From Haloarchaeobius amylolyticus (GTDB lineage Archaea > Halobacteriota > Halobacteria > Halobacteriales > Natrialbaceae): a stretch of DNA of 64,000 nucleotides. A program made the translations under genes and the position numbers. Of the stretch, positions 1 through 64,000 are shown piece by piece. The notes under the pieces were generated by a model that did no database searches, was not told the origin of the DNA, and saw only the letters and a list, made by a program, of their open reading frames with translations. Every line of letters starts with the position of its first letter. Within the stretch, counting starts at the first letter, position 1. Location of the stretch: assembly GCF_026616195.1 (NCBI RefSeq), contig NZ_JANHDH010000001.1, positions 310,001 to 374,000 on the forward strand. Direction: 5' to 3'.

Positions 1-1
1 C

Positions 2-709
2 GAGGAGACCGTCCTCGAGGACGTCTCCTTCGAGGTCTCCGGCGGCGAGATGCTGGCGCTCGTCGGCCCGACCGGGGCCGGCAAGTCCACCGTCCTGAAG
101 TTGCTGTTACGGCTCTACGACGTGGACTCGGGGGCCATCAGCATCGACGGGCATGACATCCGCGAGGTCTCGCCCGAGAGCCTCCGGGACTCGGTGGGCT
201 ACGTCAGCCAGGACACCTACCTGTTCTACGGGAGTGTCCGCGACAACATCGCCTACGGGCAGTTCGACGCCACGGACGAGGAGATCCGCGAGGCCGCGAA
301 GGCCGCCGACGCCCACGAGTTCATCACCGACTTCGAGGACGGCTACGACACCGAGGTCGGCGAGCGCGGCGTGAAGCTCTCCGGTGGCCAGCGCCAGCGC
401 ATCGGTATCGCCCGCGTGCTCCTGCGCGACCCGGACATCCTCCTGCTCGACGAGGCGACCTCCGACGTTGACACGGAGACCGAGTTGCGCATCCAGGAGA
501 GCATCGAGGACCTCGTCGCCGACCGCACCGTCGTCGCCATCGCCCACCGGCTCTCGACGGTGAAGGACGCCGACCAGATACTCGTGCTCGAGGACGGCCG
601 CGTCGAGGAGCGCGGCACCCACGACGAGCTGCTCGAGGAGGACGGCACCTACGCCGACCTCTGGGGCGTGCAGGCCGGGGAACTGGAGACCATCCCCGGC
701 ATGGCCTGA
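2..709 (+). CDS. ABC transporter ATP-binding domain, exporter type (5' truncated)
   Basis: The last 235 codons of an ABC protein whose start lies before the window. The nucleotide-binding domain is complete: Walker A GPTGAGKS at visible residues 22-29, Q-loop (YVSQDT), signature LSGGQRQR, Walker B ILLLDEAT and H-loop IAHRLST. The wording (SPESLRDSVGYVSQD, LSGGQRQRIGIARVLL) is typical of ABCB/MsbA-like exporters, in which this domain follows a six-helix membrane domain on the same chain; that part is inferred to be upstream. The substrate cannot be told. It is followed by a 110-bp gap and then moaA, with no sign of shared function. Confidence 0.9.
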   Translation, partial: EETVLEDVSFEVSGGEMLALVGPTGAGKSTVLKLLLRLYDVDSGAISIDGHDIREVSPESLRDSVGYVSQDTYLFYGSVRDNIAYGQFDATDEEIREAAKAADAHEFITDFEDGYDTEVGERGVKLSGGQRQRIGIARVLLRDPDILLLDEATSDVDTETELRIQESIEDLVADRTVVAIAHRLSTVKDADQILVLEDGRVEERGTHDELLEEDGTYADLWGVQAGELETIPGMA

Positions 710-786
710 ACAGGTCGGCGCACCCGGTCACACCACCCCCATGACGTAACTTATTCTGGTTACATTCCCCCTTGCCTGGACACCGA

Positions 787-795
787 ACTTAATAA
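787..795 (+). promoter_or_regulatory. TATA box of moaA
   Basis: ACTTAATAA lies about 25-33 nt before the moaA ATG at 820. That spacing predicts a leaderless or nearly leaderless transcript, the common haloarchaeal arrangement. No Shine-Dalgarno sequence is seen. Confidence 0.55.
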
Positions 796-819
796 CACTG
801 ATGCACAAGGGGTTGGTAC

Positions 820-1818
820 ATGCTGACAGACGAGTTCGGGCGCGAGGTCACCGGGGTCCGGGTCTCCCTCACCGACCGGTGCAACTTCGACTGTGTCTAC
901 TGTCACAACGAGGGGCTGGGGGACACGCGGGGACCGATGGACCCACGTGACCACGAGATGAGCGCCGACGACGTGGTCCGCTTCCTCGAGGTCGTCGCCG
1001 AGTTCGGCGTCGACAGCGTGAAGTTCACCGGCGGCGAGCCGATGCTCCGGCAGGACCTCGAAGAGATAATCCGGCGCACGCCCGACTCGATGGAGGTCTC
1101 GATGACGACCAACGGGACCTTCCTGCCCGGCCGGGCCGGGGACCTCGTCGACGCGGGCCTCGAACGCGTCAACGTCTCGCAGGACGCGATGGACCCCGAG
1201 GCGTTCGCCGAGGTCACGAAGTCCGGCGCCTACGACCGCGTCATGGAGGGCGTGGAGGCGGCGCTGGACGCCGGCCTCGACCCCGTGAAGCTCAACATGG
1301 TCGTGTTCGAGCGCACCGCGGGCTACGTCCCCGACATGGTCGACCACGTCGCCGCGAACCGCGGGCTCCGGCTCCAGCTCATCGAGTACATGCCCGAACT
1401 CACGGGCAACCCCGAGTGGGCCATCGACATCCAGCGGGTCCACGACTGGCTGGCCGAGCAGGCCGAGGAGATCGAACACCGCGAGATGCACGACCGCAAG
1501 CGGTACTGGATCGGCGGGACGCGGGCCTCGGGCGAGGGCGGCATGGTCGAGATCGTCGACCCCGTCGAGAACCCGACGTTCTGTGCGAACTGCCACCGGG
1601 TCCGGGTGACCCACGACGGCTACCTCAAGGGCTGTCTGAACCGCAACGACGACCTGAAGCCGATGGGCGACATGACGAAACCCGAGATCCGCGAGGCCTT
1701 CCGCCAGACCGTGGCCGAGCGCGTCCCCTACTACGGCGAGTACATGGTCCGCAACGGCGACGGCGAGTGGGAGATCAACGACGAGTACGTCGACGCGCCG
1801 CCCCAGACCTCGGACTGA
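820..1818 (+). CDS. moaA: GTP 3',8-cyclase MoaA (radical SAM, molybdopterin step 1)
   Basis: A 332-residue radical SAM enzyme that converts GTP to 3',8-cyclo-GTP in molybdenum cofactor synthesis. The N-terminal SAM cluster motif is C21-x3-C25-x2-C28 in [11 protein letters not shown]. The GGEP motif follows near residues 71-74. The C-terminal second cluster motif is C255-x2-C258-x13-C272 (FCANC...GC), which separates MoaA from other radical SAM proteins. The usual C-terminal double glycine is not present; the chain ends in an acidic tail. No other moa genes are nearby, so it is probably transcribed alone. Confidence 0.95.
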
Positions 1819-1839
1819 CCGCCCCGCAGGGGTCTCCTT

Positions 1840-3216
1840 CTACCGTTTCGACTCGGCGTCCCTGACGGCCTTCCAGACGACCTTCGAGAGCGACGGGTGG
1901 ACGTGGACCGTGTCGGCGAGGTCGGGAACCCGCAGGCCGGCGCGTTTCGCCACGACGACCTCGTGCAGCAGGGTCGACGCCTCGTCGCCGAAGACGTGGA
2001 AGCCGAGTATCTCGCCCGTGTCGGGGGCGGCCAGCACCTTCGCGAACCCGACCTCGTACTTGCGGGCGCGCCCCATCGCGGTGTCCGCGAAGGTCGCCCT
2101 CCCGACGACGTACTCGGTCCCGGCCTCCTCGAGCGCCTGCTCCGTCTCGCCGACCCCGCCGATCTGCGGGTCCGTGAAGACCGCGTGGGGCATCGCCGCG
2201 TAGTCGACCGGCGTCTCGTCGGCGCCGAGCAGGTTCCCGGTCAGGAGCTCCGCCTCGTAGTCCGCGCTGTGCTTGAACATGAAGTTCCCCGCCACGTCGC
2301 CCATGGCGAAGACGCCCTCGACGGTCGTCTGGAGGTATTCGTCGGTCTCGAGGAAGCCGCGGTCGTCCGTCTCGATGCCCGTCGCGTCGAGGTCCAGCCG
2401 GTCGGTGTTGGGCCGGCGGCCGACCGCGACCAGCAGTGCGTCGCCGGTCACCACGAGGGGCTCACCCGTCTCGTCCTCGGCGTGGACCGTGATGTCGGCG
2501 CCGTCCTGCGAGACGCTGGTGACGCGCGCCCCGGTGTGGACCGTGTGGCGCTCGCGGGCGACCGCGGTGAACGCCTCGCCGACCTCGCGGTCCTCGTTGG
2601 GAACCAGCCGGTCGAGCATCTCGACGACCGTCACCTCGGTCCCCATCGACTCGTAGAAGTAGCCGATCTCGGCGCCGATGTACCCCCCGCCGATGATGAC
2701 CAGGTGGTCCGGTTGCTCGGTGCGGCGCAGTGCCTCCCGATTGGTCATGTAGTCCACCTCGTCGAGACCGTCGATGGGCGGCACGAGTGGCCGTGACCCG
2801 GTCGCGACGACGATGCGGTCCGCCGTGATGGGCTCCTCCTCGCCTGCGAGGGCGAGCGTGCGGTCGTCGACGAACCGGGCCTCGGTCCGGTAGAGGTCGA
2901 CGTGTTCGTGTTCGCGGTAGCCCTGCTCCATCGAGTCGGAGATGCCCGTCAGCGTCTCCGTCACGGCGGCCGTGGCGCCGCCGAAGTCGACGTCCTCGAG
3001 CGTGGCGTCGATGCCGAACCGGCCGGCCTCGCGGACCGCGTTCGCGGCGTCGGCGTGGGCGATGAGCATCTTCGAGGGGTTGCAGCCGAAGTTCAGGCAC
3101 GTCCCGCCGATGGGCCCCTTCGAGACGAGGGCGGTCTCCAGCCCACTGTCGCCCGCTGCTCGCGCTACCTTGTTGCCGGTGCCGCCGCCGACGACGACGA
3201 GGTCGTAGTTCGTCAT
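1840..3216 (-). CDS. FAD-dependent pyridine nucleotide-disulfide oxidoreductase (dihydrolipoamide dehydrogenase/thiol-disulfide reductase family)
   Basis: A 458-residue class I flavin disulfide reductase. The start at 3216 (MTNYDLVVVGGG) puts the FAD-binding Rossmann motif at the N-terminus; the frame stays open further upstream, but not with family sequence. The redox-active pair is C40 and C45 in GGTCLNFGCNPSK. A second NAD(P)-binding motif (IIGGGYIGAE) and the FAD motif (VFAMGDVAG) follow. The C-terminal dimer-interface motif reads HPSLSK, where family members normally have HPxLSE or HPTxxE. The GTGNK fold motif and CNPSK wording recall mycothione-reductase-like members rather than classical Lpd. 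No 2-oxoacid dehydrogenase genes are adjacent. A thiol-disulfide reductase, for example for bis-gamma-glutamylcystine, is a good alternative to Lpd. Confidence 0.8.
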   Translation of the reverse strand: MTNYDLVVVGGGTGNKVARAAGDSGLETALVSKGPIGGTCLNFGCNPSKMLIAHADAANAVREAGRFGIDATLEDVDFGGATAAVTETLTGISDSMEQGYREHEHVDLYRTEARFVDDRTLALAGEEEPITADRIVVATGSRPLVPPIDGLDEVDYMTNREALRRTEQPDHLVIIGGGYIGAEIGYFYESMGTEVTVVEMLDRLVPNEDREVGEAFTAVARERHTVHTGARVTSVSQDGADITVHAEDETGEPLVVTGDALLVAVGRRPNTDRLDLDATGIETDDRGFLETDEYLQTTVEGVFAMGDVAGNFMFKHSADYEAELLTGNLLGADETPVDYAAMPHAVFTDPQIGGVGETEQALEEAGTEYVVGRATFADTAMGRARKYEVGFAKVLAAPDTGEILGFHVFGDEASTLLHEVVVAKRAGLRVPDLADTVHVHPSLSKVVWKAVRDAESKR

Positions 3217-3586
3217 GGTATCCGTACAGTCGGGAGAGCGAGTATAGTCGATTGCCCGCGTGTGCGTGGCGAGCGCGAAGCAGGTTACCGATAGTATCCC
3301 AATATCTAGTCGTAACCGTACAGGTCGATACTCGCGGTCGAAGTACGCGACCAGCGTGTCGACCCGCCGCGGCTCGTAGGTCCAGAAGCCGTAGTCCCGG
3401 TTGGGTCCCCGGTGCTCGGCATGTCGTTCCCCGTGACGCTCAGCGCGGAGAATCCGGGGGCGTGACACTCCCTGACACCGGAACCGCGTTCCGTTGCCCT
3501 TAAGTACTGGACGGGAATACGTGTGAACGCAATACGCTGCAGGGGTGCCGCGCCCCGAGTCCGAGAGGGCGAAGATAGACATACGA
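3217..3586. other. Intergenic region with a coding-like remnant
   Basis: This 370-bp stretch between the disulfide reductase and tRNA-Ser holds no intact gene. On the minus strand roughly 3318-3423 reads like real haloarchaeal coding sequence (RDYGFWTYEPRR then VDTLVAYFDREY), with GC-rich third positions. It has no start of its own and is broken by AT-richer sequence on the 3' side. It may be the remains of a decayed gene. A TATA-like CTTAAGTA near 3499-3506 could serve the tRNA transcript. Confidence 0.35.
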
Positions 3587-3671
3587 GTTGTGGTAGCCAA
3601 GCCTGGCCCAAGGCGCAGGGTTGCTAACTCTGTGGCGTCAAGCCTCCGGGGTTCGAATCCCCGCCACAACG
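3587..3671 (+). tRNA. tRNA-Ser(GCU)
   Basis: A full cloverleaf can be drawn. Acceptor stem 3587-3593 pairs with 3664-3670 (GTTGTGG/CCACAAC). The D stem is GCC/GGC. Anticodon stem CAGGG/CTCTG encloses loop TTGCTAA with anticodon GCT at 3623-3625. A long variable arm follows, as expected for a class II tRNA, and the T arm carries GGTTCGAATCC. The discriminator base is G3671, as usual for tRNA-Ser. CCA is not encoded. It lies just upstream of the uS13 gene, and co-transcription is likely. Confidence 0.97.
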
Positions 3672-3680
3672 TCGGACCTT

Positions 3681-3744
3681 TCACACCGGCAATTGGGCAC
3701 GGTGTGAGTCTTCCAACCAGACCGGAAGTGCGTCGAGCACTTCC
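3681..3744 (+). promoter_or_regulatory. Two perfect hairpins in the tRNA-Ser/uS13 spacer
   Basis: Hairpin 1: TCACACCG (3681-3688) pairs perfectly with CGGTGTGA (3700-3707) around an 11-nt loop. Hairpin 2: GGAAGTGC (3724-3731) pairs perfectly with GCACTTCC (3737-3744) around GTCGA. Both are 8-bp stems without mismatch in an 87-nt spacer, and hairpin 2 ends 14 nt before the uS13 ATG. They may be processing sites that free the tRNA, or a translational control element of the ribosomal operon. Confidence 0.55.
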
Positions 3745-3758
3745 TCCACTAACCACAC

Positions 3759-4268
3759 ATGAGTGCAGAAGAACCACAGGGCGAACAAGAGGACGAGGAC
3801 CTTCGGTACTTCGTCCGCATCGGGCAGACAGACCTCGATGGGACGAAGTCGGTCGAACGTTCGCTCATCGAGATGAACGGCATCGGCCGACGGACGGCTC
3901 GAATCGTCGCCGAGGAGGCCGGCGTGGACCGAAAGGCCACGTTCGGGCTGCTCGAGGACGAGGAGATCGAAGCCGTCGTCGAAACCGTCGAGAACTACGC
4001 CGACGAGGTGCCCGACTGGCTCACCAACCGCCAGAAGGAGTTCTACTCCGGCGAGACCTCTCACGAGTTCGGGAACGAACTCGAGATGTCCCGCCGTCAC
4101 GACATCAACCGCATGAAGATGATCGACTCCTACAAGGGCGTCCGTCACAAGAAGGGACAGAAGGTGCGCGGTCAGCGCACGAAGTCCACCGGGCGTACCG
4201 AGGGGACCATCGGCGTCAACGTCGAAGAGATCCGCGAAGAACAGGCCGAAGAAGGTGGTGAGGAATAA
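3759..4268 (+). CDS. rps13: 30S ribosomal protein uS13
   Basis: A 169-residue small-subunit head protein that contacts P-site tRNA. The family wording [19 protein letters not shown], then [16 protein letters not shown] (helix-hairpin-helix part), is at residues about 18-60. The basic C-terminal end [21 protein letters not shown] is typical of archaeal and eukaryotic uS13/S18e. The N-terminus and C-terminus carry short acidic extensions, usual in halophiles. It is first in a tightly packed operon with uS4, uS11 and Rpo3; its stop overlaps the uS4 start by one base. Confidence 0.97.
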
Positions 4269-4789
4269 TGGCGCTCGGCAGCAACACCAAGCTCTACGAG
4301 ACGCCGAACCACCCCTTCCAGGGCGAGCGCATCAGCGAGGAACACAGCCTCGTCGACCGCTACGGCCTGAAGAACAAGGAGGAGCTCTGGCGCGCACAGT
4401 CCGAGCTGCGCGACTACCGCCGCGAGGCGCGTAGCCTGCTCGGGCAGTCGCAGTCGCTGGAGGAGGCCGAGGAGAACGCAGTCGACTTCCTCACCCGCCT
4501 CAAGCGCATCGGCGTCCTCAGCGAGGACGACCAGCTGGACGCCGTCCTGGCACTCGAGATCTCGGACATCCTCGAGCGCCGCCTCCAGACCGTCGCCTAC
4601 CGCAAGGGTCTCGCGAACACGACCCAGCAGGCGCGACAGTTCATCGTCCACGGGCACATCACGGTCGACGGTGCCCGCGTGAGCGTCCCCTCGTACACGG
4701 TCGACGTCGACGAGGAGGACTCCATCGCGTTCGACGAGAACAGTCCGCTCGCAGACGAACTCCACCCCGAACGTGCGGAGGGTCAATAA
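4268..4789 (+). CDS. rps4: 30S ribosomal protein uS4
   Basis: A 173-residue primary 16S rRNA-binding protein. The N-terminal archaeal part ([17 protein letters not shown]) is followed by helices and then the S4 RNA-binding domain at about residues 105-155 ([13 protein letters not shown], then [14 protein letters not shown]). The start overlaps the last base of the uS13 stop, and uS11 begins immediately after its stop, so translation is probably coupled. Confidence 0.97.
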
Positions 4790-5182
4790 ATGGCAGAAGA
4801 AGACAACGACAAGTGGGGAGTCGCCCACGTCCACGCATCGTTCAACAACACCGTCATGACCGTGACCGACCTCACGGGTGCGGAGACCATCGCGAAGTCC
4901 TCCGGCGGGACTGCCGTCAAGCAGAACCGCGACGAGGCGTCGCCCTACGCGGCGATGCAGATGGTCGAGTCCATCGCGGACGAGATCCGCGCGGCTGGCA
5001 TCGAGGGCCTGCACGTCCGCGTGCGCGGCCCCGGTGGCAACCTCCAGAAGTCCCCCGGCCCGGGTGCGCAGGCCGCGATTCGCGCACTCGCCCGCGAGGA
5101 CTTCGAGATCGGCCGCATCGAGGACGTCACGCCGATCCCGCACGACGGCTCCCGAGCACCCAAAGGAAAAGGCGGGTTCTAA
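4790..5182 (+). CDS. rps11: 30S ribosomal protein uS11
   Basis: A 130-residue platform protein. Diagnostic stretches are [22 protein letters not shown] near the N-terminus, the central [24 protein letters not shown] and the C-terminal end [15 protein letters not shown], which is almost invariant in archaea. It starts directly after uS4 with no gap, and only 3 nt separate it from Rpo3. Confidence 0.97.
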
Positions 5183-5185
5183 CCC

Positions 5186-5932
5186 ATGGACGAGGACTAC
5201 GAGGTCGAGTTCGTCGAACGCGGGGAACGCGACGCACTGTTCCTGGTGCGTGGCGTGACGCCCGCGTTCGCCAACGGTATCCGACGGGCGATGATCGCGG
5301 ACGTGCCGACGCTGTCCATCGACGAGGTCCGTGTCATCGAGAACTCGTCGGTGATGTTCGACGAACAGATCGCACACCGGCTCGGGATGATCCCGCTGAC
5401 GACGCCGGAAGGCGAGTTCGACGAGGACGACGTCATCACGCTCTCCATCGACGTGGCGGGCCCGGCGACGGCGTACTCGGGCGACCTCGTCAGCAGCGAC
5501 GGGATGGTCCAGCCGGCGGACCAGAACGTCCCCATCATCGACCTGAAGGACGACCAGCGGCTGGAACTCGAAGCCGACGCGGTCCTCGACACCGGGAAGG
5601 AACACGCCAAACACCAGGGTGGTGTCTCGGTCGGCTACCGACACCTCCAGCACGTCGAGGTCGTCGGTGACGCCGCCGAGTTCGAGGAGGAAGAGCCGAA
5701 CATCATCCGTGGGGTCGTCGAGATCGACGGTGAACTCGTCAACACGGCAGAGTTCGACAACGACCTCACGAAGAAGTTCCCCGGCAAGGAGCTCTCCGTC
5801 ACCGACGTCGAGAAGGCGTTCGTCTTCCACGTCGAGACGGACGGCTCCATGACGGTCGAGGAACTCGTCACCCGCGCCACGGACACCATCGAGGCACGGG
5901 CGACGGAACTGCAGGACGCAGTAACGCTATAA
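5186..5932 (+). CDS. rpo3: DNA-directed RNA polymerase subunit Rpo3 (RpoD)
   Basis: A 248-residue homologue of bacterial alpha and eukaryotic RPB3 that nucleates polymerase assembly with Rpo11 and Rpo10. Family motifs include [23 protein letters not shown] near residues 28-50 and AHRLGMIPL near 68. The middle domain, which in several archaea holds an iron-sulfur cluster, contains no cysteine; the whole chain has none, so no Fe-S cluster is possible here. The gene ends the first half of the cluster; about 180 bp with two hairpins separate it from tRNA-Leu. Confidence 0.96.
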
Positions 5933-5986
5933 TAGACACGTGACCCTTTCCAACCACACCCTGACGGCCGCACGCCCCGCACGGAG

Positions 5987-6035
5987 CGCTGGCTCCCGCC
6001 AGCGTCCCGTGACCATCGCGAGCGAAGTCGCTCGC
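5987..6035 (+). terminator. Two strong hairpins between rpo3 and tRNA-Leu
   Basis: CGCTGGC (5987-5993) pairs with GCCAGCG (5998-6004) around TCCC, and GCGAGCG (6018-6024) pairs with CGCTCGC (6029-6035) around AAGT. Both stems are 7 bp and perfect. There is no T-run after them, so this is not a classical archaeal poly-T terminator. They could be terminator-like or RNA-processing structures, and chance pairing in GC-rich spacer is possible. Confidence 0.35.
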
Positions 6036-6111
6036 GTCGGGCGAACGCGGTCGATAATCGAAAGTGGTTTGAAGGGGGGCACGGAACAAGATAGTACCCG
6101 CAAGGGTGCGA

Positions 6112-6196
6112 GCAGGGATAGCCAAGTCTGGCCAACGGCGCAGCGTTCAGGGCGCTGTCCCATAGGGGTCCGCAGGTTCAAATCCTGCTCCCTGCA
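6112..6196 (+). tRNA. tRNA-Leu(CAG)
   Basis: Class II tRNA. Acceptor GCAGGGA (6112-6118) pairs with TCCCTGC (6189-6195). The D stem is GCC/GGC. Anticodon stem CAGCG/CGCTG encloses TTCAGGG with anticodon CAG at 6148-6150. A long variable arm is followed by the T arm GCAGG-TTCAAAT-CCTGC. The discriminator is A6196, as expected for tRNA-Leu. CCA is not encoded. It stands 32 nt before the eL18 start, so tRNA and ribosomal protein mRNA are probably made as one transcript. Confidence 0.97.
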
Positions 6197-6216
6197 TCAC
6201 TTCTCTCACAATTATC

Positions 6217-6222
6217 AGGAGG
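6217..6222 (+). promoter_or_regulatory. Strong Shine-Dalgarno before eL18
   Basis: AGGAGG stands 6 nt upstream of the eL18 ATG at 6229. It matches the archaeal 16S 3' end fully. This is notable in a genome where most first genes appear leaderless, and it fits an mRNA whose 5' end comes from tRNA processing. Confidence 0.7.
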
Positions 6223-6228
6223 AAAGCA

Positions 6229-6579
6229 ATGAGTAAGACGAACCCGAGGCTCGGCAGTCTCATCGCCGAGCTGAAGTCGGTGTCTCGTACAGAAGACGCT
6301 GACGTCTGGAGCGACGTCGCAGACCGACTCGAGAAACCACGGCGGACGCACGCCGAGGTCAATCTCGGTCAGATCGAGCGCTACGCACGCGAAGACGAGA
6401 CGGTCATCGTCCCCGGCAAGGTGCTGGGGTCCGGTGCCATCCAGAAGTCCGTGACGGTTGCAGCCGTCGACTTCTCCTCGTCCGCGAAGACCAAGATCGA
6501 ACAGGTCGGCGAGACGCTCGATCTCGAACAGGCAATCGAACAGAACCCCGAGGGCTCGAACGTCCGGGTGATCCGATGA
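6229..6579 (+). CDS. rpl18e: 50S ribosomal protein eL18
   Basis: A 116-residue archaeal/eukaryotic large-subunit protein. It starts [16 protein letters not shown] and carries the family stretch [26 protein letters not shown] at about residues 62-87. It is preceded by a strong Shine-Dalgarno sequence. It overlaps the uL13 start by 4 nt (ATGA), as expected for a translationally coupled operon. Confidence 0.96.
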
Positions 6580-7016
6580 GTCTCGCAGAATTCGACGCAG
6601 ACGTCGTCGTGGACGCTCGCGACTGCATCATGGGTCGCGTCGCGTCCCAGGTCGCAGAGCGCGCGCTCGACGGCGAATCCATCGCCGTCGTGAACGCTGA
6701 GCAGGCCGTCATCACCGGCTCGGAGGACGACATCATGTCCGTCTACGAGAAGCGAGTGGACGTCGGCTCCGACCAGGGCCCGTACTACCCCAAGCGGCCG
6801 GACCGCATCTTCAAGCGGTCCATCCGCGGGATGCTCCCGTACAAGGAGACGTACGGTCGCGAGGCGTTCGAGAGCGTCCGCGTGTACGTGGGGAACCCCT
6901 ACGAGGACGAGGACGCGGAGATCCTCGACGGCACGTCACTGGACCGCCTCTCGAACATCAAGTTCGTCCAGCTGGGCGACATCTCCGCCAAACTGGGTGC
7001 TAACGTCACATGGTAA
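6576..7016 (+). CDS. rpl13: 50S ribosomal protein uL13
   Basis: A 146-residue large-subunit protein. Family features are [19 protein letters not shown] near residues 13-31, [16 protein letters not shown] near 38-53, and [19 protein letters not shown] near 80-98. It is coupled to eL18 upstream and uS9 downstream by short overlaps. Confidence 0.96.
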
Positions 7017-7405
7017 CCAACACGTCCGGAAAGAAGAAGACGGCCATCGCTCGCGCGACCGTCAAGGACGGCAAGGGTCGCGTTCGAATCAACTCCAAGC
7101 CCGTCGAACTCGTCGAGCCGGAGATCTCCCGGCTGAAGATGCTGGAGCCGTTCCGCATCGTCGACGACGTTCGTGACGACGTGGACGTGGACGTCCGCGT
7201 CTCCGGTGGTGGCATCAGCGGCCAGGCAGACGCCGTCCGCACCGCCATCGCCCGCGGCATCGTCCAGCACACCGGCGACGCCGAACTCCGCGACGCGTAC
7301 ATGGAGTTCGACCGCTCGCTGCTCGTCAACGACGTGCGCCAGTCCGAGCCCAAGAAGTGGGGCGGTCCCGGCGCCCGTGCCCGTTACCAGAAGTCCTACC
7401 GCTAA
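7010..7405 (+). CDS. rps9: 30S ribosomal protein uS9
   Basis: A 131-residue protein whose C-terminal tail reaches the P-site tRNA. Seen are [21 protein letters not shown] at the N-terminus, [21 protein letters not shown] at about residues 64-84, and the tail [11 protein letters not shown], which is nearly universal. Its start overlaps the end of uL13 by 7 nt. Confidence 0.97.
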
Positions 7406-7417
7406 GGTGATCTGACC

Positions 7418-7612
7418 ATGATGGTACCAGTCCGGTGTTTCACGTGCGGCAAGGTCGTCGGCGAGCACTGGGAGGAGTTCAAGGCGCGAACGCGCGAAGG
7501 CGACGAAGACCCACAGGAGGTGCTCGACGAGCTCGGCGTGGACCGGTACTGCTGCCGGCGCATGCTGGTCTCGCACAAGGACCTGGTCGACATCGTCTCC
7601 CCCTACCAGTGA
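7418..7612 (+). CDS. rpo10: DNA-directed RNA polymerase subunit Rpo10 (RpoN)
   Basis: A 64-residue zinc subunit homologous to RPB10. The zinc-binding pattern is [14 protein letters not shown] (CxxC near residues 7-10) plus the paired cysteines in RYCCRRML near 44-45, all as in the family. It helps join Rpo3-Rpo11 to the large subunits. Its stop overlaps the Rpo6 start by one base (TGATG). Confidence 0.96.
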
Positions 7613-7797
7613 TGCCACGACAACGTTACAATCGGTACGAGAAGGCTCGCATCCTCGGCGCACGCGCGCTGCAGGTGTCGTACGGGGCGCCAGTCCTCAT
7701 CGATACCGACCAGACGGAACCGATCCTCATCGCTGCCGAGGAGTACGACGCGAACGTGCTACCCTTTACGGTAAAGCGCGGTGATGACGATACATGA
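7612..7797 (+). CDS. rpo6: DNA-directed RNA polymerase subunit Rpo6 (RpoK)
   Basis: A 61-residue homologue of RPB6 and bacterial omega, important for polymerase assembly. The start at 7612 gives [21 protein letters not shown], the classical family beginning; the same frame is open further upstream, but that part is out-of-frame Rpo10. It ends with [18 protein letters not shown]. The stop overlaps the enolase start by 4 nt. Confidence 0.95.
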
Positions 7798-8999
7798 CGC
7801 TCATCACGGACGTCAGACTGCGACGCGTACTGGACTCGCGGGGTAACCCGACCGTCGAGGCCGACGTGCTCACGGAGAGCGGTGGCTTCGGCCGTGCTGC
7901 TGCACCCTCGGGTGCCAGCACCGGCGAGTACGAGGCCATCGAGCTCCCGCCGGGCGAAGCCATCGCGAAGGCTCGCGAACACGCCGTCCCGCGGCTGGTG
8001 AACTCGGCCTACGCCGGGAACCAGCGCGAGGTCGACGCCGCGTTGCACGCTGCCGACGGCACCGAGGACTTCTCGGAGATCGGTGCGAACAGTGCGGTCG
8101 CCATCTCGATGGCGGCCGCGAAGGCCGGCGCCGACATGCTCGGCGCCCCGCTGTACCAGCACCTCGGCGGCGCGTTCCGTGGTGAGAACTTCCCGATTCC
8201 GCTCGGGAACGTCGTGGGTGGTGGCGAGCACGCCGCCGACGCGACACACATCCAGGAGTTCCTCTCCGCCCCCGTCGGCGCGCCGAGCGTCTCCGACGCC
8301 GTCTTCGCCAACGCGGCGGTCCACGGCGAGGTCGCGGACATCCTCGACGAGCGCGACGAACCCTGCGGCAAGGGCGACGAGGGTGCCTGGGCGCCGTCCA
8401 TCGACGACGCCGAGGCCTTCGAGATCGTCGAGCAGGCGACGAGCGAGGTCGCAGACGAGTTCGGCTTCGAGATCGGCTTCGGCCTCGACATGGCCGGTGC
8501 CGAGCTGTACGACGCCGACGACGAGGTCTACCGCTACGGTGACGACGAGAAGACGACGGCCGAGCAGGTCGACTACGTCGCAGAGCTGGTCCAGGAGTAC
8601 GACCTCGTCTACGTCGAGGACCCCCTCGACGAGAACGACTACGAGGCGTTCGCCGAGCTGACCGACCGCGTGGGCGACCAGACGCTCATCTGCGGGGACG
8701 ACCTGTTCGTGACGAACACGGACCGTCTCCAGGACGGCATCGACCAGGGCGCCGCCAACAGCATCCTCATCAAGCCGAACCAGATCGGGACGCTGACCGA
8801 CGCCTTCGACGCCGTCGAACTCGCGACCCGCAACGGGTACGACTCGGTCATCTCCCACCGCTCGGGCGAGACCGAGGACACGACCATCGCACACCTCGCC
8901 GTGGCGACCGACGCGCCGTTCATCAAGACGGGCGCGGTCGGCGGCGAGCGAACCGCCAAGCTCAACGAACTCATCCGAATCGCAGACGACGCACTATGA
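7794..8999 (+). CDS. eno: Enolase (phosphopyruvate hydratase)
   Basis: A 401-residue glycolytic enzyme interconverting 2-phosphoglycerate and phosphoenolpyruvate. The N-terminal domain starts [22 protein letters not shown] and holds the loop [13 protein letters not shown]. Metal ligands and catalytic residues lie in the barrel: [21 protein letters not shown], and the lysine of [11 protein letters not shown]. The C-terminal [18 protein letters not shown] motif binds the phosphate. It sits between Rpo6 and uS2 with ATGA overlaps at both ends, a placement known from other haloarchaea. Confidence 0.96.
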
Positions 9000-9772
9000 C
9001 AGACCAAGAGCAAGAACAGGAAGGGCTCGACGCCTCCGACGTCGACGTGGACCCCGAACCCAGCGAGGGTGCCGGTCCCGCGGCCGACGCCGAGGACGCA
9101 GAGCCCGTCGAGGCAGAGGACGCCGAGGCCGAGGAGGCCGAGGCCGAAGAAGCAGAGCCGACACTCGACGAGGACGTCATGTCGGACGAGGAGGCCGACC
9201 TCCTCATCCCGGTCGAGGACTACCTCGGCGCCGGTGTCCACATCGGTACCCAGCAGAAGACCAAGGACATGGAGCGGTTCATCCACCGCGTCCGGACCGA
9301 CGGTCTCTACGTGCTCGACGTGGGCAAGACGGACTCGCGCATCCGCACGGCCGCGGACTTCCTCGCGAACTACGACCCCGAGCAGATCCTCGTGACGAGC
9401 TCGCGCCAGTACGGTCGCTTCCCGGCGAAGAAGTTCGCCGACGCCATCGGCGCCCGCGCCCGTACCGGCCGGTTCATCCCGGGCACGCTGACGAACCCGA
9501 AGTACGACGGCTACATCGAGCCGGACGTCGTGGTCGTCACCGACCCCATCGGTGACAGCCAGGCCGTCAAGGAGGCCATCACGGTCGGCATCCCGGTCAT
9601 CGCGATGTGTGACTCGAACAACCAGACCAGCAACGTCGACCTCGTCATCCCGACGAACAACAAGGGTCGCAAGGCCCTGTCGGTCGTCTACTGGCTGCTG
9701 GCCAACGAGACGCTCGACCGCCGCGGTGCCGAGCCGAGCTACTCGCTCGACGACTTCGAGAGCGGGATTTAG
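8996..9772 (+). CDS. rps2: 30S ribosomal protein uS2
   Basis: A 258-residue small-subunit protein. The conserved body begins near residue 66 ([20 protein letters not shown]) and includes [25 protein letters not shown] and [19 protein letters not shown]. The first roughly 65 residues are an acidic low-complexity extension of Glu, Asp and Ala. The start at 8996 is favoured by its ATGA overlap with the enolase stop; an internal ATG at 9179 would remove the extension. It is the last gene of the cluster; a T-rich stretch follows at about 9779-9797. Confidence 0.95.
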
Positions 9773-9778
9773 ACGACC

Positions 9779-9797
9779 GTTTTCGACTTCGTTTTCG
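9779..9797 (+). terminator. T-rich putative terminator after uS2
   Basis: Two TTTT runs (GTTTTCGACTTCGTTTTC) lie 7-25 nt behind the uS2 stop. Runs of T are the typical archaeal termination signal, and such runs are rare in this GC-rich window. Confidence 0.4.
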
Positions 9798-9928
9798 CGC
9801 TGTCACGCCCCTGAGTGGCGACGCCGGTGTGGTGCCGACCGTCCCGGTGAGCCGGCAGCCAGCCCCGCCGGACCCTATGCAGGTTAGGGTCGGGGTCGAT
9901 ACGACTGGGCGTTCTCTGCGGGAGTAAC

Positions 9929-10804
9929 ATGCCCTACGACGGTGTCCCCAGAACTGTCTCGGTACTCGCTGTCGTCGTGCTCGCCGTCGCCGTCGCGGTG
10001 ACGGGCGGGGCGGCGGCCGCGACCGCGTCGAACCTCCACGACGGCCAGATATCGCCCGGGACCGTCGACGACGACACGACGGTCAGCCACGAGGTGACCT
10101 ACAGCGTCGACGACGTGAGCGCGGACGGCAACACCGACGTGTTCTACGTGACGTTCCCGAACGGGGTCGCACTGGCGTCCGAGGACGTCCAGGTGCGGAA
10201 CCGACAGACTGGCGAGACGGTCGCGGTATCCTCGAGTCCGACGGTCGTCGACGGCCCGGACAGCGACGGGGTCCGGGACACCATCCGGTTCGCGGTGAGC
10301 CCGGACGGGAGCGGCCGCATCGACGTGGCCGTGACGCTCACGACGCTGGTCCGCTGGCCGGACGTCCAGCGTGACCAGCAGGTTCCCATCACGGGGTCCG
10401 TCGTCGACAGCTCGGCGGGGAACGTCGCACCGACCCGCATCGACACGGTCCAGGTCCGTGATACCGACGGCGGCACGACGACCACGACCGGCACGACGAC
10501 GACCGGGACGACCACCACGGGGACCGGGACGACCACCACGCCCGGAACCACGACCGGCGTGACGACCACGCAGACGACCGGCCGAACCACGACGACCACC
10601 GCCCCGACCACGACGACCGCTGGTGGGACCACGCCGGGCGAGACGACCGACGGGACGACGACCACGGCGACGACCGACGACGGTGGCCCCGGCGGCACCC
10701 TGCCCGAGGACGACGGCATCGAGGGGACCCCCGGCTTCGGCGTGCGGGCCGGCGCCCTCGCCGTGGCGCTCGTGGCGCTGGTGGTCCACCGCGGCCGGCG
10801 GTGA
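9929..10804 (+). CDS. Secreted surface protein with Thr-rich stalk and PGF-CTERM anchor
   Basis: A 291-residue protein of unknown function. Residues about 10-32 form a Sec-type signal segment ending in Ala-rich sequence. A beta-rich ectodomain of about 150 residues follows. Residues about 183-250 are almost only Thr, with Gly, Pro and Ala, a likely O-glycosylated stalk crossing the S-layer. The end has TPGFGVRAG, a hydrophobic segment and RGRR, which is the PGF-CTERM pattern recognised by archaeosortase. It is therefore expected to be cleaved and lipid-attached at the cell surface. It lies alone between uS2 and mevalonate kinase and has no evident partner. Confidence 0.75.
   Translation: MPYDGVPRTVSVLAVVVLAVAVAVTGGAAAATASNLHDGQISPGTVDDDTTVSHEVTYSVDDVSADGNTDVFYVTFPNGVALASEDVQVRNRQTGETVAVSSSPTVVDGPDSDGVRDTIRFAVSPDGSGRIDVAVTLTTLVRWPDVQRDQQVPITGSVVDSSAGNVAPTRIDTVQVRDTDGGTTTTTGTTTTGTTTTGTGTTTTPGTTTGVTTTQTTGRTTTTTAPTTTTAGGTTPGETTDGTTTTATTDDGGPGGTLPEDDGIEGTPGFGVRAGALAVALVALVVHRGRR
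10471..10672 (+). repeat. Low-complexity ACG/ACC threonine-codon repeat
   Basis: This stretch is made of irregular ACG/ACC (Thr) codons broken by GGG, GGC and CCC codons. It encodes the Thr-rich stalk of the surface protein. Such tracts can change length by slippage or recombination. Confidence 0.8.
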
Positions 10805-10852
10805 CCACGTCGATTCGACAACACTCTTTGTCTCCCCCCGGCGAGAGTCGGT

Positions 10853-11860
10853 ATGCACACGGCAAGCGCTCCCGGCAAGGTGTACCTGTTCGGGGAGCAC
10901 GCCGTCGTCTACGGCGAACCGGCGATTCCCTGCGCCGTCGAACGCCGGGCGACGGTGACGGTCGAGGAACGGTCGGACGGGCGACTCCGGGTCGACGCGA
11001 ACGACCTCCACATCGAGGGGTTCACCGTCGAGTACGGCGAGACGGGCACCTCGCCGGCGGTCGACGTGCCGAACGCGATGCTGGAGGCCGCGACGAAGTA
11101 CGTCGACGGGGCCATCGCGCAGGCCCGGGACGCGGCCGGCGCGACCGACGTCGGCTTCGACGTGAGCGTCGAGAGCGACATCCCGCTGGGGGCCGGCCTC
11201 GGCTCCTCGGCGGCGGTGGTCGTCGCCACCATCGCGGCCGCGACGAGCGAACTGGGCGTCGAGCTGGCTCCACGCGAGGTCGCAGAGCGTGCCTACCAGG
11301 TCGAACTCGACGTGCAGGACGGGCAGGCCTCGCGTGCGGACACGTTCTGTTCGGCGATGGGCGGCGCGGTCCGGGTCGAGGGCGACGACTGCCGGACGCT
11401 CGACGCGCCGGACCTTCCCTTCGTCATCGGGTACGACGGGGGCAGCGGCGACACCGGAAAGTTGGTCGCGGGCGTGCGGGACCTGCGCGACCGGTACGGC
11501 TTCGCGGCCGACACGGTCGCAGCCATCGGGGACGTGGTCCGCGAGGGCGAGGAGCTGCTCGCAGAGAGCGAGGGCGGGGCGGCCGAGGACGAGGCGGTCC
11601 TCGCCGAACTCGGCCGGCTGATGGACTTCGACCACGGGCTGCTGGAGGCGCTGGGCGTCTCCTCGCGGTCGCTCGACGACATGGTCTGGACGGCCCGCGA
11701 GGCCGGCGCCCACGGCGCGAAGCTCACGGGGGGCGGCGGTGGCGGCTGCATCGTCGCACTCGACCGGACCGAGGGGACCGAGACGGCGCTCTCCTACGAG
11801 GCGGCCTGTGAGGAGGTCTTCCGGGCGGAACTCGCCCACGAGGGGGTGCGCCTCGAATGA
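10853..11860 (+). CDS. mvk: Mevalonate kinase
   Basis: A 335-residue GHMP kinase that phosphorylates mevalonate in isoprenoid (archaeal lipid) synthesis. GHMP motif 1 PGKVYLFGEHAVVYGEPAI is at about residues 8-26. Motif 2, the ATP-binding loop, is IPLGAGLGSSAAVVVA at about 109-124. Motif 3, KLTGGGGGGCIVAL, is near 289-302. The gene overlaps isopentenyl phosphate kinase by 4 nt (ATGA), giving a two-gene operon for consecutive kinase steps of the archaeal mevalonate route. Confidence 0.95.
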   Translation: MHTASAPGKVYLFGEHAVVYGEPAIPCAVERRATVTVEERSDGRLRVDANDLHIEGFTVEYGETGTSPAVDVPNAMLEAATKYVDGAIAQARDAAGATDVGFDVSVESDIPLGAGLGSSAAVVVATIAAATSELGVELAPREVAERAYQVELDVQDGQASRADTFCSAMGGAVRVEGDDCRTLDAPDLPFVIGYDGGSGDTGKLVAGVRDLRDRYGFAADTVAAIGDVVREGEELLAESEGGAAEDEAVLAELGRLMDFDHGLLEALGVSSRSLDDMVWTAREAGAHGAKLTGGGGGGCIVALDRTEGTETALSYEAACEEVFRAELAHEGVRLE

Positions 11861-12591
11861 GCGCTCCGACGGTCCTCAAACTCGGCGGGTCGGTCATCAC
11901 GGACAAGGACCGCGCCGAGACGGTCGACGGGCGGGCGCTGGCCCGGGCGGCCGACGCGGTCGCCGGGCACGACGACCTCGTGCTGGTCCACGGCGGCGGC
12001 TCGTTCGGCCATCACCACGCACAGGAGTACGGCGTCAGCACGAGCGACGGGACCCACGAGGTCGACGGGGTCCTCGACATCCACAACGCGATGAAGGCCC
12101 TGAACGGCCTGGTCCTCAGGCGGCTCCACGAGCGCGACGTGCCGGCGGTGCCCGTCCACCCGTTCTCGGCGGCGAGCCGGGACGAATCGGGCGGACTGAC
12201 CCTGCCGGCAGGGCAGGTCGAGACGATGCTCGCAGAAGGGTTCGTCCCGGTGCTCCACGGGGACGTCGTCGCCCACGCCGGCGAGGGCGTGACGGTCCTC
12301 TCGGGCGACGAGATCGTCACGTCGCTCGCCGCGTCGCTGGACGCCTCGCGGGTCGGCCTCTGTTCGACCGTCCCGGGTGTGCTGGACGGGGAGGAGAACG
12401 TGATTCCCCGCATCGAGGCCTACGACGACGTGGCCGACGTGCTCGGCGGCGCGGACACGACCGACGTCTCGGGCGGGATGGCGGGCAAGGTCCGGACCCT
12501 CCTCGCCCTCGGCATGCCGGCGTCCATCTTCGGGCTGGACGCCCTCGATGCCTTCCTCGACGGCGAGTCGCCGGGCACGACCATCGCATAG
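11857..12591 (+). CDS. ipk: Isopentenyl phosphate kinase
   Basis: A 244-residue amino-acid-kinase-fold enzyme that converts isopentenyl phosphate to isopentenyl diphosphate, the final step of the archaeal alternative mevalonate pathway. The N-terminal LKLGGSVITDKD contains the phosphate-binding lysine. VHGGGSFGHHHA includes the family's substrate-binding histidine. DVSGGMAGKV near residues 203-212 is the second nucleotide-site signature. It is translationally coupled to mvk. The stop abuts the end of the convergent CAP-domain gene. Confidence 0.94.
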   Translation: MSAPTVLKLGGSVITDKDRAETVDGRALARAADAVAGHDDLVLVHGGGSFGHHHAQEYGVSTSDGTHEVDGVLDIHNAMKALNGLVLRRLHERDVPAVPVHPFSAASRDESGGLTLPAGQVETMLAEGFVPVLHGDVVAHAGEGVTVLSGDEIVTSLAASLDASRVGLCSTVPGVLDGEENVIPRIEAYDDVADVLGGADTTDVSGGMAGKVRTLLALGMPASIFGLDALDAFLDGESPGTTIA

Positions 12592-13317
12592 TCAGCAGAA
12601 GTTCTGCGTGACGTAGACGGTCGTGACGCCGTCGCGCTCGACGACCGCCACGCCGATACCCTCGTTCTCCCAGTAGTCGCGCAGGACGTTGCGCCGGTGG
12701 CCCTCGGAGTTCATCCAGCCGTCGACGACGCGCTCGGCGAGCGCGGCCTCCGAGGGGCCGGACCCGCCGAAGCGGAACGCGTAGATGTTCTCCGCGCCGG
12801 TGGCGTAGTAGCCGTCACCCCTGTCGACGCGGCAGTCGTACCCGAACCGGTCGTAGCGGTCGCCCATCGTCTCCCCGTCGGGGGCGGTGTGAGCGAAGTA
12901 GTCGTTCCGGGCCATGTCCCGGCTGTGGTAACGGGCGATCTCCCGGAGGCCGGCGTCACGGTCCAGCGTGGACAACCCGTGCTGGGTGCGGCGCTCGTTG
13001 ATCTCCTGGTGCACCAGACGTTCGAGTTCGCTGGCGTCGATGGCGGCTTCCTCGCCGGCGCCGGTCGCGGTCGTCGTCGGTATCCTCGTCGGTGTCGCAG
13101 ACCGGGAGGTACTGTTCGCCCGGGTCGCTGCGTCGCCCGGCTGGGCGGTATCCTGCACGGTTCCTGCCGTGGGCACCGCCGTCGTCTCCATGGGCGTGTC
13201 GGCCGGCAGGTCGACGACCCCGGCGACCTGTCCGCCCGCGATGGCGAGGACGACCACCAGCACGGCCCAGAGGCCGAGGTGGCGGGAGCTCGCCCGGGAG
13301 GGGGACCTGTCTGGCAT
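12592..13317 (-). CDS. CAP/SCP-domain secreted or membrane-anchored protein (copy 1)
   Basis: A 241-residue protein with one N-terminal membrane or signal segment at residues about 14-32 and a Thr/Ser/Pro-rich linker to about 90. A CAP (cysteine-rich secretory/PR-1) domain follows to the end. CAP hallmarks are RYHSRDMA, the GAENI box and GHRRNVL. The chain ends in VTQNFC, a terminal cysteine shared with its paralogue. CAP proteins are extracellular with variable roles; no function can be assigned. It converges with ipk and is followed on the same strand by the second CAP gene. Confidence 0.85.
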   Translation of the reverse strand: MPDRSPSRASSRHLGLWAVLVVVLAIAGGQVAGVVDLPADTPMETTAVPTAGTVQDTAQPGDAATRANSTSRSATPTRIPTTTATGAGEEAAIDASELERLVHQEINERRTQHGLSTLDRDAGLREIARYHSRDMARNDYFAHTAPDGETMGDRYDRFGYDCRVDRGDGYYATGAENIYAFRFGGSGPSEAALAERVVDGWMNSEGHRRNVLRDYWENEGIGVAVVERDGVTTVYVTQNFC

Positions 13318-13515
13318 CGTCGGGTGGTCGCCGCGCAGAGTGAAAAAGTTCGTTCTCTCGGTTGAAAGGGGTTAGAGTGGCTGACACTCTGGTTGGCTGT
13401 CATCCGACAGGTCCGGTCGAGAGCCAGCTGTCTCGGGGTGCTGTCACCCCGCTGGCGGTCGCGTCTCCATCCAGCACGCCCGTCGCGCCACCGGCTCGCT
13501 TCGAGTGGCGCCGTC

Positions 13516-14160
13516 TCAGCAGAAGTTCTGCGTGACGTAGACGTGGGTGCGCCCGCCGTCCTCGCGGACCCAGACGCCGATACCCTCGTTCTCCCAGTAG
13601 GACCGGAGCAGGTTCTCGCGGTGGCTCGGCGAGTCGAGCCAGCCGGTGACGGTTCGCTCGGCGAGCTCCGTCTCGGTGTAGGAGACACCGGCGAAACTGG
13701 TGTAGAAGATGTTCTCGCCGCCCTTCGCGTAGGAGAGCGGCCCCGTCTTGATGTAGCAGTCGTAGCCGAACAGGGCGTACCGGTCGGCGAGGGTCTCGCC
13801 CTCGGGGGAGACGTGTGCGAAGTAGTCGTCGGTGGCCATGTCCCGGCTGTGGTAGCGGGCGACCTGGGCGAGGCTGGGGTCGAAGCCGAGCCGGGCGAGG
13901 CCGCGCTCGGCCCGGGCCTCGTTGACCTCCTCGTGGACGAGTCGCTCCAGCAGGGACGGGCTCAGGGACGCCGACTCGTCGTCGGGCTGTGAGGTCCCCA
14001 CGTCGGGCGTGGGCGGTGTCGCGCCCGTGGTGGCCCCGCCCCCGAGCAGATCCGCGCGCAGGGACGACGCTTCACCGACGACGTCCACGACGCCGCCGAG
14101 CTGGAGGAGCGTCAGCGAGCAGACGAGGATGATGAGTATCGAGCGAAGGGGGCGAGACAT
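13516..14160 (-). CDS. CAP/SCP-domain secreted or membrane-anchored protein (copy 2)
   Basis: A 214-residue paralogue of the neighbouring gene. The N-terminal hydrophobic segment (residues about 6-24) is a signal or anchor. A short linker with Pro/Thr is followed by the CAP domain from about residue 70: ARYHSRDMATDDYF, GGENIFYT, SHRENLL. It ends in VTQNFC, like copy 1. The pair arose by tandem duplication, and the linkers differ much more than the domains. A 198-bp gap between them holds no other gene. Transcription would read copy 2, then copy 1. Confidence 0.85.
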   Translation of the reverse strand: MSRPLRSILIILVCSLTLLQLGGVVDVVGEASSLRADLLGGGATTGATPPTPDVGTSQPDDESASLSPSLLERLVHEEVNEARAERGLARLGFDPSLAQVARYHSRDMATDDYFAHVSPEGETLADRYALFGYDCYIKTGPLSYAKGGENIFYTSFAGVSYTETELAERTVTGWLDSPSHRENLLRSYWENEGIGVWVREDGGRTHVYVTQNFC

Positions 14161-14217
14161 CGTCGACTCTTCTAGTCGCTCTGAGGAGAAAACGGTCGTG
14201 TTCCCGGCCAGGCCGGC

Positions 14218-14481
14218 TCAGCGCCGGAACCGGCGGAAGGGGCCGAGCAGCGAATCGAGCGCACTGGAGAGGGTGTTCCCGTCGCCGTGAGAACCGTCGG
14301 ACTGGTCGTAGGACTGGCCGATGAAGACGCCCTGCCCCGATTGCCGGTCCGCGACGCGGGCGAGGCCGTCGCAGTCGTGGCGCTCCGGCAGCCGGTGCGT
14401 GCTGCAGTGGTTCTCGCCGCACTCGTTGCACGTGTACGGGAACCCCTCGGGCTCAGTCCCGCAGTAAGCGCACTCTCCCAT
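14218..14481 (-). CDS. AN1-type zinc finger protein
   Basis: An 87-residue protein whose first 40 residues form an AN1-like finger: CAYCGTEPEGFPYTC, then NECGENHCSTHRLPERHDC. Spaced Cys and His residues suit two zinc ions. The rest is a Ser/Gly/Asp-rich tail ending in basic FRRFRR. Haloarchaea hold many AN1 proteins; some fuse to rhomboid-like domains, this one does not. Role unknown, possibly protein-protein contact. Confidence 0.8.
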   Translation of the reverse strand: MGECAYCGTEPEGFPYTCNECGENHCSTHRLPERHDCDGLARVADRQSGQGVFIGQSYDQSDGSHGDGNTLSSALDSLLGPFRRFRR

Positions 14482-14827
14482 GGCCGTGTCTAGTTCTGGC
14501 GAGCATTAAGTCTGTGCCCGAGGGTACCACAGTGAGTGCTAGCGCTGGCCGTGACCCGTGTCCGGCCCGAGGTGTCACGGTCGAGGTGACAGACCCCGGC
14601 CACCGCGTAACCCACGCGCTTTTAAGCCCGGGGCTTGAATGGGGCAATAACAGACCCCGCGGGTAAGTGTGGTGGGGGTCACGGCACGCGCCGTCGGTCC
14701 TTTCCTGACCGCGTACCGCCACCACATAGCGGGATTCACGCCGACGTGCTGTAAGACGCCGGGGCGAGTGTCCCGACCAGTCGCGGGTCTTTACATACCG
14801 AGACGCGGCATTTCGGTGCTACCAACA
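14482..14827. other. Intergenic region with a possible small RNA upstream of RNase J
   Basis: No open frame here looks coding. CTTTTAAG at 14619-14626 resembles a TATA box and would place a transcript start near 14650. The sequence after it can form three successive hairpins: GACCCC (14653-14658) with GGGGTC (14675-14680), ACGGC (14681-14685) with GCCGT (14690-14694), and CGGTC (14695-14699) with GACCG (14707-14711). It may be a non-coding RNA or a long alternative leader of the RNase J gene. Confidence 0.35.
14789..14797 (+). promoter_or_regulatory. TATA box of the RNase J gene
   Basis: CTTTACATA lies 30-38 nt upstream of the ATG at 14828, giving a predicted start only a few bases before the coding sequence. 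Confidence 0.5.
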
Positions 14828-16180
14828 ATGGAAGTCGAAATCGCAACCATCGGCGGCTACGAAGAGGTCGGTCGGCAGATGACTGCCGTCCGCGCGGGCG
14901 ACGACGTCGTGGTGTTCGACATGGGGCTCAACCTGTCCCAGGTCCTCATCCACGACAACGTCGAGACAGAGAAGATGCACAGCCTGGACCTCATCGACAT
15001 GGGGGCCATCCCGGACGACCGGGTCATGAGCGAACTCGAGGGCGACGTGCAGGCCATCGTGCCCACGCACGGCCACCTCGACCACATCGGGGCCATCTCG
15101 AAACTGGCGCACCGCTACAACGCGCCGGTCGTCGCGACCCCGTTCACCATCGAGCTGGTCAAACAGCAGATCGAGGGTGAGCAGAAGTTCGGCGTCGAGA
15201 ACGACCTCATCAAGATGGAGGCCGGTGAGACGATGTCCATCGGGGACTCCGGCCAGGTCGAACTCGAGTTCGTCAACGTCACACACTCCATCATCGACGC
15301 CATCAACCCGGTCCTGCACACGCCCGAGGGCGCGGTCGTCTACGGGCTGGACAAGCGCATGGACCACACGCCGGTCATCGGCGACCCCATCGACATGGAC
15401 CGCTTCCGCGAGATCGGTCGCGAGGGCGACGGCGTCCTGTGTTACATCGAGGACTGTACCAACGCGAACAAGAAGGGTCGCACGCCCTCGGAGGCCGTCG
15501 CACGACGCCACCTCAAGGACGTGCTCTACTCGATGGAGGACTACACGGGCGGCATCGTCGCCACCACGTTCTCCAGCCACATCGCACGCGTGAAGTCGCT
15601 CGTCGAGTTCGCCCGCGACATCGGCCGTCAGCCGGTGCTGCTCGGGCGCTCGATGGAGAAGTACTCCGGCACGGCGGAACGCCTCGGCTTCGTCGACTTC
15701 CCGGGCGACCTCGGGATGTTCGGCCACCGCAAGTCCGTCGACCGCACCTTCAAGCGCATCATGAAGGAGGGCAAGGGCAACTTCCTGCCCATCGTCACCG
15801 GCCACCAGGGCGAGCCCCGCGCGATGCTCACCCGGATGGCCCGCGGCGAGACGCCGTACGAACTCGAGGACGGCGACAAGGTCGTCTTCTCGGCCCGGGT
15901 CATCCCGGAGCCGACGAACGAGGGCCAGCGCTACCAGGCCGAGAAACTGCTGGGCATGCAGGGCGCCCGCATCTACGACGACATCCACGTCTCCGGCCAC
16001 CTCAACAGCGAGGGCCACTACGAGATGCTCGACGCCCTCCAGCCCCAGAACATCATCCCTGCACACCAGGACATGAAGGGCTTCTCCGGCTACGTCAACC
16101 TGTGCGAGAGCGAGGGGTACAAGATGGGCCGTGACCTTCACGTGACCCGGAACGGGAACATGATCCAACTCACTGAATGA
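14828..16180 (+). CDS. rnj: Ribonuclease J (archaeal, beta-CASP metallo-beta-lactamase fold)
   Basis: A 450-residue 5'-3' exoribonuclease acting in RNA decay. The start at 14828 gives [18 protein letters not shown], the normal beginning; the frame is open upstream but not family-like. The metal site includes [12 protein letters not shown] (HxHxDH) at about residues 78-89. The conserved THSI follows near 155, TFSSHIARV near 244 and [10 protein letters not shown] near 320. The C-terminal [25 protein letters not shown] completes the catalytic domain. It overlaps the prenyl diphosphate synthase start by 4 nt, so the two are probably co-expressed. Confidence 0.93.
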
Positions 16181-17229
16181 TGACAGACCCCGAGACGCGA
16201 GAACAGACCGTGCTCGACGCGGTTGGCGAGCGCCGCGAACTCGTCAACCAGGGCATCCAGGAGGAGATGCCCATCAAGCGCCCCGAACGCCTCTGGGAGG
16301 CCTCCCGCTACCTGCTCGACGCGGGTGGCAAGCGCCTCCGGCCGACCGTCCTCCTGGTGGTCGGCGAGGCGCTGATGGACGTCGAGCCGCTGTCGACGGA
16401 CTACCGCGAGTTCCCCTCGCTGGCGGACCAGCCGGTCGACCTGATGGCGGCCGCGGTGAGCGTGGAGGTCATCCAGACGTTCACGCTCATCCACGACGAC
16501 ATCATGGACGACGACGACCTCCGGCGCGGCGTCCCGGCGGTCCACAAGGAGTTCGACCTCGACACCGCCATCCTGGCGGGCGACACCCTCTACTCCTCGG
16601 CGTTCGAGATCATGCTCAACGCGAACGCGCCGAGTTCGGAGGTCGTCGCGGCGATGGACACGCTCGCCTCGACCTGCACGAAGATCTGCGAGGGCCAGAG
16701 TCTCGACGTGGCCTTCGAGGAGCGCGCGGACGTGCTCCCCGAGGAGTACCTCGAGATGATCGAGCAGAAGACCGCGGTGCTGTACGCCGCCTCGGCCGCC
16801 ATCGCGGCCGAACTGCTCTCGGCGGACGACGCGACCGTCGACGCCCTCTACGGCTACGGGCTCGACATCGGGCGCGCGTTCCAGATACAGGACGACGTGC
16901 TCGACCTCACCGTCCCGTCCGAGCAACTCGGCAAGCAGCGCGGGTCGGACCTCGTCGAGAACAAGCAGACCCTCATCACGGTCCACGCCCGCGAGCAGGG
17001 CGTCGACGTCGACAACCTGGTCGACACCGACAGCGTCGAGGACGTGACCGAGGCCGAGATCGACGAGGCCGTCCAGGCCCTCGAGGAGTCGGGCAGCATC
17101 GCCTACGCCAACGACAAGGCACGCGAGCTGGTCGAGCGCGGCAAGGAGCGTCTCGAGTGTCTCCCCGACAACGAGGCACGCGACCTGCTGTGTGACATCG
17201 CGGACTACCTCATCGAGCGCGGTTACTGA
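16177..17229 (+). CDS. idsA: Polyprenyl (farnesyl/geranylgeranyl) diphosphate synthase
   Basis: A 350-residue trans-prenyltransferase producing C15/C20 diphosphates for archaeal ether lipids. The first aspartate-rich motif is [13 protein letters not shown] near residues 107-119, the second IQDDVLDLT near 237-245. GGKRLRP near 50 binds diphosphate. The residues before the first Asp motif (TFTLI) have a small side chain next to bulkier ones, so chain length is not decided here. Two adjacent ATGs (16177, 16180) could both serve. It is coupled to RNase J. Confidence 0.93.
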
Positions 17230-17364
17230 CCGCCTGCCGGATGCGGCTTCACCCGCCGCCCCGCAGTCTCCGGGTTCCGCCACGACTCAGAACCTGAGTC
17301 GAGGGCTGACTCGGCGGTCGAAACCGTGCGCGGTTTTAGTGGGACTCCCCCGGTAGCCGTAGGT

Positions 17365-17853
17365 ATGCCACAGGACGACACCAGCATCACGCGCCGGCGG
17401 CTGCTCGCCGGTGGCGCGGCGGCAGCAGCGTTCGGTCTGGCGGGCTGTCTCGGCGGCGATTCCCAGGTCGAACCCGAGCGCCCGAACGACGACGGCGAGG
17501 GCAGCCTCGGCGAGTTGCGGTGGATCCTCGAGGAGCAGTACTCGATGCAGGTGACGAGCATGACGTTCGGCGACGGCCGGGTCGACCTGACGTACCAGTC
17601 GCAGGCGACCTCCCGTGGCGAGTCCCGCGAGGAGATCGGCGCGGTCATCTCGGCGTACGGTCTCATCGTCGCCCACGACGGCCCCTCGGAGGTCCTGCGG
17701 GCGACCATCGAGGACCGCTTCGCCGAGCAGGCCACGTCCTACCAGATACAGGCCTCGTGGGTGAAGCGCTGGCGCAACGGCGACATGTCGGACTCGCTGG
17801 TGGCACAGCGGGTGTTCAACACGCGGACCTTCCCGAAGTCCGCGAGTCAGTAG
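17365..17853 (+). CDS. Tat-exported lipoprotein of unknown function
   Basis: A 162-residue protein. The start at 17365 places the twin-arginine motif TRRRLLAGG and lipobox LAGC (Cys near residue 29) at the N-terminus; an in-frame start 13 codons upstream would bury it. The mature part of about 130 residues is a soluble alpha/beta-like region (VTSMTFGDGRVDLTYQSQA) with no motif I recognise. It should be exported folded by Tat and lipid-anchored outside. It stands alone between idsA and gltX. Confidence 0.75.
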   Translation: MPQDDTSITRRRLLAGGAAAAAFGLAGCLGGDSQVEPERPNDDGEGSLGELRWILEEQYSMQVTSMTFGDGRVDLTYQSQATSRGESREEIGAVISAYGLIVAHDGPSEVLRATIEDRFAEQATSYQIQASWVKRWRNGDMSDSLVAQRVFNTRTFPKSASQ

Positions 17854-18092
17854 GCAGGAACCGGTGTGTCCGTGGCGAGTGCCAGTGCGAGCTGGCATCC
17901 CGAGTGTCGTACCATGGCGGCTCCCAGGTACGGTCCAGGCAACGACGGCGGCCGACGATGGTGGCGGACTGTCCCGACGATAGTGGCTCTCCCTGCGGTG
18001 TTCTCTCGATGCGGCCGGTGGCCGATGTCCCACGGCGACGACCCGCCGATACATCACGACTGTTTTGACGCCCCTCGCAGTACGTTCGGGTA

Positions 18093-19811
18093 ATGGACGA
18101 TACACTCCGCGAACAGGTCGAGGAGGAGGCAGAGAAACACGCCCTGTTCAACGCCATCAAGCACGAGAGCGAGGCGAACGTCGGCGCGGTCATGGGCCCG
18201 CTGATGGGCGAGAACCCCGAGTTCCGCCAGCACGGCGACGAGATCCCCGGCATCGTCGGGCAGGTCTGTGGCCGGGTCAACGGCCTCGACCACGCGGGCA
18301 AGCGAGAGCGACTGGGCGAACTCGCGCCCGAGATGCTCGAGGAACTCGACGCCGAGGACGAGGAGGACGACCGCGTGCTGGGCGACCTCCCGAACGTCGA
18401 GGCGTACGACCAGGTCCGGATGCGCTGTGCGCCGAACCCGAACGGCCCGTGGCACCTCGGCCACGCCCGGATGCCAGCCGTCATCGGGACGTACAAGGAG
18501 CTCTACGACGGCTGGTTCTGCGTCCGCTTCGACGACACCGACCCCGAGACGAAGCGCCCGGACCTCGACGCCTACGAGGGTATCCTCGAGGACGTCGAGT
18601 ACCTCGGCTTCGAGCCCGACGAGGTGTTCAAGGCGAGCGACCGCGTCGAGACCTACTACGACCACGCCCGCGAGCTCATCGAGATGGGCGGGGCGTACAC
18701 CTGCTCGTGCTCGGGTGAGGAGTTCTCCGAGCTGAAGAACAGCGGGAAGCCGTGCCCGCACCGCGACAAGGACCCCGAGACGACGATGGCCGAGTTCGAG
18801 GACATGGTGGCCGGGGAGTACTCCTCTGGTGACATGGTCCTGCGCGTGAAGACCGACATCGAGCACAAGAATCCCGCACTACGTGACTGGGTCGCCTTCC
18901 GGATGATCGACACGCCCCATCCCCGCGAAGAGGCCGAGGACTACCGCTGCTGGCCGATGCTCGACTTCCAGTCCGGCATCGACGACCACCTCGTCGGCAT
19001 CACCCACATCATCCGCGGCATCGACCTGCAGGACTCCGCCAAGCGCCAGCGCTTCCTCTACGACTACTTCGACTGGGAGTACCCCGAGGTCGTCCACTGG
19101 GGCCACGTCCAGGTCGACGCCTACGACATCAAGATGTCCACCTCGACCATCAAGCAGTACATCGACGAGGGCAAGCTCGACGGCTGGGACGACCCGCGCG
19201 CCCCGACCATCAAGAGCCTGCGCCGGCGGGGCATCCGCGGCGACGCCATCGTCGAGTCGATGCTCGAACTCGGCACCTCCACGAGCGACGTGGACCTCGC
19301 GATGTCGACGGTCTACTCCAAGAACCGCGACCACATCGACGACACCGCCGACCGCCAGTTCCTCGTCCGCGAGGGCACCGAACTCGGCATCCTCGGCGGT
19401 GCCCCGGAGGCCGGCCACCCGCCGGTCCACCCGGACCACGAGGACCGTGGCGACCGCGACATCCCGGTCGGGTCGGCCGTCCTCGTCGAGCCCGAGGACC
19501 TCCCCGAGCGCGAGGAGCGCATCTGGCTGAAGGGGCTCGGCTGCTTCCGGTACACGCGTGACGCCCTGCAGTACACCGGCGACGACATCGACGCGGTCCG
19601 CGAGGAGGGCGTCGACGTCATCCACTGGGTCCCCGCCGAGGACAACGTCCCGGTCGAACTCTGGACCATGGACGGCGTCGTCGAGGGCCACGCCGAACCC
19701 GGCTTCCGCGACCAGCCGGTCGACGCCATGGTGCAGTTCGAGCGCATCGGATTCGCCCGGGTCGACGCCCACGAGGACGACGGGTCCGTGGCGTACTTCG
19801 CGCACAAGTAG
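18093..19811 (+). CDS. gltX: Glutamyl-tRNA synthetase (archaeal type)
   Basis: A 572-residue class I synthetase. The N-terminal about 100 residues are the archaeal/eukaryotic GluRS extension. The HIGH-like motif is APNPNGPWHLGHARM near residues 112-126, and the KMSKS-like loop is DIKMSTSTI near 345-353. The C-terminal half is the beta-barrel anticodon-binding type of archaeal GluRS/GlnRS. In archaea without GlnRS it charges both tRNA-Glu and tRNA-Gln, with GatCAB or GatDE completing Gln; those are not in the window. Confidence 0.95.
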   Translation: MDDTLREQVEEEAEKHALFNAIKHESEANVGAVMGPLMGENPEFRQHGDEIPGIVGQVCGRVNGLDHAGKRERLGELAPEMLEELDAEDEEDDRVLGDLPNVEAYDQVRMRCAPNPNGPWHLGHARMPAVIGTYKELYDGWFCVRFDDTDPETKRPDLDAYEGILEDVEYLGFEPDEVFKASDRVETYYDHARELIEMGGAYTCSCSGEEFSELKNSGKPCPHRDKDPETTMAEFEDMVAGEYSSGDMVLRVKTDIEHKNPALRDWVAFRMIDTPHPREEAEDYRCWPMLDFQSGIDDHLVGITHIIRGIDLQDSAKRQRFLYDYFDWEYPEVVHWGHVQVDAYDIKMSTSTIKQYIDEGKLDGWDDPRAPTIKSLRRRGIRGDAIVESMLELGTSTSDVDLAMSTVYSKNRDHIDDTADRQFLVREGTELGILGGAPEAGHPPVHPDHEDRGDRDIPVGSAVLVEPEDLPEREERIWLKGLGCFRYTRDALQYTGDDIDAVREEGVDVIHWVPAEDNVPVELWTMDGVVEGHAEPGFRDQPVDAMVQFERIGFARVDAHEDDGSVAYFAHK

Positions 19812-19831
19812 GCGGTCTTCGCGGCTCTCTT

Positions 19832-20323
19832 CTACAGCAACACCGCGACGAGGAACCCGGCCAGCATCGAGACCGTCAGGAGCACCTGCACGACGATGCT
19901 GGCGAGGATACCGACCGTGGTGTAGGTGGCGGCACGGGCGGCGTGGTTCCGGTCGCCCTTCTGGTACAGCTCGACCGCGAAGACGGTGCCGGCGACGCCG
20001 AGGATGATGCCGATGGGTCCGGCGACGAACATGAGGACGAGCCCGGCGACCCCGGCCAGTGCCGTGGTCGTCCAGGAGGCGCCGCTGGCGCGGGTCGAGA
20101 CCACGTCCGCGAGCTGGTCGGCGGCGACAGCGAACAGGCCGACGAGGACGAGCGCGACGGCAGCGACGGTTCCGAGGCCGTCGGCGAACCACCAGTAGCC
20201 GGCCACGCCCGCGACCGAGACGAGGGGGCCGGGCATCGACGGGATGGCGCTCCCGACGATACCGACCACGAGGAGGGTCACGGCGGCGAGGAGGGCCGGG
20301 TCGATCGAACCGGTCGGTAGCAT
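19832..20323 (-). CDS. DUF456 family membrane protein
   Basis: A 163-residue integral membrane protein with about four or five hydrophobic segments and glycine-rich turns. The pattern SAIPSMPGPLVSVAG near residues 25-39 and DQLADVVSTRASGAS near 68-82, followed by GLVLMFVAGPIGIILG, matches the DUF456 family as I know it. Function unknown. Convergent with gltX, with 20 bp between the stops. Confidence 0.8.
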   Translation of the reverse strand: MLPTGSIDPALLAAVTLLVVGIVGSAIPSMPGPLVSVAGVAGYWWFADGLGTVAAVALVLVGLFAVAADQLADVVSTRASGASWTTTALAGVAGLVLMFVAGPIGIILGVAGTVFAVELYQKGDRNHAARAATYTTVGILASIVVQVLLTVSMLAGFLVAVLL

Positions 20324-20498
20324 GCGTGGTGGTACTCGCCTCTGCGAGATGACTCTTTCCCAGCGACGGGGCCGAACCCGGGCCGGTGAGTCCCCCGGTG
20401 ACCCCGGCCCCGAGACGGCCGCGAGGCAGGTGTGGCGGGTCGCCCCGACCCCTCACGCGCCCGAAAATCGCAGGCGAGCGTGGTTGTTCATGGACGTA

Positions 20499-20506
20499 GA
20501 TTTAAG
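20499..20506 (+). promoter_or_regulatory. TATA box of the etf operon
   Basis: GATTTAAG lies 24-31 nt before the ATG at 20530, predicting a leaderless transcript for the ferredoxin-etfB-etfA-etfC operon. Confidence 0.55.
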
Positions 20507-20529
20507 TTCCCGCCGTGGGTTGCCACTAG

Positions 20530-20865
<336 letters not shown>

Positions 20866-20871
20866 GCCACC

Positions 20872-21732
20872 ATGTCGCTGAACATCGCTGTGATGACGAA
20901 GGGGGTACCGGACTTCCGTGAGGGGCAGGTGTCGTTCGACGAGGACGGGCACCTCGAACGGGGGAAGACACCCACGGTGATGAACCCGAACGACAAGTTC
21001 GCCCTGCGGGCGGCCCTGCAGACGAAGGTCCGCCACGGCGGGAACGTGACGCTGCTGTCGATGGGGCCGCCCGGCTACGAGGGCATCCTCGAGGAGGGGA
21101 TGCGCGACGTGTACGCCGACGACCTCGTGCTGGTGTCGGACCGCGAGTTCGCGGCTGCGGACACGTGGGCGACCGCCATCACGCTCGGCACCGCCATGGA
21201 GCACATGGGCGAGATGCCGGACATCGTCTTCGCGGGCTTCAAGACCGCGGACGGGGAGACGGGCCACACCGGGCCCCAGACCTGCTGGTGCCTGGACTGG
21301 CCCATCGTGACCCACGTCATCTCGCTCGACATCGACGAGGAGGAGGGCACGCTCCGTGCCAAGCGACTCGTCGAGGGCGACGTCGACGAGATCGAGACCG
21401 TCGAGGCGCCGATGCCGTGTTTCGTCGTGACGGACCCGGACTTCGAGCCGAGCTACCGGCGGGCGGAACACCGGCTCCGGCTGAAGGACCTGCGCGAGGA
21501 GACGAAAGAGCGCGCGGAGAACTTCAAGGACCACCTGACGATGTGGGACCACGAGGAGCTGAACCTCGACCCGGACTACGTCGGCCTGGACGGCTCGCCG
21601 ACCATCGTCTCCTCCGTCGACCCCATCCCGAAGGCGCCCGCCGAGCGCGAGGCGACGATGGTGACACCGGAGGACGAGGAGGGTATGGAATCGGTCATGG
21701 AGGAACTGACGCCGTTCGTGGCGGGTGATTGA
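20872..21732 (+). CDS. etfB: Electron transfer flavoprotein beta subunit (EtfB/FixA)
   Basis: A 286-residue ETF small subunit. The N-terminus MSLNIAVMTKGVPDFREGQ, the MNPNDKFALRAAL stretch and the TADGETGHTGPQTCWCLDWP region belong to the FixA/EtfB group that works in a membrane complex. It pairs with EtfA to bind FAD, and AMP or a second FAD. It lies 6 nt after the ferredoxin stop and 2 nt before EtfA. Confidence 0.92.
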   Translation: MSLNIAVMTKGVPDFREGQVSFDEDGHLERGKTPTVMNPNDKFALRAALQTKVRHGGNVTLLSMGPPGYEGILEEGMRDVYADDLVLVSDREFAAADTWATAITLGTAMEHMGEMPDIVFAGFKTADGETGHTGPQTCWCLDWPIVTHVISLDIDEEEGTLRAKRLVEGDVDEIETVEAPMPCFVVTDPDFEPSYRRAEHRLRLKDLREETKERAENFKDHLTMWDHEELNLDPDYVGLDGSPTIVSSVDPIPKAPAEREATMVTPEDEEGMESVMEELTPFVAGD

Positions 21733-21734
21733 CG

Positions 21735-23414
21735 ATGCCTGAACTGGACCCAAACGACTACGACATCTCCGAACTCGGCCCCGCACTGAAGGACATCGAC
21801 GACGTCGAGGAACTGCGCGAGATACTGGCCGCCGAGGAGGCGGGCGAGGACCGCGTCGGCGCGAAGAAGCTCATCGAGAGCCGCATCGAGAAGTTCGAGG
21901 ACGACGGCGAGGCGGTCGACGCGGACGAACTCGACCCGACCGAGATGAGCGTCGCGGACGTCGGGAACGCGGTGCGTGACATCGAGGAGGTCGCCCAGCT
22001 CGAATCGCTGCTCGAACGCGAGGAGGCGGGCGAGGACCGCGACAGCGCGAAGAAGCTCATCCGCAAGCGCATCGACGACCTCTCCGAGAGCGAGGAGGAG
22101 GAGGGCGAACCGGAGGCCGACCTCCCGCCAGAGGAGAAGTACCCCGAACTCGACCACCCGACCGCGGACAAGCGCCACGTCCGGGCCATCGAGGACGGCA
22201 CCTACCAGGACATGTGGGTGTACTGCGAGACCCAGCGCGGCGAACTGCTGGACGTCTCCCGCGAGATGCTCGGCAAGGCCCGCCAGCTGATGGACGACTA
22301 CAACGAGGACTACGACGAGGAGGAACGCGTCGTCGCGGTCCTCATCGGCGACGACGTCGAGCGCCTCGCCGACGAGTGCATCGCGCTCGGTGCCGACGTG
22401 GTCGTCTACAAGGAGGACGACCGGCTGGAGCGCTTCCGGCACAAGGCGTTCACCGAGATCTTCTGTGACATGGCCCGCTGGGGCGGCGACCCCGGCGAGG
22501 GCAACCCCGAGGAGAGCGACTGGCGGGACTACGACGAGCCCCGGTACGTCCTCTTCCCGGCGACGAACAACGGCCGCGACCTCTCCGCGCTGGTCCAGGG
22601 CGAACTCGACTCCGGGCTGGCCTCGGACTGCTCTGGACTGTACATCGAGAGCGCCGAGATATCCAACCCGGTGAAGACCGGCAAGCCGGGGACGACGAAG
22701 ACGTTCGAGCGCATCCTGCACATGAAGCGCCCGGACTTCTCCGGGTTCGAGTACTCGACCATCCTCTGCATCGACAACCCGCACCGGGACTTCCACCCGC
22801 AGGGTGGCTCCGTCATCCCGGGCAGTTTCGAGATACCCGACCCCGACGAGAGCCGCGAGGGCGAGGTCATAGAGCGCGACACCGACCTCTCGGACGACTG
22901 GTTCCGCGTCGACGTCCAGGAGGCCGACGTGCTCGACAGCGGCGTCGACCTCACCGGCCACGAGGTCATCGTGGCCATGGGCCGCGGCATCGGGGACGAC
23001 CCGACCCGCGGCATGGAACTGGGCATGGAACTCGCCGACTGCTTCGAGGACGCCGACCTGGGCGTCACCCGTGGCATCGTCACGGGGTCGTACCAGTTCG
23101 ACGGCCACGTCGAGCAGTACACCCACGAGGAGCGCCAGATCGGCGAGACCGGCCAGATCGTCGAACCACAGCTGTACATCGCCGCCGGCATCTCGGGGGC
23201 GGTCCAGCACAAGGTCGGCATGGACGAATCGGACACCATCATCGCCATCAATACCGATCCGGACGCGCGTATCCGGGACTTCTCCGACTACTTCATCGAA
23301 GGAGACCTCTTCGACGTGTTACCACGACTCATCGAAGCCGCCAAGACCGGAGAGCTGAGTGCCGCCGTCGCGAACACCGCCGTCGCCGGTGCCGGAGGTG
23401 ACGACGATGACTGA
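21735..23414 (+). CDS. etfA: Electron transfer flavoprotein alpha subunit (EtfA/FixB) with duplicated N-terminal module
   Basis: A 559-residue ETF large subunit, against about 320 residues in most families. The ETF body starts near residue 150 (DMWVYCETQRGELLDVSREMLGKARQL) and has the C-terminal FAD domain: VIVAMGRGIGDDP, GSYQFDGHVEQYTHEERQIG, and LYIAAGISGAVQHKVGM, then AINTDPDARI. Residues about 11-53 and 71-115 are two copies of a charged helical unit that share the motifs EEAGEDR and AKKLI. A linker of Glu residues follows. The ATG at 21735 is preferred to a TTG two codons earlier. It overlaps EtfC by 8 nt. Confidence 0.92.
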   Translation: MPELDPNDYDISELGPALKDIDDVEELREILAAEEAGEDRVGAKKLIESRIEKFEDDGEAVDADELDPTEMSVADVGNAVRDIEEVAQLESLLEREEAGEDRDSAKKLIRKRIDDLSESEEEEGEPEADLPPEEKYPELDHPTADKRHVRAIEDGTYQDMWVYCETQRGELLDVSREMLGKARQLMDDYNEDYDEEERVVAVLIGDDVERLADECIALGADVVVYKEDDRLERFRHKAFTEIFCDMARWGGDPGEGNPEESDWRDYDEPRYVLFPATNNGRDLSALVQGELDSGLASDCSGLYIESAEISNPVKTGKPGTTKTFERILHMKRPDFSGFEYSTILCIDNPHRDFHPQGGSVIPGSFEIPDPDESREGEVIERDTDLSDDWFRVDVQEADVLDSGVDLTGHEVIVAMGRGIGDDPTRGMELGMELADCFEDADLGVTRGIVTGSYQFDGHVEQYTHEERQIGETGQIVEPQLYIAAGISGAVQHKVGMDESDTIIAINTDPDARIRDFSDYFIEGDLFDVLPRLIEAAKTGELSAAVANTAVAGAGGDDDD

Positions 23415-25074
23415 TCGAGAGCACTACGAGGCCGTCGTCGTCGGGGCCGGTCCCGGTGGCGCCGCGGCCGCGGCCCGGCTCGCCGACCACGGCGTCGAGA
23501 CCCTGGTGCTGGAACGCGGCGTCGACGCCGGTTCGAAGAACGTCTCCGGCGGGCTCATCTACGCCGAGCGGTCCGCGCCGTACACCATCGACGACCTGTT
23601 CCCGGGCTTCCGCGAGGAGGCCGCCGAGCGCGAGATAACCGACTACTACATGGACAACCTCGCGGACGGGAAGGTCAAGACGGTCGACCTGACGCCGCTG
23701 CACGAGAACGACACGCTGTGGTGTGACGCGGTCCTCAGGCGGAAGATGGACTCCTGGCTCGCCGAGCGCGTCCACGAGAAGTGCCGCGAGACCGGCGGTG
23801 GCCTGCTGACCGAGGTCAGGGTCAACGGCCTCTTGCGGGAGAACGGCGAGATCATCGGCGTCACCTGCGACGAACTCGACGACATCGAGGCCGACATCGT
23901 CGTGGCGGCCGACGGCGTGAACTCCGAACTCGCCCGCGAGGCCGGCCTGATGGACTGGGAGGACCCCGACGAGTACTTCCAGGGCGTCAAGGCCGTCGTC
24001 GACCTGCCGGAGGGTCACATCGAGGAGACCTTCGACATCGGCGAGGAGGAGGGCGTCGCCCGCCTGTTCTCCGGCGACCTGTTCCAGGGCGTCCGGGGCG
24101 GCGGGTTCATGTACACCAACGAGGACACGCTCTCCATCGGGACCGTGTTCCACCTGGACAGCATCGCCGCGGAGCGCGCCGAGCCGCAGGAACTGCTCGA
24201 CGCGTTGCTCACGCACCCGCACATGGGCCAGTGGCTCCCCGACGAGTACGTCGAGCTGGAGTACTCCGCGAAGCTCGTGCCCGACTCGAAGAAGGCGGCG
24301 CTGAAGAGCCCGCACCGCGACCGCCTGCTGGTCGTCGGCGACGCCGCCGGCCAGATGCAGGCACAGGGGCCCATCATCAAGGGGATGAACCACGCGGTCA
24401 CCGCGGGCGCACTCGCGGCCGACGCCTTCGTCACGGCGAAGGGTCGCTCCGGCGTCACGGCCGGCCAGCGATACACCCAGATGCTCGAACGCGAGGGCGT
24501 GATGGACAAGCTCCGCCCCAGCTCCTACGAGATGACCCGGCCGGTCACCGAGAACGACACGCTGGCGAACGTCATGGAGGCGGTCGCGAAGTCGCCCGTC
24601 GGCAAGGCCGCGCTCGGGCTCGGCATCACCGAGTCCATCGTCAAGCGTGCGTTCAACTCCCCGCGGATGATGAGCATGCTGCCGGACATCCGGCCGGCGT
24701 ACGTCACCATCCCCGTCCTGCTGGCGAAGACCCAGGGCGTCAGGGTCGAGAGCGAGAACGCCATCGAGACGCCGAGCCTCGAGGAGCGCATCGGTGACCT
24801 GACCTACGACACCGACATCGGCAACCCGCACATCACGCTGGAGGACGAGTCCTTCGCGGCCAGCGGGACCGCCGTCACGGCCTGTCCGGTCTCCGCCGAG
24901 GGCTTCGGTGGGGGCTGCTACCGCGCCGAGACGGTGAAGACGAACGGCTCCGAGGAGAAACTCGTCAGCCTCGACACGCAGCCCTGCGTCGAGTGCGGGA
25001 CCTGTGCCGTGGTCGCCGACACCCACTGGGAGCACCCGCGCGGCGGGAAGGGCGTCGAGTACAGGCAGGGATGA
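23407..25074 (+). CDS. etfC: ETF:quinone oxidoreductase-like flavoprotein (EtfC/FixC) with C-terminal Fe-S domain
   Basis: A 555-residue FAD protein. The FAD-binding motif VVGAGPGGAAAAARLADHG is near residues 11-29; GSKNVSGGLIYAE, VVAADGVNS and VVGDAAGQMQAQGPIIKGMNH follow, typical of the FixC/ETF-QO family. The last about 80 residues carry cysteines in TACPVSAEG, GGGCYRAE and QPCVECGTCAVV, the 4Fe-4S pattern of ETF-QO. Bacterial FixC usually lacks it and relies on FixX. It would deliver electrons to menaquinone at the membrane. Start 23407 overlaps EtfA; the stop overlaps the next gene (ATGA). Confidence 0.9.
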   Translation: MTDREHYEAVVVGAGPGGAAAAARLADHGVETLVLERGVDAGSKNVSGGLIYAERSAPYTIDDLFPGFREEAAEREITDYYMDNLADGKVKTVDLTPLHENDTLWCDAVLRRKMDSWLAERVHEKCRETGGGLLTEVRVNGLLRENGEIIGVTCDELDDIEADIVVAADGVNSELAREAGLMDWEDPDEYFQGVKAVVDLPEGHIEETFDIGEEEGVARLFSGDLFQGVRGGGFMYTNEDTLSIGTVFHLDSIAAERAEPQELLDALLTHPHMGQWLPDEYVELEYSAKLVPDSKKAALKSPHRDRLLVVGDAAGQMQAQGPIIKGMNHAVTAGALAADAFVTAKGRSGVTAGQRYTQMLEREGVMDKLRPSSYEMTRPVTENDTLANVMEAVAKSPVGKAALGLGITESIVKRAFNSPRMMSMLPDIRPAYVTIPVLLAKTQGVRVESENAIETPSLEERIGDLTYDTDIGNPHITLEDESFAASGTAVTACPVSAEGFGGGCYRAETVKTNGSEEKLVSLDTQPCVECGTCAVVADTHWEHPRGGKGVEYRQG

Positions 25075-25448
25075 GTTCGACCGTGCCGGACGAGCGCGGC
25101 GGCGTCGCGACCCGCGTCGACGAACTCGAGGCGGCGGTCGCACGCGCTGAGGACGCGTTCGAGCCGCCGGAGGAGCCCGAGGTGCGCGCGAAGCGTTACT
25201 GCCGCGAGGGCGTCGGCCCGACGGTCGTGCTCTACGTCGACTGCCGGACCGGCGGCCCGGAGCTGCCGGCGGCCCAGTGCAGCCGGCTCGAATCGATACT
25301 GAACCGCTGGCTCGAACTGTACGCGAACTGCTACGGGGTCGAGTTGAACACGACGTTCGCGCTCCGGACGGCTGCAGAGGTGCTCGTCGAGACGCACAAC
25401 GCGGTCGACGTGGCACAGTTGCTGACGACGGTGCCGGACCGGCACTGA
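25071..25448 (+). CDS. Uncharacterised protein coupled to the etf operon
   Basis: A 125-residue soluble protein I do not recognise. The start at 25071 overlaps the EtfC stop as ATGA, which argues for translation coupling. It has an acidic N-terminal helix (RVDELEAAVARAEDAFEPPEE), a central beta part (GPTVVLYVDCRTGG) and helical sequence with cysteines near residues 44, 62, 72 and 86. Its place as the last operon member suggests a role connected with ETF assembly or use; this is inference only. Confidence 0.7.
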   Translation: MSSTVPDERGGVATRVDELEAAVARAEDAFEPPEEPEVRAKRYCREGVGPTVVLYVDCRTGGPELPAAQCSRLESILNRWLELYANCYGVELNTTFALRTAAEVLVETHNAVDVAQLLTTVPDRH

Positions 25449-25517
25449 CCGCGGTCCCTATTCTCTTCTGAGAAATCAGGGTGCTGTTCATTCTGGTCGC
25501 GTCCCTCTGTGGACGTG

Positions 25518-25931
25518 ATGACCGCAGTCGAGACCATCGAGCGAGTGCGGGTGTTCGTCCTGTTGTTGCTCGCGATGGCGTCCTTCGGCTTCGTGCTCTC
25601 GCAGGTGGTCCCCGAGGGCTGGCTCGTGGTCCCGGTGACCATCGGGCTCTCGTTCGGGACCGTCTTCGTCTGGGAGCGCCGGCGGCTCCGCACGATGCCG
25701 GAACTGGTGCGCCCGATGACGCCCGAAGAACGCCTCGAGTACGTCGAGACGACCCTGGACTCGTGGACGACGTTCGTCTGGCTGGTCGTCCTCTTCGTCG
25801 CCTACACCCTCGTCCTGATGACGGTGACGATACAGGGAGTGCTGGTCTTCGGCGGCGCCCTGGTCCTCTCGTTCGGGACCGTCTTCTTCTGGATCCGACG
25901 GCAGGTCGGGCCCGCGAGCGTCGAGGGGTGA
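25518..25931 (+). CDS. Small four-helix membrane protein, unknown function
   Basis: A 137-residue protein built as two hydrophobic hairpins: segments near residues 9-26, 30-48, 82-99 and 102-121. The phrase LSFGTVFxWxRR occurs twice (SFGTVFVWERRR and SFGTVFFWIRRQ), so the two halves look like an internal duplication. The centre (TMPELVRPMTPEERLEYVE) is polar. The ATG at 25518 is chosen over in-frame GTGs at 25509 and 25515. I recognise no family. Confidence 0.65.
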   Translation: MTAVETIERVRVFVLLLLAMASFGFVLSQVVPEGWLVVPVTIGLSFGTVFVWERRRLRTMPELVRPMTPEERLEYVETTLDSWTTFVWLVVLFVAYTLVLMTVTIQGVLVFGGALVLSFGTVFFWIRRQVGPASVEG

Positions 25932-25965
25932 CGGGTATCGAATCCTCGAACCTACCCGAACAACC

Positions 25966-25973
25966 ATTAAGTA
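25966..25973 (+). promoter_or_regulatory. TATA box of the HTH-GNAT gene
   Basis: ATTAAGTA, preceded by a purine-rich CGAACAACC (BRE-like), lies 23-30 nt before the ATG at 25996. A leaderless transcript is predicted. Confidence 0.55.
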
Positions 25974-25995
25974 CAGTGCCGTGGTATCACTACCC

Positions 25996-26730
25996 ATGAA
26001 ACTCACTGACAAACTGAGCTTCGACCACGAGGACCGGCGCGAACTCTACGAGTACGTCGAGAGCCACGGGACGGTAAAGCGAAAGGAGGTCGAGCAGGCC
26101 CTGAAGATGGACCCGCGGGCGGTCCGCCACCACGTCGCCATCCTGAAGCGCGACGGCTACCTGACCGACGAGGGCGGCGTCCTGAAGGTCGCCTTCGAGG
26201 ACGAGGCCGCCGCCGAGGAGCACGTCAGCGACGAGGTGGAGTTCGTCATCCGGCAGGCCCACCAGTCCGACCTCTCCGGGCTCATCGGCGCCATCCGGCA
26301 CGTCGCCGACGAGGGGACCTACATCGAGGCCGAGGAGGTCGCGGACATCCTCGACCACGAGGAGGTACTGTTACGACACAACGAGATCGAATCGCGGATG
26401 TTCTTCGTCGCGACCGTGGACGAGGACGTGGTCGGCTGGGTCCACATCCGGGTGCCGGAACTGTCGAAGCTCCACCACACCGCCGAGTTGACCGTCGGCG
26501 TGCTCGGGGAGTACCGCGACCACGACATCGGCAGCCACCTGCTGGAGCGCGGCGTCAACTGGGCCAAGCGCAACGGGTACGAGAAGCTCTACAACAGCGT
26601 CCCGGCGACCAACGAGGGCGCCATCCAGTTCCTCGAGAAGCACGGCTGGGAGACCGAGGCCGTCCGCGAGGACCACTACAAGATGGACGGCGACTACGTC
26701 GACGAAGTGATGATGGCGGTGCGGCTGTAG
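25996..26730 (+). CDS. HTH-domain GNAT family N-acetyltransferase
   Basis: A 244-residue two-domain protein. Residues about 10-65 form a winged helix (RRELYEYVESHGTVKRKEVEQAL, then VRHHVAILKRDGYL). From residue about 77 a GNAT domain follows: FVIRQAHQSDL at its start, ELTVGVLGEYRDHDIGSHLLERG as the acetyl-CoA loop, and the NEGAIQFLEKHGWE end motif. DNA-binding plus acetyltransfer in one chain suggests a regulator or an enzyme with autoregulation; the substrate is unknown. The start at 25996 fits the TATA distance better than an upstream in-frame start. Confidence 0.82.
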   Translation: MKLTDKLSFDHEDRRELYEYVESHGTVKRKEVEQALKMDPRAVRHHVAILKRDGYLTDEGGVLKVAFEDEAAAEEHVSDEVEFVIRQAHQSDLSGLIGAIRHVADEGTYIEAEEVADILDHEEVLLRHNEIESRMFFVATVDEDVVGWVHIRVPELSKLHHTAELTVGVLGEYRDHDIGSHLLERGVNWAKRNGYEKLYNSVPATNEGAIQFLEKHGWETEAVREDHYKMDGDYVDEVMMAVRL

Positions 26731-26741
26731 ACCGGTCGGCG

Positions 26742-26903
26742 TCAGGGCCACTCCGACTCTTTTCCGTCGAGGGGTTCGGTGACGACCCCGTCTTGCTGTC
26801 CGAGGCTTCGAGCGTGCGCCACGCAGACGTTCCGGTCCTCGTCCCACGGGACGTGCAGCCTGACCGCCGCCTCGCGGTCGCAGTCCGGTTCGGAACACTC
26901 CAT
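26742..26903 (-). CDS. 53-residue zinc-finger-like microprotein
   Basis: A short gene found by reading the minus strand of this gap. It reads MECSEPDCDREAAVRLHV..., with Cys at 3, 8 and 27 and His at 30 (CVAH), enough for one zinc site, and ends GKESEWP then stop. The third codon position is rich in G/C, as in true genes here. It sits 31 nt upstream of the end of the histidine kinase gene region's neighbour strand and converges with the HTH-GNAT gene. It resembles the many cysteine-bearing microproteins of haloarchaea. Function unknown. Confidence 0.65.
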   Translation of the reverse strand: MECSEPDCDREAAVRLHVPWDEDRNVCVAHARSLGQQDGVVTEPLDGKESEWP

Positions 26904-26933
26904 ACCCCCTCTTGACCGTCCTCGCCCTCGAAG

Positions 26934-29018
26934 CTATCCCTCGGCTCGCGGGAACGAGAGCCGGACCGCGAGGCCACCGAGGTCGCTCTCCTCGAACGCG
27001 AACTGGCCACCGGCGGCGGTGACGAGCCAGTAGACGAACCAGAGCCCGAGGCCGCTGGAGTGGGCGAGGGGTTTCTCCTCGCCCTCGACGATGGCCCGCT
27101 TCTCGGAGGCGGGCATCCCGGGGCCGTCGTCCTCGACGACGAGGTCCACGTGGGACAGCGTGTTCGCGACCGAGACCCGGACCGTCGGCGACCCGTCCTG
27201 GGTGTGTTCGACCGCGTTCGTGAGGAGTTCCTCCAGCGCCATGCCGAGGTGGACCGTCGCCTTCGCCGGGGCGGTCGCGGGCAGCGAGCGTTCGACCGCG
27301 ACGCCGGGATGGGTCTCCTCGAACGCGTCCAGGCAGTCCGCGGCGAGTTCGACGATGTCGACCGACTCGCCCGCGCTGTCGAGCGCCCGCTGGACGTTCC
27401 GGGCCTTCTCGCTGGTCTCGACGAGCTCCTCGCTCTGGGTGACGATGCGGTCGAGGGCGTCGTCGAGGTCGGGGTCGTCGACGGTCTCGGCGACGTGGCG
27501 TGCGTAGTTCACGATGACGCTGAGGCGGTTCCGGAGGTCGTGGCGGAGGACCCGGTTCAGTACCTGTATCTGCTGTTCGCGGTTGTGTTCCCGGGTCACG
27601 TCGCTGGCGACCGCGATGGCCTGTTCCACCTCGCCGTCCTCCTGGATGGGCTGGACCTGGACGTGGAAGATGCCGCCCTCGACGTCGACCGTGACGCTGC
27701 TCGCGGCCCCCGACAGCGCCCGGGTGCAGGCGTCGACCAGTTCGGGGTATCGGCCGAATCGCTCCTCCACGCGGGCCCCGACGGCGTCGGAGAGGGCGAA
27801 CGTCCCCTCGGGAGTGTGCCCCTGCACGTCCACCAGCTCGCCGTCGGCGTCGACGACGAACAGCACGACCGGCAGGTTCGCGAGCAGGCGCTGCAACTGG
27901 AGTTTCCGGCGCTCGGCGTCACCGCGGGCCGATTCGAGGGCGTCGATGCGGGACTCCAGCGCGTCGCGCATGGCCCCCATCTGGGCCGCGAGCGTCCCGA
28001 GTTCGTCGTCCCGGTCGAGCGACGGCTCGGCGTCGTAGTCACCGGAGGCGTACGCCTCGGCCGTCTCGGTGAGTTCGCTGATGTCCCGGGTGGTCGTCCG
28101 GCCGAAGGTGAGTGCGACCACGAGGACGCCGGCCAGTGCCAGCCCGACGAACGTGACGATGCCGACGACGATGCGGTCGAGGACCGCGTAGGCCGACGAC
28201 GTGGGGGCCTGCATGATGACGACCCAGTCGGTCCCCTCGACCGGGGCGTAGGCCGTGACCACGTCGTAGCCGAGTTCTCGCTCCTTCAGGGAGGTCTCCT
28301 GGAAGCCGGACTCGCCGTCGACCGCGCGGACCAGCGCCTCGGGGATGGCCTGCTGGTCGGTCAGGTAGGGCTGGAGGCGCTCCTCGGGATTCTCGGAGAA
28401 GATGACGATGCCCCGCGAGTCGATGACGTGCGTCACGGTCCCGGGGATGGGTGACCGGAACGACTCGCCGATCTCGGTCACGTCGACCACCGAGACCAGT
28501 GCGCCGTTGATGGTCTCGGTCGGGCTCACGAACGCGACGACGGTCCGGTTCCGGGGCGAGGTGTACGGTTCGGAGACGTACACGTCCCCGAAGCCCTGGA
28601 AGCGGAGCCGCGGCGGCCACGGGCGGTCGGACAGGTCCTCGCCCGCCGCGTCCTCGACGGTCGAGACGAGGACCCGGTTCTCGCGCATGTCGATGTAGTG
28701 CAACCCGAGGACGTCGACGTCGTCGCTCGCGGCGTTGCGGTGCAGGTAGCGCCGGACGGCGTCGTCGTCACCCGTCGCGAAGACGCCGTCGTCGGAGACC
28801 AGCCGCACGAACAGTTTGTTGCTGGCGAACCAGTCGTTCAGGCCGTCGGCCTCCGCCTCCGACTGCGAGACGAGCTTGGTCCTCACGTCGGTCTGGACCG
28901 CGTCGGCGGTCACCAGCCACGTGCCGGCCCCGACGACCGCGAGGAGGAGGACGACGACCAGCAGGGCGAGTCCGAGCTGGAGGGAGATGGACTCCTCGAC
29001 GCGTCGAAGCGGCCTCAT
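26934..29018 (-). CDS. Membrane sensor histidine kinase with extracellular Cache-like domain
   Basis: A 694-residue kinase. The start at 29018 gives MRPLRRVEES and a first membrane segment at about 14-36; the open frame upstream belongs to the preceding gene in another frame. A Cache-like extracellular domain follows (about 45-290), then a second membrane segment, HAMP, a PAS-like domain (LPVVLFVVDADGELV) and the kinase core. The phospho-acceptor is H493 in RVLRHDLRN; N-box ELLTNAVEHT, G1 DDGPGMP and G2 SGLGLW are intact. Its start overlaps the stop of the binding-protein gene by 4 nt, so the two are made together. No response regulator gene is adjacent. Confidence 0.88.
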   Translation of the reverse strand: MRPLRRVEESISLQLGLALLVVVLLLAVVGAGTWLVTADAVQTDVRTKLVSQSEAEADGLNDWFASNKLFVRLVSDDGVFATGDDDAVRRYLHRNAASDDVDVLGLHYIDMRENRVLVSTVEDAAGEDLSDRPWPPRLRFQGFGDVYVSEPYTSPRNRTVVAFVSPTETINGALVSVVDVTEIGESFRSPIPGTVTHVIDSRGIVIFSENPEERLQPYLTDQQAIPEALVRAVDGESGFQETSLKERELGYDVVTAYAPVEGTDWVVIMQAPTSSAYAVLDRIVVGIVTFVGLALAGVLVVALTFGRTTTRDISELTETAEAYASGDYDAEPSLDRDDELGTLAAQMGAMRDALESRIDALESARGDAERRKLQLQRLLANLPVVLFVVDADGELVDVQGHTPEGTFALSDAVGARVEERFGRYPELVDACTRALSGAASSVTVDVEGGIFHVQVQPIQEDGEVEQAIAVASDVTREHNREQQIQVLNRVLRHDLRNRLSVIVNYARHVAETVDDPDLDDALDRIVTQSEELVETSEKARNVQRALDSAGESVDIVELAADCLDAFEETHPGVAVERSLPATAPAKATVHLGMALEELLTNAVEHTQDGSPTVRVSVANTLSHVDLVVEDDGPGMPASEKRAIVEGEEKPLAHSSGLGLWFVYWLVTAAGGQFAFEESDLGGLAVRLSFPRAEG

Positions 29019-29992
29019 CCGAGGATACCCTCCCTGCGGAGGACCGAGAGTGCGACGTCCCGGGCGTCCTCGCCCCCGACGACGACCCGGGCGTTCAGCG
29101 CCTGCATCTCCTCGGCCGTCTCGATGGTCGGGCCGAGGCGGTCCAGCAGCTCCCCGAGCCCGTCGATGCGGTCGAGGACGCCGGCCCGGACGACCGGGCA
29201 CGGGTTGTACGGCGGGAAGAAGTCACGGTCGTCCTCGAGGACGACCAGGTCGTTGATGGGTATCTGTGGGTCCGTGCCGAACCCCATCGCGACGTCGATG
29301 GTCTCCCCGACGAGGAACTCGTAGCCCAGCACGAGGTTGACGACCGCCACGGTCGGGTCCCACGCCCGTCTCGTCCCCTCGGAGACCCCGTAGTGGTCGA
29401 GCAGCCCCGGCCAGCCGTCCGCCCGGTGGTAGAACTCCGGGCCGACCGCGACGGGGACGGGGTTCCCGTCGGCGGCGTACTCGAACAGCCCGGAGAGGGT
29501 CGAGATGCCCGTCTCGGCGGCCCACTCGGGCCGAACACAGAGCACGTACGGGTTGTCGAAGGGCGCGGGCGAGAAGCACTCCAGGTCGTAGGCCGCCCGC
29601 ACGTCCTTCCGCACGCGCTGGTACAGCGTGAGGGGGTCGTCGATACGCGCCGGGGGGCCGTCGTCCTGCAGGTGGACGTACCAGAGGGTGCCGGTGTACT
29701 CCCAGTAGGTGTCGACGGCGCCCTCGACCAGCGCCTCCCAGATGGTGCTGGTGCGGCCGTAGCCGATCTCGTGGACCGGCTGGACGTCGAGGACGTGGTT
29801 GACGGCTTCGAAGGTCATGAAGCCGAGGATGCGGTTCTCGGTGAAGTGCTTCGAGCCGACGCTGAGCCGGCGGTCGACCGGGATGGTCGGCCCGCCGCCG
29901 TCCCCCAGGTCCAGACAGCCACTCACGAGCGACGTGCTCCCGACGCCCGTGGCCGCCCGTGCGAGAAATCGCCGTCTCGACACCCCCTCCAT
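29015..29992 (-). CDS. Substrate-binding lipoprotein, glycine betaine/choline (OpuAC-like) family
   Basis: A 325-residue exported binding protein. The start at 29992 gives a Tat signal with SRRRFLARAA and lipobox SGC near residue 25. The mature part begins LSVGSKHFTENRILG and holds EIGYGRTSTIWEALVEGAVDTYWEYTGTLW, characteristic of QAT/OpuAC osmolyte-binding proteins, whose aromatic cage binds quaternary amines. No permease or ATPase gene lies next to it. Instead it overlaps the histidine kinase gene by 4 nt, so it probably serves as a ligand receptor for that kinase. Confidence 0.85.
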   Translation of the reverse strand: MEGVSRRRFLARAATGVGSTSLVSGCLDLGDGGGPTIPVDRRLSVGSKHFTENRILGFMTFEAVNHVLDVQPVHEIGYGRTSTIWEALVEGAVDTYWEYTGTLWYVHLQDDGPPARIDDPLTLYQRVRKDVRAAYDLECFSPAPFDNPYVLCVRPEWAAETGISTLSGLFEYAADGNPVPVAVGPEFYHRADGWPGLLDHYGVSEGTRRAWDPTVAVVNLVLGYEFLVGETIDVAMGFGTDPQIPINDLVVLEDDRDFFPPYNPCPVVRAGVLDRIDGLGELLDRLGPTIETAEEMQALNARVVVGGEDARDVALSVLRREGILG

Positions 29993-30048
29993 CCGTTGAG
30001 GGTAGGAATCGAGGACGTAAGAGCCTCTTGCGGGGGAACTGGTGAGCG

Positions 30049-32292
30049 CTACTGGTGCCTGTCGCGCTCCGCCATGGCCGCCTCGTCGCCGTAGTGGTCG
30101 ACGAGCTGGCGCAGTCCCTCGCCGACGGCCCGCATCGCCATCCGGGCGGAGTGATAGTCCAGTTCGTCGGCGACGGCGTCGGCGTCGTGGGCCTGCAGGA
30201 CCCGGGCGACGAGGACGCGCTCGTGCTCGGCGTCGAGGGCGGGCCCACTCCCGGTCGGATCCACGAGGTGCTTCACGACGAGGTCGCGGAACGGCCCGGG
30301 TGCCACGTCGTAGAGGCCGGGGCCGTAAGCGGTCCCGGCGACCGCGCGCCACGCCAGCTCGTCGAGGGAGAGCGACACGTCGGCGTCGCAGGCCGCCAGC
30401 GCGGCACGGACCTCGTCCGGGTCCATGTCGCGCAGGGCGTCGGTGAGGACGCCGCCGATGCGGCGGGCGAACCAGTCGGCCTGCCGGTCGTGGAGGGCCT
30501 CGCCGGCGGGCGAACACGGCGAGAGCATCACGGCGGAGTACTCCCCGCTCACGTCGTTCCGGGTGGTCGAGAGGTGGACCGTGTGGTAGTCGTTCGCGTC
30601 CCAGAACCGGAGCAGGTCGGGGGTCGCCCCGTAGCCGACCCCGAGCCAGTCCACGTCGTCGGCGAACTCCTCGCGGATGCACGAGAGCAGGTGCGAGCCG
30701 AGGCCGCGCTCTCTGGCGGCGTGGTGGGTCGCGATGCGGACGACGCGCTCGCCGACCGGGCCGGCGGCGGCCTCGTCGCGCAACTGGCTCGTCAGCACGT
30801 CGGGTATCATGTTCCCGTTGATGCGCCCGCCCTCGTAGATGCGTTCGCGGGTCTGCTCGTCGAGGCCGCCCTCGCGGGCCAGCAGGGCGACGCTGACGAC
30901 GTGGCCGTCGTGGGTCAGCGTCCGCACCGAGAGGTTCGGGGCGTCGAGCAGCCGGGCGAGGTCGTCGGGCTGGGTCTGGTAGTGCGCGAGGACGAGCAGG
31001 CCGAAGGTCTCCCGGAGGCGCTGGGGGTCGGCGAGCAGGTCCTCGGGCGTGGGGCGGCCGTACTCGACCGAGTCGACCGTGGCGTCCGCGACGAGTTCGT
31101 CGACCGGGGGCCGGGCGTCCAGCCCGAGGGCGTTGAACGACCAGACCTCGACCGGGTCGCCCGCCGCGTACCGGATGGGCGTCGCCAGCCGGTTCTCGCG
31201 GACCTCGTGGGCGCTCTCGTCGAGGTGGGCCCGGAACCGCACCGAGAAGCCCCGGCCGGCGCCCTCGTAGCCGTGGATGGTCGAGGCGTAGGCCACCCGG
31301 TCGGCCGCGAGGGTCTCGTCCAGCAGCCGGACCGAGATGGCCGCGGCCTCGTCGACGACGAGGAGGTCCGGCTCGGTGGCCTCTGCGGCGGCTTCCGGCG
31401 GCGGTTCGTACCTGACCTCGCCGCCGGTCGTCGTCACGAGGTGGGTGTTCTCGTCGGGATGGTCGCCGGCCACGCCCAGCGTCTCGAACAGCTCTCTCGC
31501 GCGGTCGAACGCCTCCGCCGCGTTCCGGTAGCTCGGGGCCGTCACGAGCACGTCCTGTCCCTCGGCGGCGAACGCGCCGGCCGCGATGCCGGCCGCACTG
31601 GACTTCCCGCGGCCGCGGTCGGCCTCCAGGACGAGTGCCCGGCACGGCTCGCGCAGGAACTCGAAGTCGTGGACGGCCTCGACCTGGTCGGCGGTCCGGC
31701 AGGCGTCGTACGCCGCCTCCGGGAACTCGAACTGCGCGGGGTGTGGCACCGGCGGGTCGAGTCGGCGCGGGGCCGGGTGGGTCGACCCGTCGGCCTCGAC
31801 GGTGTCAGCATCCACGTCGTAGATTGCGATGCCGCGATGCGCCCGCAGCGTCTCCACGAACCGCTCCCGGAAGTGCCCGGTCACGTCCTCGACCGTGAAC
31901 GGCAGGACGGCCATCCCGGCGTCGAAGTCGTCGCGCCGGGTCGGCCACTCGTCGAGGGGCGGCGCGAGGAGGACGAGCAGGCCGCCGCCGTCGACCGCGC
32001 CGACCACCTGCCCGAGGGTGTTCGGGCGCAACTGGTCGTGGGCGTCGACGACGATGCACTCGTGGGTGGTGCCGAGGATGGACCCCGCCTGCCGGGGGCC
32101 GACCTGTTCGCACCGGAGGAAGTCACGCTCGCTCACCAGCGCGGTCGCCGTGATGGGGACCGAGAGCGCGTCGAGGACCTGCCGGGCGGTCGCCTCGCAG
32201 CGGTCGCGACTACCTGTCAACACGAGTACCCGTCGCTCGTTCACCGACCGGGCCTCGTCTCGCAACCCGGTCGCAACCTCGGCTGCGTCCAT
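30049..32292 (-). CDS. tmcA: tRNA(Met) cytidine acetyltransferase TmcA
   Basis: A 747-residue enzyme that acetylates cytidine in RNA (C34 of elongator tRNA-Met in bacteria; wider targets in archaea) using acetyl-CoA and ATP. In order: N-terminal DUF1726-like domain; helicase-like module with Walker A EADRGRGKSSAAG near residue 205 and the Asp-Glu box LLVVDEAAAI; a GNAT domain (IATHHAARERGLGSHLL) near 520; and a C-terminal tRNA-binding region. The start at 32292 (MDAAEVATGLRDEARSVNER) is preferred over longer upstream starts. Monocistronic; divergent from the next gene. Confidence 0.93.
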   Translation of the reverse strand: MDAAEVATGLRDEARSVNERRVLVLTGSRDRCEATARQVLDALSVPITATALVSERDFLRCEQVGPRQAGSILGTTHECIVVDAHDQLRPNTLGQVVGAVDGGGLLVLLAPPLDEWPTRRDDFDAGMAVLPFTVEDVTGHFRERFVETLRAHRGIAIYDVDADTVEADGSTHPAPRRLDPPVPHPAQFEFPEAAYDACRTADQVEAVHDFEFLREPCRALVLEADRGRGKSSAAGIAAGAFAAEGQDVLVTAPSYRNAAEAFDRARELFETLGVAGDHPDENTHLVTTTGGEVRYEPPPEAAAEATEPDLLVVDEAAAISVRLLDETLAADRVAYASTIHGYEGAGRGFSVRFRAHLDESAHEVRENRLATPIRYAAGDPVEVWSFNALGLDARPPVDELVADATVDSVEYGRPTPEDLLADPQRLRETFGLLVLAHYQTQPDDLARLLDAPNLSVRTLTHDGHVVSVALLAREGGLDEQTRERIYEGGRINGNMIPDVLTSQLRDEAAAGPVGERVVRIATHHAARERGLGSHLLSCIREEFADDVDWLGVGYGATPDLLRFWDANDYHTVHLSTTRNDVSGEYSAVMLSPCSPAGEALHDRQADWFARRIGGVLTDALRDMDPDEVRAALAACDADVSLSLDELAWRAVAGTAYGPGLYDVAPGPFRDLVVKHLVDPTGSGPALDAEHERVLVARVLQAHDADAVADELDYHSARMAMRAVGEGLRQLVDHYGDEAAMAERDRHQ

Positions 32293-32374
32293 GTACTGGC
32301 CTTGACGAGCGGGCAGGAAGTGCGTTGTCGTTCCCGGTGGGAGAGTATTGCTCTGCCGACACATCATGCGGTCA

Positions 32375-32382
32375 ACTATAAG
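32375..32382 (+). promoter_or_regulatory. TATA box of the NTF2-like gene
   Basis: ACTATAAG lies 24-31 nt before the ATG at 32406 and predicts a leaderless transcript. It stands in the 113-bp divergent spacer with tmcA. Confidence 0.5.
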
Positions 32383-32405
32383 TGTACGCGCGACTACTCT
32401 CACCC

Positions 32406-32879
32406 ATGCCTGGGGGGCAAGAACACCTGAGCAGCACCGAATACGAACGCATCGTCCGCCGCCTCGTCGAGCAGGGCCACGATGGGGGGAACCCCACGGT
32501 CTTCTACGAGTACTTCTCGCAGGACTGCGTCCTCATGTCGGACCCCGAGAGGGCCTTCGGGCCCAGCGAACTGGCGGACCGCATCATCCGGTTCCACGAG
32601 GCCGTCCCGGACATGACCGAGCGCGTCCAGAGCATCCACGTCGACGGTGACGTCGTGGTGGTCCGCACGGTCCGCGAGGGGACCTTCGAGAACGAGTGGC
32701 GACTGGTCATCGAGGGCGAGGAGCTCGTCTTCGACCCGACCGGCGAGCAGTTCCGTTGCGAACTCGCCTACACCGGCCGGTTCGAGGACGGCGAGATCGT
32801 CGAGATCGACGGCTATGGCCACAACGACCTGTGGTTCGCGATGGGTATCATCCCGGACCCGTTCTCGTTCGCGCGCTGA
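32406..32879 (+). CDS. NTF2-like (SnoaL/ester-cyclase fold) protein
   Basis: A 157-residue soluble protein. The arrangement of an N-terminal helix (STEYERIVRRLVEQGHD), a short YEYFSQDCVLMSDP element, then alternating strands (SIHVDGDVVVVRTVREGTF, then RCELAYTGRFEDGEIVEIDGYG) looks like the SnoaL/NTF2 cone fold. Enzymatic function, if any, cannot be told. The start at 32406 (MPGGQEHLSS) fits the TATA box; an upstream in-frame start is possible but less likely. Confidence 0.6.
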   Translation: MPGGQEHLSSTEYERIVRRLVEQGHDGGNPTVFYEYFSQDCVLMSDPERAFGPSELADRIIRFHEAVPDMTERVQSIHVDGDVVVVRTVREGTFENEWRLVIEGEELVFDPTGEQFRCELAYTGRFEDGEIVEIDGYGHNDLWFAMGIIPDPFSFAR

Positions 32880-33002
32880 CCACCCTCTTTCTCCGGCACT
32901 CTCACACGACCGGGGCGACCAGCCCGCGAGCCGGTGCCGTCGACCGGAATCTGTGCCGATTCTGCATGCGTCGTTTTCGCACGCCTGCGAGCGTTTGAAC
33001 AC

Positions 33003-33011
33003 CCTTATAAG
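33003..33011 (+). promoter_or_regulatory. TATA box of the eL8 operon
   Basis: CCTTATAAG is a near-ideal archaeal TATA element. It predicts transcription from about 33030, leaving a leader of some 140 nt before the eL8 ATG at 33171. That is unusually long for this organism. Confidence 0.65.
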
Positions 33012-33037
33012 GGGTGGCCCAGTACAAACGAGATACG

Positions 33038-33155
33038 CCCTACGCGGGGTTGATGATGCTCCTAGCCGCACAGGATTCCGGCCGCCGACTACCCAGCCGG
33101 TGGTCAGTGGGGATTCGGCCCCACGACGGCAGGGGAGCGCGAGCCCACGCGTGGG
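33038..33155 (+). ncRNA. Structured leader or small RNA upstream of eL8
   Basis: Pairing by eye gives a compact three-way junction: outer stem GCCG (33081-33084) with CGGC (33127-33130), arm 1 33087-33093 with 33099-33105, and arm 2 GTGGGG (33107-33112) with CCCCAC (33119-33124). Before it, GCGG (33044-33047) pairs with CCGC (33066-33069) and encloses TGATGA (33051-33056), the core of a box C-like kink-turn motif. After it, CCCACGCGTGGG (33144-33155) is self-complementary. It could be an autoregulatory site for eL8, which binds kink-turns, or an embedded guide RNA. Confidence 0.45.
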
Positions 33156-33170
33156 AGTAGGTGAACAACC

Positions 33171-33530
33171 ATGCCAGTCTACGTCAACAAAGAGATCCCA
33201 GCCGACCTCCAAGAGGACGCCCTCGAGGCCCTCGAGGTCGCACGAGACACAGGTAGCGTAAAGAAAGGAACCAACGAGACCACGAAGGCCGTCGAGCGCG
33301 GCAACGCCTCGATCGTCTACGTCGCCGAGGACGTCTCCCCCGAGGAGATCGTCATGCACCTCCCCGAACTCGCCAGTGAGAAGGGTATCCCGGTCGTCTT
33401 CATCGAGACGCAGGACGACGTCGGGCACGCCGCCGGCCTCGAGGTCGGCAGCGCGGCCGCGGCCATCGTCGACGCTGGTGACGCCTCGAGCGACGTCGAG
33501 GACATCGCCGGCAAGGTCGAGGACCTGTAG
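33171..33530 (+). CDS. rpl7ae: 50S ribosomal protein eL8 (L7Ae), kink-turn binding protein
   Basis: A 119-residue protein of the large subunit and, in archaea, a component of C/D and H/ACA guide RNPs and RNase P. The family core includes [56 protein letters not shown]. It heads the operon eL8-eS28-eL24-Ndk. The long structured leader before it suggests regulation at RNA level. Confidence 0.96.
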
Positions 33531-33539
33531 AGGTAATCC

Positions 33540-33764
33540 ATGAGTGCCGAAGAGTCTACAGACGGCTCCACCTCCGCGGAAGTCATCGAGATCGTCGGTA
33601 AGACCGGCATGCACGGCGAAGCCATGCAGGTCAAGTGCCGCATCCGCGAGGGGGAAAACCAGGGTCGCATCATCACGCGAAACTGCCTCGGCCCCGTTCG
33701 CGAGGGTGACGTCTTGCAGCTGCGCGAGACTGCCCGCGAGGCCGACTCCATCGGAGGACAATAA
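33540..33764 (+). CDS. rps28e: 30S ribosomal protein eS28
   Basis: A 74-residue small-subunit protein. It carries [23 protein letters not shown] and the conserved end [26 protein letters not shown]. It begins 9 nt behind eL8, and its stop shares one base with the eL24 start. Confidence 0.95.
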
Positions 33765-33973
33765 TGGTTCGAACCCGCGACTGTGAGTACTGCGGTGACG
33801 AGATCGTTCCCGGGACGGGCACGATGTTCGTCCACGTGGACGGCACGACCGTCCACTACTGCTCCGCGAAGTGCGAGAAGAACGCGGACCTGGGTCGCGA
33901 GCCCCGTGACCTGGAGTGGACGAAAGAAGGCGGTGCCCCCCAGGCAGCAACCGAGGAGGACACTGAAGAATGA
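33764..33973 (+). CDS. rpl24e: 50S ribosomal protein eL24
   Basis: A 69-residue zinc-binding ribosomal protein. Four cysteines are in family positions: CEYCGDEI near residues 7-10 and YCSAKCEKN near 33-37. The start shares a base with the eS28 stop (TAATG); the stop overlaps the ndk start by 4 nt. Confidence 0.94.
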
Positions 33974-34437
33974 GCGACGACCACGAGCGCACGTTCGTCA
34001 TGGTCAAGCCCGACGGCGTCCAGCGCGGCCTCATCGGCGAAATCATCGCCCGCTTCGAGGACCGCGGCCTGAAACTGGTCGGCGCGAAGTTCATGCAGAT
34101 CGACCAGGACCTCGCCGAGGAGCACTACGGCGAGCACGAGGGCAAGCCGTTCTTCGACGGCCTCGTCGACTTCATCACCTCGGGTCCCGTGATGGCGATG
34201 GTCTGGGAGGGCCAGGACGCCATCCGGCAGGTCCGCAACATGATGGGCGAGACCGACCCGGCCGAGTCCGCGCCGGGCACCATCCGCGGTGACTTCGGTC
34301 TCGACCTCGGTCGGAACGTCATCCACGGCTCCGACCACGAGGACCCCGGCTCGAACGAGCGCGAGATCGACCTCTTCTTCGACGAAGAGGAGCTCGTCGA
34401 CTACGAGCAGGTCGACGCGACCTGGCTCTACGAATAA
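33970..34437 (+). CDS. ndk: Nucleoside diphosphate kinase
   Basis: A 155-residue enzyme that moves the terminal phosphate of ATP to other nucleoside diphosphates through a phospho-histidine. The N-terminal [22 protein letters not shown], the RNMMGETDP loop and the catalytic histidine in [22 protein letters not shown] are all present. It ends the eL8 operon; a T-rich stretch after the stop could terminate transcription. Confidence 0.96.
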
Positions 34438-34499
34438 CCGCGCCGTTTCTCCCGTTTTATCCACATCCCGTAGCGGCGCGACTGTCGGCAGCGAAACAA

Positions 34500-34508
34500 A
34501 TTATAAAT
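34500..34508 (+). promoter_or_regulatory. Strong BRE/TATA promoter of acylase 1
   Basis: GCGAAACAAATTATAAATAC combines a BRE-like CGAAAC with TATA ATTATAAAT, 25-33 nt before the ATG at 34533. It is one of the clearest promoters in the window. Confidence 0.7.
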
Positions 34509-34532
34509 ACTGCCCTCGTTTGTGTGTGGGTG

Positions 34533-36932
34533 ATGAACACAGAGACCACCCGCCGGGCCCTCCTTACCGCGGTCCTCGGGGCGGGTATCGGGGGGATGAC
34601 ACTCACGGAGGCGCGGAGCTACCTCGACCGGTTCGCGCCGGGGTCGGGGTCGGTGTGGGGCGCCGCGGAGTCGGGAGCCGACGGGACCGTCGAGAGCCCC
34701 TACGGACCGGCGACGGTCCGGTACGACGACGACCACGTCCCGCACATCGAGGCGGATTCGGAGGCGGCGGCGTACTTCGCGGTCGGCTACTGCCACGGGG
34801 CGGACCGGCTGTTCCAGATGGACCTCTACCGGCGCCTGATGGAGGGGCGGCTCGCGGCGGTGTTCGGCGACCGGGCGGTCGATTCGGACGTGTTCCACCG
34901 CCAGCTGGACTTCGCCGCGGCCGCCGAGGCGACGTGGGAGCGCACGAAGGGCTCGGAGACGGGCGACATGGTCGAGGCGTACGTCGAGGGGGTGAACGCC
35001 GCCCGCGAGCAGGAGACGAAACCGCTCGAATACCGGCTGCTCTCCTACGAGCAGGAGGCGTGGACGCCGGCCGCCTCGCTCGTCATCTCGAAGCAGATAT
35101 CGTGGGGGCTGACGGGGTCGTTCCGGACACTCCGGAAGGCGCTGGCCCGGGAGCGACTGGGTCAGGAGACGACCGAGACGCTGTACCCGCGGCTCATGGG
35201 CCACGACACGCCCATCATCCGGGGTGGAGAGCCGCCGGAATCGACTCGCCACGAGGACGCGGCGGTCCCGGACCCCGGCATGCTCTCCTGGCTGGCCGAG
35301 TTCGAGACCGAGCCGGGCATCGGGTCGAACTCGTGGGTCGTCTCCGGCGAGCACACCGACTCGGGCGACCCGATCGTCGCCAACGACCCGCACCTGAACC
35401 TGACCGTCCCGCCGGTGTGGTACGAACAGCACGTCGTCGGCCCGGACCCGCTGGACGTCCGCGGCGTCTGCTTCCCGGGCGTGCCCTTCGTCATCATCGG
35501 CCAGAACCACGCCGGGGCGTGGGGCTTCACGAACACCGGCGCGGACGTCGTCGACTTCTACACGTACGACTCCCCGACCGGGGACGCCTACGACTACGGC
35601 GACGAGAAACGACAGTTCCAGAGCCGGACGGAGACGGTCGCGGTCGCCGACGGCGAGGACCGCGAGGTGACGGTCAAGCGGTCGGTCCACGGCGCGGTCC
35701 TCTCGCAGTTCCCCGACGGGGACGACCTGCGCGTCGCCGACGAACTCGGGGTCGCCTGGACCGGGCTCTCGGCGACCCGGACCGTCGACGCGGTCCGGCA
35801 GTTGAACCTCGCCGACGGCCTGGAGGAGGCGAAGGCGGCCATCCGACTGTTCGACGAACCGACGCAGAACTTCGTCTACGCCGACCGCGACGGTAACACC
35901 TACTACTGGGTCACGGGCCAGATTCCCATCCGGACGACCGACGGCGAGGTCGTCCAGGGCACGCGGGTCTTCGACGGCTCGGCGAAGGAGGGCGAGTGGG
36001 GCGATGGCTACACGCCCTACGGCGAGTCCTCGTGGGACGGGTTCGTCCCCTTCGACGAGAAGCCGGGCGTCGAGAACCCCGACTACCTCGCCACCGCGAA
36101 CCAGCGCCTCACGAACGACCCCGAACACTACATCTCGGCGGGGTACGCGCCGCCATTCCGCGGAGCACGTATCTACGACCTGCTTGACGAGCGCGCCGCG
36201 AGCGACCAGCCGATGGACGCCGAGTTCCTGCGTGAGGTCCAGCTCGACACCCAGGACCCGCGGTTCACCCTGTTCCGGCCGGTTCTGGAGGCGGCGGCAG
36301 AGACGGACGACTCGCCGACGACCGACCTCCCGTACGACCCCTTCGAGACCGTGCTCGACTGGGACGGCGAGATGCGCCCGGACTCCGTCGGGGCGCTGGT
36401 GTTCGAACGCTGGCTCCGGGCCTACCGCGAGCAGGTGTTCGAGGGGCGATTCGCCGACGCCGGGCTGCCGGAGGACTTCGGGAAGCCGAACGACTGGGTG
36501 CTCGGGACGCTGGCCACCGGGGGCGACTGGTTCGAGGAGGGCCCCGACCCGGTGACACACGCCATCGACGCGATGGACGAGGCCACGGCCGAGATCGCCG
36601 ACGAGGGCTGGGAAGACTACGGGGACTGGAATCGCGTCCGGTTCACCCACCCCTTCGACCAGGACTTCCTCAACTACGACGAACTGCGGACCGCCGGCTC
36701 GCCCGGTACCGTCCGCAACTTCCACAGCGAGGGCTCCACGGGCGCGAGCTGGCGGATGGTCGCGACCTTCGACGGGGGCTCGCAGGCGGTCCTCCCGGGT
36801 GGCAACTCGGGGGACTACTTCTCCGACAGCTACGCCGACCAGCTCGCGGACTGGGCGAACGGTCGGTACAAGCCGATGGACCGGTCGCTCCCCGACGGCA
36901 CCGACCTGCGGTTCGAGGAGGTGTCGCGATGA
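34533..36932 (+). CDS. Penicillin acylase family protein (Ntn hydrolase), copy 1
   Basis: A 799-residue precursor of the N-terminal nucleophile amidase family, which is cut by itself into alpha and beta chains. The start at 34533 gives an N-terminal Arg-Arg signal-like segment (TTRRALLTAVLGAGIGG). The alpha part includes the FAVGYCHGADRLFQMDLYRRLMEGRLA signature. The predicted beta-chain nucleophile is S265 in PGIGSNSWVVSG; NHAGAWGFTNTGADVVDFY holds the conserved Asn region. Substrates in the family include acyl-homoserine lactones and N-acyl amino acids; none can be assigned. It overlaps the next small membrane-protein gene (ATGA). Confidence 0.88.
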   Translation: MNTETTRRALLTAVLGAGIGGMTLTEARSYLDRFAPGSGSVWGAAESGADGTVESPYGPATVRYDDDHVPHIEADSEAAAYFAVGYCHGADRLFQMDLYRRLMEGRLAAVFGDRAVDSDVFHRQLDFAAAAEATWERTKGSETGDMVEAYVEGVNAAREQETKPLEYRLLSYEQEAWTPAASLVISKQISWGLTGSFRTLRKALARERLGQETTETLYPRLMGHDTPIIRGGEPPESTRHEDAAVPDPGMLSWLAEFETEPGIGSNSWVVSGEHTDSGDPIVANDPHLNLTVPPVWYEQHVVGPDPLDVRGVCFPGVPFVIIGQNHAGAWGFTNTGADVVDFYTYDSPTGDAYDYGDEKRQFQSRTETVAVADGEDREVTVKRSVHGAVLSQFPDGDDLRVADELGVAWTGLSATRTVDAVRQLNLADGLEEAKAAIRLFDEPTQNFVYADRDGNTYYWVTGQIPIRTTDGEVVQGTRVFDGSAKEGEWGDGYTPYGESSWDGFVPFDEKPGVENPDYLATANQRLTNDPEHYISAGYAPPFRGARIYDLLDERAASDQPMDAEFLREVQLDTQDPRFTLFRPVLEAAAETDDSPTTDLPYDPFETVLDWDGEMRPDSVGALVFERWLRAYREQVFEGRFADAGLPEDFGKPNDWVLGTLATGGDWFEEGPDPVTHAIDAMDEATAEIADEGWEDYGDWNRVRFTHPFDQDFLNYDELRTAGSPGTVRNFHSEGSTGASWRMVATFDGGSQAVLPGGNSGDYFSDSYADQLADWANGRYKPMDRSLPDGTDLRFEEVSR

Positions 36933-37267
36933 GCGGTAGCGACGCGCTCGCGCCCCTCCGTGAGGACGACCGGCGCCGCCGACTCGCCACGGTGTCGGCC
37001 GTTGTGCTCGGCCTCGCGCTCGCCTGGGTCCACTGGCTCGGACTGGTCGTCGCCGGGGCGCTGGTGGCGCTCCCCCAGTCCTCGCTCCGACGCGGCCTCG
37101 GGGCGAGTCTGGCGTTCGCCGGGCTGGTGCTGCTCGGGTTCCTCGCCGACCTGGCCCTCGCCGGGGCCCTCGACGGGTTCGCGGGGCTGGGCACGCTCGC
37201 CCTCCTACCGGTCGCCATCGGCATCGTCCTCCCCCTGTTCGGGGCGCTGTCCCGAGCTATCATCTGA
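36929..37267 (+). CDS. Small hydrophobic membrane protein
   Basis: A 112-residue protein with four predicted membrane segments after a charged N-terminus (SDALAPLREDDRRRR). Leu, Ala and Gly make up most of it. The start overlaps the acylase stop by 4 nt, so the two are co-translated; whether it anchors or exports the acylase is unknown. I recognise no family. Confidence 0.65.
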   Translation: MSGSDALAPLREDDRRRRLATVSAVVLGLALAWVHWLGLVVAGALVALPQSSLRRGLGASLAFAGLVLLGFLADLALAGALDGFAGLGTLALLPVAIGIVLPLFGALSRAII

Positions 37268-37342
37268 ACGGCAAATAGAGCCAAGTGGGCGTGCCGATAC
37301 TTCCACACAACGACAGCGTTCGGGTCTGTCCGCCCAGTTTCG

Positions 37343-39022
37343 ATGTTCCTCGCAAACCCATTCACTGCGGCACTGTTCGTCGTCGCTGGTGCGATGCTCG
37401 CGCTCGCGGCCTACGCGCTCCGCGAGCGTGCGGTCCCGGGCGCGACGCCCTTCGCAGGGGTGACCGTCGGCATCGTCGTCTGGACTGCGGCACACGGCCT
37501 GCGTGTCGGGACCACCGACCGCGAGATCGCCGTCCTCCTGGCGAACGTGGAGTGGGTCGGTATCCTGCTCGTCGCGCCCGCCTTCCTGCTGTTCACCCTC
37601 GCGTACACCGGCCGCAAGGACCGCATCTCGTCGCGGGCACTCACCGTGCTCGCGGTCCAGCCCGTCCTCACCCTCACCGTGCTATTCACGAACGCGAGCC
37701 ACGGCTGGTTCCGGACGGTCGAGGGGTTCCGGCCGGCGGGGCCCGGGCTCTCCGACCTGGTGGTCGCACACGGCCCGGCCTACTGGGCGTCCATCGGGTA
37801 CGTCTACCTGCTGGTCTTCCTGGGCTCGGCCATCCTCGTCAAACTGGCCGTTGCGGTGCCACAGCTGTACCGCGGCCGGAGTAGCGCGGTGCTCCTCGGC
37901 GTCGCCGTGCCGTGGGTCGGGAGCGTCATGACCGTCCTCGACGTGCATCCCGTCCCGGGCCTGAACGCCGGCCCGCTCGCGTTCGCCGTGTCGATGGTCG
38001 CGTTCGGGGTGGCGCTGTTCGGCCAGCGGCTGTTCTCGGTGCTCCCCGTCTCGCGGACCGTCGCGGCGGACGCGGTCGTCGAACGCATGGCCGCGGGCGT
38101 CATCGTGCTGGACGCCGAGGGCCGCATCACCGAGACCAACAGGGCCGCAGAGGAGGTGCTCCGGGTGGCGGACCCGGTCGGCCAGCATATCGCCGACGTC
38201 GACGCCGACCTCGCGGCGGTCGCGGAGGCCGAGGAGATGCGCAAGCTCCTGCTGGAGGACGACGGCGGCCGCGAGCGCTACTTCACCGTCGAGTCGGAAC
38301 CGATGCACCGCGGCGACGACCTGCTCGTCGGCCGGTTGCTCACGCTGCAGGACGTGACCGACCGGGTGCTGCGCGAGCAGCGCCTGAACGTCCTCAACCG
38401 GGTCCTGCGCCACAACGTCCGCCACGAGACGAACATCATCCTCGGCCACGGCGACCTCATCGAACCGACGGTCGACGACGCCGGCGTGCCCCATCTGGAC
38501 GCGATGCTCGACGCCGCCGACCAGCTCGTCGACTGGTCGGACCGGGCCCGCTACGTCGAACGGGCACTCGACGACACCGAGGTGGAACGGCGCGACATCG
38601 CGGTCGGTCCCACCGTCGACAGCGCCGCAGAACGCGTCCAGGAGCGCTATCCGGACGCGTCGGTGTTCACGCCCGCGAGCGCCAACGAGCGCGTCCTCGG
38701 CCACTCCACCCTGGAGTGGGCGCTGTTCGAACTCATCGAGAACGGCGTCGAACACACCGACGACCCCTACCCCTCGGTCGCCGTGGACGTCGAGTCGACG
38801 CCGCGATCGGTCACCATCACCGTCTCCGACAGGGGACCCGGTATCCCGCCGGCCGAGCGACAGGTGCTCGAGAACGGCGAGGAGACGCCGCTGGAACACG
38901 GCTCCGGGCTGGGCCTCTGGCTGGTCAACTGGACCGTCCGGTCGGCCGGCGGCGACATCTCCTTCGCGGTGAACGACCCGGAGGGGACGAAGGTCCACAT
39001 CACCCTCCCGCGGGCGAACTGA
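37343..39022 (+). CDS. Sensor histidine kinase with N-terminal 7TM region
   Basis: A 559-residue kinase. Seven hydrophobic segments fill residues about 6-230 in the pattern of the 7TM histidine kinase N-terminal domain (WTAAHGLRVG, VEWVGILLVAPAFLLFTLAYTG). A PAS-like domain follows (MAAGVIVLDAEGRITETNRAAEEVL, about 247-340), then the phospho-acceptor H357 in RVLRHNVRHE. N-box ELIENGVEHT, G1 DRGPGIP and G2 GSGLGLW are intact. The signal is probably in the membrane. No response regulator lies beside it; orphan kinases are common in haloarchaea. Confidence 0.88.
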   Translation: MFLANPFTAALFVVAGAMLALAAYALRERAVPGATPFAGVTVGIVVWTAAHGLRVGTTDREIAVLLANVEWVGILLVAPAFLLFTLAYTGRKDRISSRALTVLAVQPVLTLTVLFTNASHGWFRTVEGFRPAGPGLSDLVVAHGPAYWASIGYVYLLVFLGSAILVKLAVAVPQLYRGRSSAVLLGVAVPWVGSVMTVLDVHPVPGLNAGPLAFAVSMVAFGVALFGQRLFSVLPVSRTVAADAVVERMAAGVIVLDAEGRITETNRAAEEVLRVADPVGQHIADVDADLAAVAEAEEMRKLLLEDDGGRERYFTVESEPMHRGDDLLVGRLLTLQDVTDRVLREQRLNVLNRVLRHNVRHETNIILGHGDLIEPTVDDAGVPHLDAMLDAADQLVDWSDRARYVERALDDTEVERRDIAVGPTVDSAAERVQERYPDASVFTPASANERVLGHSTLEWALFELIENGVEHTDDPYPSVAVDVESTPRSVTITVSDRGPGIPPAERQVLENGEETPLEHGSGLGLWLVNWTVRSAGGDISFAVNDPEGTKVHITLPRAN

Positions 39023-39082
39023 GCGCGTGACCCCGACCCACCGGACCTGAAGACATTTGTCCTGCCGTGCCCCCGGGCCGGT

Positions 39083-39892
39083 ATGGACGACTACTACGAG
39101 TCGAACCGGCGCAACTGGGACGAACGCGCCCGCGTCCACCCCGAGACGGACTACTACGACGTGGCCGGCTTCCTCGACGGCGAGTCGTCGCTCTGGCCGC
39201 TCGAACGCGAGGAACTCGGCCCCCACGTCGACGAGGGGACCAGCCTGCTCCACCTCCAGTGCCACTTCGGCATGGACACGCTCTCGTGGGCCCGCGAGGG
39301 TGCCGAGGTCGTCGGCGTGGACTTCTCGGGTGAGGCGGTCCGGGAGGCACGCATCCTGGCGGACGAGGCCGGCCTCGCCGACCGCGCCGAGTTCGTCGAG
39401 AGTGACGTGCTGGGCCTCGACCTCGACCGCGAGTTCGACGTGGTGTTCACCTCCTACGGGGTGCTCGCGTGGCTGGACGACCTCGCGGCGTGGGCCGACA
39501 CGGTCGACCGACACCTCGCGCCCGGCGGTGTCTTCTACATCGCGGAGAACCACCCCGTCGCGGGGACGTTCGCGTCGGTCGAGGGCGACAGTGCCGAACT
39601 CGCGTACCCGTACTTCTCGGACGAACCCCTGCACTTCGACGTCCAGGGGAGCTACGCCGCCGACGCCGAATTCGAACACAGCGAACACTACGAGTGGGCA
39701 CACACGCTCGGCGACATCGTCACCGAACTGGCGACCCGCGGCCTGCGGATCGAGTTCCTCCACGAGCACCCGTTCTGTACGTGGCGATGCTACGAGGGCA
39801 TGACCGAGGACGAGCAGGGCTACTGGTGGCTGCCCGAGGATGTGGCGGTGGAACTCCCGCTGACGTTCTCGCTGAAAGCACGAAAGGAGTAG
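39083..39892 (+). CDS. Class I SAM-dependent methyltransferase
   Basis: A 269-residue enzyme. The SAM-binding fold shows LLHLQCHFGMDTLSWAREGAEVVGVDFSGEAV (motif I and the acidic end of strand 2) near residues 53-84, VESDVLGLDL near 110 and DVVFTSYGVLAWLDDLAAW near 124. YESNRRNWDERARVHPETDYYDV at the start is a family-typical N-terminus. The acceptor substrate is unknown. It stands alone, convergent with the MetE pair. Confidence 0.82.
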   Translation: MDDYYESNRRNWDERARVHPETDYYDVAGFLDGESSLWPLEREELGPHVDEGTSLLHLQCHFGMDTLSWAREGAEVVGVDFSGEAVREARILADEAGLADRAEFVESDVLGLDLDREFDVVFTSYGVLAWLDDLAAWADTVDRHLAPGGVFYIAENHPVAGTFASVEGDSAELAYPYFSDEPLHFDVQGSYAADAEFEHSEHYEWAHTLGDIVTELATRGLRIEFLHEHPFCTWRCYEGMTEDEQGYWWLPEDVAVELPLTFSLKARKE

Positions 39893-39911
39893 GAACGGCG
39901 ACGACGGGGAT

Positions 39912-40991
39912 TCAGTCGTCGGCGCTGGCGGTCGGCTCGGCGGCGGGCACGTCTATCTCGCCGGCGTCGAGTTCGGCCTCGATCTCGCGGGTCGCCTGCA
40001 CGAGGTTGGCCATCTTCTCGTAGGCGACCTCGCGGGGCAGGAGCTTCAGACCGCAGTCCGGCGAGACGATGAGGCGCTCCGGGGGCACGACCTCGAGGCC
40101 CTTGCGGATGTTGCGCTTGATCTCCTCGACGGACTCGACCTCGGCGACGTGGGCGTCGACCACGCCGAGTGCGAGGTCCTTCGTGAACTCGTCGTCCGTG
40201 AACACGTCGAGCTGGTCGTAGTCACCGTTGCAGAGTTCGAGGTCGAACTCCTCGACGGGGTAGTCGAGAATCTCGGGGTAGATGCGGGAGTAGTCGCCGT
40301 AGCAGACGTGCAGGCCGATGCGCACGTCGTCCGGGATGTCGTCCGCGATACGCTCCAGACACTCGCCGACGATGGCGTGGTCGTCCGGCGTCGTCGCGAG
40401 CGCGGGCTCGTCGATCTGGATGTAGCGCGCGCCGGCGTCGACGAGCTTCTCGATCTCCTCGTTCACGAGGTCGGCGAGGTCGTAGGCGAGTTCCTCGTCG
40501 TCGTCGTAGGCCTCGTTGAACGACCAGTTCGCGAGGGTGTACGGGCCGGTGATGGGCACCTTGACCGGCGCGTCCGAGACCGCGGCGGTGAACTCGTACT
40601 CGTCGACCAGCCAGGACTCGTCGTACTCGACCTCGGAGACGACCGACGGCTTGTCGAAGTAGTTGTGGCCCCACACCTTGACGGGCCCGTTGAACTCGTA
40701 GCCGTCGATGCGGTGGGCGAAGAACTCGACCATCTCGTTGCGGCGCATCTCGCCGTCGACGACGACGTCGAGGCCGGCGCGTTCGTGTTCGTCGGTGATG
40801 AGGCGGGAGGCGTCGTCCTTGGCCTCCTGCCAGTCGTCCTCGTCGAACTTCGAGTCGGGGTCCTCGTACTGCTCTTTCGCGCGGTTGAGCCACTTGGGCT
40901 TGGCGTAGGAGCCGACGACGGTCGTCAGGATGAAGTGCTCGTTCGGGTGGTCCTCCGGCTTGAACTGGTCGCGGTTGGGGTTCTGGCTCAT
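39912..40991 (-). CDS. metE: Cobalamin-independent methionine synthase catalytic half (MetE C-terminal-like)
   Basis: A 359-residue UROD/MetE-like barrel. The N-terminal TTVVGSYAKPKWL and the central VPITGPYTLANWSFNEAY, YIQIDEPALATTP and GLHVCYGDY match the MetE catalytic domain. The zinc ligands are probably the His and Cys of HVC and the Cys of SPDCGLK. Bacterial MetE is a single 750-residue chain; here the catalytic part is a separate gene. It overlaps the partner gene upstream by 4 nt. The methyl donor (folate or another carrier) cannot be told from sequence. Confidence 0.87.
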   Translation of the reverse strand: MSQNPNRDQFKPEDHPNEHFILTTVVGSYAKPKWLNRAKEQYEDPDSKFDEDDWQEAKDDASRLITDEHERAGLDVVVDGEMRRNEMVEFFAHRIDGYEFNGPVKVWGHNYFDKPSVVSEVEYDESWLVDEYEFTAAVSDAPVKVPITGPYTLANWSFNEAYDDDEELAYDLADLVNEEIEKLVDAGARYIQIDEPALATTPDDHAIVGECLERIADDIPDDVRIGLHVCYGDYSRIYPEILDYPVEEFDLELCNGDYDQLDVFTDDEFTKDLALGVVDAHVAEVESVEEIKRNIRKGLEVVPPERLIVSPDCGLKLLPREVAYEKMANLVQATREIEAELDAGEIDVPAAEPTASADD

Positions 40992-41992
40992 GCTGTCACC
41001 TCCGCGTCGGCGAGGGCAACGGCCTCGGCGACGGCGTCGAGTTTGTCTTCGTACTTCGCGTAGGGCAGGTAGAACAGTTCGGTGTTCGGCGTCACGTAGG
41101 CGGTGTCGAACTCGGCGACGGGCAGGTTCTCGTGGACCCAGTCGACGCGCTCTACGACGGCCTCGGGCTCCTCGACCAGGGTGTTCTGGCCGTCGAGCAG
41201 GCCGAGCGAGATGTCGTCTTTGGTGCCGTACTCCTGCAGGTTGTAGAGGTTCTGCTCGTGGTCGCTGACGAAGTCGTAGCCGACGGCGTCGACCTCGGCG
41301 TCCAGCAGGTGCGCGTGGACCTTCTCCTCCAGCGCGCCCCAGTAGGGCTGGACGACGACCTCGGCGTCCACAGCGTTCGCGACGGTCGTGACGGCCTCGG
41401 GGACCTCCGCGTCGAGGCCCTCGGCGGGTGCGTTCTCGACGAGCGAGGGTTCGAGCAGGAACAGGGTCTCGACCTCGGGGAAGGCCGCGGCCTCGCCGGC
41501 GAGGAAGTCCGCGACAGCGTGGAGGAACGCGGTCTCGTCACCGTAGTACTCGTCGGTGGCGAGGTCGGCGAGCGAGTACGGGCCGGGGAGGACGGCCTGC
41601 AGGCCGTCGTCGACCAGTGCGGTGGCGGCCTCGAGTTCTGCGGCCACGTCGCCGTCGAAGGTGAGTTCCTCTTGGACGACCGGCTCGCGGTAGAAGTTGT
41701 TGTTGTCGTAGTAGCGGACGATGCCGCGGGTCTCGACGCTGTCGTGTACCGTCAGGGGGTGTGCGAGCATGTCGTCCCAGCGGAGCTGGCCCTCGCCGAC
41801 GAGGTCGACGCCCGAGTCGACCTGCGCCGTGACGACCTCCTCGCGGGCCTGCTCGTACACGGCCTGGATCTCCTCGCCCTCGTCGCCGGAGATGAGGTCG
41901 TGCTTCTGGTGGCCCTTGAGGTCCGAGAGGTCCGATTTCGCCCAGTCTGGGAGCGGGAACAGTCCCAGTGTCGTAGAGACGAGTTCTGTCAT
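40988..41992 (-). CDS. MetE N-terminal-like partner of the split methionine synthase
   Basis: A 334-residue protein with the MetE/UROD barrel pattern: STTLGLFPLPDWAKSDL at the start, GVDLVGEGQLRWDDMLAHPL near 65, VLPGPYSLADLATDEYYGDE near 160 and AYVTPNTELFYLPY at the end. It lacks a clear CxxC or HxC zinc site, as expected for a non-catalytic domain or a related enzyme of its own. It is upstream of, and overlaps, the catalytic gene, so the two subunits are made together. The start at 41992 fits the TATA box. Confidence 0.82.
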   Translation of the reverse strand: MTELVSTTLGLFPLPDWAKSDLSDLKGHQKHDLISGDEGEEIQAVYEQAREEVVTAQVDSGVDLVGEGQLRWDDMLAHPLTVHDSVETRGIVRYYDNNNFYREPVVQEELTFDGDVAAELEAATALVDDGLQAVLPGPYSLADLATDEYYGDETAFLHAVADFLAGEAAAFPEVETLFLLEPSLVENAPAEGLDAEVPEAVTTVANAVDAEVVVQPYWGALEEKVHAHLLDAEVDAVGYDFVSDHEQNLYNLQEYGTKDDISLGLLDGQNTLVEEPEAVVERVDWVHENLPVAEFDTAYVTPNTELFYLPYAKYEDKLDAVAEAVALADAEVTA

Positions 41993-42019
41993 TCGTACCC
42001 GTCGCTTGGAAATGCGGGG

Positions 42020-42029
42020 CTTTAATATT
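42020..42029 (-). promoter_or_regulatory. TATA box of the metE operon
   Basis: On the minus strand AATATTAAAG lies about 28-37 nt before the ATG at 41992, with a BRE-like TTCGA just upstream of it. A near-leaderless transcript is predicted. Confidence 0.55.
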
Positions 42030-42063
42030 TTCGAACCTCGCAAATGCGCAGTAGTAATCCGAG

Positions 42064-42666
42064 CTAGCGAACCAGTTTCAACACGGTCAGCGTCTCGAAC
42101 GGGAACGACTCGTCGCGCAGCGCGACCGCGCTGAAGCCGTTCTCGGCGGCGCGGTCGACGACCTCGTCCACGCCGGTCAGGCTCGAGACGAGGAGGTACA
42201 CCGCGCCATCGGGTGCGAGTACACGACCGACCGAATCGAGGAACGGGTCGACCACGGCCCGGCCGTCCTCCCCGCCCGTGAGCGCGACCTCCATCCAGTC
42301 GTCGCGGGCGGCCGCCGCGTCCTCGGGCAGGTACGGTGGGTTGAACAGCACCACGTCGAAGGCGCCGTCGCGGAAGGGCGAGACGAGGTCGGCCTGCACG
42401 ACGGCGACACCGTGTTCCGAGCGCTCACGCGCCTGCCTGCACGCGTGCGGGTTCAGGTCTGAAGCGACCACCTCGGCCCCTGTCTCGGCCGCGACGTGTT
42501 CGGCGACGTAGCCCGAGCCCGTCCCGACCTCCAGGGCGCGGCGGGCTTCGCCAGCCTCGCGTTCGCCCATGTCGGCTGCTGCCGCTTCCGCCAGCAGGTG
42601 GGAGTCCTCCGCGGGCTGGTACACCTCGGTCTCGACGCCGCGACGGTCAGCGAGGTCCTTCGGCAT
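42064..42666 (-). CDS. HemK2/Mtq2-type release factor glutamine methyltransferase
   Basis: A 200-residue N5-glutamine methyltransferase. QPAEDSHLLAEAA near the start, LEVGTGSGYVAEHVA (SAM motif I), VVASDLNPHACRQAR and the catalytic FNPPYLPED are all clear. This short archaeal/eukaryotic form modifies the GGQ glutamine of release factor 1, usually as a heterodimer with Trm112. It abuts the MscS gene with no gap and ends the eL21 operon. Confidence 0.87.
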   Translation of the reverse strand: MPKDLADRRGVETEVYQPAEDSHLLAEAAAADMGEREAGEARRALEVGTGSGYVAEHVAAETGAEVVASDLNPHACRQARERSEHGVAVVQADLVSPFRDGAFDVVLFNPPYLPEDAAAARDDWMEVALTGGEDGRAVVDPFLDSVGRVLAPDGAVYLLVSSLTGVDEVVDRAAENGFSAVALRDESFPFETLTVLKLVR

Positions 42667-43860
42667 CTACGAGTCACCTCCGTCGCTATTCCTGCCGCCC
42701 TCGCCACCGCCGCCGTCGGCGGCGGCCTCGGCCGAGGACTCCACCCCGACCGCCTCGCCGGTGACCTGGAAGCCACCGGCCTCGGCGCGCCCGGAGAGTT
42801 CGCGCTGCGGGAAGGGGATCTTGATGCTCTCGGCCTCGAACGCCGACTTCAGGGCGGTCACGACCTCGGTCCGCGCCCGCCACTTGCGCCGGGCGCTCGG
42901 CTTGTCGATCCAGAAGCGGACGCCGAGGACCACCGCCGAGTCGGCGAAGCGTTTGACGATGACCTGCGGGGTCGGCACCGACAGGATGTCCTCGCAGTCG
43001 TCGAGGGCGTCCTCGGCGACGGCGACGGCGTGTTCCACGTCGCTGTCGTAGTCGACACCGACCTCGACCTCCAGCCGGAGGCGCCCCTTGCGGGACCGGT
43101 TGACCACGCGCTCGCCGCTGACGATGTCGTTGGGGATCATCACGTACTCGCCGTCGAAGGTCTGGATGGCGGTGTTGAAGATGGAGATGTCGGTGACGAT
43201 GCCCTCGCTGTCGCCGATCTCGACCCAGTCGCCGATCTCGAATGGTCGGGCTATCATCAGCACGAACCCGGCCAGCACGGCCCCGAGCGTCTGCCGGGCG
43301 GCCATCCCGACCACGATGCCGGCGAAGCCGGCCCCGACCAGCAGCCCGGTCAGCTGGACGCTCCAGATGCCGAGGATGACGATGAGGCCGATGGTCCAGA
43401 GCACCACCTGCGTGATGCGGTAGGTGAGCTGGCGCTGGTGGTCGGAGAGGGCCTTCGTCGAGGCGAGGAACTCCTCCAGGATCCGCTTCGTCACCCGCGA
43501 GACGAGGTGGACGGTCAGCGCGACGACGGCGGAGATGGCGATGCGCGGCCCGTCGTCCTGGTTGATTGGCAGCCCGCGCATCGCGGCGACCACCTCGTCC
43601 GCCGACCCCCAGAGGCCGACGACGACGGTCGCGGCCCCACCGAAGGTCACGGCGATGACGAGGATGGTCAACACGTCCGCGAGCGCGTCACCGAACTCGT
43701 CGCGCATGCGGTCCTGGACCCGGTTCGTGACGTAGCCGAGACCGGCCATCACGCCGAACGCCGCGAGGGTCAGGAGGAGCTTCAACAGCGTGCTGTCGAC
43801 CAGCGTCGACAGCGAGTTCACCTCCCGCGCCAGCGCGTCCCAGGACGCCAGTTCAGCCAT
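42667..43860 (-). CDS. MscS family mechanosensitive channel
   Basis: A 397-residue membrane protein. About five hydrophobic segments fill residues 20-210. The pore-lining segment AGFAGIVVGMAARQTLGAVLAGFVLMIARPFEIGDWVEIG at about 165-205 is the MscS signature. The beta domain (GIVTDISIFNTAIQTFDGEYVMIPN) and a C-terminal alpha/beta domain follow, ending in a Gly-rich acidic tail. It releases solutes on osmotic downshift. The 8-nt overlap with RsmA upstream puts it in a translation operon, an odd but tightly coupled place. Confidence 0.88.
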   Translation of the reverse strand: MAELASWDALAREVNSLSTLVDSTLLKLLLTLAAFGVMAGLGYVTNRVQDRMRDEFGDALADVLTILVIAVTFGGAATVVVGLWGSADEVVAAMRGLPINQDDGPRIAISAVVALTVHLVSRVTKRILEEFLASTKALSDHQRQLTYRITQVVLWTIGLIVILGIWSVQLTGLLVGAGFAGIVVGMAARQTLGAVLAGFVLMIARPFEIGDWVEIGDSEGIVTDISIFNTAIQTFDGEYVMIPNDIVSGERVVNRSRKGRLRLEVEVGVDYDSDVEHAVAVAEDALDDCEDILSVPTPQVIVKRFADSAVVLGVRFWIDKPSARRKWRARTEVVTALKSAFEAESIKIPFPQRELSGRAEAGGFQVTGEAVGVESSAEAAADGGGGEGGRNSDGGDS

Positions 43861-44692
43861 CCGTCACACCACGGCCGACGTCGGCCGCAAGCGTGGCCAG
43901 CTCCGCGAAGGTCGCCGGCTCGAGGTTCCCGGCGCGTTTGCTCATGAGGTCCTCGTCGGCGGCGTCGACCACCGCGTCCGCGTCGTCCAGCCCGGAGATG
44001 TGGGCGGTGTTGCGGATGGCGTTGCGCATCGTCTTCCGGCGCTGCGTGAACACCGCCTTCACGAAGTCGAGGAAGAACTGCTCGTCCTCGACCTCGTAGT
44101 CCGGGTCGCGCGGGGTACAGCGGACGACCGCGCTCTCGACCGCCGGCGGGGGCGAGAACGCCTCCTTCGGGATGGTCTCGACGATCTCCACGTCGGCGTA
44201 GTGCTGGGTCGACACCGAGAGACGGCCGTAGTCGTCGCTGCCCGCCTCGGCGACCATGCGCTCGGCGAACTCCTGCTGGAACATCAGGACGAGGGGCTTC
44301 TTCAGGGGGAGCAGCCGGAACGTGATCTGGCTCGACACGCCGTAGGGGAGGTTCGAGACGCAGGCCGTGAAGTCGGGCAGGTCGACCCGCAGGGCGTCGC
44401 CCTCGACCACGTCGAGGCGGCCGTCGTCGCGCTCTGCGGCGAACTCCTCGCGGAGGAAGTCGGCGAGGTGGTCGTCGCGCTCGATGGCGGTCACGTGGTC
44501 GCCGCGGGCGAGCAGTCGGTCGGTCAGCGCGCCGTTCCCGGCACCGATCTCGAGCAGGTGGCTCGTGTCGGCGTCCTCGGGCAGATAGGAGGTGAGTCGG
44601 TCGAGGACGCGGTCGTCTACGAGGAAGTGCTGGTCGCGGTTCGGGTCACCACGAACACCGGCGCGCGACAGCAGTCCGTCGGGGTCTCTCAT
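43853..44692 (-). CDS. rsmA: 16S rRNA dimethyladenosine transferase RsmA/KsgA
   Basis: A 279-residue enzyme that dimethylates two adjacent adenosines near the 3' end of 16S rRNA. Seen are DPNRDQHFLVDDRVL at the start, LEIGAGNGALTDRLL (SAM motif I), VVEGDALRVDLPDF and VSNLPYGVSSQ, the NLPY catalytic motif. The C-terminal helical domain is complete. It lies 40 nt behind the DUF655 gene and overlaps MscS. Confidence 0.93.
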   Translation of the reverse strand: MRDPDGLLSRAGVRGDPNRDQHFLVDDRVLDRLTSYLPEDADTSHLLEIGAGNGALTDRLLARGDHVTAIERDDHLADFLREEFAAERDDGRLDVVEGDALRVDLPDFTACVSNLPYGVSSQITFRLLPLKKPLVLMFQQEFAERMVAEAGSDDYGRLSVSTQHYADVEIVETIPKEAFSPPPAVESAVVRCTPRDPDYEVEDEQFFLDFVKAVFTQRRKTMRNAIRNTAHISGLDDADAVVDAADEDLMSKRAGNLEPATFAELATLAADVGRGVTDG

Positions 44693-44732
44693 CGATTGGC
44701 GCCGGCTACGGGGCCGAACGGGGTAAAACTGC

Positions 44733-45311
44733 CTACTCGTCGCGCCGCCCGACGAACGTCTTGTACTTGAGGTCGTCGTCGCGCAGTTCCTCGATGATGC
44801 GCTCGACCAGCACCTCCTGTGGGTTGTGCAGGCCCGCGACGCGCTCTTCGAGGTCCTCGAAGCTCTGGAAGGGCTGTTGCTTGCGCTGGTCGAGGATGGA
44901 GTTGCGCAGTTTCTTGCCGATACCCGGCAGCAGGTTCAGCTGGTGGAGCCGCAGGGTGATGGGCTGTGCGTCGTTGTAGAAGTCCACGAACCGGTCCTCG
45001 TCCGCCTCGACGATGTCGGCGACGACGTACTCCAGTTCGGACTGTGCACCTCCCGAGAGGTCGTCGTACTCGACGTTCCTGATGCGTTTGACGTTCTCTG
45101 CGGGCGGGTCGACGTCGACGTAGTCGTCGATGCCGACCTCGGGCGTGGACTCGAAGGTCACCTCGAACAGCCGGAAGTCGCGCGTGCCGAGGGCGTACGC
45201 GAGCGGGTCCTTGCCGTATCCACTGCGTCCGTCGCTGGACCGGCCGTTCGGAAAGATGTCGAGAACGACAGCCTGGACCGGCGGCTCCTCGTCGCGTTCG
45301 GAATCGCTCAT
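44733..45311 (-). CDS. DUF655 family protein
   Basis: A 192-residue protein. A beta-barrel-like part (VLDIFPNGRSSDGRSGYGKDPLAYALGT) is followed by helix-hairpin-helix sequence LNLLPGIGKKLRNSILDQRKQ, suggestive of nucleic-acid binding. The family is archaeal and regularly found between Rpo4 and RsmA genes, so a translation or rRNA role is inferred. The start at 45311 is favoured by its own TATA box; the frame is open further upstream. Confidence 0.85.
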   Translation of the reverse strand: MSDSERDEEPPVQAVVLDIFPNGRSSDGRSGYGKDPLAYALGTRDFRLFEVTFESTPEVGIDDYVDVDPPAENVKRIRNVEYDDLSGGAQSELEYVVADIVEADEDRFVDFYNDAQPITLRLHQLNLLPGIGKKLRNSILDQRKQQPFQSFEDLEERVAGLHNPQEVLVERIIEELRDDDLKYKTFVGRRDE

Positions 45312-45338
45312 TCTAGTTCTATGATAGGGGGACCGCGT

Positions 45339-45348
45339 ATTTAAAAGA
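45339..45348 (-). promoter_or_regulatory. Internal TATA box before the DUF655 gene
   Basis: On the minus strand CTTTTAAATA lies about 28-37 nt before the ATG at 45311. This suggests a second promoter within the eL21-HemK2 gene string, consistent with the 138-bp gap after rpo4. Confidence 0.55.
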
Positions 45349-45449
45349 TTGGCGTGTGGAACCCTCGTCGACCCATCGCGGGCCGGAGCAAACGCTGCGG
45401 ACCGGGTGGAGACCACCGGAGAAATCTACGGCGGAGACGATACTCGCGT

Positions 45450-45806
45450 TCAGACGTACTTCGCGACGACGTTGAGGATCTCGTCGAGTTCGTCGCCGGA
45501 GAGCGAGTAGCGCTCCTGTGCGTACAGCGAGCGGAGTTCCGTGCGGTCCTGCGGGAGGAGGTTGGTGATCTTGTAGGCCGTGGCCTCGTCCACCTTCTCC
45601 AGTTCCTGCAGCTCCTCGACGAGCGCCTGCGAGTCCTCGACGCTCAGCACGGTGAACCGGTTGACGTGCTCGATGGCGCGAGCCAGCTCGTAGCGCATCT
45701 CGCGGTCCTCGTCGACTGCCCGCTCGGCCTCGATATCGGCGAGGAGTTCCTTCGTCTCGGAGACGGTGAGATACTCCTCGTCGAGCTTCTCCTTGAATAT
45801 CGTCAT
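45450..45806 (-). CDS. rpo4: DNA-directed RNA polymerase subunit Rpo4 (RpoF)
   Basis: A 118-residue stalk subunit that pairs with Rpo7 and contacts the transcript. The helical family pattern is TVSETKELLADIEAERA, then ELARAIEHVNRF and ALVEELQELEKVDEATAYKITNLLPQDRTELRSLY. It begins 4 nt behind eL21, a conserved archaeal order. Confidence 0.93.
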   Translation of the reverse strand: MTIFKEKLDEEYLTVSETKELLADIEAERAVDEDREMRYELARAIEHVNRFTVLSVEDSQALVEELQELEKVDEATAYKITNLLPQDRTELRSLYAQERYSLSGDELDEILNVVAKYV

Positions 45807-45810
45807 GGGG

Positions 45811-46101
45811 TTACTGCTGGGCCTTGAGGTGGGCCGGCGCGGCGATGAGCTTCTTCTTCTTGCCGCCGTCGGTGATCTCGACGAGGAAGGCCGAGCCCTG
45901 CTTGCCGACGACCTCGCCGGTCTGACCGGAGAAACGCGGGTGGAACCGACCCTTCGCGACCGACGGGTCGATCTTGAGGTGGACCTTCTGGCCCTCCTCG
46001 AAGTCCTGGATCGCGCGCTGCGGCGGGGAGGTACCGCGCTCTCGGGGGTGGTTCTTGAGTTTGTTGCGTGTCTTCTTGAGGGGTCCGTGCGAGTTCGGCA
46101 T
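45811..46101 (-). CDS. rpl21e: 50S ribosomal protein eL21
   Basis: A 96-residue large-subunit protein. The start at 46101 gives [23 protein letters not shown]; the frame is open upstream but without homology. [35 protein letters not shown] is the family core. It heads the eL21-Rpo4-DUF655-RsmA-MscS-HemK2 string. Confidence 0.95.
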
Positions 46102-46130
46102 AGTCGTACGCCCCTCTTGTCCCGTCGCCA

Positions 46131-46138
46131 TTATAAAA
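46131..46138 (-). promoter_or_regulatory. TATA box of the eL21 operon
   Basis: On the minus strand TTTTATAA lies 30-37 nt before the eL21 ATG, the expected place for a short-leader transcript. Confidence 0.6.
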
Positions 46139-46263
46139 CGCACGTTGTTCGCTCGCCCCCGTTCCCGGCCGTCTCGCTGGGTATCGGGCCGTCGGGCCGA
46201 CCGGCAACGTCACCCAGGGGTTGGGAAGACCTTATACAGAATGGAACACTCGACTGGAAAGTT

Positions 46264-46270
46264 CTTTATA
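46264..46270 (+). promoter_or_regulatory. TATA box of the GNAT gene
   Basis: CTTTATA lies 34-40 nt before the ATG at 46304 in a locally AT-rich region. Confidence 0.45.
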
Positions 46271-46303
46271 CTGTGTCCAATCAGTTGCTATCGGGTTCAA
46301 AAT

Positions 46304-46882
46304 ATGGATGTTCGTAGTCGTAATCTGGAAAATAGTATCGGGACGACCAACAGCACCACTGGTGACTTCGACGAGTGGCCAGCCGCGGACGGGACCGGCG
46401 CGTCCGGGTTCCACGACCGCACCGGCCGCACGGTCGGCCTCGCCCGCCGTGACGAGCTGACGACCGAGGACGTCAAGGAACTGGTCGAGATGTACGCGGA
46501 GTTCGACCCCCCGGGCGGGGCACACGGCCTCCCACCGGTCCGCGAGTCGCGGATCCGCGAGTGGCTCGACGCCCTCTCCATCGGGTTCCACGCCCTCGGC
46601 CGGCACCGCGGGCGGGTCGTCGGGCATGCCGTCCTGGTGCCCACGGACGAGGCCGCCTTCGAACTCGCCATCTTCGTCCACCAGGACTACCGCCACGCTG
46701 GCATCGGGACCCGGATACTCACCGAGGTCCTCGCGATGGCGGTCGACCGCGACGTCCCGGAGGTTCGTCTCTACGTCGAGCACTCCAACGACGCCGCCAT
46801 CGGGCTCTACGAGTCCGTCGGCTTCGAGGGGGAGGTCGTCGGCCCCGGCGAACTGGAGATGCGGCTGTCGCTGCCGGCCTGA
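46304..46882 (+). CDS. GNAT family N-acetyltransferase
   Basis: A 192-residue protein. The first about 40 residues are polar and unlike the family. The GNAT part has FVHQDYRHAGIGTRILTEVL, the acetyl-CoA binding loop, near residues 124-143 and the end motif EHSNDAAIGLYESVGFEGE. The start at 46304 follows the TATA box; the frame is open far upstream, but that would cross the eL21 promoter. The substrate is unknown. Confidence 0.78.
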   Translation: MDVRSRNLENSIGTTNSTTGDFDEWPAADGTGASGFHDRTGRTVGLARRDELTTEDVKELVEMYAEFDPPGGAHGLPPVRESRIREWLDALSIGFHALGRHRGRVVGHAVLVPTDEAAFELAIFVHQDYRHAGIGTRILTEVLAMAVDRDVPEVRLYVEHSNDAAIGLYESVGFEGEVVGPGELEMRLSLPA

Positions 46883-46957
46883 GACGCGACCGACCCGACG
46901 TTCACGGTTCCCGAAGAGTGTCTGACGTTTTTATCATGTGAATGAGAACCATGCAAC

Positions 46958-47203
46958 ATGTCCCGCGCTCGGTACGCCGCCCTCCTCGCCGGCCTCGGCG
47001 CTGCCCTCACTGGTGGCGTCTACGTGACCGACGTCGACCCGCCCGCCCCCGCCGAGGCGACGAACGCGGCCACGCAACCACTCGCCGGGGCCGACCCACT
47101 GTTCGTCCTGACGGTGACGGTCTGGTGCCTCGCCGGCCTGTTCACCGCGGCGGTCATGCGACTCGAACCCACCTCCCCGGGTGACGACAGCCGGTCCGGC
47201 TGA
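46958..47203 (+). CDS. Small membrane protein, unknown
   Basis: An 81-residue protein with two hydrophobic segments (residues about 6-24 and 47-67) separated by an Ala/Pro/Asp linker that should lie outside the cell. A polar tail ends in SGDDSR-like sequence. TATA-like TTTTTATCA lies about 30 nt before the start. I recognise no family; it is a hypothetical. Confidence 0.5.
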   Translation: MSRARYAALLAGLGAALTGGVYVTDVDPPAPAEATNAATQPLAGADPLFVLTVTVWCLAGLFTAAVMRLEPTSPGDDSRSG

Positions 47204-47288
47204 CCCTGCGCCGCATCGGAGGACTCGCCACGCCGCTGCGCCAGCGCGCAACGCAAGAGTAACCCGTCCCGGCATCGATGCCCCGCAC

Positions 47289-48455
47289 ATGACCGACGAC
47301 GAGGACCATCGCATCGAGACGCGGTCGATCCACGCAGGGCAGGAACCGGACGAGGAGACGGGCGCGCTGATGACGCCCATCTACGCGAACTCGACGTACA
47401 AGCAGGACGGCCCCGGCGACCACCGCGGCTACGAGTACTCCCGGACCGCGAACCCGACGCGGACCGACCTCGAGGCCAACCTGGCGAGCCTCGAAGGCGG
47501 CGAGTTCGGGCGCTGTTTCTCCTCCGGGATGGGGGCCATCAACACCGTCCTCAACCTGCTCGAATCGGGCGACCACGTCGTCACCGGCGAGGACGTCTAC
47601 GGTGGGACCCACCGCATCTTCACGCAGGTGTACGAGGACTACGACCTCGAGTTCACGTTCGTGGACATGACCGACCTCGACGCCATCGCTGACGCGATGC
47701 AGGCGAACACGGAACTCCTCTGGCTCGAGACCCCGACGAACCCCCTGATGTCCATCGTCGACATCGAGGGCGCCGCCGAGGTCGCCCACGAGCACGACGC
47801 GCTCTGTGCCATCGACAACACGTTCGCGACGCCGTACCTCCAGCGACCGCTCGAACTCGGCGCCGACATCGTGAGCCACTCGCTGACGAAGTACCTCGGT
47901 GGCCACTCCGACGTGGTCGGTGGCGCACTCGTCACCGACGACGCGGACCTGGACGAGCGCATCGGCTTCTACCAGAACTCCGTGGGCGCGACGCCCGGCC
48001 CGCACGATTGCTTCCTCGTGCTGCGCGGGACGAAGACCCTGCCCGTGCGGATGGACCGTCACTGCGAGAACGCCAGCGCCATCGCGACGTGGCTCGACGA
48101 CCACCCCGCCGTCTCCGAGGTCTTCTACCCCGGCCTCGAGGACCACCCCGGCCACGACGTCGCGGCCGCACAGATGGACGACTTCGGCGGTATGCTCAGT
48201 TTCGAGGTCGACGGGACGCTCGAACAGGCCAGCACCGTCGTCTCCGAGACCGAGGTGTTCACCCTCGCGGAGTCCCTCGGCGGCGTCGAGAGCCTCATCG
48301 AACAGCCCGCGGCGATGACCCACGCGGCCATCCCGCGCGAGGAACGTCTCGAGGCCGGGCTCACCGACGGCCTCATCCGCGCCTCGGTCGGCATCGAGCA
48401 CGTCGACGACCTGAAAGCGGACCTCGAACAGGCCTTCGACGCGGCGGGCCTCTAG
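47289..48455 (+). CDS. Cys/Met metabolism PLP enzyme (cystathionine gamma-synthase/lyase type)
   Basis: A 388-residue trans-sulfuration enzyme. The start at 47289 gives [32 protein letters not shown], the standard N-terminus. [28 protein letters not shown] and [14 protein letters not shown] lead to the PLP lysine in [17 protein letters not shown] near residue 202. Members make or break cystathionine or eliminate thiols; sequence alone does not decide. It could supply homocysteine for the MetE pair encoded 6 kb away. Confidence 0.9.
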
Positions 48456-48494
48456 GGCACAACGACTTTTCTGCTGGCCGTCCCACGATACCAC

Positions 48495-49178
48495 ATGACA
48501 CCGGACGGCGTCCACCCCCTCTCGCTCGAGTTCGACTTCGGGGACCGCGAGCTGACCATCCATCCGACCGTCGTCGAGACCGACCACGGGCTGGTCCTCG
48601 TCGACGTGGGACTGCCCGGCGCGGTCGACCGGCTCGAACCGGCGCTCGACGACCTCGGCTTCGCCCTCGCGGACGTCTCGACGGTCATGCTCACCCACCA
48701 CGACGGCGACCACGCGGGCGGCCTCTCGGAACTCGAGGAGGCGACCGACGTGTTCGTCGTCGCCCACGCCGACGAGGTCCCCTACGTCGACGGGGAGGAA
48801 CAGCCCGTCAAGTCACCGCCGGACGCCGAACGCTACCCGCCGGTTCCAGTCGACCTCGAACTGGTCGGCGACGAGGTCTTCCGGACCCACGCGGGCCCGA
48901 TGCGGGTCGTCGAGACCCCCGGTCACGCGCCCGGGCACGTCTCGCTGTACTTCCCCGACCACCGGTTCCTCGTCGCCGCGGACGCGCTCAACAACGACGA
49001 CGGGTTCGTGGGGCCGAAACCGGAGTACACCCCCGACATGGCGACCGCCATCGAGTCGGTCGGCACGCTCGCCGACCTCGACGTCGAGACGACGCATTGC
49101 TACCACGGCGGGACCGCGGACGCGGGCACCGACGCTATCCGGGAGATATACGAGTCGCTGTCGCAGTCTCGCCAGTAA
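48495..49178 (+). CDS. MBL-fold metallohydrolase
   Basis: A 227-residue metallo-beta-lactamase-fold protein. The metal motif is LTHHDGDHAGGLSEL (HxHxDH-like) near residues 57-71; DTPGHAPGH-like VETPGHAPGHVSLY near 138 and the Asp in FLVAADALNN near 160 complete the site. The C-terminal YHGGTADAG histidine is the final ligand. Glyoxalase II, lactonase or thioesterase activities are possible. Confidence 0.85.
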   Translation: MTPDGVHPLSLEFDFGDRELTIHPTVVETDHGLVLVDVGLPGAVDRLEPALDDLGFALADVSTVMLTHHDGDHAGGLSELEEATDVFVVAHADEVPYVDGEEQPVKSPPDAERYPPVPVDLELVGDEVFRTHAGPMRVVETPGHAPGHVSLYFPDHRFLVAADALNNDDGFVGPKPEYTPDMATAIESVGTLADLDVETTHCYHGGTADAGTDAIREIYESLSQSRQ

Positions 49179-49211
49179 GGAGGCGTGAAACGCAGGAGTG
49201 GTTCGGCCAGT

Positions 49212-49478
49212 TCAGATGCGGCCGACGTTCTCGACGGAGACGGACTCGACGCCCTCGACCTCGGTGAAGGCCTCCTCAACTGCCTCCGTGCCACCCGCGT
49301 CGTCGGGCACGATGACGGTCGGGAAGAGGGCGACGAGGCCGAACGCGACGTTGTCACGCTCGACGCCGTTGATCTTCGCACCCTCGGGGAGCGAGCTCTC
49401 CAGGCGCTCCTGGAGCTCGTCGAGGTCGATGTCGGGGCTGTTCGGCATTACCTTGATCTTGGCGGCGACTTTTCCCAT
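49212..49478 (-). CDS. ef1b: Translation elongation factor 1-beta
   Basis: An 88-residue nucleotide-exchange factor for aEF1[27 protein letters not shown] and the end [26 protein letters not shown] are as in archaeal aEF1-beta. The start at 49478 is 2 nt behind the stop of the zinc microprotein gene, so the two form an operon. Confidence 0.95.
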
Positions 49479-49480
49479 TG

Positions 49481-49660
49481 TTACGGACCCTCGAATTGGC
49501 AGTTCGGGCAGTTGTACAGGTTGCTCTGCTTTCGGCACTTGGCGCACCGGTAGATCTGTGTCCCGCAGTCGGGGCACTTGAACGCGGCGGCGTTCGTCCC
49601 GGAGATGTTGATCCCACAGGAGACGCACCGTCGCCGGGCACGCTGTTCGGAATCGCTCAT
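49481..49660 (-). CDS. 59-residue zinc-finger microprotein (HVO_2753 type)
   Basis: A 59-residue protein with four CxxC pairs: CVSCG, CPDCG, CAKCR and CPNCQ, sufficient for two zinc ions. It closely resembles the studied Haloferax zinc microprotein HVO_2753 in length and motif order, as far as I remember it. The start at 49660 gives [12 protein letters not shown]. It sits directly before aEF1-beta, the conserved haloarchaeal order, which suggests a translation-linked role. Confidence 0.92.
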
Positions 49661-49704
49661 ACCGTGGCTTTCCGTCCGGCTGGTTTTAACGGTTGTCTTT
49701 CCGG

Positions 49705-50913
49705 TCACAGCGCCAGTGGAACGAGTAACACACCCATGCAGTAGACGCGCCGGGTTCCGAGCCGCGGCGGGACCAGTCCGATGGCGGTCGCGGTCACGAA
49801 CAGGAGCAGTCCGACGCCGCCGGCGAACAGCCACGAGAGCCCGGTGAGCAGCACCAGCGCGCCGACGGAGAGCCGCCGTGGGTCGAGCGCACCCACGACC
49901 GAGAGGTAGCGGTCCCCGACCGTGAGGACCAGCCCGGTGGCGACGGCTCCCGCGAGTACGACGACGAGCAGGGCGGTGCCGAGCGCCGGCGCCCCACCGA
50001 CCCTGTCCACCGCGACCAGCACCCCGGTCCGGGGCGTCCCGAGTGCCACGAGCGCGAAGAGTGCGAATATCGAGTTCGCCGTGTTCACCCCGCTCGTTGC
50101 GACGACGTAGCCCCGGTCGCCCGCGTCGCCCGGCAGGACCGCCAGTGCCGCGGTCGCCGCGATGGCGCTGGAGACGCCCGGGAGGTAGCCCACGGCCCCA
50201 CCCGCGCAGGCCCCGGCGGCCGTCGCCAGAGCTACCGACCGGGGCGCGAGCAGGAGGCCGGTGCCGTCCTGTGGCGGAACCCCGGCGCCCTCCAGCGCGT
50301 CGAGCAGGACCGGCGCGCCGAACAGCCCCGCGAACAGCGGGGTCAGGACGCTGGCCGGTAGCGGCGCCCTGGGTTCCAGCGGGAGCGCCACCACGCCGAG
50401 CCCACCCGCCAGCGCGAGGACGACCAGCCCGCCACCACGGGCGCGCCACGTCACCTCGGTCGCCAGCGTGAGCGCCACCACGCCGGCCAGCACCAGCGAG
50501 AGGTGCGCCCGGATGGTCGGGTAGGCCGCCGTCATCGCCGCGGTCGCCGGCACCGCCACCGGGACCGACACGACCAGCGCCCCGGCGCTGCCAAGCACCG
50601 ACAGCCGTAGGGCCTCGCGGCCCCGCCCCGCCAGTACCAATCTGTGCCCCGGCAGCGCCGAGGCCGCCATCGCCGCGTCCGGCACCCCCAGCGCCAGTGC
50701 GGGCACCGCGTCGAGGAAGGTGTGTGTCACCCCGGCCGCGAGCATCGCGGCGACCACGACCGTCGGCGGCGCCGGCACCGCGGGCGCCACGGCCGCCAGC
50801 AACAGCGCGAAGTTGTTCGCGTGGAGTCCCGGCGTCAGCCCGCTCGCCGTCCCCAGCGCGATACCGGCGACGACCGACGCCAGCAGGAACAGGTCGGTCT
50901 CGGGCGTGGCCAT
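49705..50913 (-). CDS. TctA-like (DUF112) membrane permease
   Basis: A 402-residue very hydrophobic protein with about ten or eleven membrane segments. The N-terminal [20 protein letters not shown] and the internal [19 protein letters not shown] resemble the two half-repeats of the tripartite tricarboxylate transporter TctA family, in which GxxxGxxPGxxG is typical. No TctB- or TctC-type genes are next to it, so it may act alone or in another role. Ala, Leu, Val and Gly make up more than half of it. Confidence 0.78.
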
Positions 50914-51046
50914 CGCCGACTCTGGCCGCGGTCTCGGATTTAAAGGATGGCGTCGCCACTGGACGGTCGTCGTCGGTGTCGGTCACGACGCCGTCGCTAC
51001 CCGGTTGCGTCGAAAGAAAATCGTTGCTGGTGTGTGGCGTGCGAGT

Positions 51047-51397
51047 TCAGCCGAAGAGGTTGCCCAGGCCCTCGCCCGAGGCGTCCTCGTCTTCTTCCTC
51101 GCCCTCGTCTTCGTCCGTCGTGTCCGGCACGTCGGAGACCTCTTCCTCGTCGCCACCTTCGTCGCCACCCTCGTCGGCACCGCCGGCGGCGCCACCGGAG
51201 GCTGCACCGCCCGCGGGGACGGCAGCGGCCTCTGCGACGGCCTCGTCGATGTCGACGTCCTCGAGTGCGGCGACGAGCGCCTTCACACGGGACTCCTCCA
51301 CGTCGACGCCAGCTGCGTCGAGCACGGCGGTCAGGTTGTCTTCGTTGATCTCTTCGCCCGATTCGTTCAGGATGAGTGCTGCGTAAACGTACTCCAT
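51047..51397 (-). CDS. rpl12: 50S ribosomal stalk protein P1 (archaeal L12)
   Basis: A 116-residue stalk protein. [22 protein letters not shown] at the start is the dimer and uL10-binding domain. An Ala/Gly hinge and an acidic Asp/Glu region follow. The end GEGLGNLFG is the archaeal tail that recruits translation GTPases. It lies 6 nt behind uL10. Confidence 0.96.
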
Positions 51398-51403
51398 TGT
51401 TAA

Positions 51404-52459
51404 TTATCCGAACATGTTTCCGAGACCGGCTGCACCGTCCTCCTCGTCGCCGTCGTCGTCGTCTTCCTCGTCGGCGGCGTCGGCGTCGGTGTCCGTCTCG
51501 GTCGTGTCTTGGTCGTCAGTCGATTCGTCTTCGGCGGTCTCCTCGGCGGGGGCCGCGGGCGCGGACACGCCGCGCAGCGCCTCCGGGAGTGCCTCCTCGT
51601 CGTCGATGTTGGCCGCGAGCGCGCGAACCTGCGCGTCGGCCTTGCGGACGAGGTCGTCCGCGAGGTCCGGGCTCTCGATGGCGGCGTAGAGGCCGAGGCT
51701 CTTGGCTTCGCCCGTCGCCTTCGCGATGAGGGTGGGGGCCGTCTGAGCCGTCGGGTACACCGCGTTCACGGACAGGTTCCGTGCGCGAGCCGCTGCGGTC
51801 TGGACGTCGCTGCGGTAGGCGTCCACGTCGATGTCGAGGTCCTCGGGGTCGAACACGACGCCGTCGGAATACACGGCGCGCAGGTCCAGACCCACTTCCT
51901 TCGGCTCGATGCCGAGTTCGCTCAGGACGTTGGAGAGCTGTTCGGAAACTTCCTCTCCAGCGCTGAGGACGTTGGAGTCCTCGGTGACGTGGATGGAGCC
52001 ATCCATGATGCGAGCTGCCGCACCGACCTGCTGGAGCTCGCCGACGAACGGACCCGGGTCGACGCCGGTGTCGCCTTCCGGAATGACGATGTCGTTCGGG
52101 GCGACCTCCCCGGCGTTGATGGGTGCGGGCGTCTTCGACTCCTCCAGAATCTTGAACAGTGCGAACGGGTTGTCGTCGGTCCCGATGAGGCCGACCTGGC
52201 CCTCGATGTGCTCGGTGAGCACCTCGATGCCGTCGTCGACCTCTTCGAGTGCACGCGTCAGCAGCGTGTTCCGACTCATCCGCAGCTGCGTGTCCGGGTA
52301 GAGGTCCGCACGCATGGCCTGCAGCTGCCGGCTCGGGATGCCGGCGACGTTGACGATACCGACGGACTCGTAGGACTCGATGATGTCCACGAGCTCGTCG
52401 ACCTCGTCCTTCTTCCACTGCGGAAGGTTCTGGGTCTTGCGTTCGGCTTCTGCGCTCAT
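51404..52459 (-). CDS. rpl10: 50S ribosomal protein uL10 (P0)
   Basis: A 351-residue stalk base protein. It has [21 protein letters not shown] at the start, [14 protein letters not shown] near 45, the archaeal insert, and a C-terminal helical part that binds several P1 dimers. A long Asp/Glu-rich tail ends in [10 protein letters not shown]. It overlaps uL1 by one base. Confidence 0.96.
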
Positions 52460-53100
52460 CAGGCGTTCACCTCCACCGAGGGGCCCATCGTGGTCTTCAC
52501 GTAGATGGAGTCCACGTTGAGCGGGCCCTTCTCGAGGTTGGCGTGCAGGCGACGGATGATGACGTCGATGTTGTCGGCGATGTCGTCCGCACTCATGTCT
52601 TCTGCACCGACACGAGTGTGGAACGTCCGCCGGTCACGACTCCGGAGCTGCACTGTGTTCTTCATGCGATTCACCGTCTCAACGACGTCTTCGTCGAGGC
52701 CGAGCGGGGTCGGCATCTTACCGCGTGGACCCAGAATGGTACCGAGATGACGAGCGACGTCTTGCATCATGTCCTCCTGCGCGATGAAGAAGTCTGTCTC
52801 GTCGGCGAGGTCCTTTGCGCGGTCGTCGTCGTCGCCCAGATCGGCCAGTTCGTCGCCGCTGAATACCTCGTCAGCGACGTCTTCTGCGCGAAGGCCGGTT
52901 TCGCCTTCGGCGAAGACCACGATTTGGGTCTCCTGGCCGGTTCCGGACGGCAGGACGACGGACTCGTCGACACGCTGTGACGGATCGTTAAGGTCGAGAT
53001 CTCTCAGGTTGATCGCGAGGTCCACCGTTTCGCGGAAGTTCCGCTCGGGTGCGTCCTCGAGAGCGCGAGAGACTGCGTCTACTATGTCCTGGTCTGCCAT
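52459..53100 (-). CDS. rpl1: 50S ribosomal protein uL1
   Basis: A 213-residue protein of the L1 stalk and, in several archaea, a repressor of its own mRNA. It has [24 protein letters not shown] near the start and [15 protein letters not shown] near 140. It is first in uL1-uL10-P1. A strong Shine-Dalgarno, GGAGGTG (minus strand, 53105-53111), lies 4 nt before the start, and a structured leader precedes it. Confidence 0.96.
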
Positions 53101-53194
53101 CGTTCACCTCCGTAGTACGCGTAGTGCTCCTACGGGTCAGTGAAACAGGCAAAAGCCTGTCTCGTCCGGACGGTGGCCCAGTGGAAACTTAAAG
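53101..53194 (-). promoter_or_regulatory. uL1 operon promoter and structured leader
   Basis: On the minus strand CTTTAAGT (53187-53194) is a TATA box, predicting a start near 53163 and a leader of about 60 nt. In the leader ACAGGC (53145-53150) pairs with GCCTGT (53155-53160) around four A (four U in the RNA), and CGTAG (53111-53115) pairs with CTACG (53130-53134). Archaeal uL1 is known to bind its own leader in other species; whether this is that site is inference. Confidence 0.5.
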
Positions 53195-53333
53195 CCGTCG
53201 AAGCGAACCCGCACGCGACCCGCGAACCGGCGCGCTCGCTCACGTGCCGGGCGTTTCGTGTCATTCGGTCCCGATGACCGGGGCGAAAAAATCGTCGGTG
53301 GTTCGTGGGGAACCGTCGATACCGCGTGGCGGC

Positions 53334-54080
53334 TCAGGCCGCCACGTCGGCTTCCGGCTCGGGCTCGCTCGGGGTGACGCCGGCGGCGTCCTCGAGGATG
53401 GAGCGGCTGCCGAGCAGCACCATCCCGAACCCGACCTTCGCGCTCAGGTCGAGGACCATGAACGCGGCCGTCTCCCAGTACAGGGGCAGGATACCGAGGG
53501 TTCCCTCGGTACCGATGAGCCAGACGACGGGGTACAGCAGCCAGAGGCCCATGATGATGTTCCGGAGCTGGCCGAACAGGGTCTGGACCTGCGGGGACTT
53601 CGTCTTGGCCTGCTTCGAGAGCGTGCCGACCAGGAAGTACAGCAGCACGAGCAGCGCACCGGTGCTGATGCCCCACCAGACGATGCGGTAGGCGGGCGTC
53701 GTCTCGAGGGCGGCGATGAGGCCGGTCCCGATCATGAACACGTCGAGGCCGACGAGCGTGAAGATGGTGTTACGGCTCGCACCCGCGAGGAGTGCGAGGT
53801 CCAGTAGCAGCAGCGGCGTGGTGAACAGCCAGTCCGCGTAGCGGGCCCAGTAGATGGTCAGTTCCTCGCCACCGGCGGTGACGGTGGTGACCCCGAACCC
53901 GGTATACATCAGGAAGTACATCGCGGCGGCGATGGCCGTGATGAAGATGGTGATGATGTAGAACTCCTGCATCTTCTTGTCGGTGACACCGCGGCCGCGA
54001 CCCACGAAGTACAGTGTCCCGATGGTCATTCCGATGGTACCGATCAGCAACCAGAGTGATTCAGCTCCAACTTGCGCCAT
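53334..54080 (-). CDS. bop: Bacteriorhodopsin (light-driven proton pump)
   Basis: A 248-residue seven-helix retinal protein. The retinal lysine is K215 in DLSAKVGFG. Proton-pump residues of bacteriorhodopsin are all present: R80, D83 (D85), T87, D94 (D96), E192 (E194), E203 (E204) and D211 (D212), with bacteriorhodopsin numbers in brackets. The stretch [18 protein letters not shown] is practically that of known pumps, which excludes halorhodopsin (Thr at D85) and sensory rhodopsins (no D96). The start at 54080 ([10 protein letters not shown]) is used. It lies between uL1 and uL11 genes and faces a divergent membrane-protein gene. No brp/blh or bat gene is in the window. Confidence 0.96.
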
Positions 54081-54088
54081 TACACGCA

Positions 54089-54105
54089 CTGTACGGAACG
54101 TACAG
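54089..54105 (-). promoter_or_regulatory. Perfect inverted repeat just upstream of bop
   Basis: CTGTACG-GAA-CGTACAG is a 7-3-7 inverted repeat, 8 nt before the bop ATG. It could be an operator or a hairpin at the mRNA 5' end. An upstream direct repeat of TTAGC (minus strand, within 54110-54126) lies where a TATA/UAS region is expected. Confidence 0.45.
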
Positions 54106-54281
54106 GCATAGCTAACAGTTCGCTAATTGATAGGTGGTGGGACTGTCTCGGCGGATGGTTAGAGGATATGACGTGAACCCGTCAGCGAGGAATCACCCGC
54201 CGGACCAGTGAATTTTTGTCCTTGCGCGGTCTTCTGACCACAATCCCAACGAGGGTGAGAACACCGGGTGAGAACGGACCG

Positions 54282-54884
54282 ATGGGAGACAATAACGACA
54301 GAGTAGACGATCATATCTCGAAAGCGATAGTACATGGAAACACCTACGAACGGCTCCGCGTCAGCCGATATAGCTTCTTCTCCGGGTCGCTCGCGCGGAA
54401 GTTGACTCACCAGGGCGTGATTACCGCCTCGCTGGTAGCTATCCTGCCGTTGGCCCTCGCGGCACCCCCGGAGCTGGCGGTCGGTGACCCATCGGTCGCG
54501 TCACCGAAGGTCGTGCTGCTCGGGCTGTTCGGCCTGGGCGTGGAGGTACTCGCGGGGACAGCACTGGTCGCCGTTGCACTGGCACGGCTCCGACTGGACG
54601 ACATCGGAGAACGAGCCGCACATCGGCTCCTGAACGTCGAAGACGTGGCATCGATGCTCGGTCTCGGGACCGGCGCCATCGCCATCCTCGTCACGGTGTG
54701 CTACTTTGGTGTCGCGTCGGTCGCTCCCGGCGCGCTCGAGACGCTCCGGCCGGCCCACGGCGGCGGCGCGTTCGCGGCCTCGGGCACCGGCCTCACCGTG
54801 ACGATGCTGGCCGCGCTCGCCGTCGGCATCGGGGTCGCCTTGCTGCTGGCGGGGCGACTGCTCGACGACTCGCTCGGGTACTGA
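54282..54884 (+). CDS. Four-helix membrane protein divergent from bop, unknown
   Basis: A 200-residue protein. The start at 54282 (MGDNNDRVDDHISKAIVHG) is preferred; an in-frame start 22 codons upstream exists. A soluble N-terminal part of about 45 residues is followed by membrane segments near 48-65, 76-98, 122-144 and 168-192. The first 45 codons are clearly poorer in G/C at third positions (ATA, ATC, CAT, AAC codons) than the rest. No family is recognised. Divergent from bop with a 200-bp spacer. Confidence 0.6.
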   Translation: MGDNNDRVDDHISKAIVHGNTYERLRVSRYSFFSGSLARKLTHQGVITASLVAILPLALAAPPELAVGDPSVASPKVVLLGLFGLGVEVLAGTALVAVALARLRLDDIGERAAHRLLNVEDVASMLGLGTGAIAILVTVCYFGVASVAPGALETLRPAHGGGAFAASGTGLTVTMLAALAVGIGVALLLAGRLLDDSLGY

Positions 54885-54948
54885 CGAGACGCGGCCCTGC
54901 CGACCGGCGCGACCGCTAGCCACGGGGAGAAAGCGAAGAGAAGTCGGC

Positions 54949-55428
54949 TTATTCCTCGGTGAACTGCTCGTCGTACTCGCCGCTGTCGAGGCGCTCCTTG
55001 AACTCGCGCGGGTTCTCACCTTCGATGGTGACACCCAGCGAGGTGCAGGTCCCGACGACCTCCTTCGCTGCGTTCTTCAGGTCGTACGAGAGCAGGTCGG
55101 TCTGCTTCTGCTTGGCGACCTTCTTGACCTGGTCGATGGTCATGTTGGCGACGAAGTTCTCCTGGGGTTCGCCGCTGCCCGTCTCGAATCCGGCCTCGTC
55201 CTTGATGAGCGCGGCCGTCGGCGGGACACCGACGTCGATGGTGAAGGAGCCGTCGTCCTCGTACTCCACGGTGACGGGGACCTCCATCCCGTCGAACGCG
55301 GCGGTCTGTTCGTTGATCTCGTTGACGACTTCCTGCACGTCGACGGGTGTCGGACCGAGCTCGGGGCCGAGCGGCGGGCCAGGGTTGGCCTGCCCGCCCG
55401 GGACGAGCGCTTCGATAGTTCCAGCCAT
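54949..55428 (-). CDS. rpl11: 50S ribosomal protein uL11
   Basis: A 159-residue protein of the GTPase-associated centre. The start at 55428 gives MAGTIEALVPGGQANPGPPLGPELG, the classical N-terminal linker. The C-terminal rRNA-binding domain ends GTCTSLGVTIEGENPREF. It stands apart from uL1-uL10-P1 by the bop region; its own promoter is seen upstream. Confidence 0.96.
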   Translation of the reverse strand: MAGTIEALVPGGQANPGPPLGPELGPTPVDVQEVVNEINEQTAAFDGMEVPVTVEYEDDGSFTIDVGVPPTAALIKDEAGFETGSGEPQENFVANMTIDQVKKVAKQKQTDLLSYDLKNAAKEVVGTCTSLGVTIEGENPREFKERLDSGEYDEQFTEE

Positions 55429-55450
55429 ATGTGACCGGTGTCTCGCGGCG

Positions 55451-55458
55451 TTTTTAAC
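55451..55458 (-). promoter_or_regulatory. TATA box of uL11
   Basis: On the minus strand GTTAAAAA lies 23-30 nt before the uL11 ATG; the transcript would be leaderless. Confidence 0.55.
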
Positions 55459-55534
55459 CCTTACTTTTCGTGGGTCCACTGGAACCGCGGAACCGGGGCC
55501 GTCGTCGCGCACCGGAGAGCCCGGTGACCCCACG

Positions 55535-55837
55535 TCACTCGACCGACTCCGCGAGCCACGAGCCGAAGGCGTCGGTCACGTCGGCCTCGTCGAACCGCTC
55601 GATGCACGGCACGTCGTAGGGATGGAGTTCTTGGACACGCGCGACCAGCGCGTCGTAGCCCGCGTCGGTCGTCTTCGCCAGCAGTATCTCCTCGTCGTCG
55701 TCGTGGACCTCGCCCTCCCAGCGGTACGTCGACCGGCAGCGGACCCGGTTGACGCAGGCCGCGAGGCGTTCCTCGACGAGCGTTCTGGCGATGCGGCCGG
55801 CCTCGTCCGGCGGCGCCGTGATGTAGACGGTCGGCAT
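55535..55837 (-). CDS. cutA: CutA divalent cation tolerance protein
   Basis: A 100-residue trimeric ferredoxin-fold protein. PTVYITAPPDEAGRIARTLVEERLAACVNRV, the YRWEGEVHDDDEEILLAKTT core and ELHPYDVPCIERF are the family stretches. The start at 55837 (MPTVYITAP) is preferred to a longer one. The role is unsettled (metal tolerance or signalling). Its stop is about 106 nt beyond the uL11 start on the same strand. Confidence 0.93.
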   Translation of the reverse strand: MPTVYITAPPDEAGRIARTLVEERLAACVNRVRCRSTYRWEGEVHDDDEEILLAKTTDAGYDALVARVQELHPYDVPCIERFDEADVTDAFGSWLAESVE

Positions 55838-55940
55838 GCGCGATGGTTCGAGGCCGGGCACGAAAAGGCTCCGTCGGCGTCGGTGGTTCCCCGACTCCGG
55901 ACCAGGTCGTTTCGCTCCCCGACCGCTCTCGGGGGTCTCG

Positions 55941-56108
55941 CTACTCCTCTATCGGGTTGAACGTCCCGTCGATGTCCCACTCGTGGATGCACCAGGGGTT
56001 CCCGACCTCGTCGTCGACGATGCGCCAGGACTCGACCTCGTCGTTCCACGCCTCCTTCCGGCCGCACCGCTCGCAACTGCGGGCGGTGGGTTTGCGAAGC
56101 TTCGTCAT
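55941..56108 (-). CDS. HEWD family small protein
   Basis: A 55-residue haloarchaeal protein. One CxxC (SCERCGRKEAW, residues about 11-14) and a third Cys in WCIHEWDI are seen; the HEWD box names the family. The start at 56108 (MTKLRKPTAR) is 21 nt from a TATA element. It may bind zinc; function unknown. Confidence 0.8.
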   Translation of the reverse strand: MTKLRKPTARSCERCGRKEAWNDEVESWRIVDDEVGNPWCIHEWDIDGTFNPIEE

Positions 56109-56128
56109 GTCCTGACGTTCCGTTGCGG

Positions 56129-56138
56129 GATATATAAG
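56129..56138. promoter_or_regulatory. Shared TATA element between the HEWD and PEBP genes
   Basis: GATATATAAG lies 21-30 nt before the HEWD start (minus) and 38-47 nt before the PEBP start (plus). Its near-palindromic ATATAT core could be used in both directions. Confidence 0.45.
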
Positions 56139-56175
56139 CCCCCACGCTCTTGGCGACACCTACCGTAACTCTGGT

Positions 56176-56802
56176 ATGGCGACGAGACGTGCGGCACTGC
56201 TCGTCGTGGGCAGTGGACTCACCGCCGTCGCAGGGTGTCTCGGGGGTCCCGGGGCGCCGACGCAGACCCGGCGGACAGCCACCAGAACGCCAACTACCAC
56301 AGGTACGACAATGTCATCCAGAGCCGCGAGCGAGTTCGCCATCGAAGCCACCGCGTTCGACGAGGGAGCGTCGATTCCCGCCCGGTACACCTGCGACGGT
56401 GCGGACGTCTCGCCCGAACTGACCATCGGCGGCATCCCCGAGGAGACCGCCAGCCTCGCCCTCGTCGTCGACGACCCCGACGCACCGGGCGGCACCTTCG
56501 ACCACTGGCTGCTGTGGAACCTCCCGCCGGACACGGTGAACCTCCCGGAGGAGGTCCCCCACGGCGAGACGGTCCCCTCGCTGGGCGACGCCCGGCAGGG
56601 GGAGAACGGGTTCGACTCGGTCGGGTACCGCGGGCCCTGCCCGCCGACGGCCCACGGCGCGCACACCTACCGGTTCACGCTCTACGCGTGCGACAGCGAC
56701 CTGGACGTGGCCGGCGGTGCGGCAGGCGACGAGGTCCGCAGCGCCATCCGGGACGCACAGATCGCGGAGACGCGCCTCACCGGCACGTACGACCGGGGCT
56801 GA
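56176..56802 (+). CDS. YbhB/YbcL-type PEBP (Raf kinase inhibitor-like) lipoprotein
   Basis: A 208-residue exported protein. The N-terminus MATRRAALLVVGSGLTAVAGC is a signal with lipobox AVAGC, Cys near residue 21. After a Thr-rich linker the PEBP fold follows: IPARYTCDGADVSPELTIGGIPEETASLALVVDDPDAPGGTFDHWLLWNLP and the end GPCPPTAHGAHTYRFTLYA. The DDPDAP and HWLLWN motifs form the ligand pocket. The cellular role is unknown. Confidence 0.88.
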   Translation: MATRRAALLVVGSGLTAVAGCLGGPGAPTQTRRTATRTPTTTGTTMSSRAASEFAIEATAFDEGASIPARYTCDGADVSPELTIGGIPEETASLALVVDDPDAPGGTFDHWLLWNLPPDTVNLPEEVPHGETVPSLGDARQGENGFDSVGYRGPCPPTAHGAHTYRFTLYACDSDLDVAGGAAGDEVRSAIRDAQIAETRLTGTYDRG

Positions 56803-56889
56803 GCCGTCTCCACCGCCCCGGCCTCCCCGCGTCCAGAACCGGCCGCACCGGTACAACCAAGGCCTCGCCGCCCGTCGTTTTTTACTGTC

Positions 56890-57213
56890 ATGATAAAACT
56901 GGTGAACCTGCTGGTCCGCGCGGACGACCTGACCCACGAGGAGTTCGTCGAGTACTGGTACGAGGAGCACGTCCCGCTCGCGAAAGACCTGCCCAACGCC
57001 AAGAAGTACGTCACGAGCGTCCCGAACAGCCCGGAGCACAGCGAGTACGACGGCATCGTCGAACTGTACTTCGAGGACATGGGCGACCTGAAGGCCGCGT
57101 TCGACTCCGAGGTCGGCAAGGAGGTCATGGCCGACCTCGAGACGTTCGCCAAGCCCGACGAGGGGCCGACGCTGTACGTCGAGGAGACGGTCCAGCTCGA
57201 CGACGACGCATGA
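56890..57213 (+). CDS. EthD family protein
   Basis: A 107-residue dimeric alpha-beta-barrel protein. MIKLVNLLVRADDLTHEEFVEYWYEEHVPLAKDLPNAKKYV is the EthD pattern with the WxxxH region; DGIVELYFEDMGDLKAAFDSE completes the fold. Such proteins often bind or rearrange small hydrophobic metabolites. The stop overlaps the start of the TPP enzyme (ATGA), so the two act together in all likelihood. Confidence 0.85.
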   Translation: MIKLVNLLVRADDLTHEEFVEYWYEEHVPLAKDLPNAKKYVTSVPNSPEHSEYDGIVELYFEDMGDLKAAFDSEVGKEVMADLETFAKPDEGPTLYVEETVQLDDDA

Positions 57214-58895
57214 AGACGGCCGGACGCGTGGTCGAGGGGCTCGCGGCCCTCGACACGGAGTTCGTCTTCGGCTACCCCGGCGGCCGCGTCATCGAGGTGT
57301 TCGAGGAGCTGTCCGAGCACCCCGAGATTCGGGTCGTGCGCCCGCGAGACGAGCGCGAGGCGAGCGTCATGGCCGAGTCCTACGGCCGCATGACCGGCAA
57401 GCCGGGCGTGCTGGCCGGGCAGGGGCCGTGGATCGGCAGTCTCGGGAACATCGGCCAGATGGAGGCCCGGCTCGCCTCCTCCCCGATGGTCGCCATCACC
57501 GAGGCCTCCGAGCGCGGCGACTACTCCACGCTGGCGCCCTACCAGCAGTCCCGCGGCGACTACGGCGGGCTCTCGCTCCCGAAGATCCTCGACGGGGTCA
57601 CCAAGGAGTGGTGGTTCCCGCGCACGCCCACGGAGACGGTCCGGTCGCTCCAGCTGGCGTTCAAGCACGCGACCGCCGGCCGTCCCGGCCCCACCGCGGT
57701 CATCCTCGACGGGGACGCCGTCTCCGAGGAGTTCCCCGATGACTCGACCCCGGCGGTGTGGGACGAGGAGCGCCAGGTCCGCAACTGGCAGTCCCAGCCG
57801 ACCGATTCGGACGTGGTCGACGCGGTCGAGGCGCTCCAGACCGCCGAGCGTCCCGTCATCCTCGCCGGAAACGGGGTCCACGCCGCGAACGCCTACGACG
57901 AACTGGTCGCCTGCGCCGAGGCCTACGACGCGGTCGTCACCACGTCCTACCTCGGCAAGTCGACCATCCCGGAGACGCACGAGCGCGCCGCCGGCGTCAT
58001 CGGCTCGTTCGGCCACGAGGGCGCGAACCAGGTCGTCTCCGAGGCCGACACGCTGCTCGTGGTGGGCTGCCGGATGAACCCGATGGACACCAACTGGCAG
58101 GCCGAGTCGTTCATCCGCCCGGACGAACAGACCATCGTCCACGCCGACATCGACACCCGGAACGCGGGGTGGGTCTACCCCGCCGACGTCGGCCTCATCG
58201 GTGACGCTGCGGAGTCGCTGGCCGCGCTGGCGACCGAAGGCGCCGCCGACAACGAGTGGGCGCTGGACCGCGCCGCCGAGGCCCGCGAGGACTTCGCGGT
58301 GCCCGAGTGCGAGTCCGACGACGTCCCCATCAAGCCCCAGCGCGCCTGCAAGGCCATCGAGTCGGTCGTCGGTTCCGACACCGTGGTCACCGCCGACTCG
58401 GGGAACAACCGCTTCTGGCTCCTGAACTACCTCCAGACGCCCGATACGGAGACGTACTTCGGCTCCGGCGGCGTCGGCGGGATGGGCTGGGCGGCCCCCG
58501 CCGCGGTGACGGCCGCACTCCTCGGCAAGGACGCCATCTGCGTCGCCGGCGACGGCGGCTTCACGATGACGATGACCGCCGTCGAGACCGCGGTCGACCA
58601 CGACGTGGCCCCGACGTTCGTCGTGCTCAACGACACGAGTCTGGGGATGGTCCGCCAGATGGACGACTCCATCCCCGGCGTGGAGTTCCACGACACCAAC
58701 TTCGTCAAGGTCGCCGAGGCCCTCGGCGGCCGGGGCCAGCACGTCACCGAGCCCGCCGACCTCGTGCCCGCACTCGAGGAGGCGAAGGCCGCGGACGTGC
58801 CGACCGTCCTCGACGTGCGCATCGACCGCGAGGAGGACATGGCGGAGACGCTGCAGTCCTCGTTCTACGCCGAGGTCGGCGGCCTGCACGAGTAG
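57210..58895 (+). CDS. Thiamine-diphosphate-dependent enzyme of the acetolactate synthase family
   Basis: A 561-residue three-domain enzyme. The N-terminal pyrimidine domain has FGYPGGRVIEVFEEL and the catalytic E48 in PRDEREASVMAESYGR. The central domain has RPVILAGNGVHAANAYDEL. The diphosphate domain has the Mg/TPP motif GDGGFTMTMTAVETA ending in LNDTSLG. The start at 57210 follows from the ATGA overlap with EthD. The isolated position without an ilvN-type subunit, and unusual SERGDYSTLAPYQQS wording, argue against plain acetolactate synthase; a decarboxylase or carboligase of unknown substrate is more likely. Confidence 0.85.
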   Translation: MKTAGRVVEGLAALDTEFVFGYPGGRVIEVFEELSEHPEIRVVRPRDEREASVMAESYGRMTGKPGVLAGQGPWIGSLGNIGQMEARLASSPMVAITEASERGDYSTLAPYQQSRGDYGGLSLPKILDGVTKEWWFPRTPTETVRSLQLAFKHATAGRPGPTAVILDGDAVSEEFPDDSTPAVWDEERQVRNWQSQPTDSDVVDAVEALQTAERPVILAGNGVHAANAYDELVACAEAYDAVVTTSYLGKSTIPETHERAAGVIGSFGHEGANQVVSEADTLLVVGCRMNPMDTNWQAESFIRPDEQTIVHADIDTRNAGWVYPADVGLIGDAAESLAALATEGAADNEWALDRAAEAREDFAVPECESDDVPIKPQRACKAIESVVGSDTVVTADSGNNRFWLLNYLQTPDTETYFGSGGVGGMGWAAPAAVTAALLGKDAICVAGDGGFTMTMTAVETAVDHDVAPTFVVLNDTSLGMVRQMDDSIPGVEFHDTNFVKVAEALGGRGQHVTEPADLVPALEEAKAADVPTVLDVRIDREEDMAETLQSSFYAEVGGLHE

Positions 58896-58954
58896 GTGGA
58901 TCGCCGCCCGCACCCGGGCAGTAGCTTCTTCTCGCCCGTCGTCGTGGACCGGGT

Positions 58955-59200
58955 ATGAACGGGCGGGCGGTGTTCGGACTCCTGTTTCTCCTCCTCGGCA
59001 GTTGCTGGACCCTGCTCTGGGCGGTGAGCCCGCCGGACCCCTACCAGCCACTGCTTCGCGTCACGGCCGGCTCGCTGGTCTTCGACGGGTTCGGGACATC
59101 TCTGCCGGGCACCGTCGCCCTGCTCGGGCTCGGGCCGGTCGCCATCGGCGGCGTCCTCTTCGTGACTGGCTGGGTCGAGTCGACCGCGAACCGTCTCTGA
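58955..59200 (+). CDS. Small two-helix membrane protein, unknown
   Basis: An 81-residue protein with hydrophobic segments at about 5-23 and 52-74. The loop between them (SPPDPYQPLLRVTAGS) would be extracellular. No family is recognised. It lies 59 nt after the TPP-enzyme stop on the same strand. Confidence 0.5.
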   Translation: MNGRAVFGLLFLLLGSCWTLLWAVSPPDPYQPLLRVTAGSLVFDGFGTSLPGTVALLGLGPVAIGGVLFVTGWVESTANRL

Positions 59201-59241
59201 GGTGAGCGACGCCGAGTGCGGCCGAACGGGCCCCAGATTCC

Positions 59242-59257
59242 TGTTGTACGAACAACA
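59242..59257. promoter_or_regulatory. Perfect palindrome upstream of acylase 2
   Basis: TGTTGT-ACGA-ACAACA is a 6-4-6 inverted repeat about 80 nt before the acylase 2 start. The AT-rich ATTATAGG directly after it is TATA-like. The site has the size of an operator for a dimeric regulator. Confidence 0.45.
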
Positions 59258-59302
59258 TTATAGGACAACCAGTTCGTAAAAAACGGCCATAGAGCGGGGG
59301 TC

Positions 59303-59311
59303 GGCTATACA
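59303..59311 (+). promoter_or_regulatory. TATA box of acylase 2
   Basis: GCTATACAA lies 25-33 nt before the ATG at 59336; a leaderless transcript is predicted. Confidence 0.55.
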
Positions 59312-59335
59312 AGACACAGGTCAGTCAGCAGATGT

Positions 59336-62038
59336 ATGGCAGACAGTGACAGCCATGGACGGGGGACAGTCTCGCGCCGCGACCTGCTCCGAGCGGGGAC
59401 CGGCCTGGCCGCAGCCTCGGTCGCGAGCGAGACGACGCTCGCCTACGGCGGGGACGAGCGCGACCCGACGACGGTCACCATCCGGCGCGACGGCTACGGG
59501 GTACCGCACATCTACGCACCGAACGCGGACGGCCGGCCGCCCGTGTTCTTCGGGTTCGGCTACGCGGTCGCCACGGACCGCCTGTTCCAGCTCGAACTCT
59601 ACCGGCGGTACTACCACGGGACGGTCGCCGAGGTGTTCGGGGCGGACTGGGTCGAGTTCGACGCTGCGGCCCGCCAGAACACCTTCACCGAGACGACGCT
59701 GCCCGAGCAACTGGAGAACATGGACCCGGACAACCGGGCCATCCTCCAGGCGTTCGCCTCGGGTATCAACCGCTACATCGAGTCGGTGCGCGAGGGGGAC
59801 CGCGAGTTCCACCGGGGGTTCGTCGAGAACGGCTTCGAGCCCGACCCGTTCACCGAGGAGGACGTGGCGGGGATGTACGTCGCCAGCATGGCCTTCTTCA
59901 GCGGGTTCCAGCTGGAGACCCTGGGCGCGCTGGTCGTCGACATCCTCGGAGGGCAGGTCGGCGAGGAGCGCGCGATGGAGCTGTTCCACGACCTCAACTG
60001 GGGGAACGACCCCGGCTCGCCGACCTCCAGCGTCCAGCCCGAGGACGCCTACGTGCCGCCGTACACCCCGGCCGGGGACGACGCCGGTGCGGGCGCGACG
60101 GCCGCAGCAGGAAACGAACGCGGCGCGACGGGCGAGCAGAACCAGCCGACGAACCGGGTGACGGGCGGCGAGACCCGCGTCCCGACCGACGCGCGAGGCG
60201 TCCACGAGGCCGAGATGGACCGGGTCAGGACGCTCGCGAAGGGGCTCGACGACCTCGGCCTGCCGATCAAGTACGGGAGCAACGCGCTGGCCGTCCAGGG
60301 CGAGGTGACCGACAGCGGCGACGCGATACTCATGGGCGGCCCGCAGATGGGCTTCTCCACGCCGTCGGTGATGTACGAGGCCGGCCTCCACGGCCCGGAC
60401 TTCGACGTCGCGGGCATCACGGTCGCCGGCTACCCGTTCATCATGTTCGGGCGCAATCGCAACGGCGCGTTCACCTCGACCGCCGGCATCGACAACTGCA
60501 TCCAGACGTTCGTCGAGTCCATCGAGACCCACGAGGACGGCCCCGACACCTACGAGTTCCGCGGCGAGGAGCGCGAGGTGTACGCCGAGGAGCAGACCAT
60601 CCCGGTCGCCGACGGCGCGGACCAGACCGTGACGCTCCGGCGGACCCACCACGGCGTCGTCACCCAGTGGAACCCCGAGGCAGGCGAGGCCATCGCGCAG
60701 ACGAAGTCCTACGCCGGGCGGGACATGAACTCGTGGGCGGCGTTCTTCGAGTCCCAGTTCGCCGAGTCCGTCGAGGAGTACGGCGAGGCGGCCCGCCAGT
60801 GCGACTACGCCCTGAACTTCATGTGGGCCGGCGAGGACGGCGACATCGGCTACTTCCACCTCGGGCGCTACCCCGACGCCGAATCCGTCGAGTGGGACAC
60901 CCGCCTGCCGGCCGACGGCACGCAGTACGAACTCACCGAGGACGACTACCTCCGGGCCGCTGACGGTGAGGTCCCCTACAGCATCAACCCGCCGCGGGGG
61001 TACTCGGCCCAGTGGAACAACAAGCCCGCCCCGGACTGGAACAACGGCGACCTCAGCTACTCCTGGGGCACCGACCACCGGGTCCAGCGCATCATCAACC
61101 TCGTCGAGCACGAACTCGACACCACGGGGTCGGTCGGCTACGACGACCTGAAGGACGTGGTCTACGACATCTCGTTCGCCGACCTCCGGAGCATCCGGTA
61201 CCGCGACGCCCTCCTCGACGCCCTCGAAGGCGCCGACCTCACCGAGACCGAACAGGCCGCCCGCGACGCGGTCGCCGGGTGGGACCACTACCGACAGGGT
61301 GCCGGCGAGGACTTCTCCGGCCTGTATCCCGTCGGCTACGTGGTCTGGGACGCCGCCTTCTCGAAGGTCACACAGAACGTCTTCGCGGACGAGTTCGGCG
61401 GGGCGTACGGTCTCGCCTCGTTCTTCCTCACCTACCGGTACGGCCGCGGGACGCTGATGCGGGTGCTCAACCCCGACGAGACCGAACTGGACCTCGCGGC
61501 CGACTACGCGAGCGACGGGGCCGAACAGGCCTTCGTCGACGCCTTCCGGGAGGCCTGTGACGACCTCGAAAGAGACTACGGCAGCGACGTCGACTCGTGG
61601 CGGGAGCCGGCACGTATCGACTCTCTCGACAACATGGCGCTGTTCGGCATGCCCATCGGGGTCGGCGACGCCGGCGACATGCCCTGGATGAACCGCGGCA
61701 CCGAGAACCACTTCGTCCGCCTCGGTGACGACCCCCGCGCCGAGAACGTCCTCCCACCGGGGAACTCCGGCTACGTCGCCCCGGACGGGACCGAGAGCGA
61801 GCACTACGACGACCAGCTGGACATGTTCGTCGACTTCGAGTACAAGCAGTTGCTGTTCGACCACCGGGACGTCCGCCGGGAGACCTCGACCGAGACCGTT
61901 CTCCAGCTCGGGGACCGTGGCAACGGGAGATCCGACGACGACCATCCCGGCCGCGGCAAAGGAACGTCGGGCGATGGTCACCCAAGCCGCGGGAAGGGGA
62001 GATCCGACGACGACCACCCCGGCCGCGGTAAGAAGTAG
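59336..62038 (+). CDS. Penicillin acylase family protein (Ntn hydrolase), copy 2
   Basis: A 900-residue Tat-exported precursor. SRRDLLRAGTGLAAASVAS at residues about 13-31 is the twin-arginine signal. The alpha part has FGFGYAVATDRLFQLELYRRYYHGTVAEVFG. The predicted nucleophile is S315 in IKYGSNALAVQG; AGYPFIMFGRNRNGAFTSTAGIDN supplies the conserved Asn region. The last about 40 residues are three copies of a short unit with SDDDHPGRGK-like wording. The product is expected outside the cell. It is longer than copy 1 and clearly diverged. Flanking genes give no hint of its substrate. Confidence 0.88.
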   Translation: MADSDSHGRGTVSRRDLLRAGTGLAAASVASETTLAYGGDERDPTTVTIRRDGYGVPHIYAPNADGRPPVFFGFGYAVATDRLFQLELYRRYYHGTVAEVFGADWVEFDAAARQNTFTETTLPEQLENMDPDNRAILQAFASGINRYIESVREGDREFHRGFVENGFEPDPFTEEDVAGMYVASMAFFSGFQLETLGALVVDILGGQVGEERAMELFHDLNWGNDPGSPTSSVQPEDAYVPPYTPAGDDAGAGATAAAGNERGATGEQNQPTNRVTGGETRVPTDARGVHEAEMDRVRTLAKGLDDLGLPIKYGSNALAVQGEVTDSGDAILMGGPQMGFSTPSVMYEAGLHGPDFDVAGITVAGYPFIMFGRNRNGAFTSTAGIDNCIQTFVESIETHEDGPDTYEFRGEEREVYAEEQTIPVADGADQTVTLRRTHHGVVTQWNPEAGEAIAQTKSYAGRDMNSWAAFFESQFAESVEEYGEAARQCDYALNFMWAGEDGDIGYFHLGRYPDAESVEWDTRLPADGTQYELTEDDYLRAADGEVPYSINPPRGYSAQWNNKPAPDWNNGDLSYSWGTDHRVQRIINLVEHELDTTGSVGYDDLKDVVYDISFADLRSIRYRDALLDALEGADLTETEQAARDAVAGWDHYRQGAGEDFSGLYPVGYVVWDAAFSKVTQNVFADEFGGAYGLASFFLTYRYGRGTLMRVLNPDETELDLAADYASDGAEQAFVDAFREACDDLERDYGSDVDSWREPARIDSLDNMALFGMPIGVGDAGDMPWMNRGTENHFVRLGDDPRAENVLPPGNSGYVAPDGTESEHYDDQLDMFVDFEYKQLLFDHRDVRRETSTETVLQLGDRGNGRSDDDHPGRGKGTSGDGHPSRGKGRSDDDHPGRGKK
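61921..62035 (+). repeat. Short tandem repeat at the 3' end of acylase 2
   Basis: Three units of about 36-42 nt encode GRSDDDHPGRGK, GTSGDGHPSRGK and GRSDDDHPGRGK. Units 1 and 3 are nearly identical in DNA, unit 2 is diverged. They give an Asp/His/Gly/Arg-rich tail of unknown role, with possible metal binding through His and Asp. Confidence 0.75.
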
Positions 62039-62057
62039 CGACCAGACAGGGGGGAAC

Positions 62058-64000
62058 TCAGTCGGCCTGCTGCGGCCGCGCCTCCCCGACCGCCTGCCTC
62101 CCGGTTCCGGGTGCGCGCTTCCTGAGCAGCCAGACGACGCCGACCATCGGAATCGCGGTCAGGAGCGTCGTCGCGCCGACGATGCCCCAGTCCGCGAGCG
62201 TCAGGGGCACGACGTCGAAGGCGCGCTGGAGCGGCCCGACGTACAGCACCGCCAGTTGCAAGACGAGTGAGGCGAGGACGGCGACGGCGAGCCAGCGGTT
62301 CGGCTCGGGGTGGCCCGGGATCCACCGCACGACGTAGAGCTTCGCGAACTCCACGACGACGAAGGTGGTGAACACCATCGTGACGAGGTACTCGGTCGTG
62401 CTGCCACTCGTCACCAACCAGTAGACGAGCCCGAGCATGACGACGGTCGACGAGAGGCCGAGCCCGGCGATGGTCCGGCGCATCTGCGGGTCGAGGATGC
62501 CCTCGCTCCGGTCGCGAGGCGGCCGGTCCATCACGTCGCCGCTCTCGGGGTCGACGCCGAGGGCGACCGCCGGCAGGCCGTCGGTGAGCAGGTTGATCCA
62601 GAGCAGTTGTGCCGGCGGCAGGATGAGCAGCCCGTACAGCGAGGCGATGAACACGAGCAGCACCTCCGCGGCGTTGGCCGACAGCAGGTAGGCGACGAAC
62701 TTCCAGATGTTGTCGAAGATGGTCCGGCCGTTCCGGATGGCCCGGGCGATGGTCGCGTAGTTGTCGTCGAGCAGGACGAGGTCGGAGGCCTGCTTGGCGA
62801 CCTCGGTCCCGCGTTCGCCCATCGAGATGCCCACGTCGGCGTGTTTCAGCGCCGGTGCGTCGTTCACGCCGTCCCCGGTCATGGCGACGGTGTGCCCGTT
62901 CGCCTGCAGGGCGCGGCAGATGGCGACCTTGTGCTCGGGGAGGACGCGGGCGAACACGTCGTGGGTCTCGACCGCCTCGTCGAGGTCGCCCTCCTCCATC
63001 GCGTCGATGTCGTTGCCGGTGACGACCTCGCCGGAGAGCCCGACCTGCTCGCCGATGACGGCCGCGGTCCGGCGGTTGTCGCCGGTGATGAGCTTCACGT
63101 CGATGCCGGCGTCGCGCGTCTCCGCGATGGCGCCGCGGACCTCGGGCCGGGGCGGGTCCTGCATCCCCTGCAGGCCGACGAACACGAGGTCGGATTCGGG
63201 GTCTGCCGGGTCGCCGTAGGCGAATCCCAGCACGCGAAGGGCCTGGTCGGCGAAGCCGTCGGCCATCTCGTGGACCTGCTCGCGGGTCGCCTCGTCGAGG
63301 TCGACCGGCCCGTCTTCGGTGAGAATCTGCGAGGAGTGTTCGAGGACCGTCGTCGGAGCGCCCTTGACGAAACTGCGGTCGTCGTGGACGGTCGCCATCC
63401 GCCGGCGCTCCGAGGAGAACGGAATCTCGTCGGTCCGGGGGCGTTCCTCGCGGAGGGTCCCGGGGTCGAGACCGACCGCCGCCGCCGAGTCGACCAGTGC
63501 GACCTCGGTCGGGTCGCCGTTCTCGCCGGTAGCGTCGTTGCAGACCGCGCCGATCTCGAACAGGAGTCGCTCGCGCTCGTGGTCGAGGTCGGTGTCCTCG
63601 ACGGCGAACTCGCGGCCGTGGACCCACGCCTTCGTCACGGTCATCTGGCCCTCGGTGACGGTCCCGGTCTTGTCGGTGGCGACCACGTCGACCGACCCGA
63701 GCGACTCGACCGCGGGGAGTTCGCGGACGAGCGCGTTCTGGTCGGCCATCCGGCGGACCCCGAGCGCGAGCGTGAGGGTGACCACCGCCGGGAGCCCCTC
63801 CGGGACCGCGGCGACCGCCAGCGAGATGGCCGTGAGGCCCGCCCGGAGGAGGCTCGCGCCGCCGGCCACGAGCACGCCGCCGATGATGGTCGCGAGGACG
63901 AGCACGCCGAGGCCGACGCGCCGGCCGAACCTGTCGAGGTCCTCCTGGAGGGGCGTCTCGCGGTTCTCGACGGTCCCGAGCTCGGCCGCGATGGCCCCGA
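62058..64000 (-). CDS. Cation-transporting P-type ATPase, Ca2+ (SERCA/PMCA) type, 5' truncated
   Basis: The visible part is the last about 647 codons; the start lies beyond the window. The TM4 motif [20 protein letters not shown] is followed by the phosphorylation site DKTGT. Further on are the nucleotide-domain KGAP motif, the TGDN hinge with [22 protein letters not shown], and the C-terminal six-helix part with [27 protein letters not shown] and the TDGLPA wording in TM6 indicate a P2-type Ca2+ pump or related Na+/K+ exporter. The ion cannot be decided. The gene converges with acylase 2, with 19 bp between the stops. Confidence 0.92.

Follow-up and report, generated by a model that had tools for sequence, protein, structure and literature searches.

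The gene for ribosomal protein eL8 (L7Ae) in Haloarchaeobius amylolyticus raises the question of why its start codon is preceded by a long leader in a group of archaea with mostly leaderless transcripts (72% of the protein-coding transcripts in H. volcanii; PMC4983044), and of whether this leader, as an original prediction from the sequence proposed, is an autoregulatory kink-turn (k-turn) site for eL8 itself. In the 64,000-nt window, by which we mean the whole stretch of DNA analyzed, eL8, the presumed ligand, is encoded at 33171-33530 (Pfam PF01248, E 1.5e-23; here and below on the forward strand unless noted). The genes that follow were identified by Pfam as eS28 (33540-33764), eL24 (33764-33973), and ndk (33970-34437), and the short or overlapping junctions between them mark eL8-eS28-eL24-ndk as a presumed operon. 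Upstream of the eL8 leader are tmcA and a gene for a SnoaL-like protein. TmcA, a tRNA(Met) cytidine acetyltransferase by Pfam, is encoded at 30049-32286 on the reverse strand and adjoins the eL8 operon; a predicted acetyltransferase (HVO_2736) and L7Ae (HVO_2737) of H. volcanii have adjacent locus numbers, too (PMC2584109). Downstream of ndk lies a gene for a penicillin-amidase family protein (34533-36929; Pfam E 1e-183), and the window also contains an 85-nt tRNA gene at 3587-3671 (Rfam, 50.7 bits).

Confirming the predicted promoter, a TATA box with the sequence TTATAA lies at 33005-33010, and in 68 of the 70 leaders that we compared, a TATA-like box precedes the first conserved base by 25 to 28 nt. 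This spacing suggests that the RNA probably begins at a conserved (G)UACA (33033-33037), with transcription starting near 33033 and a leader of ~138 nt up to the eL8 ATG (33171), in agreement with the ~140 nt originally estimated. The (G)UACA motif is near-invariant across the class despite its position outside the helices described below, with A in 70/70 and C in 69/70 leaders at alignment columns 3 and 4.

The DNA upstream of eL8 homologues consists of near-identical strands flanking a variable middle, CCUACGCGGGGUUGAUGAUGCUCCUAGCC..CACAGGA ... GGCAGGGGAGCGCGAGCCCRCGYGUAGGAG, and the 22-mer GGGGTTGATGATGCTCCTAGCC was present with at most 3 mismatches in 189 of 292 genomes of the class Halobacteria, almost always as a single copy. 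A covariance model (R1) built from 26 sequences over the window element at 33033-33173 matched upstream of eL8 in 284 of the 292 sampled genomes of the class, nearly always in one copy, and gave no match under strict filters in 164 sampled genomes of the same phylum outside Halobacteria. The eight genomes missed by R1 included three copies in which the RNA is present with long apical inserts (G035, G206, and G317; L081), two diverged versions of the leader in family f4 (L190 and L191), and three basal species in families f5 and f11 that have a k-turn hairpin of ~30 nt in place of the long leader (L192-L194). The element is unique in its own genome apart from a match at E 1.5, which we took as chance, as we did a weak second match in another genome (G124, E 0.0098). 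Its location is constrained too, with the eL8 start following the element at 100 of 100 loci in one set and 19 of 20 in a second; every strong match that was fetched preceded an eL8 start codon, with a weak match of 21.9 bits (L161) as the lone exception. In Rfam, the element had no match at the gathering score or at E values up to 5.

Consistent with the claim that the leader is strongly folded, the predicted structure of 33030-33170 reached -69.3 kcal/mol (z -4.05), with none of 200 shuffles as low, and that of 33039-33155 reached a z of -3.83. RNAalifold, supplied with 26 sequences and no structure, returned four helices that we term P1, C-helix, P2, and P3. In the MAFFT alignment of these 26 sequences, 98.7% of cells paired and nine pairs had two-sided changes, amounting to 31 cells compared to 8.7 in shuffles. 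Alignment of 70 leaders to R1 yielded 96.5% paired cells, two-sided compensatory changes at 15 of 20 core pairs, and 108 doubly changed cells compared to 21.4 (SD, 3.9) in shuffles; being made to R1, this alignment leans toward the model, and the unfitted MAFFT alignment agrees with it. As a control, sliding the pairing partners by 1 to 3 columns in the 70 leaders left only 28 to 49% of cells paired. On this comparative evidence, we consider the element to be a real, conserved structured RNA that occurs class-wide in haloarchaea, with a conserved core that is one long hairpin composed of P1, an L7Ae-type k-turn, P2, and P3.

Within this hairpin, P1 (33039-33045/33149-33155) displayed compensatory changes in most pairs, and the inner C-helix (33047-33050/33143-33146) displayed G-C/C-G/A-U covariation at two pairs, so that the covarying 3' strands of both helices together span 33143-33155. 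Covariation was also observed for P2 (33058-33063/33133-33138), which serves as the NC-helix, and P3 (33065-33067/33128-33130) was paired in 98.1% of cells with two-sided changes at two pairs. These helices differ from those first proposed. The bases of a stem at 33044-33047/33066-33069, said to enclose TGATGA, instead pair with 33146-33150 and 33125-33129 by both covariation and the minimum free energy (MFE) structure, and P3 replaces an outer stem at 33081-33084/33127-33130. Alignment of the leaders for compensatory changes, which the original prediction had suggested as a check, bears out P1, the C-helix, P2, and P3, with which its own local and outer stems compete.

The TGATGA itself is present as described, at 33051-33056, and forms the bulge strand of the putative k-turn, with a partner GA located ~86 nt downstream at 33141-33142. 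The bulge (b) strand (33051-33057) contains the loop UGAU followed by G33055 (1b), A33056 (2b), and U33057 (3b), with no variation at L3 U, 1b G, or 2b A among the 70 leaders. The nonbulge (n) strand, GCGA (33139-33142), provides G33141 (2n) and A33142 (1n), the latter invariant in 70/70 leaders and the former G in 62 leaders and A in 8, with A replacing G at 2n in family f2. Between the C-helix and P2, the 5' strand thus reads U-[UGAU]-GA-U and the 3' strand GC-GA-G, and the C-helix ends in the -1b/-1n pair (U33050-G33143), which is U-G in 68/70 leaders. The loop length is 4 nt in the majority of leaders; several lineages have 3-nt loops (CAU, UGU, or CGU), which support our choice of k-turn register. 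Most leaders have one additional n-strand base opposite 3b, and several families have CUGA (box D) as the 3' strand. An invariant core between covarying helices conforms to the k-turn arrangement of a C-helix, a 3-nt loop, presumably sheared tandem G.A/A.G pairs, and an NC-helix. Ion-driven folding of k-turns is favored by C at 3b or G at 3n (PMC6298567). By these rules, most of the leaders, having U at 3b, should need protein to kink, with the extra base opposite 3b lowering the certainty of this requirement.

The Shine-Dalgarno (SD) sequence AGGUGA (33159-33164) begins 3 nt beyond the end of P1 in the window and overlaps the P1 end in many relatives. The best anti-SD complement in the relatives' leaders starts anywhere from 3 nt inside the P1 end to 4 nt outside it, which locates the ribosome binding site either at the k-turn hairpin or inside it.

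In outgroup archaea and basal members of the haloarchaea, short hairpins sharing this k-turn design lie immediately 5' of the SD, as in L194 (CGU-AAU-GA-CGCGC..GCGCG-GA-ACG-AGG) and L196 (GAAU-GAU-GA-U-GGGGCAGC..GCUGCCCC-U-GA). The hairpins of L192-L194 are minimal, with a length of ~30 nt and a position ~60 nt upstream of eL8. In a scan for such hairpins that left out L199 and used only mononucleotide composition shuffles as the control, 7 of 11 usable leaders beat nearly all shuffles (p about 0.015 or less), and L195, L198, L200, and L202 fell short of this level. We infer from these sequences that the long leader is an expansion of an older element, in which the outer helix grew from 1 to 3 bp to 11 bp, with the minimal hairpin of the f5 and f11 genomes as a possible intermediate or ancestral state. 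The suggested path would lead from a ~30-nt k-turn hairpin, as in other archaea and the basal haloarchaea, to a leader of 75 to 200 nt.

These features bear on whether the leader could act constitutively as a structured 5' untranslated region that shields the mRNA or holds initiation at a fixed rate, with eL8 binding incidental or absent. A very stable predicted hairpin that begins almost at the 5' end of the RNA would suit such a role, but stability would not require the k-turn nucleotides to be invariant while the helices around them covary freely, the downstream gene encodes a k-turn binder, and the homologous short hairpins elsewhere lack a stabilizing length. We consider a constitutive role very unlikely.

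Beyond P3, a conserved segment is an unpaired CAGGA (33071-33075) located 5' within the apical loop or junction, present as AGGA or AGGGA in 66/70 leaders, with the CAGGGA form in families f2 and f4. No pairing partner for it was found in the 70 leaders. Pairing of apical AGGA with a CUCCU in the P2 strand was considered and rejected as not general, since AGGGA persists in one f4 group that lacks a matching UCCU. Apart from CAGGA, the apical region varies freely, being 12 to 86 nt long and having two or three predicted hairpins in 33/70 leaders and one in 37/70. Several leaders (L026, L030, L024, L028, and L081) have apical inserts between CAGGA and P3, from tens of nucleotides up to ~100. In the window, arm A (33080-33087/33098-33105) and arm B (33107-33112/33119-33124) are present in the MFE structure. 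The former corresponds to an arm placed previously in a different register (33087-33093/33099-33105), and the latter, which is variable, is as described. A three-way junction is consequently predicted in this species, as the original prediction proposed, but is not part of the conserved structure, since the apex in 37/70 relatives is a lone hairpin or loop, in many cases of 12 to 18 nt. The apical arms are accessory and lie outside the conserved core.

Conservation of CAGGA/CAGGGA that pairing does not explain might suggest that the apical region and this motif read another ligand, either a small molecule or a ribosomal protein such as eS28 or eL24, with the k-turn having an architectural role as in SAM-I riboswitches. 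Given that the remainder of the apical region varies freely and that outgroup leaders retain the k-turn and the SD alone, we regard such a ligand as highly improbable.

A guide RNA (box C/D or H/ACA) that is processed out of the leader and needs L7Ae for assembly, also raised originally, has in its favor the resemblance of UGAUGA, and of CUGA in several relatives, to boxes C and D and the existence of H/ACA hairpins in haloarchaea (PMC2584109), but is nearly discounted by a single C/D-like k-turn that leads into P2 and P3 with no second conserved motif, C'/D' unit, or guides between, by the k-turn being the only large internal loop, by the lack of a pseudouridylation pocket, by loops that vary in both length (12 to 86 nt) and sequence, by a longest complement to 23S rRNA of 8 nt, no more than in shuffles (in a scan limited to 23S rRNA), and by a position fixed directly at the eL8 SD. 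No support for mimicry of rRNA came from the 23S locus, where the sole resemblance, GAGTGCGCGAGCC, is located downstream of the 23S gene and was taken as 5S rRNA and chance.

Class-wide covariation, the invariant k-turn core, the strict location before eL8, the short hairpins elsewhere, and the TATA and SD geometry together support the leader being, with high probability, a cis-acting autoregulatory (feedback) site for eL8/L7Ae, with both eL8 binding and translational repression being steps that we infer. The central idea of the original prediction is retained on the basis of covariation, core, and location, with its anatomy revised to a distant closing strand and arms that are accessory. In the proposed mechanism, transcription would begin near 33033, and the 5' strand at 33039-33067 would pair with 33128-33155 to form a long hairpin with the k-turn in its middle. 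This k-turn would be composed of the C-helix ending at U33050-G33143, the UGAU loop, and the tandem pairs G33055-A33142 and A33056-G33141, followed by P2. When in excess of its free sites in guide RNAs and in 23S rRNA (where the eL8 site is Kt-15), eL8 would bind the leader k-turn, fixing the kink and locking P1, which through its 3' strand borders the SD or overlaps it. The 30S subunit would then be kept off the SD, reducing translation of eL8 and perhaps also of eS28-eL24-ndk.

Some observations count against feedback of the simplest form. With the additional n-strand base opposite 3b and the 4-nt loop, the k-turn of most leaders departs from the simplest type, 2n is A in family f2, and the SD in the window lies 3 nt outside P1. 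Furthermore, the hairpin, in contrast to that of Archaeoglobus fulgidus, is predicted to be very stable when no protein is bound, so switching between folded and unfolded states may not apply. This predicted stability makes bending and occlusion the more likely switch, and raises the question of how a regulator can work with an RNA that has probably folded beforehand in molar salt. A more elaborate and rather doubtful version is a salt-adapted hairpin that is permanently folded and that eL8 bends, bringing the P2/P3 arm across the site of ribosome entry, with CAGGA as a second recognition element for the ribosome or another protein, giving the eL8-eS28-eL24-ndk operon a two-input leader. In its plainer feedback form, the leader would by present evidence be a class-wide riboregulator that is missing from Rfam, in a group with mostly leaderless transcripts.

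The principle of L7Ae autoregulation is known, and the class-wide haloarchaeal variant appears to be new. Feedback of L7Ae on its own leader has been shown experimentally in Sulfolobus by Daume et al. (2017), who proposed such feedback in most archaea and reported high leader conservation in Sulfolobales only (PMC5539422). They proposed a leader k-turn for H. volcanii as well, assayed ~50 bp upstream of its gene against Sulfolobus L7Ae in E. coli, and noted in the legend to their Fig. 5 a Kt-b strand further upstream in their alignment (PMC5539422). The distant bulge strand that we predict for haloarchaea in general fits this legend. In the haloarchaea that we examined, the bulge strand of the k-turn lies beyond a 50-bp upstream fragment of this kind, so the H. 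volcanii experiment is worth repeating with the whole leader.

The leaders of Sulfolobus acidocaldarius and other archaea (PMC5539422) resemble the haloarchaeal leader in having a k-turn in the l7ae 5' untranslated region beside the SD. In contrast, the haloarchaeal k-turn strands are ~86 nt apart, and the hairpin has an 11-bp P1/C-helix, P2, P3, optional arms, and class-wide covariation. In the A. fulgidus l7ae leader, for which Huang et al. (2019) showed folding and proposed SD occlusion as the output (PMC6298567), a GAU-type loop is likewise followed by tandem G:A pairs. The A. fulgidus hairpin is weak, short, and unfolded without L7Ae, whereas for haloarchaea a hairpin stable by itself is predicted. 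Box C/D sRNAs share with it a box-C-like UUGAUGA 5' strand, a closing terminal stem, and, in several relatives, a box-D-like CUGA 3' strand, but the haloarchaeal element has no guide sequences or C'/D' unit, has a long P2/P3, and is part of an mRNA leader. The main text of a 2020 catalogue of ribosomal protein leaders, which includes archaeal leaders for S15, eL15, and L4, does not mention eL8, L7Ae, or k-turns (Eckert and Weinberg; PMC7247131). Like those leaders as presented there, the eL8 leader is a lineage-restricted, covariation-supported structure upstream of a ribosomal protein gene, with the gene being a different one.
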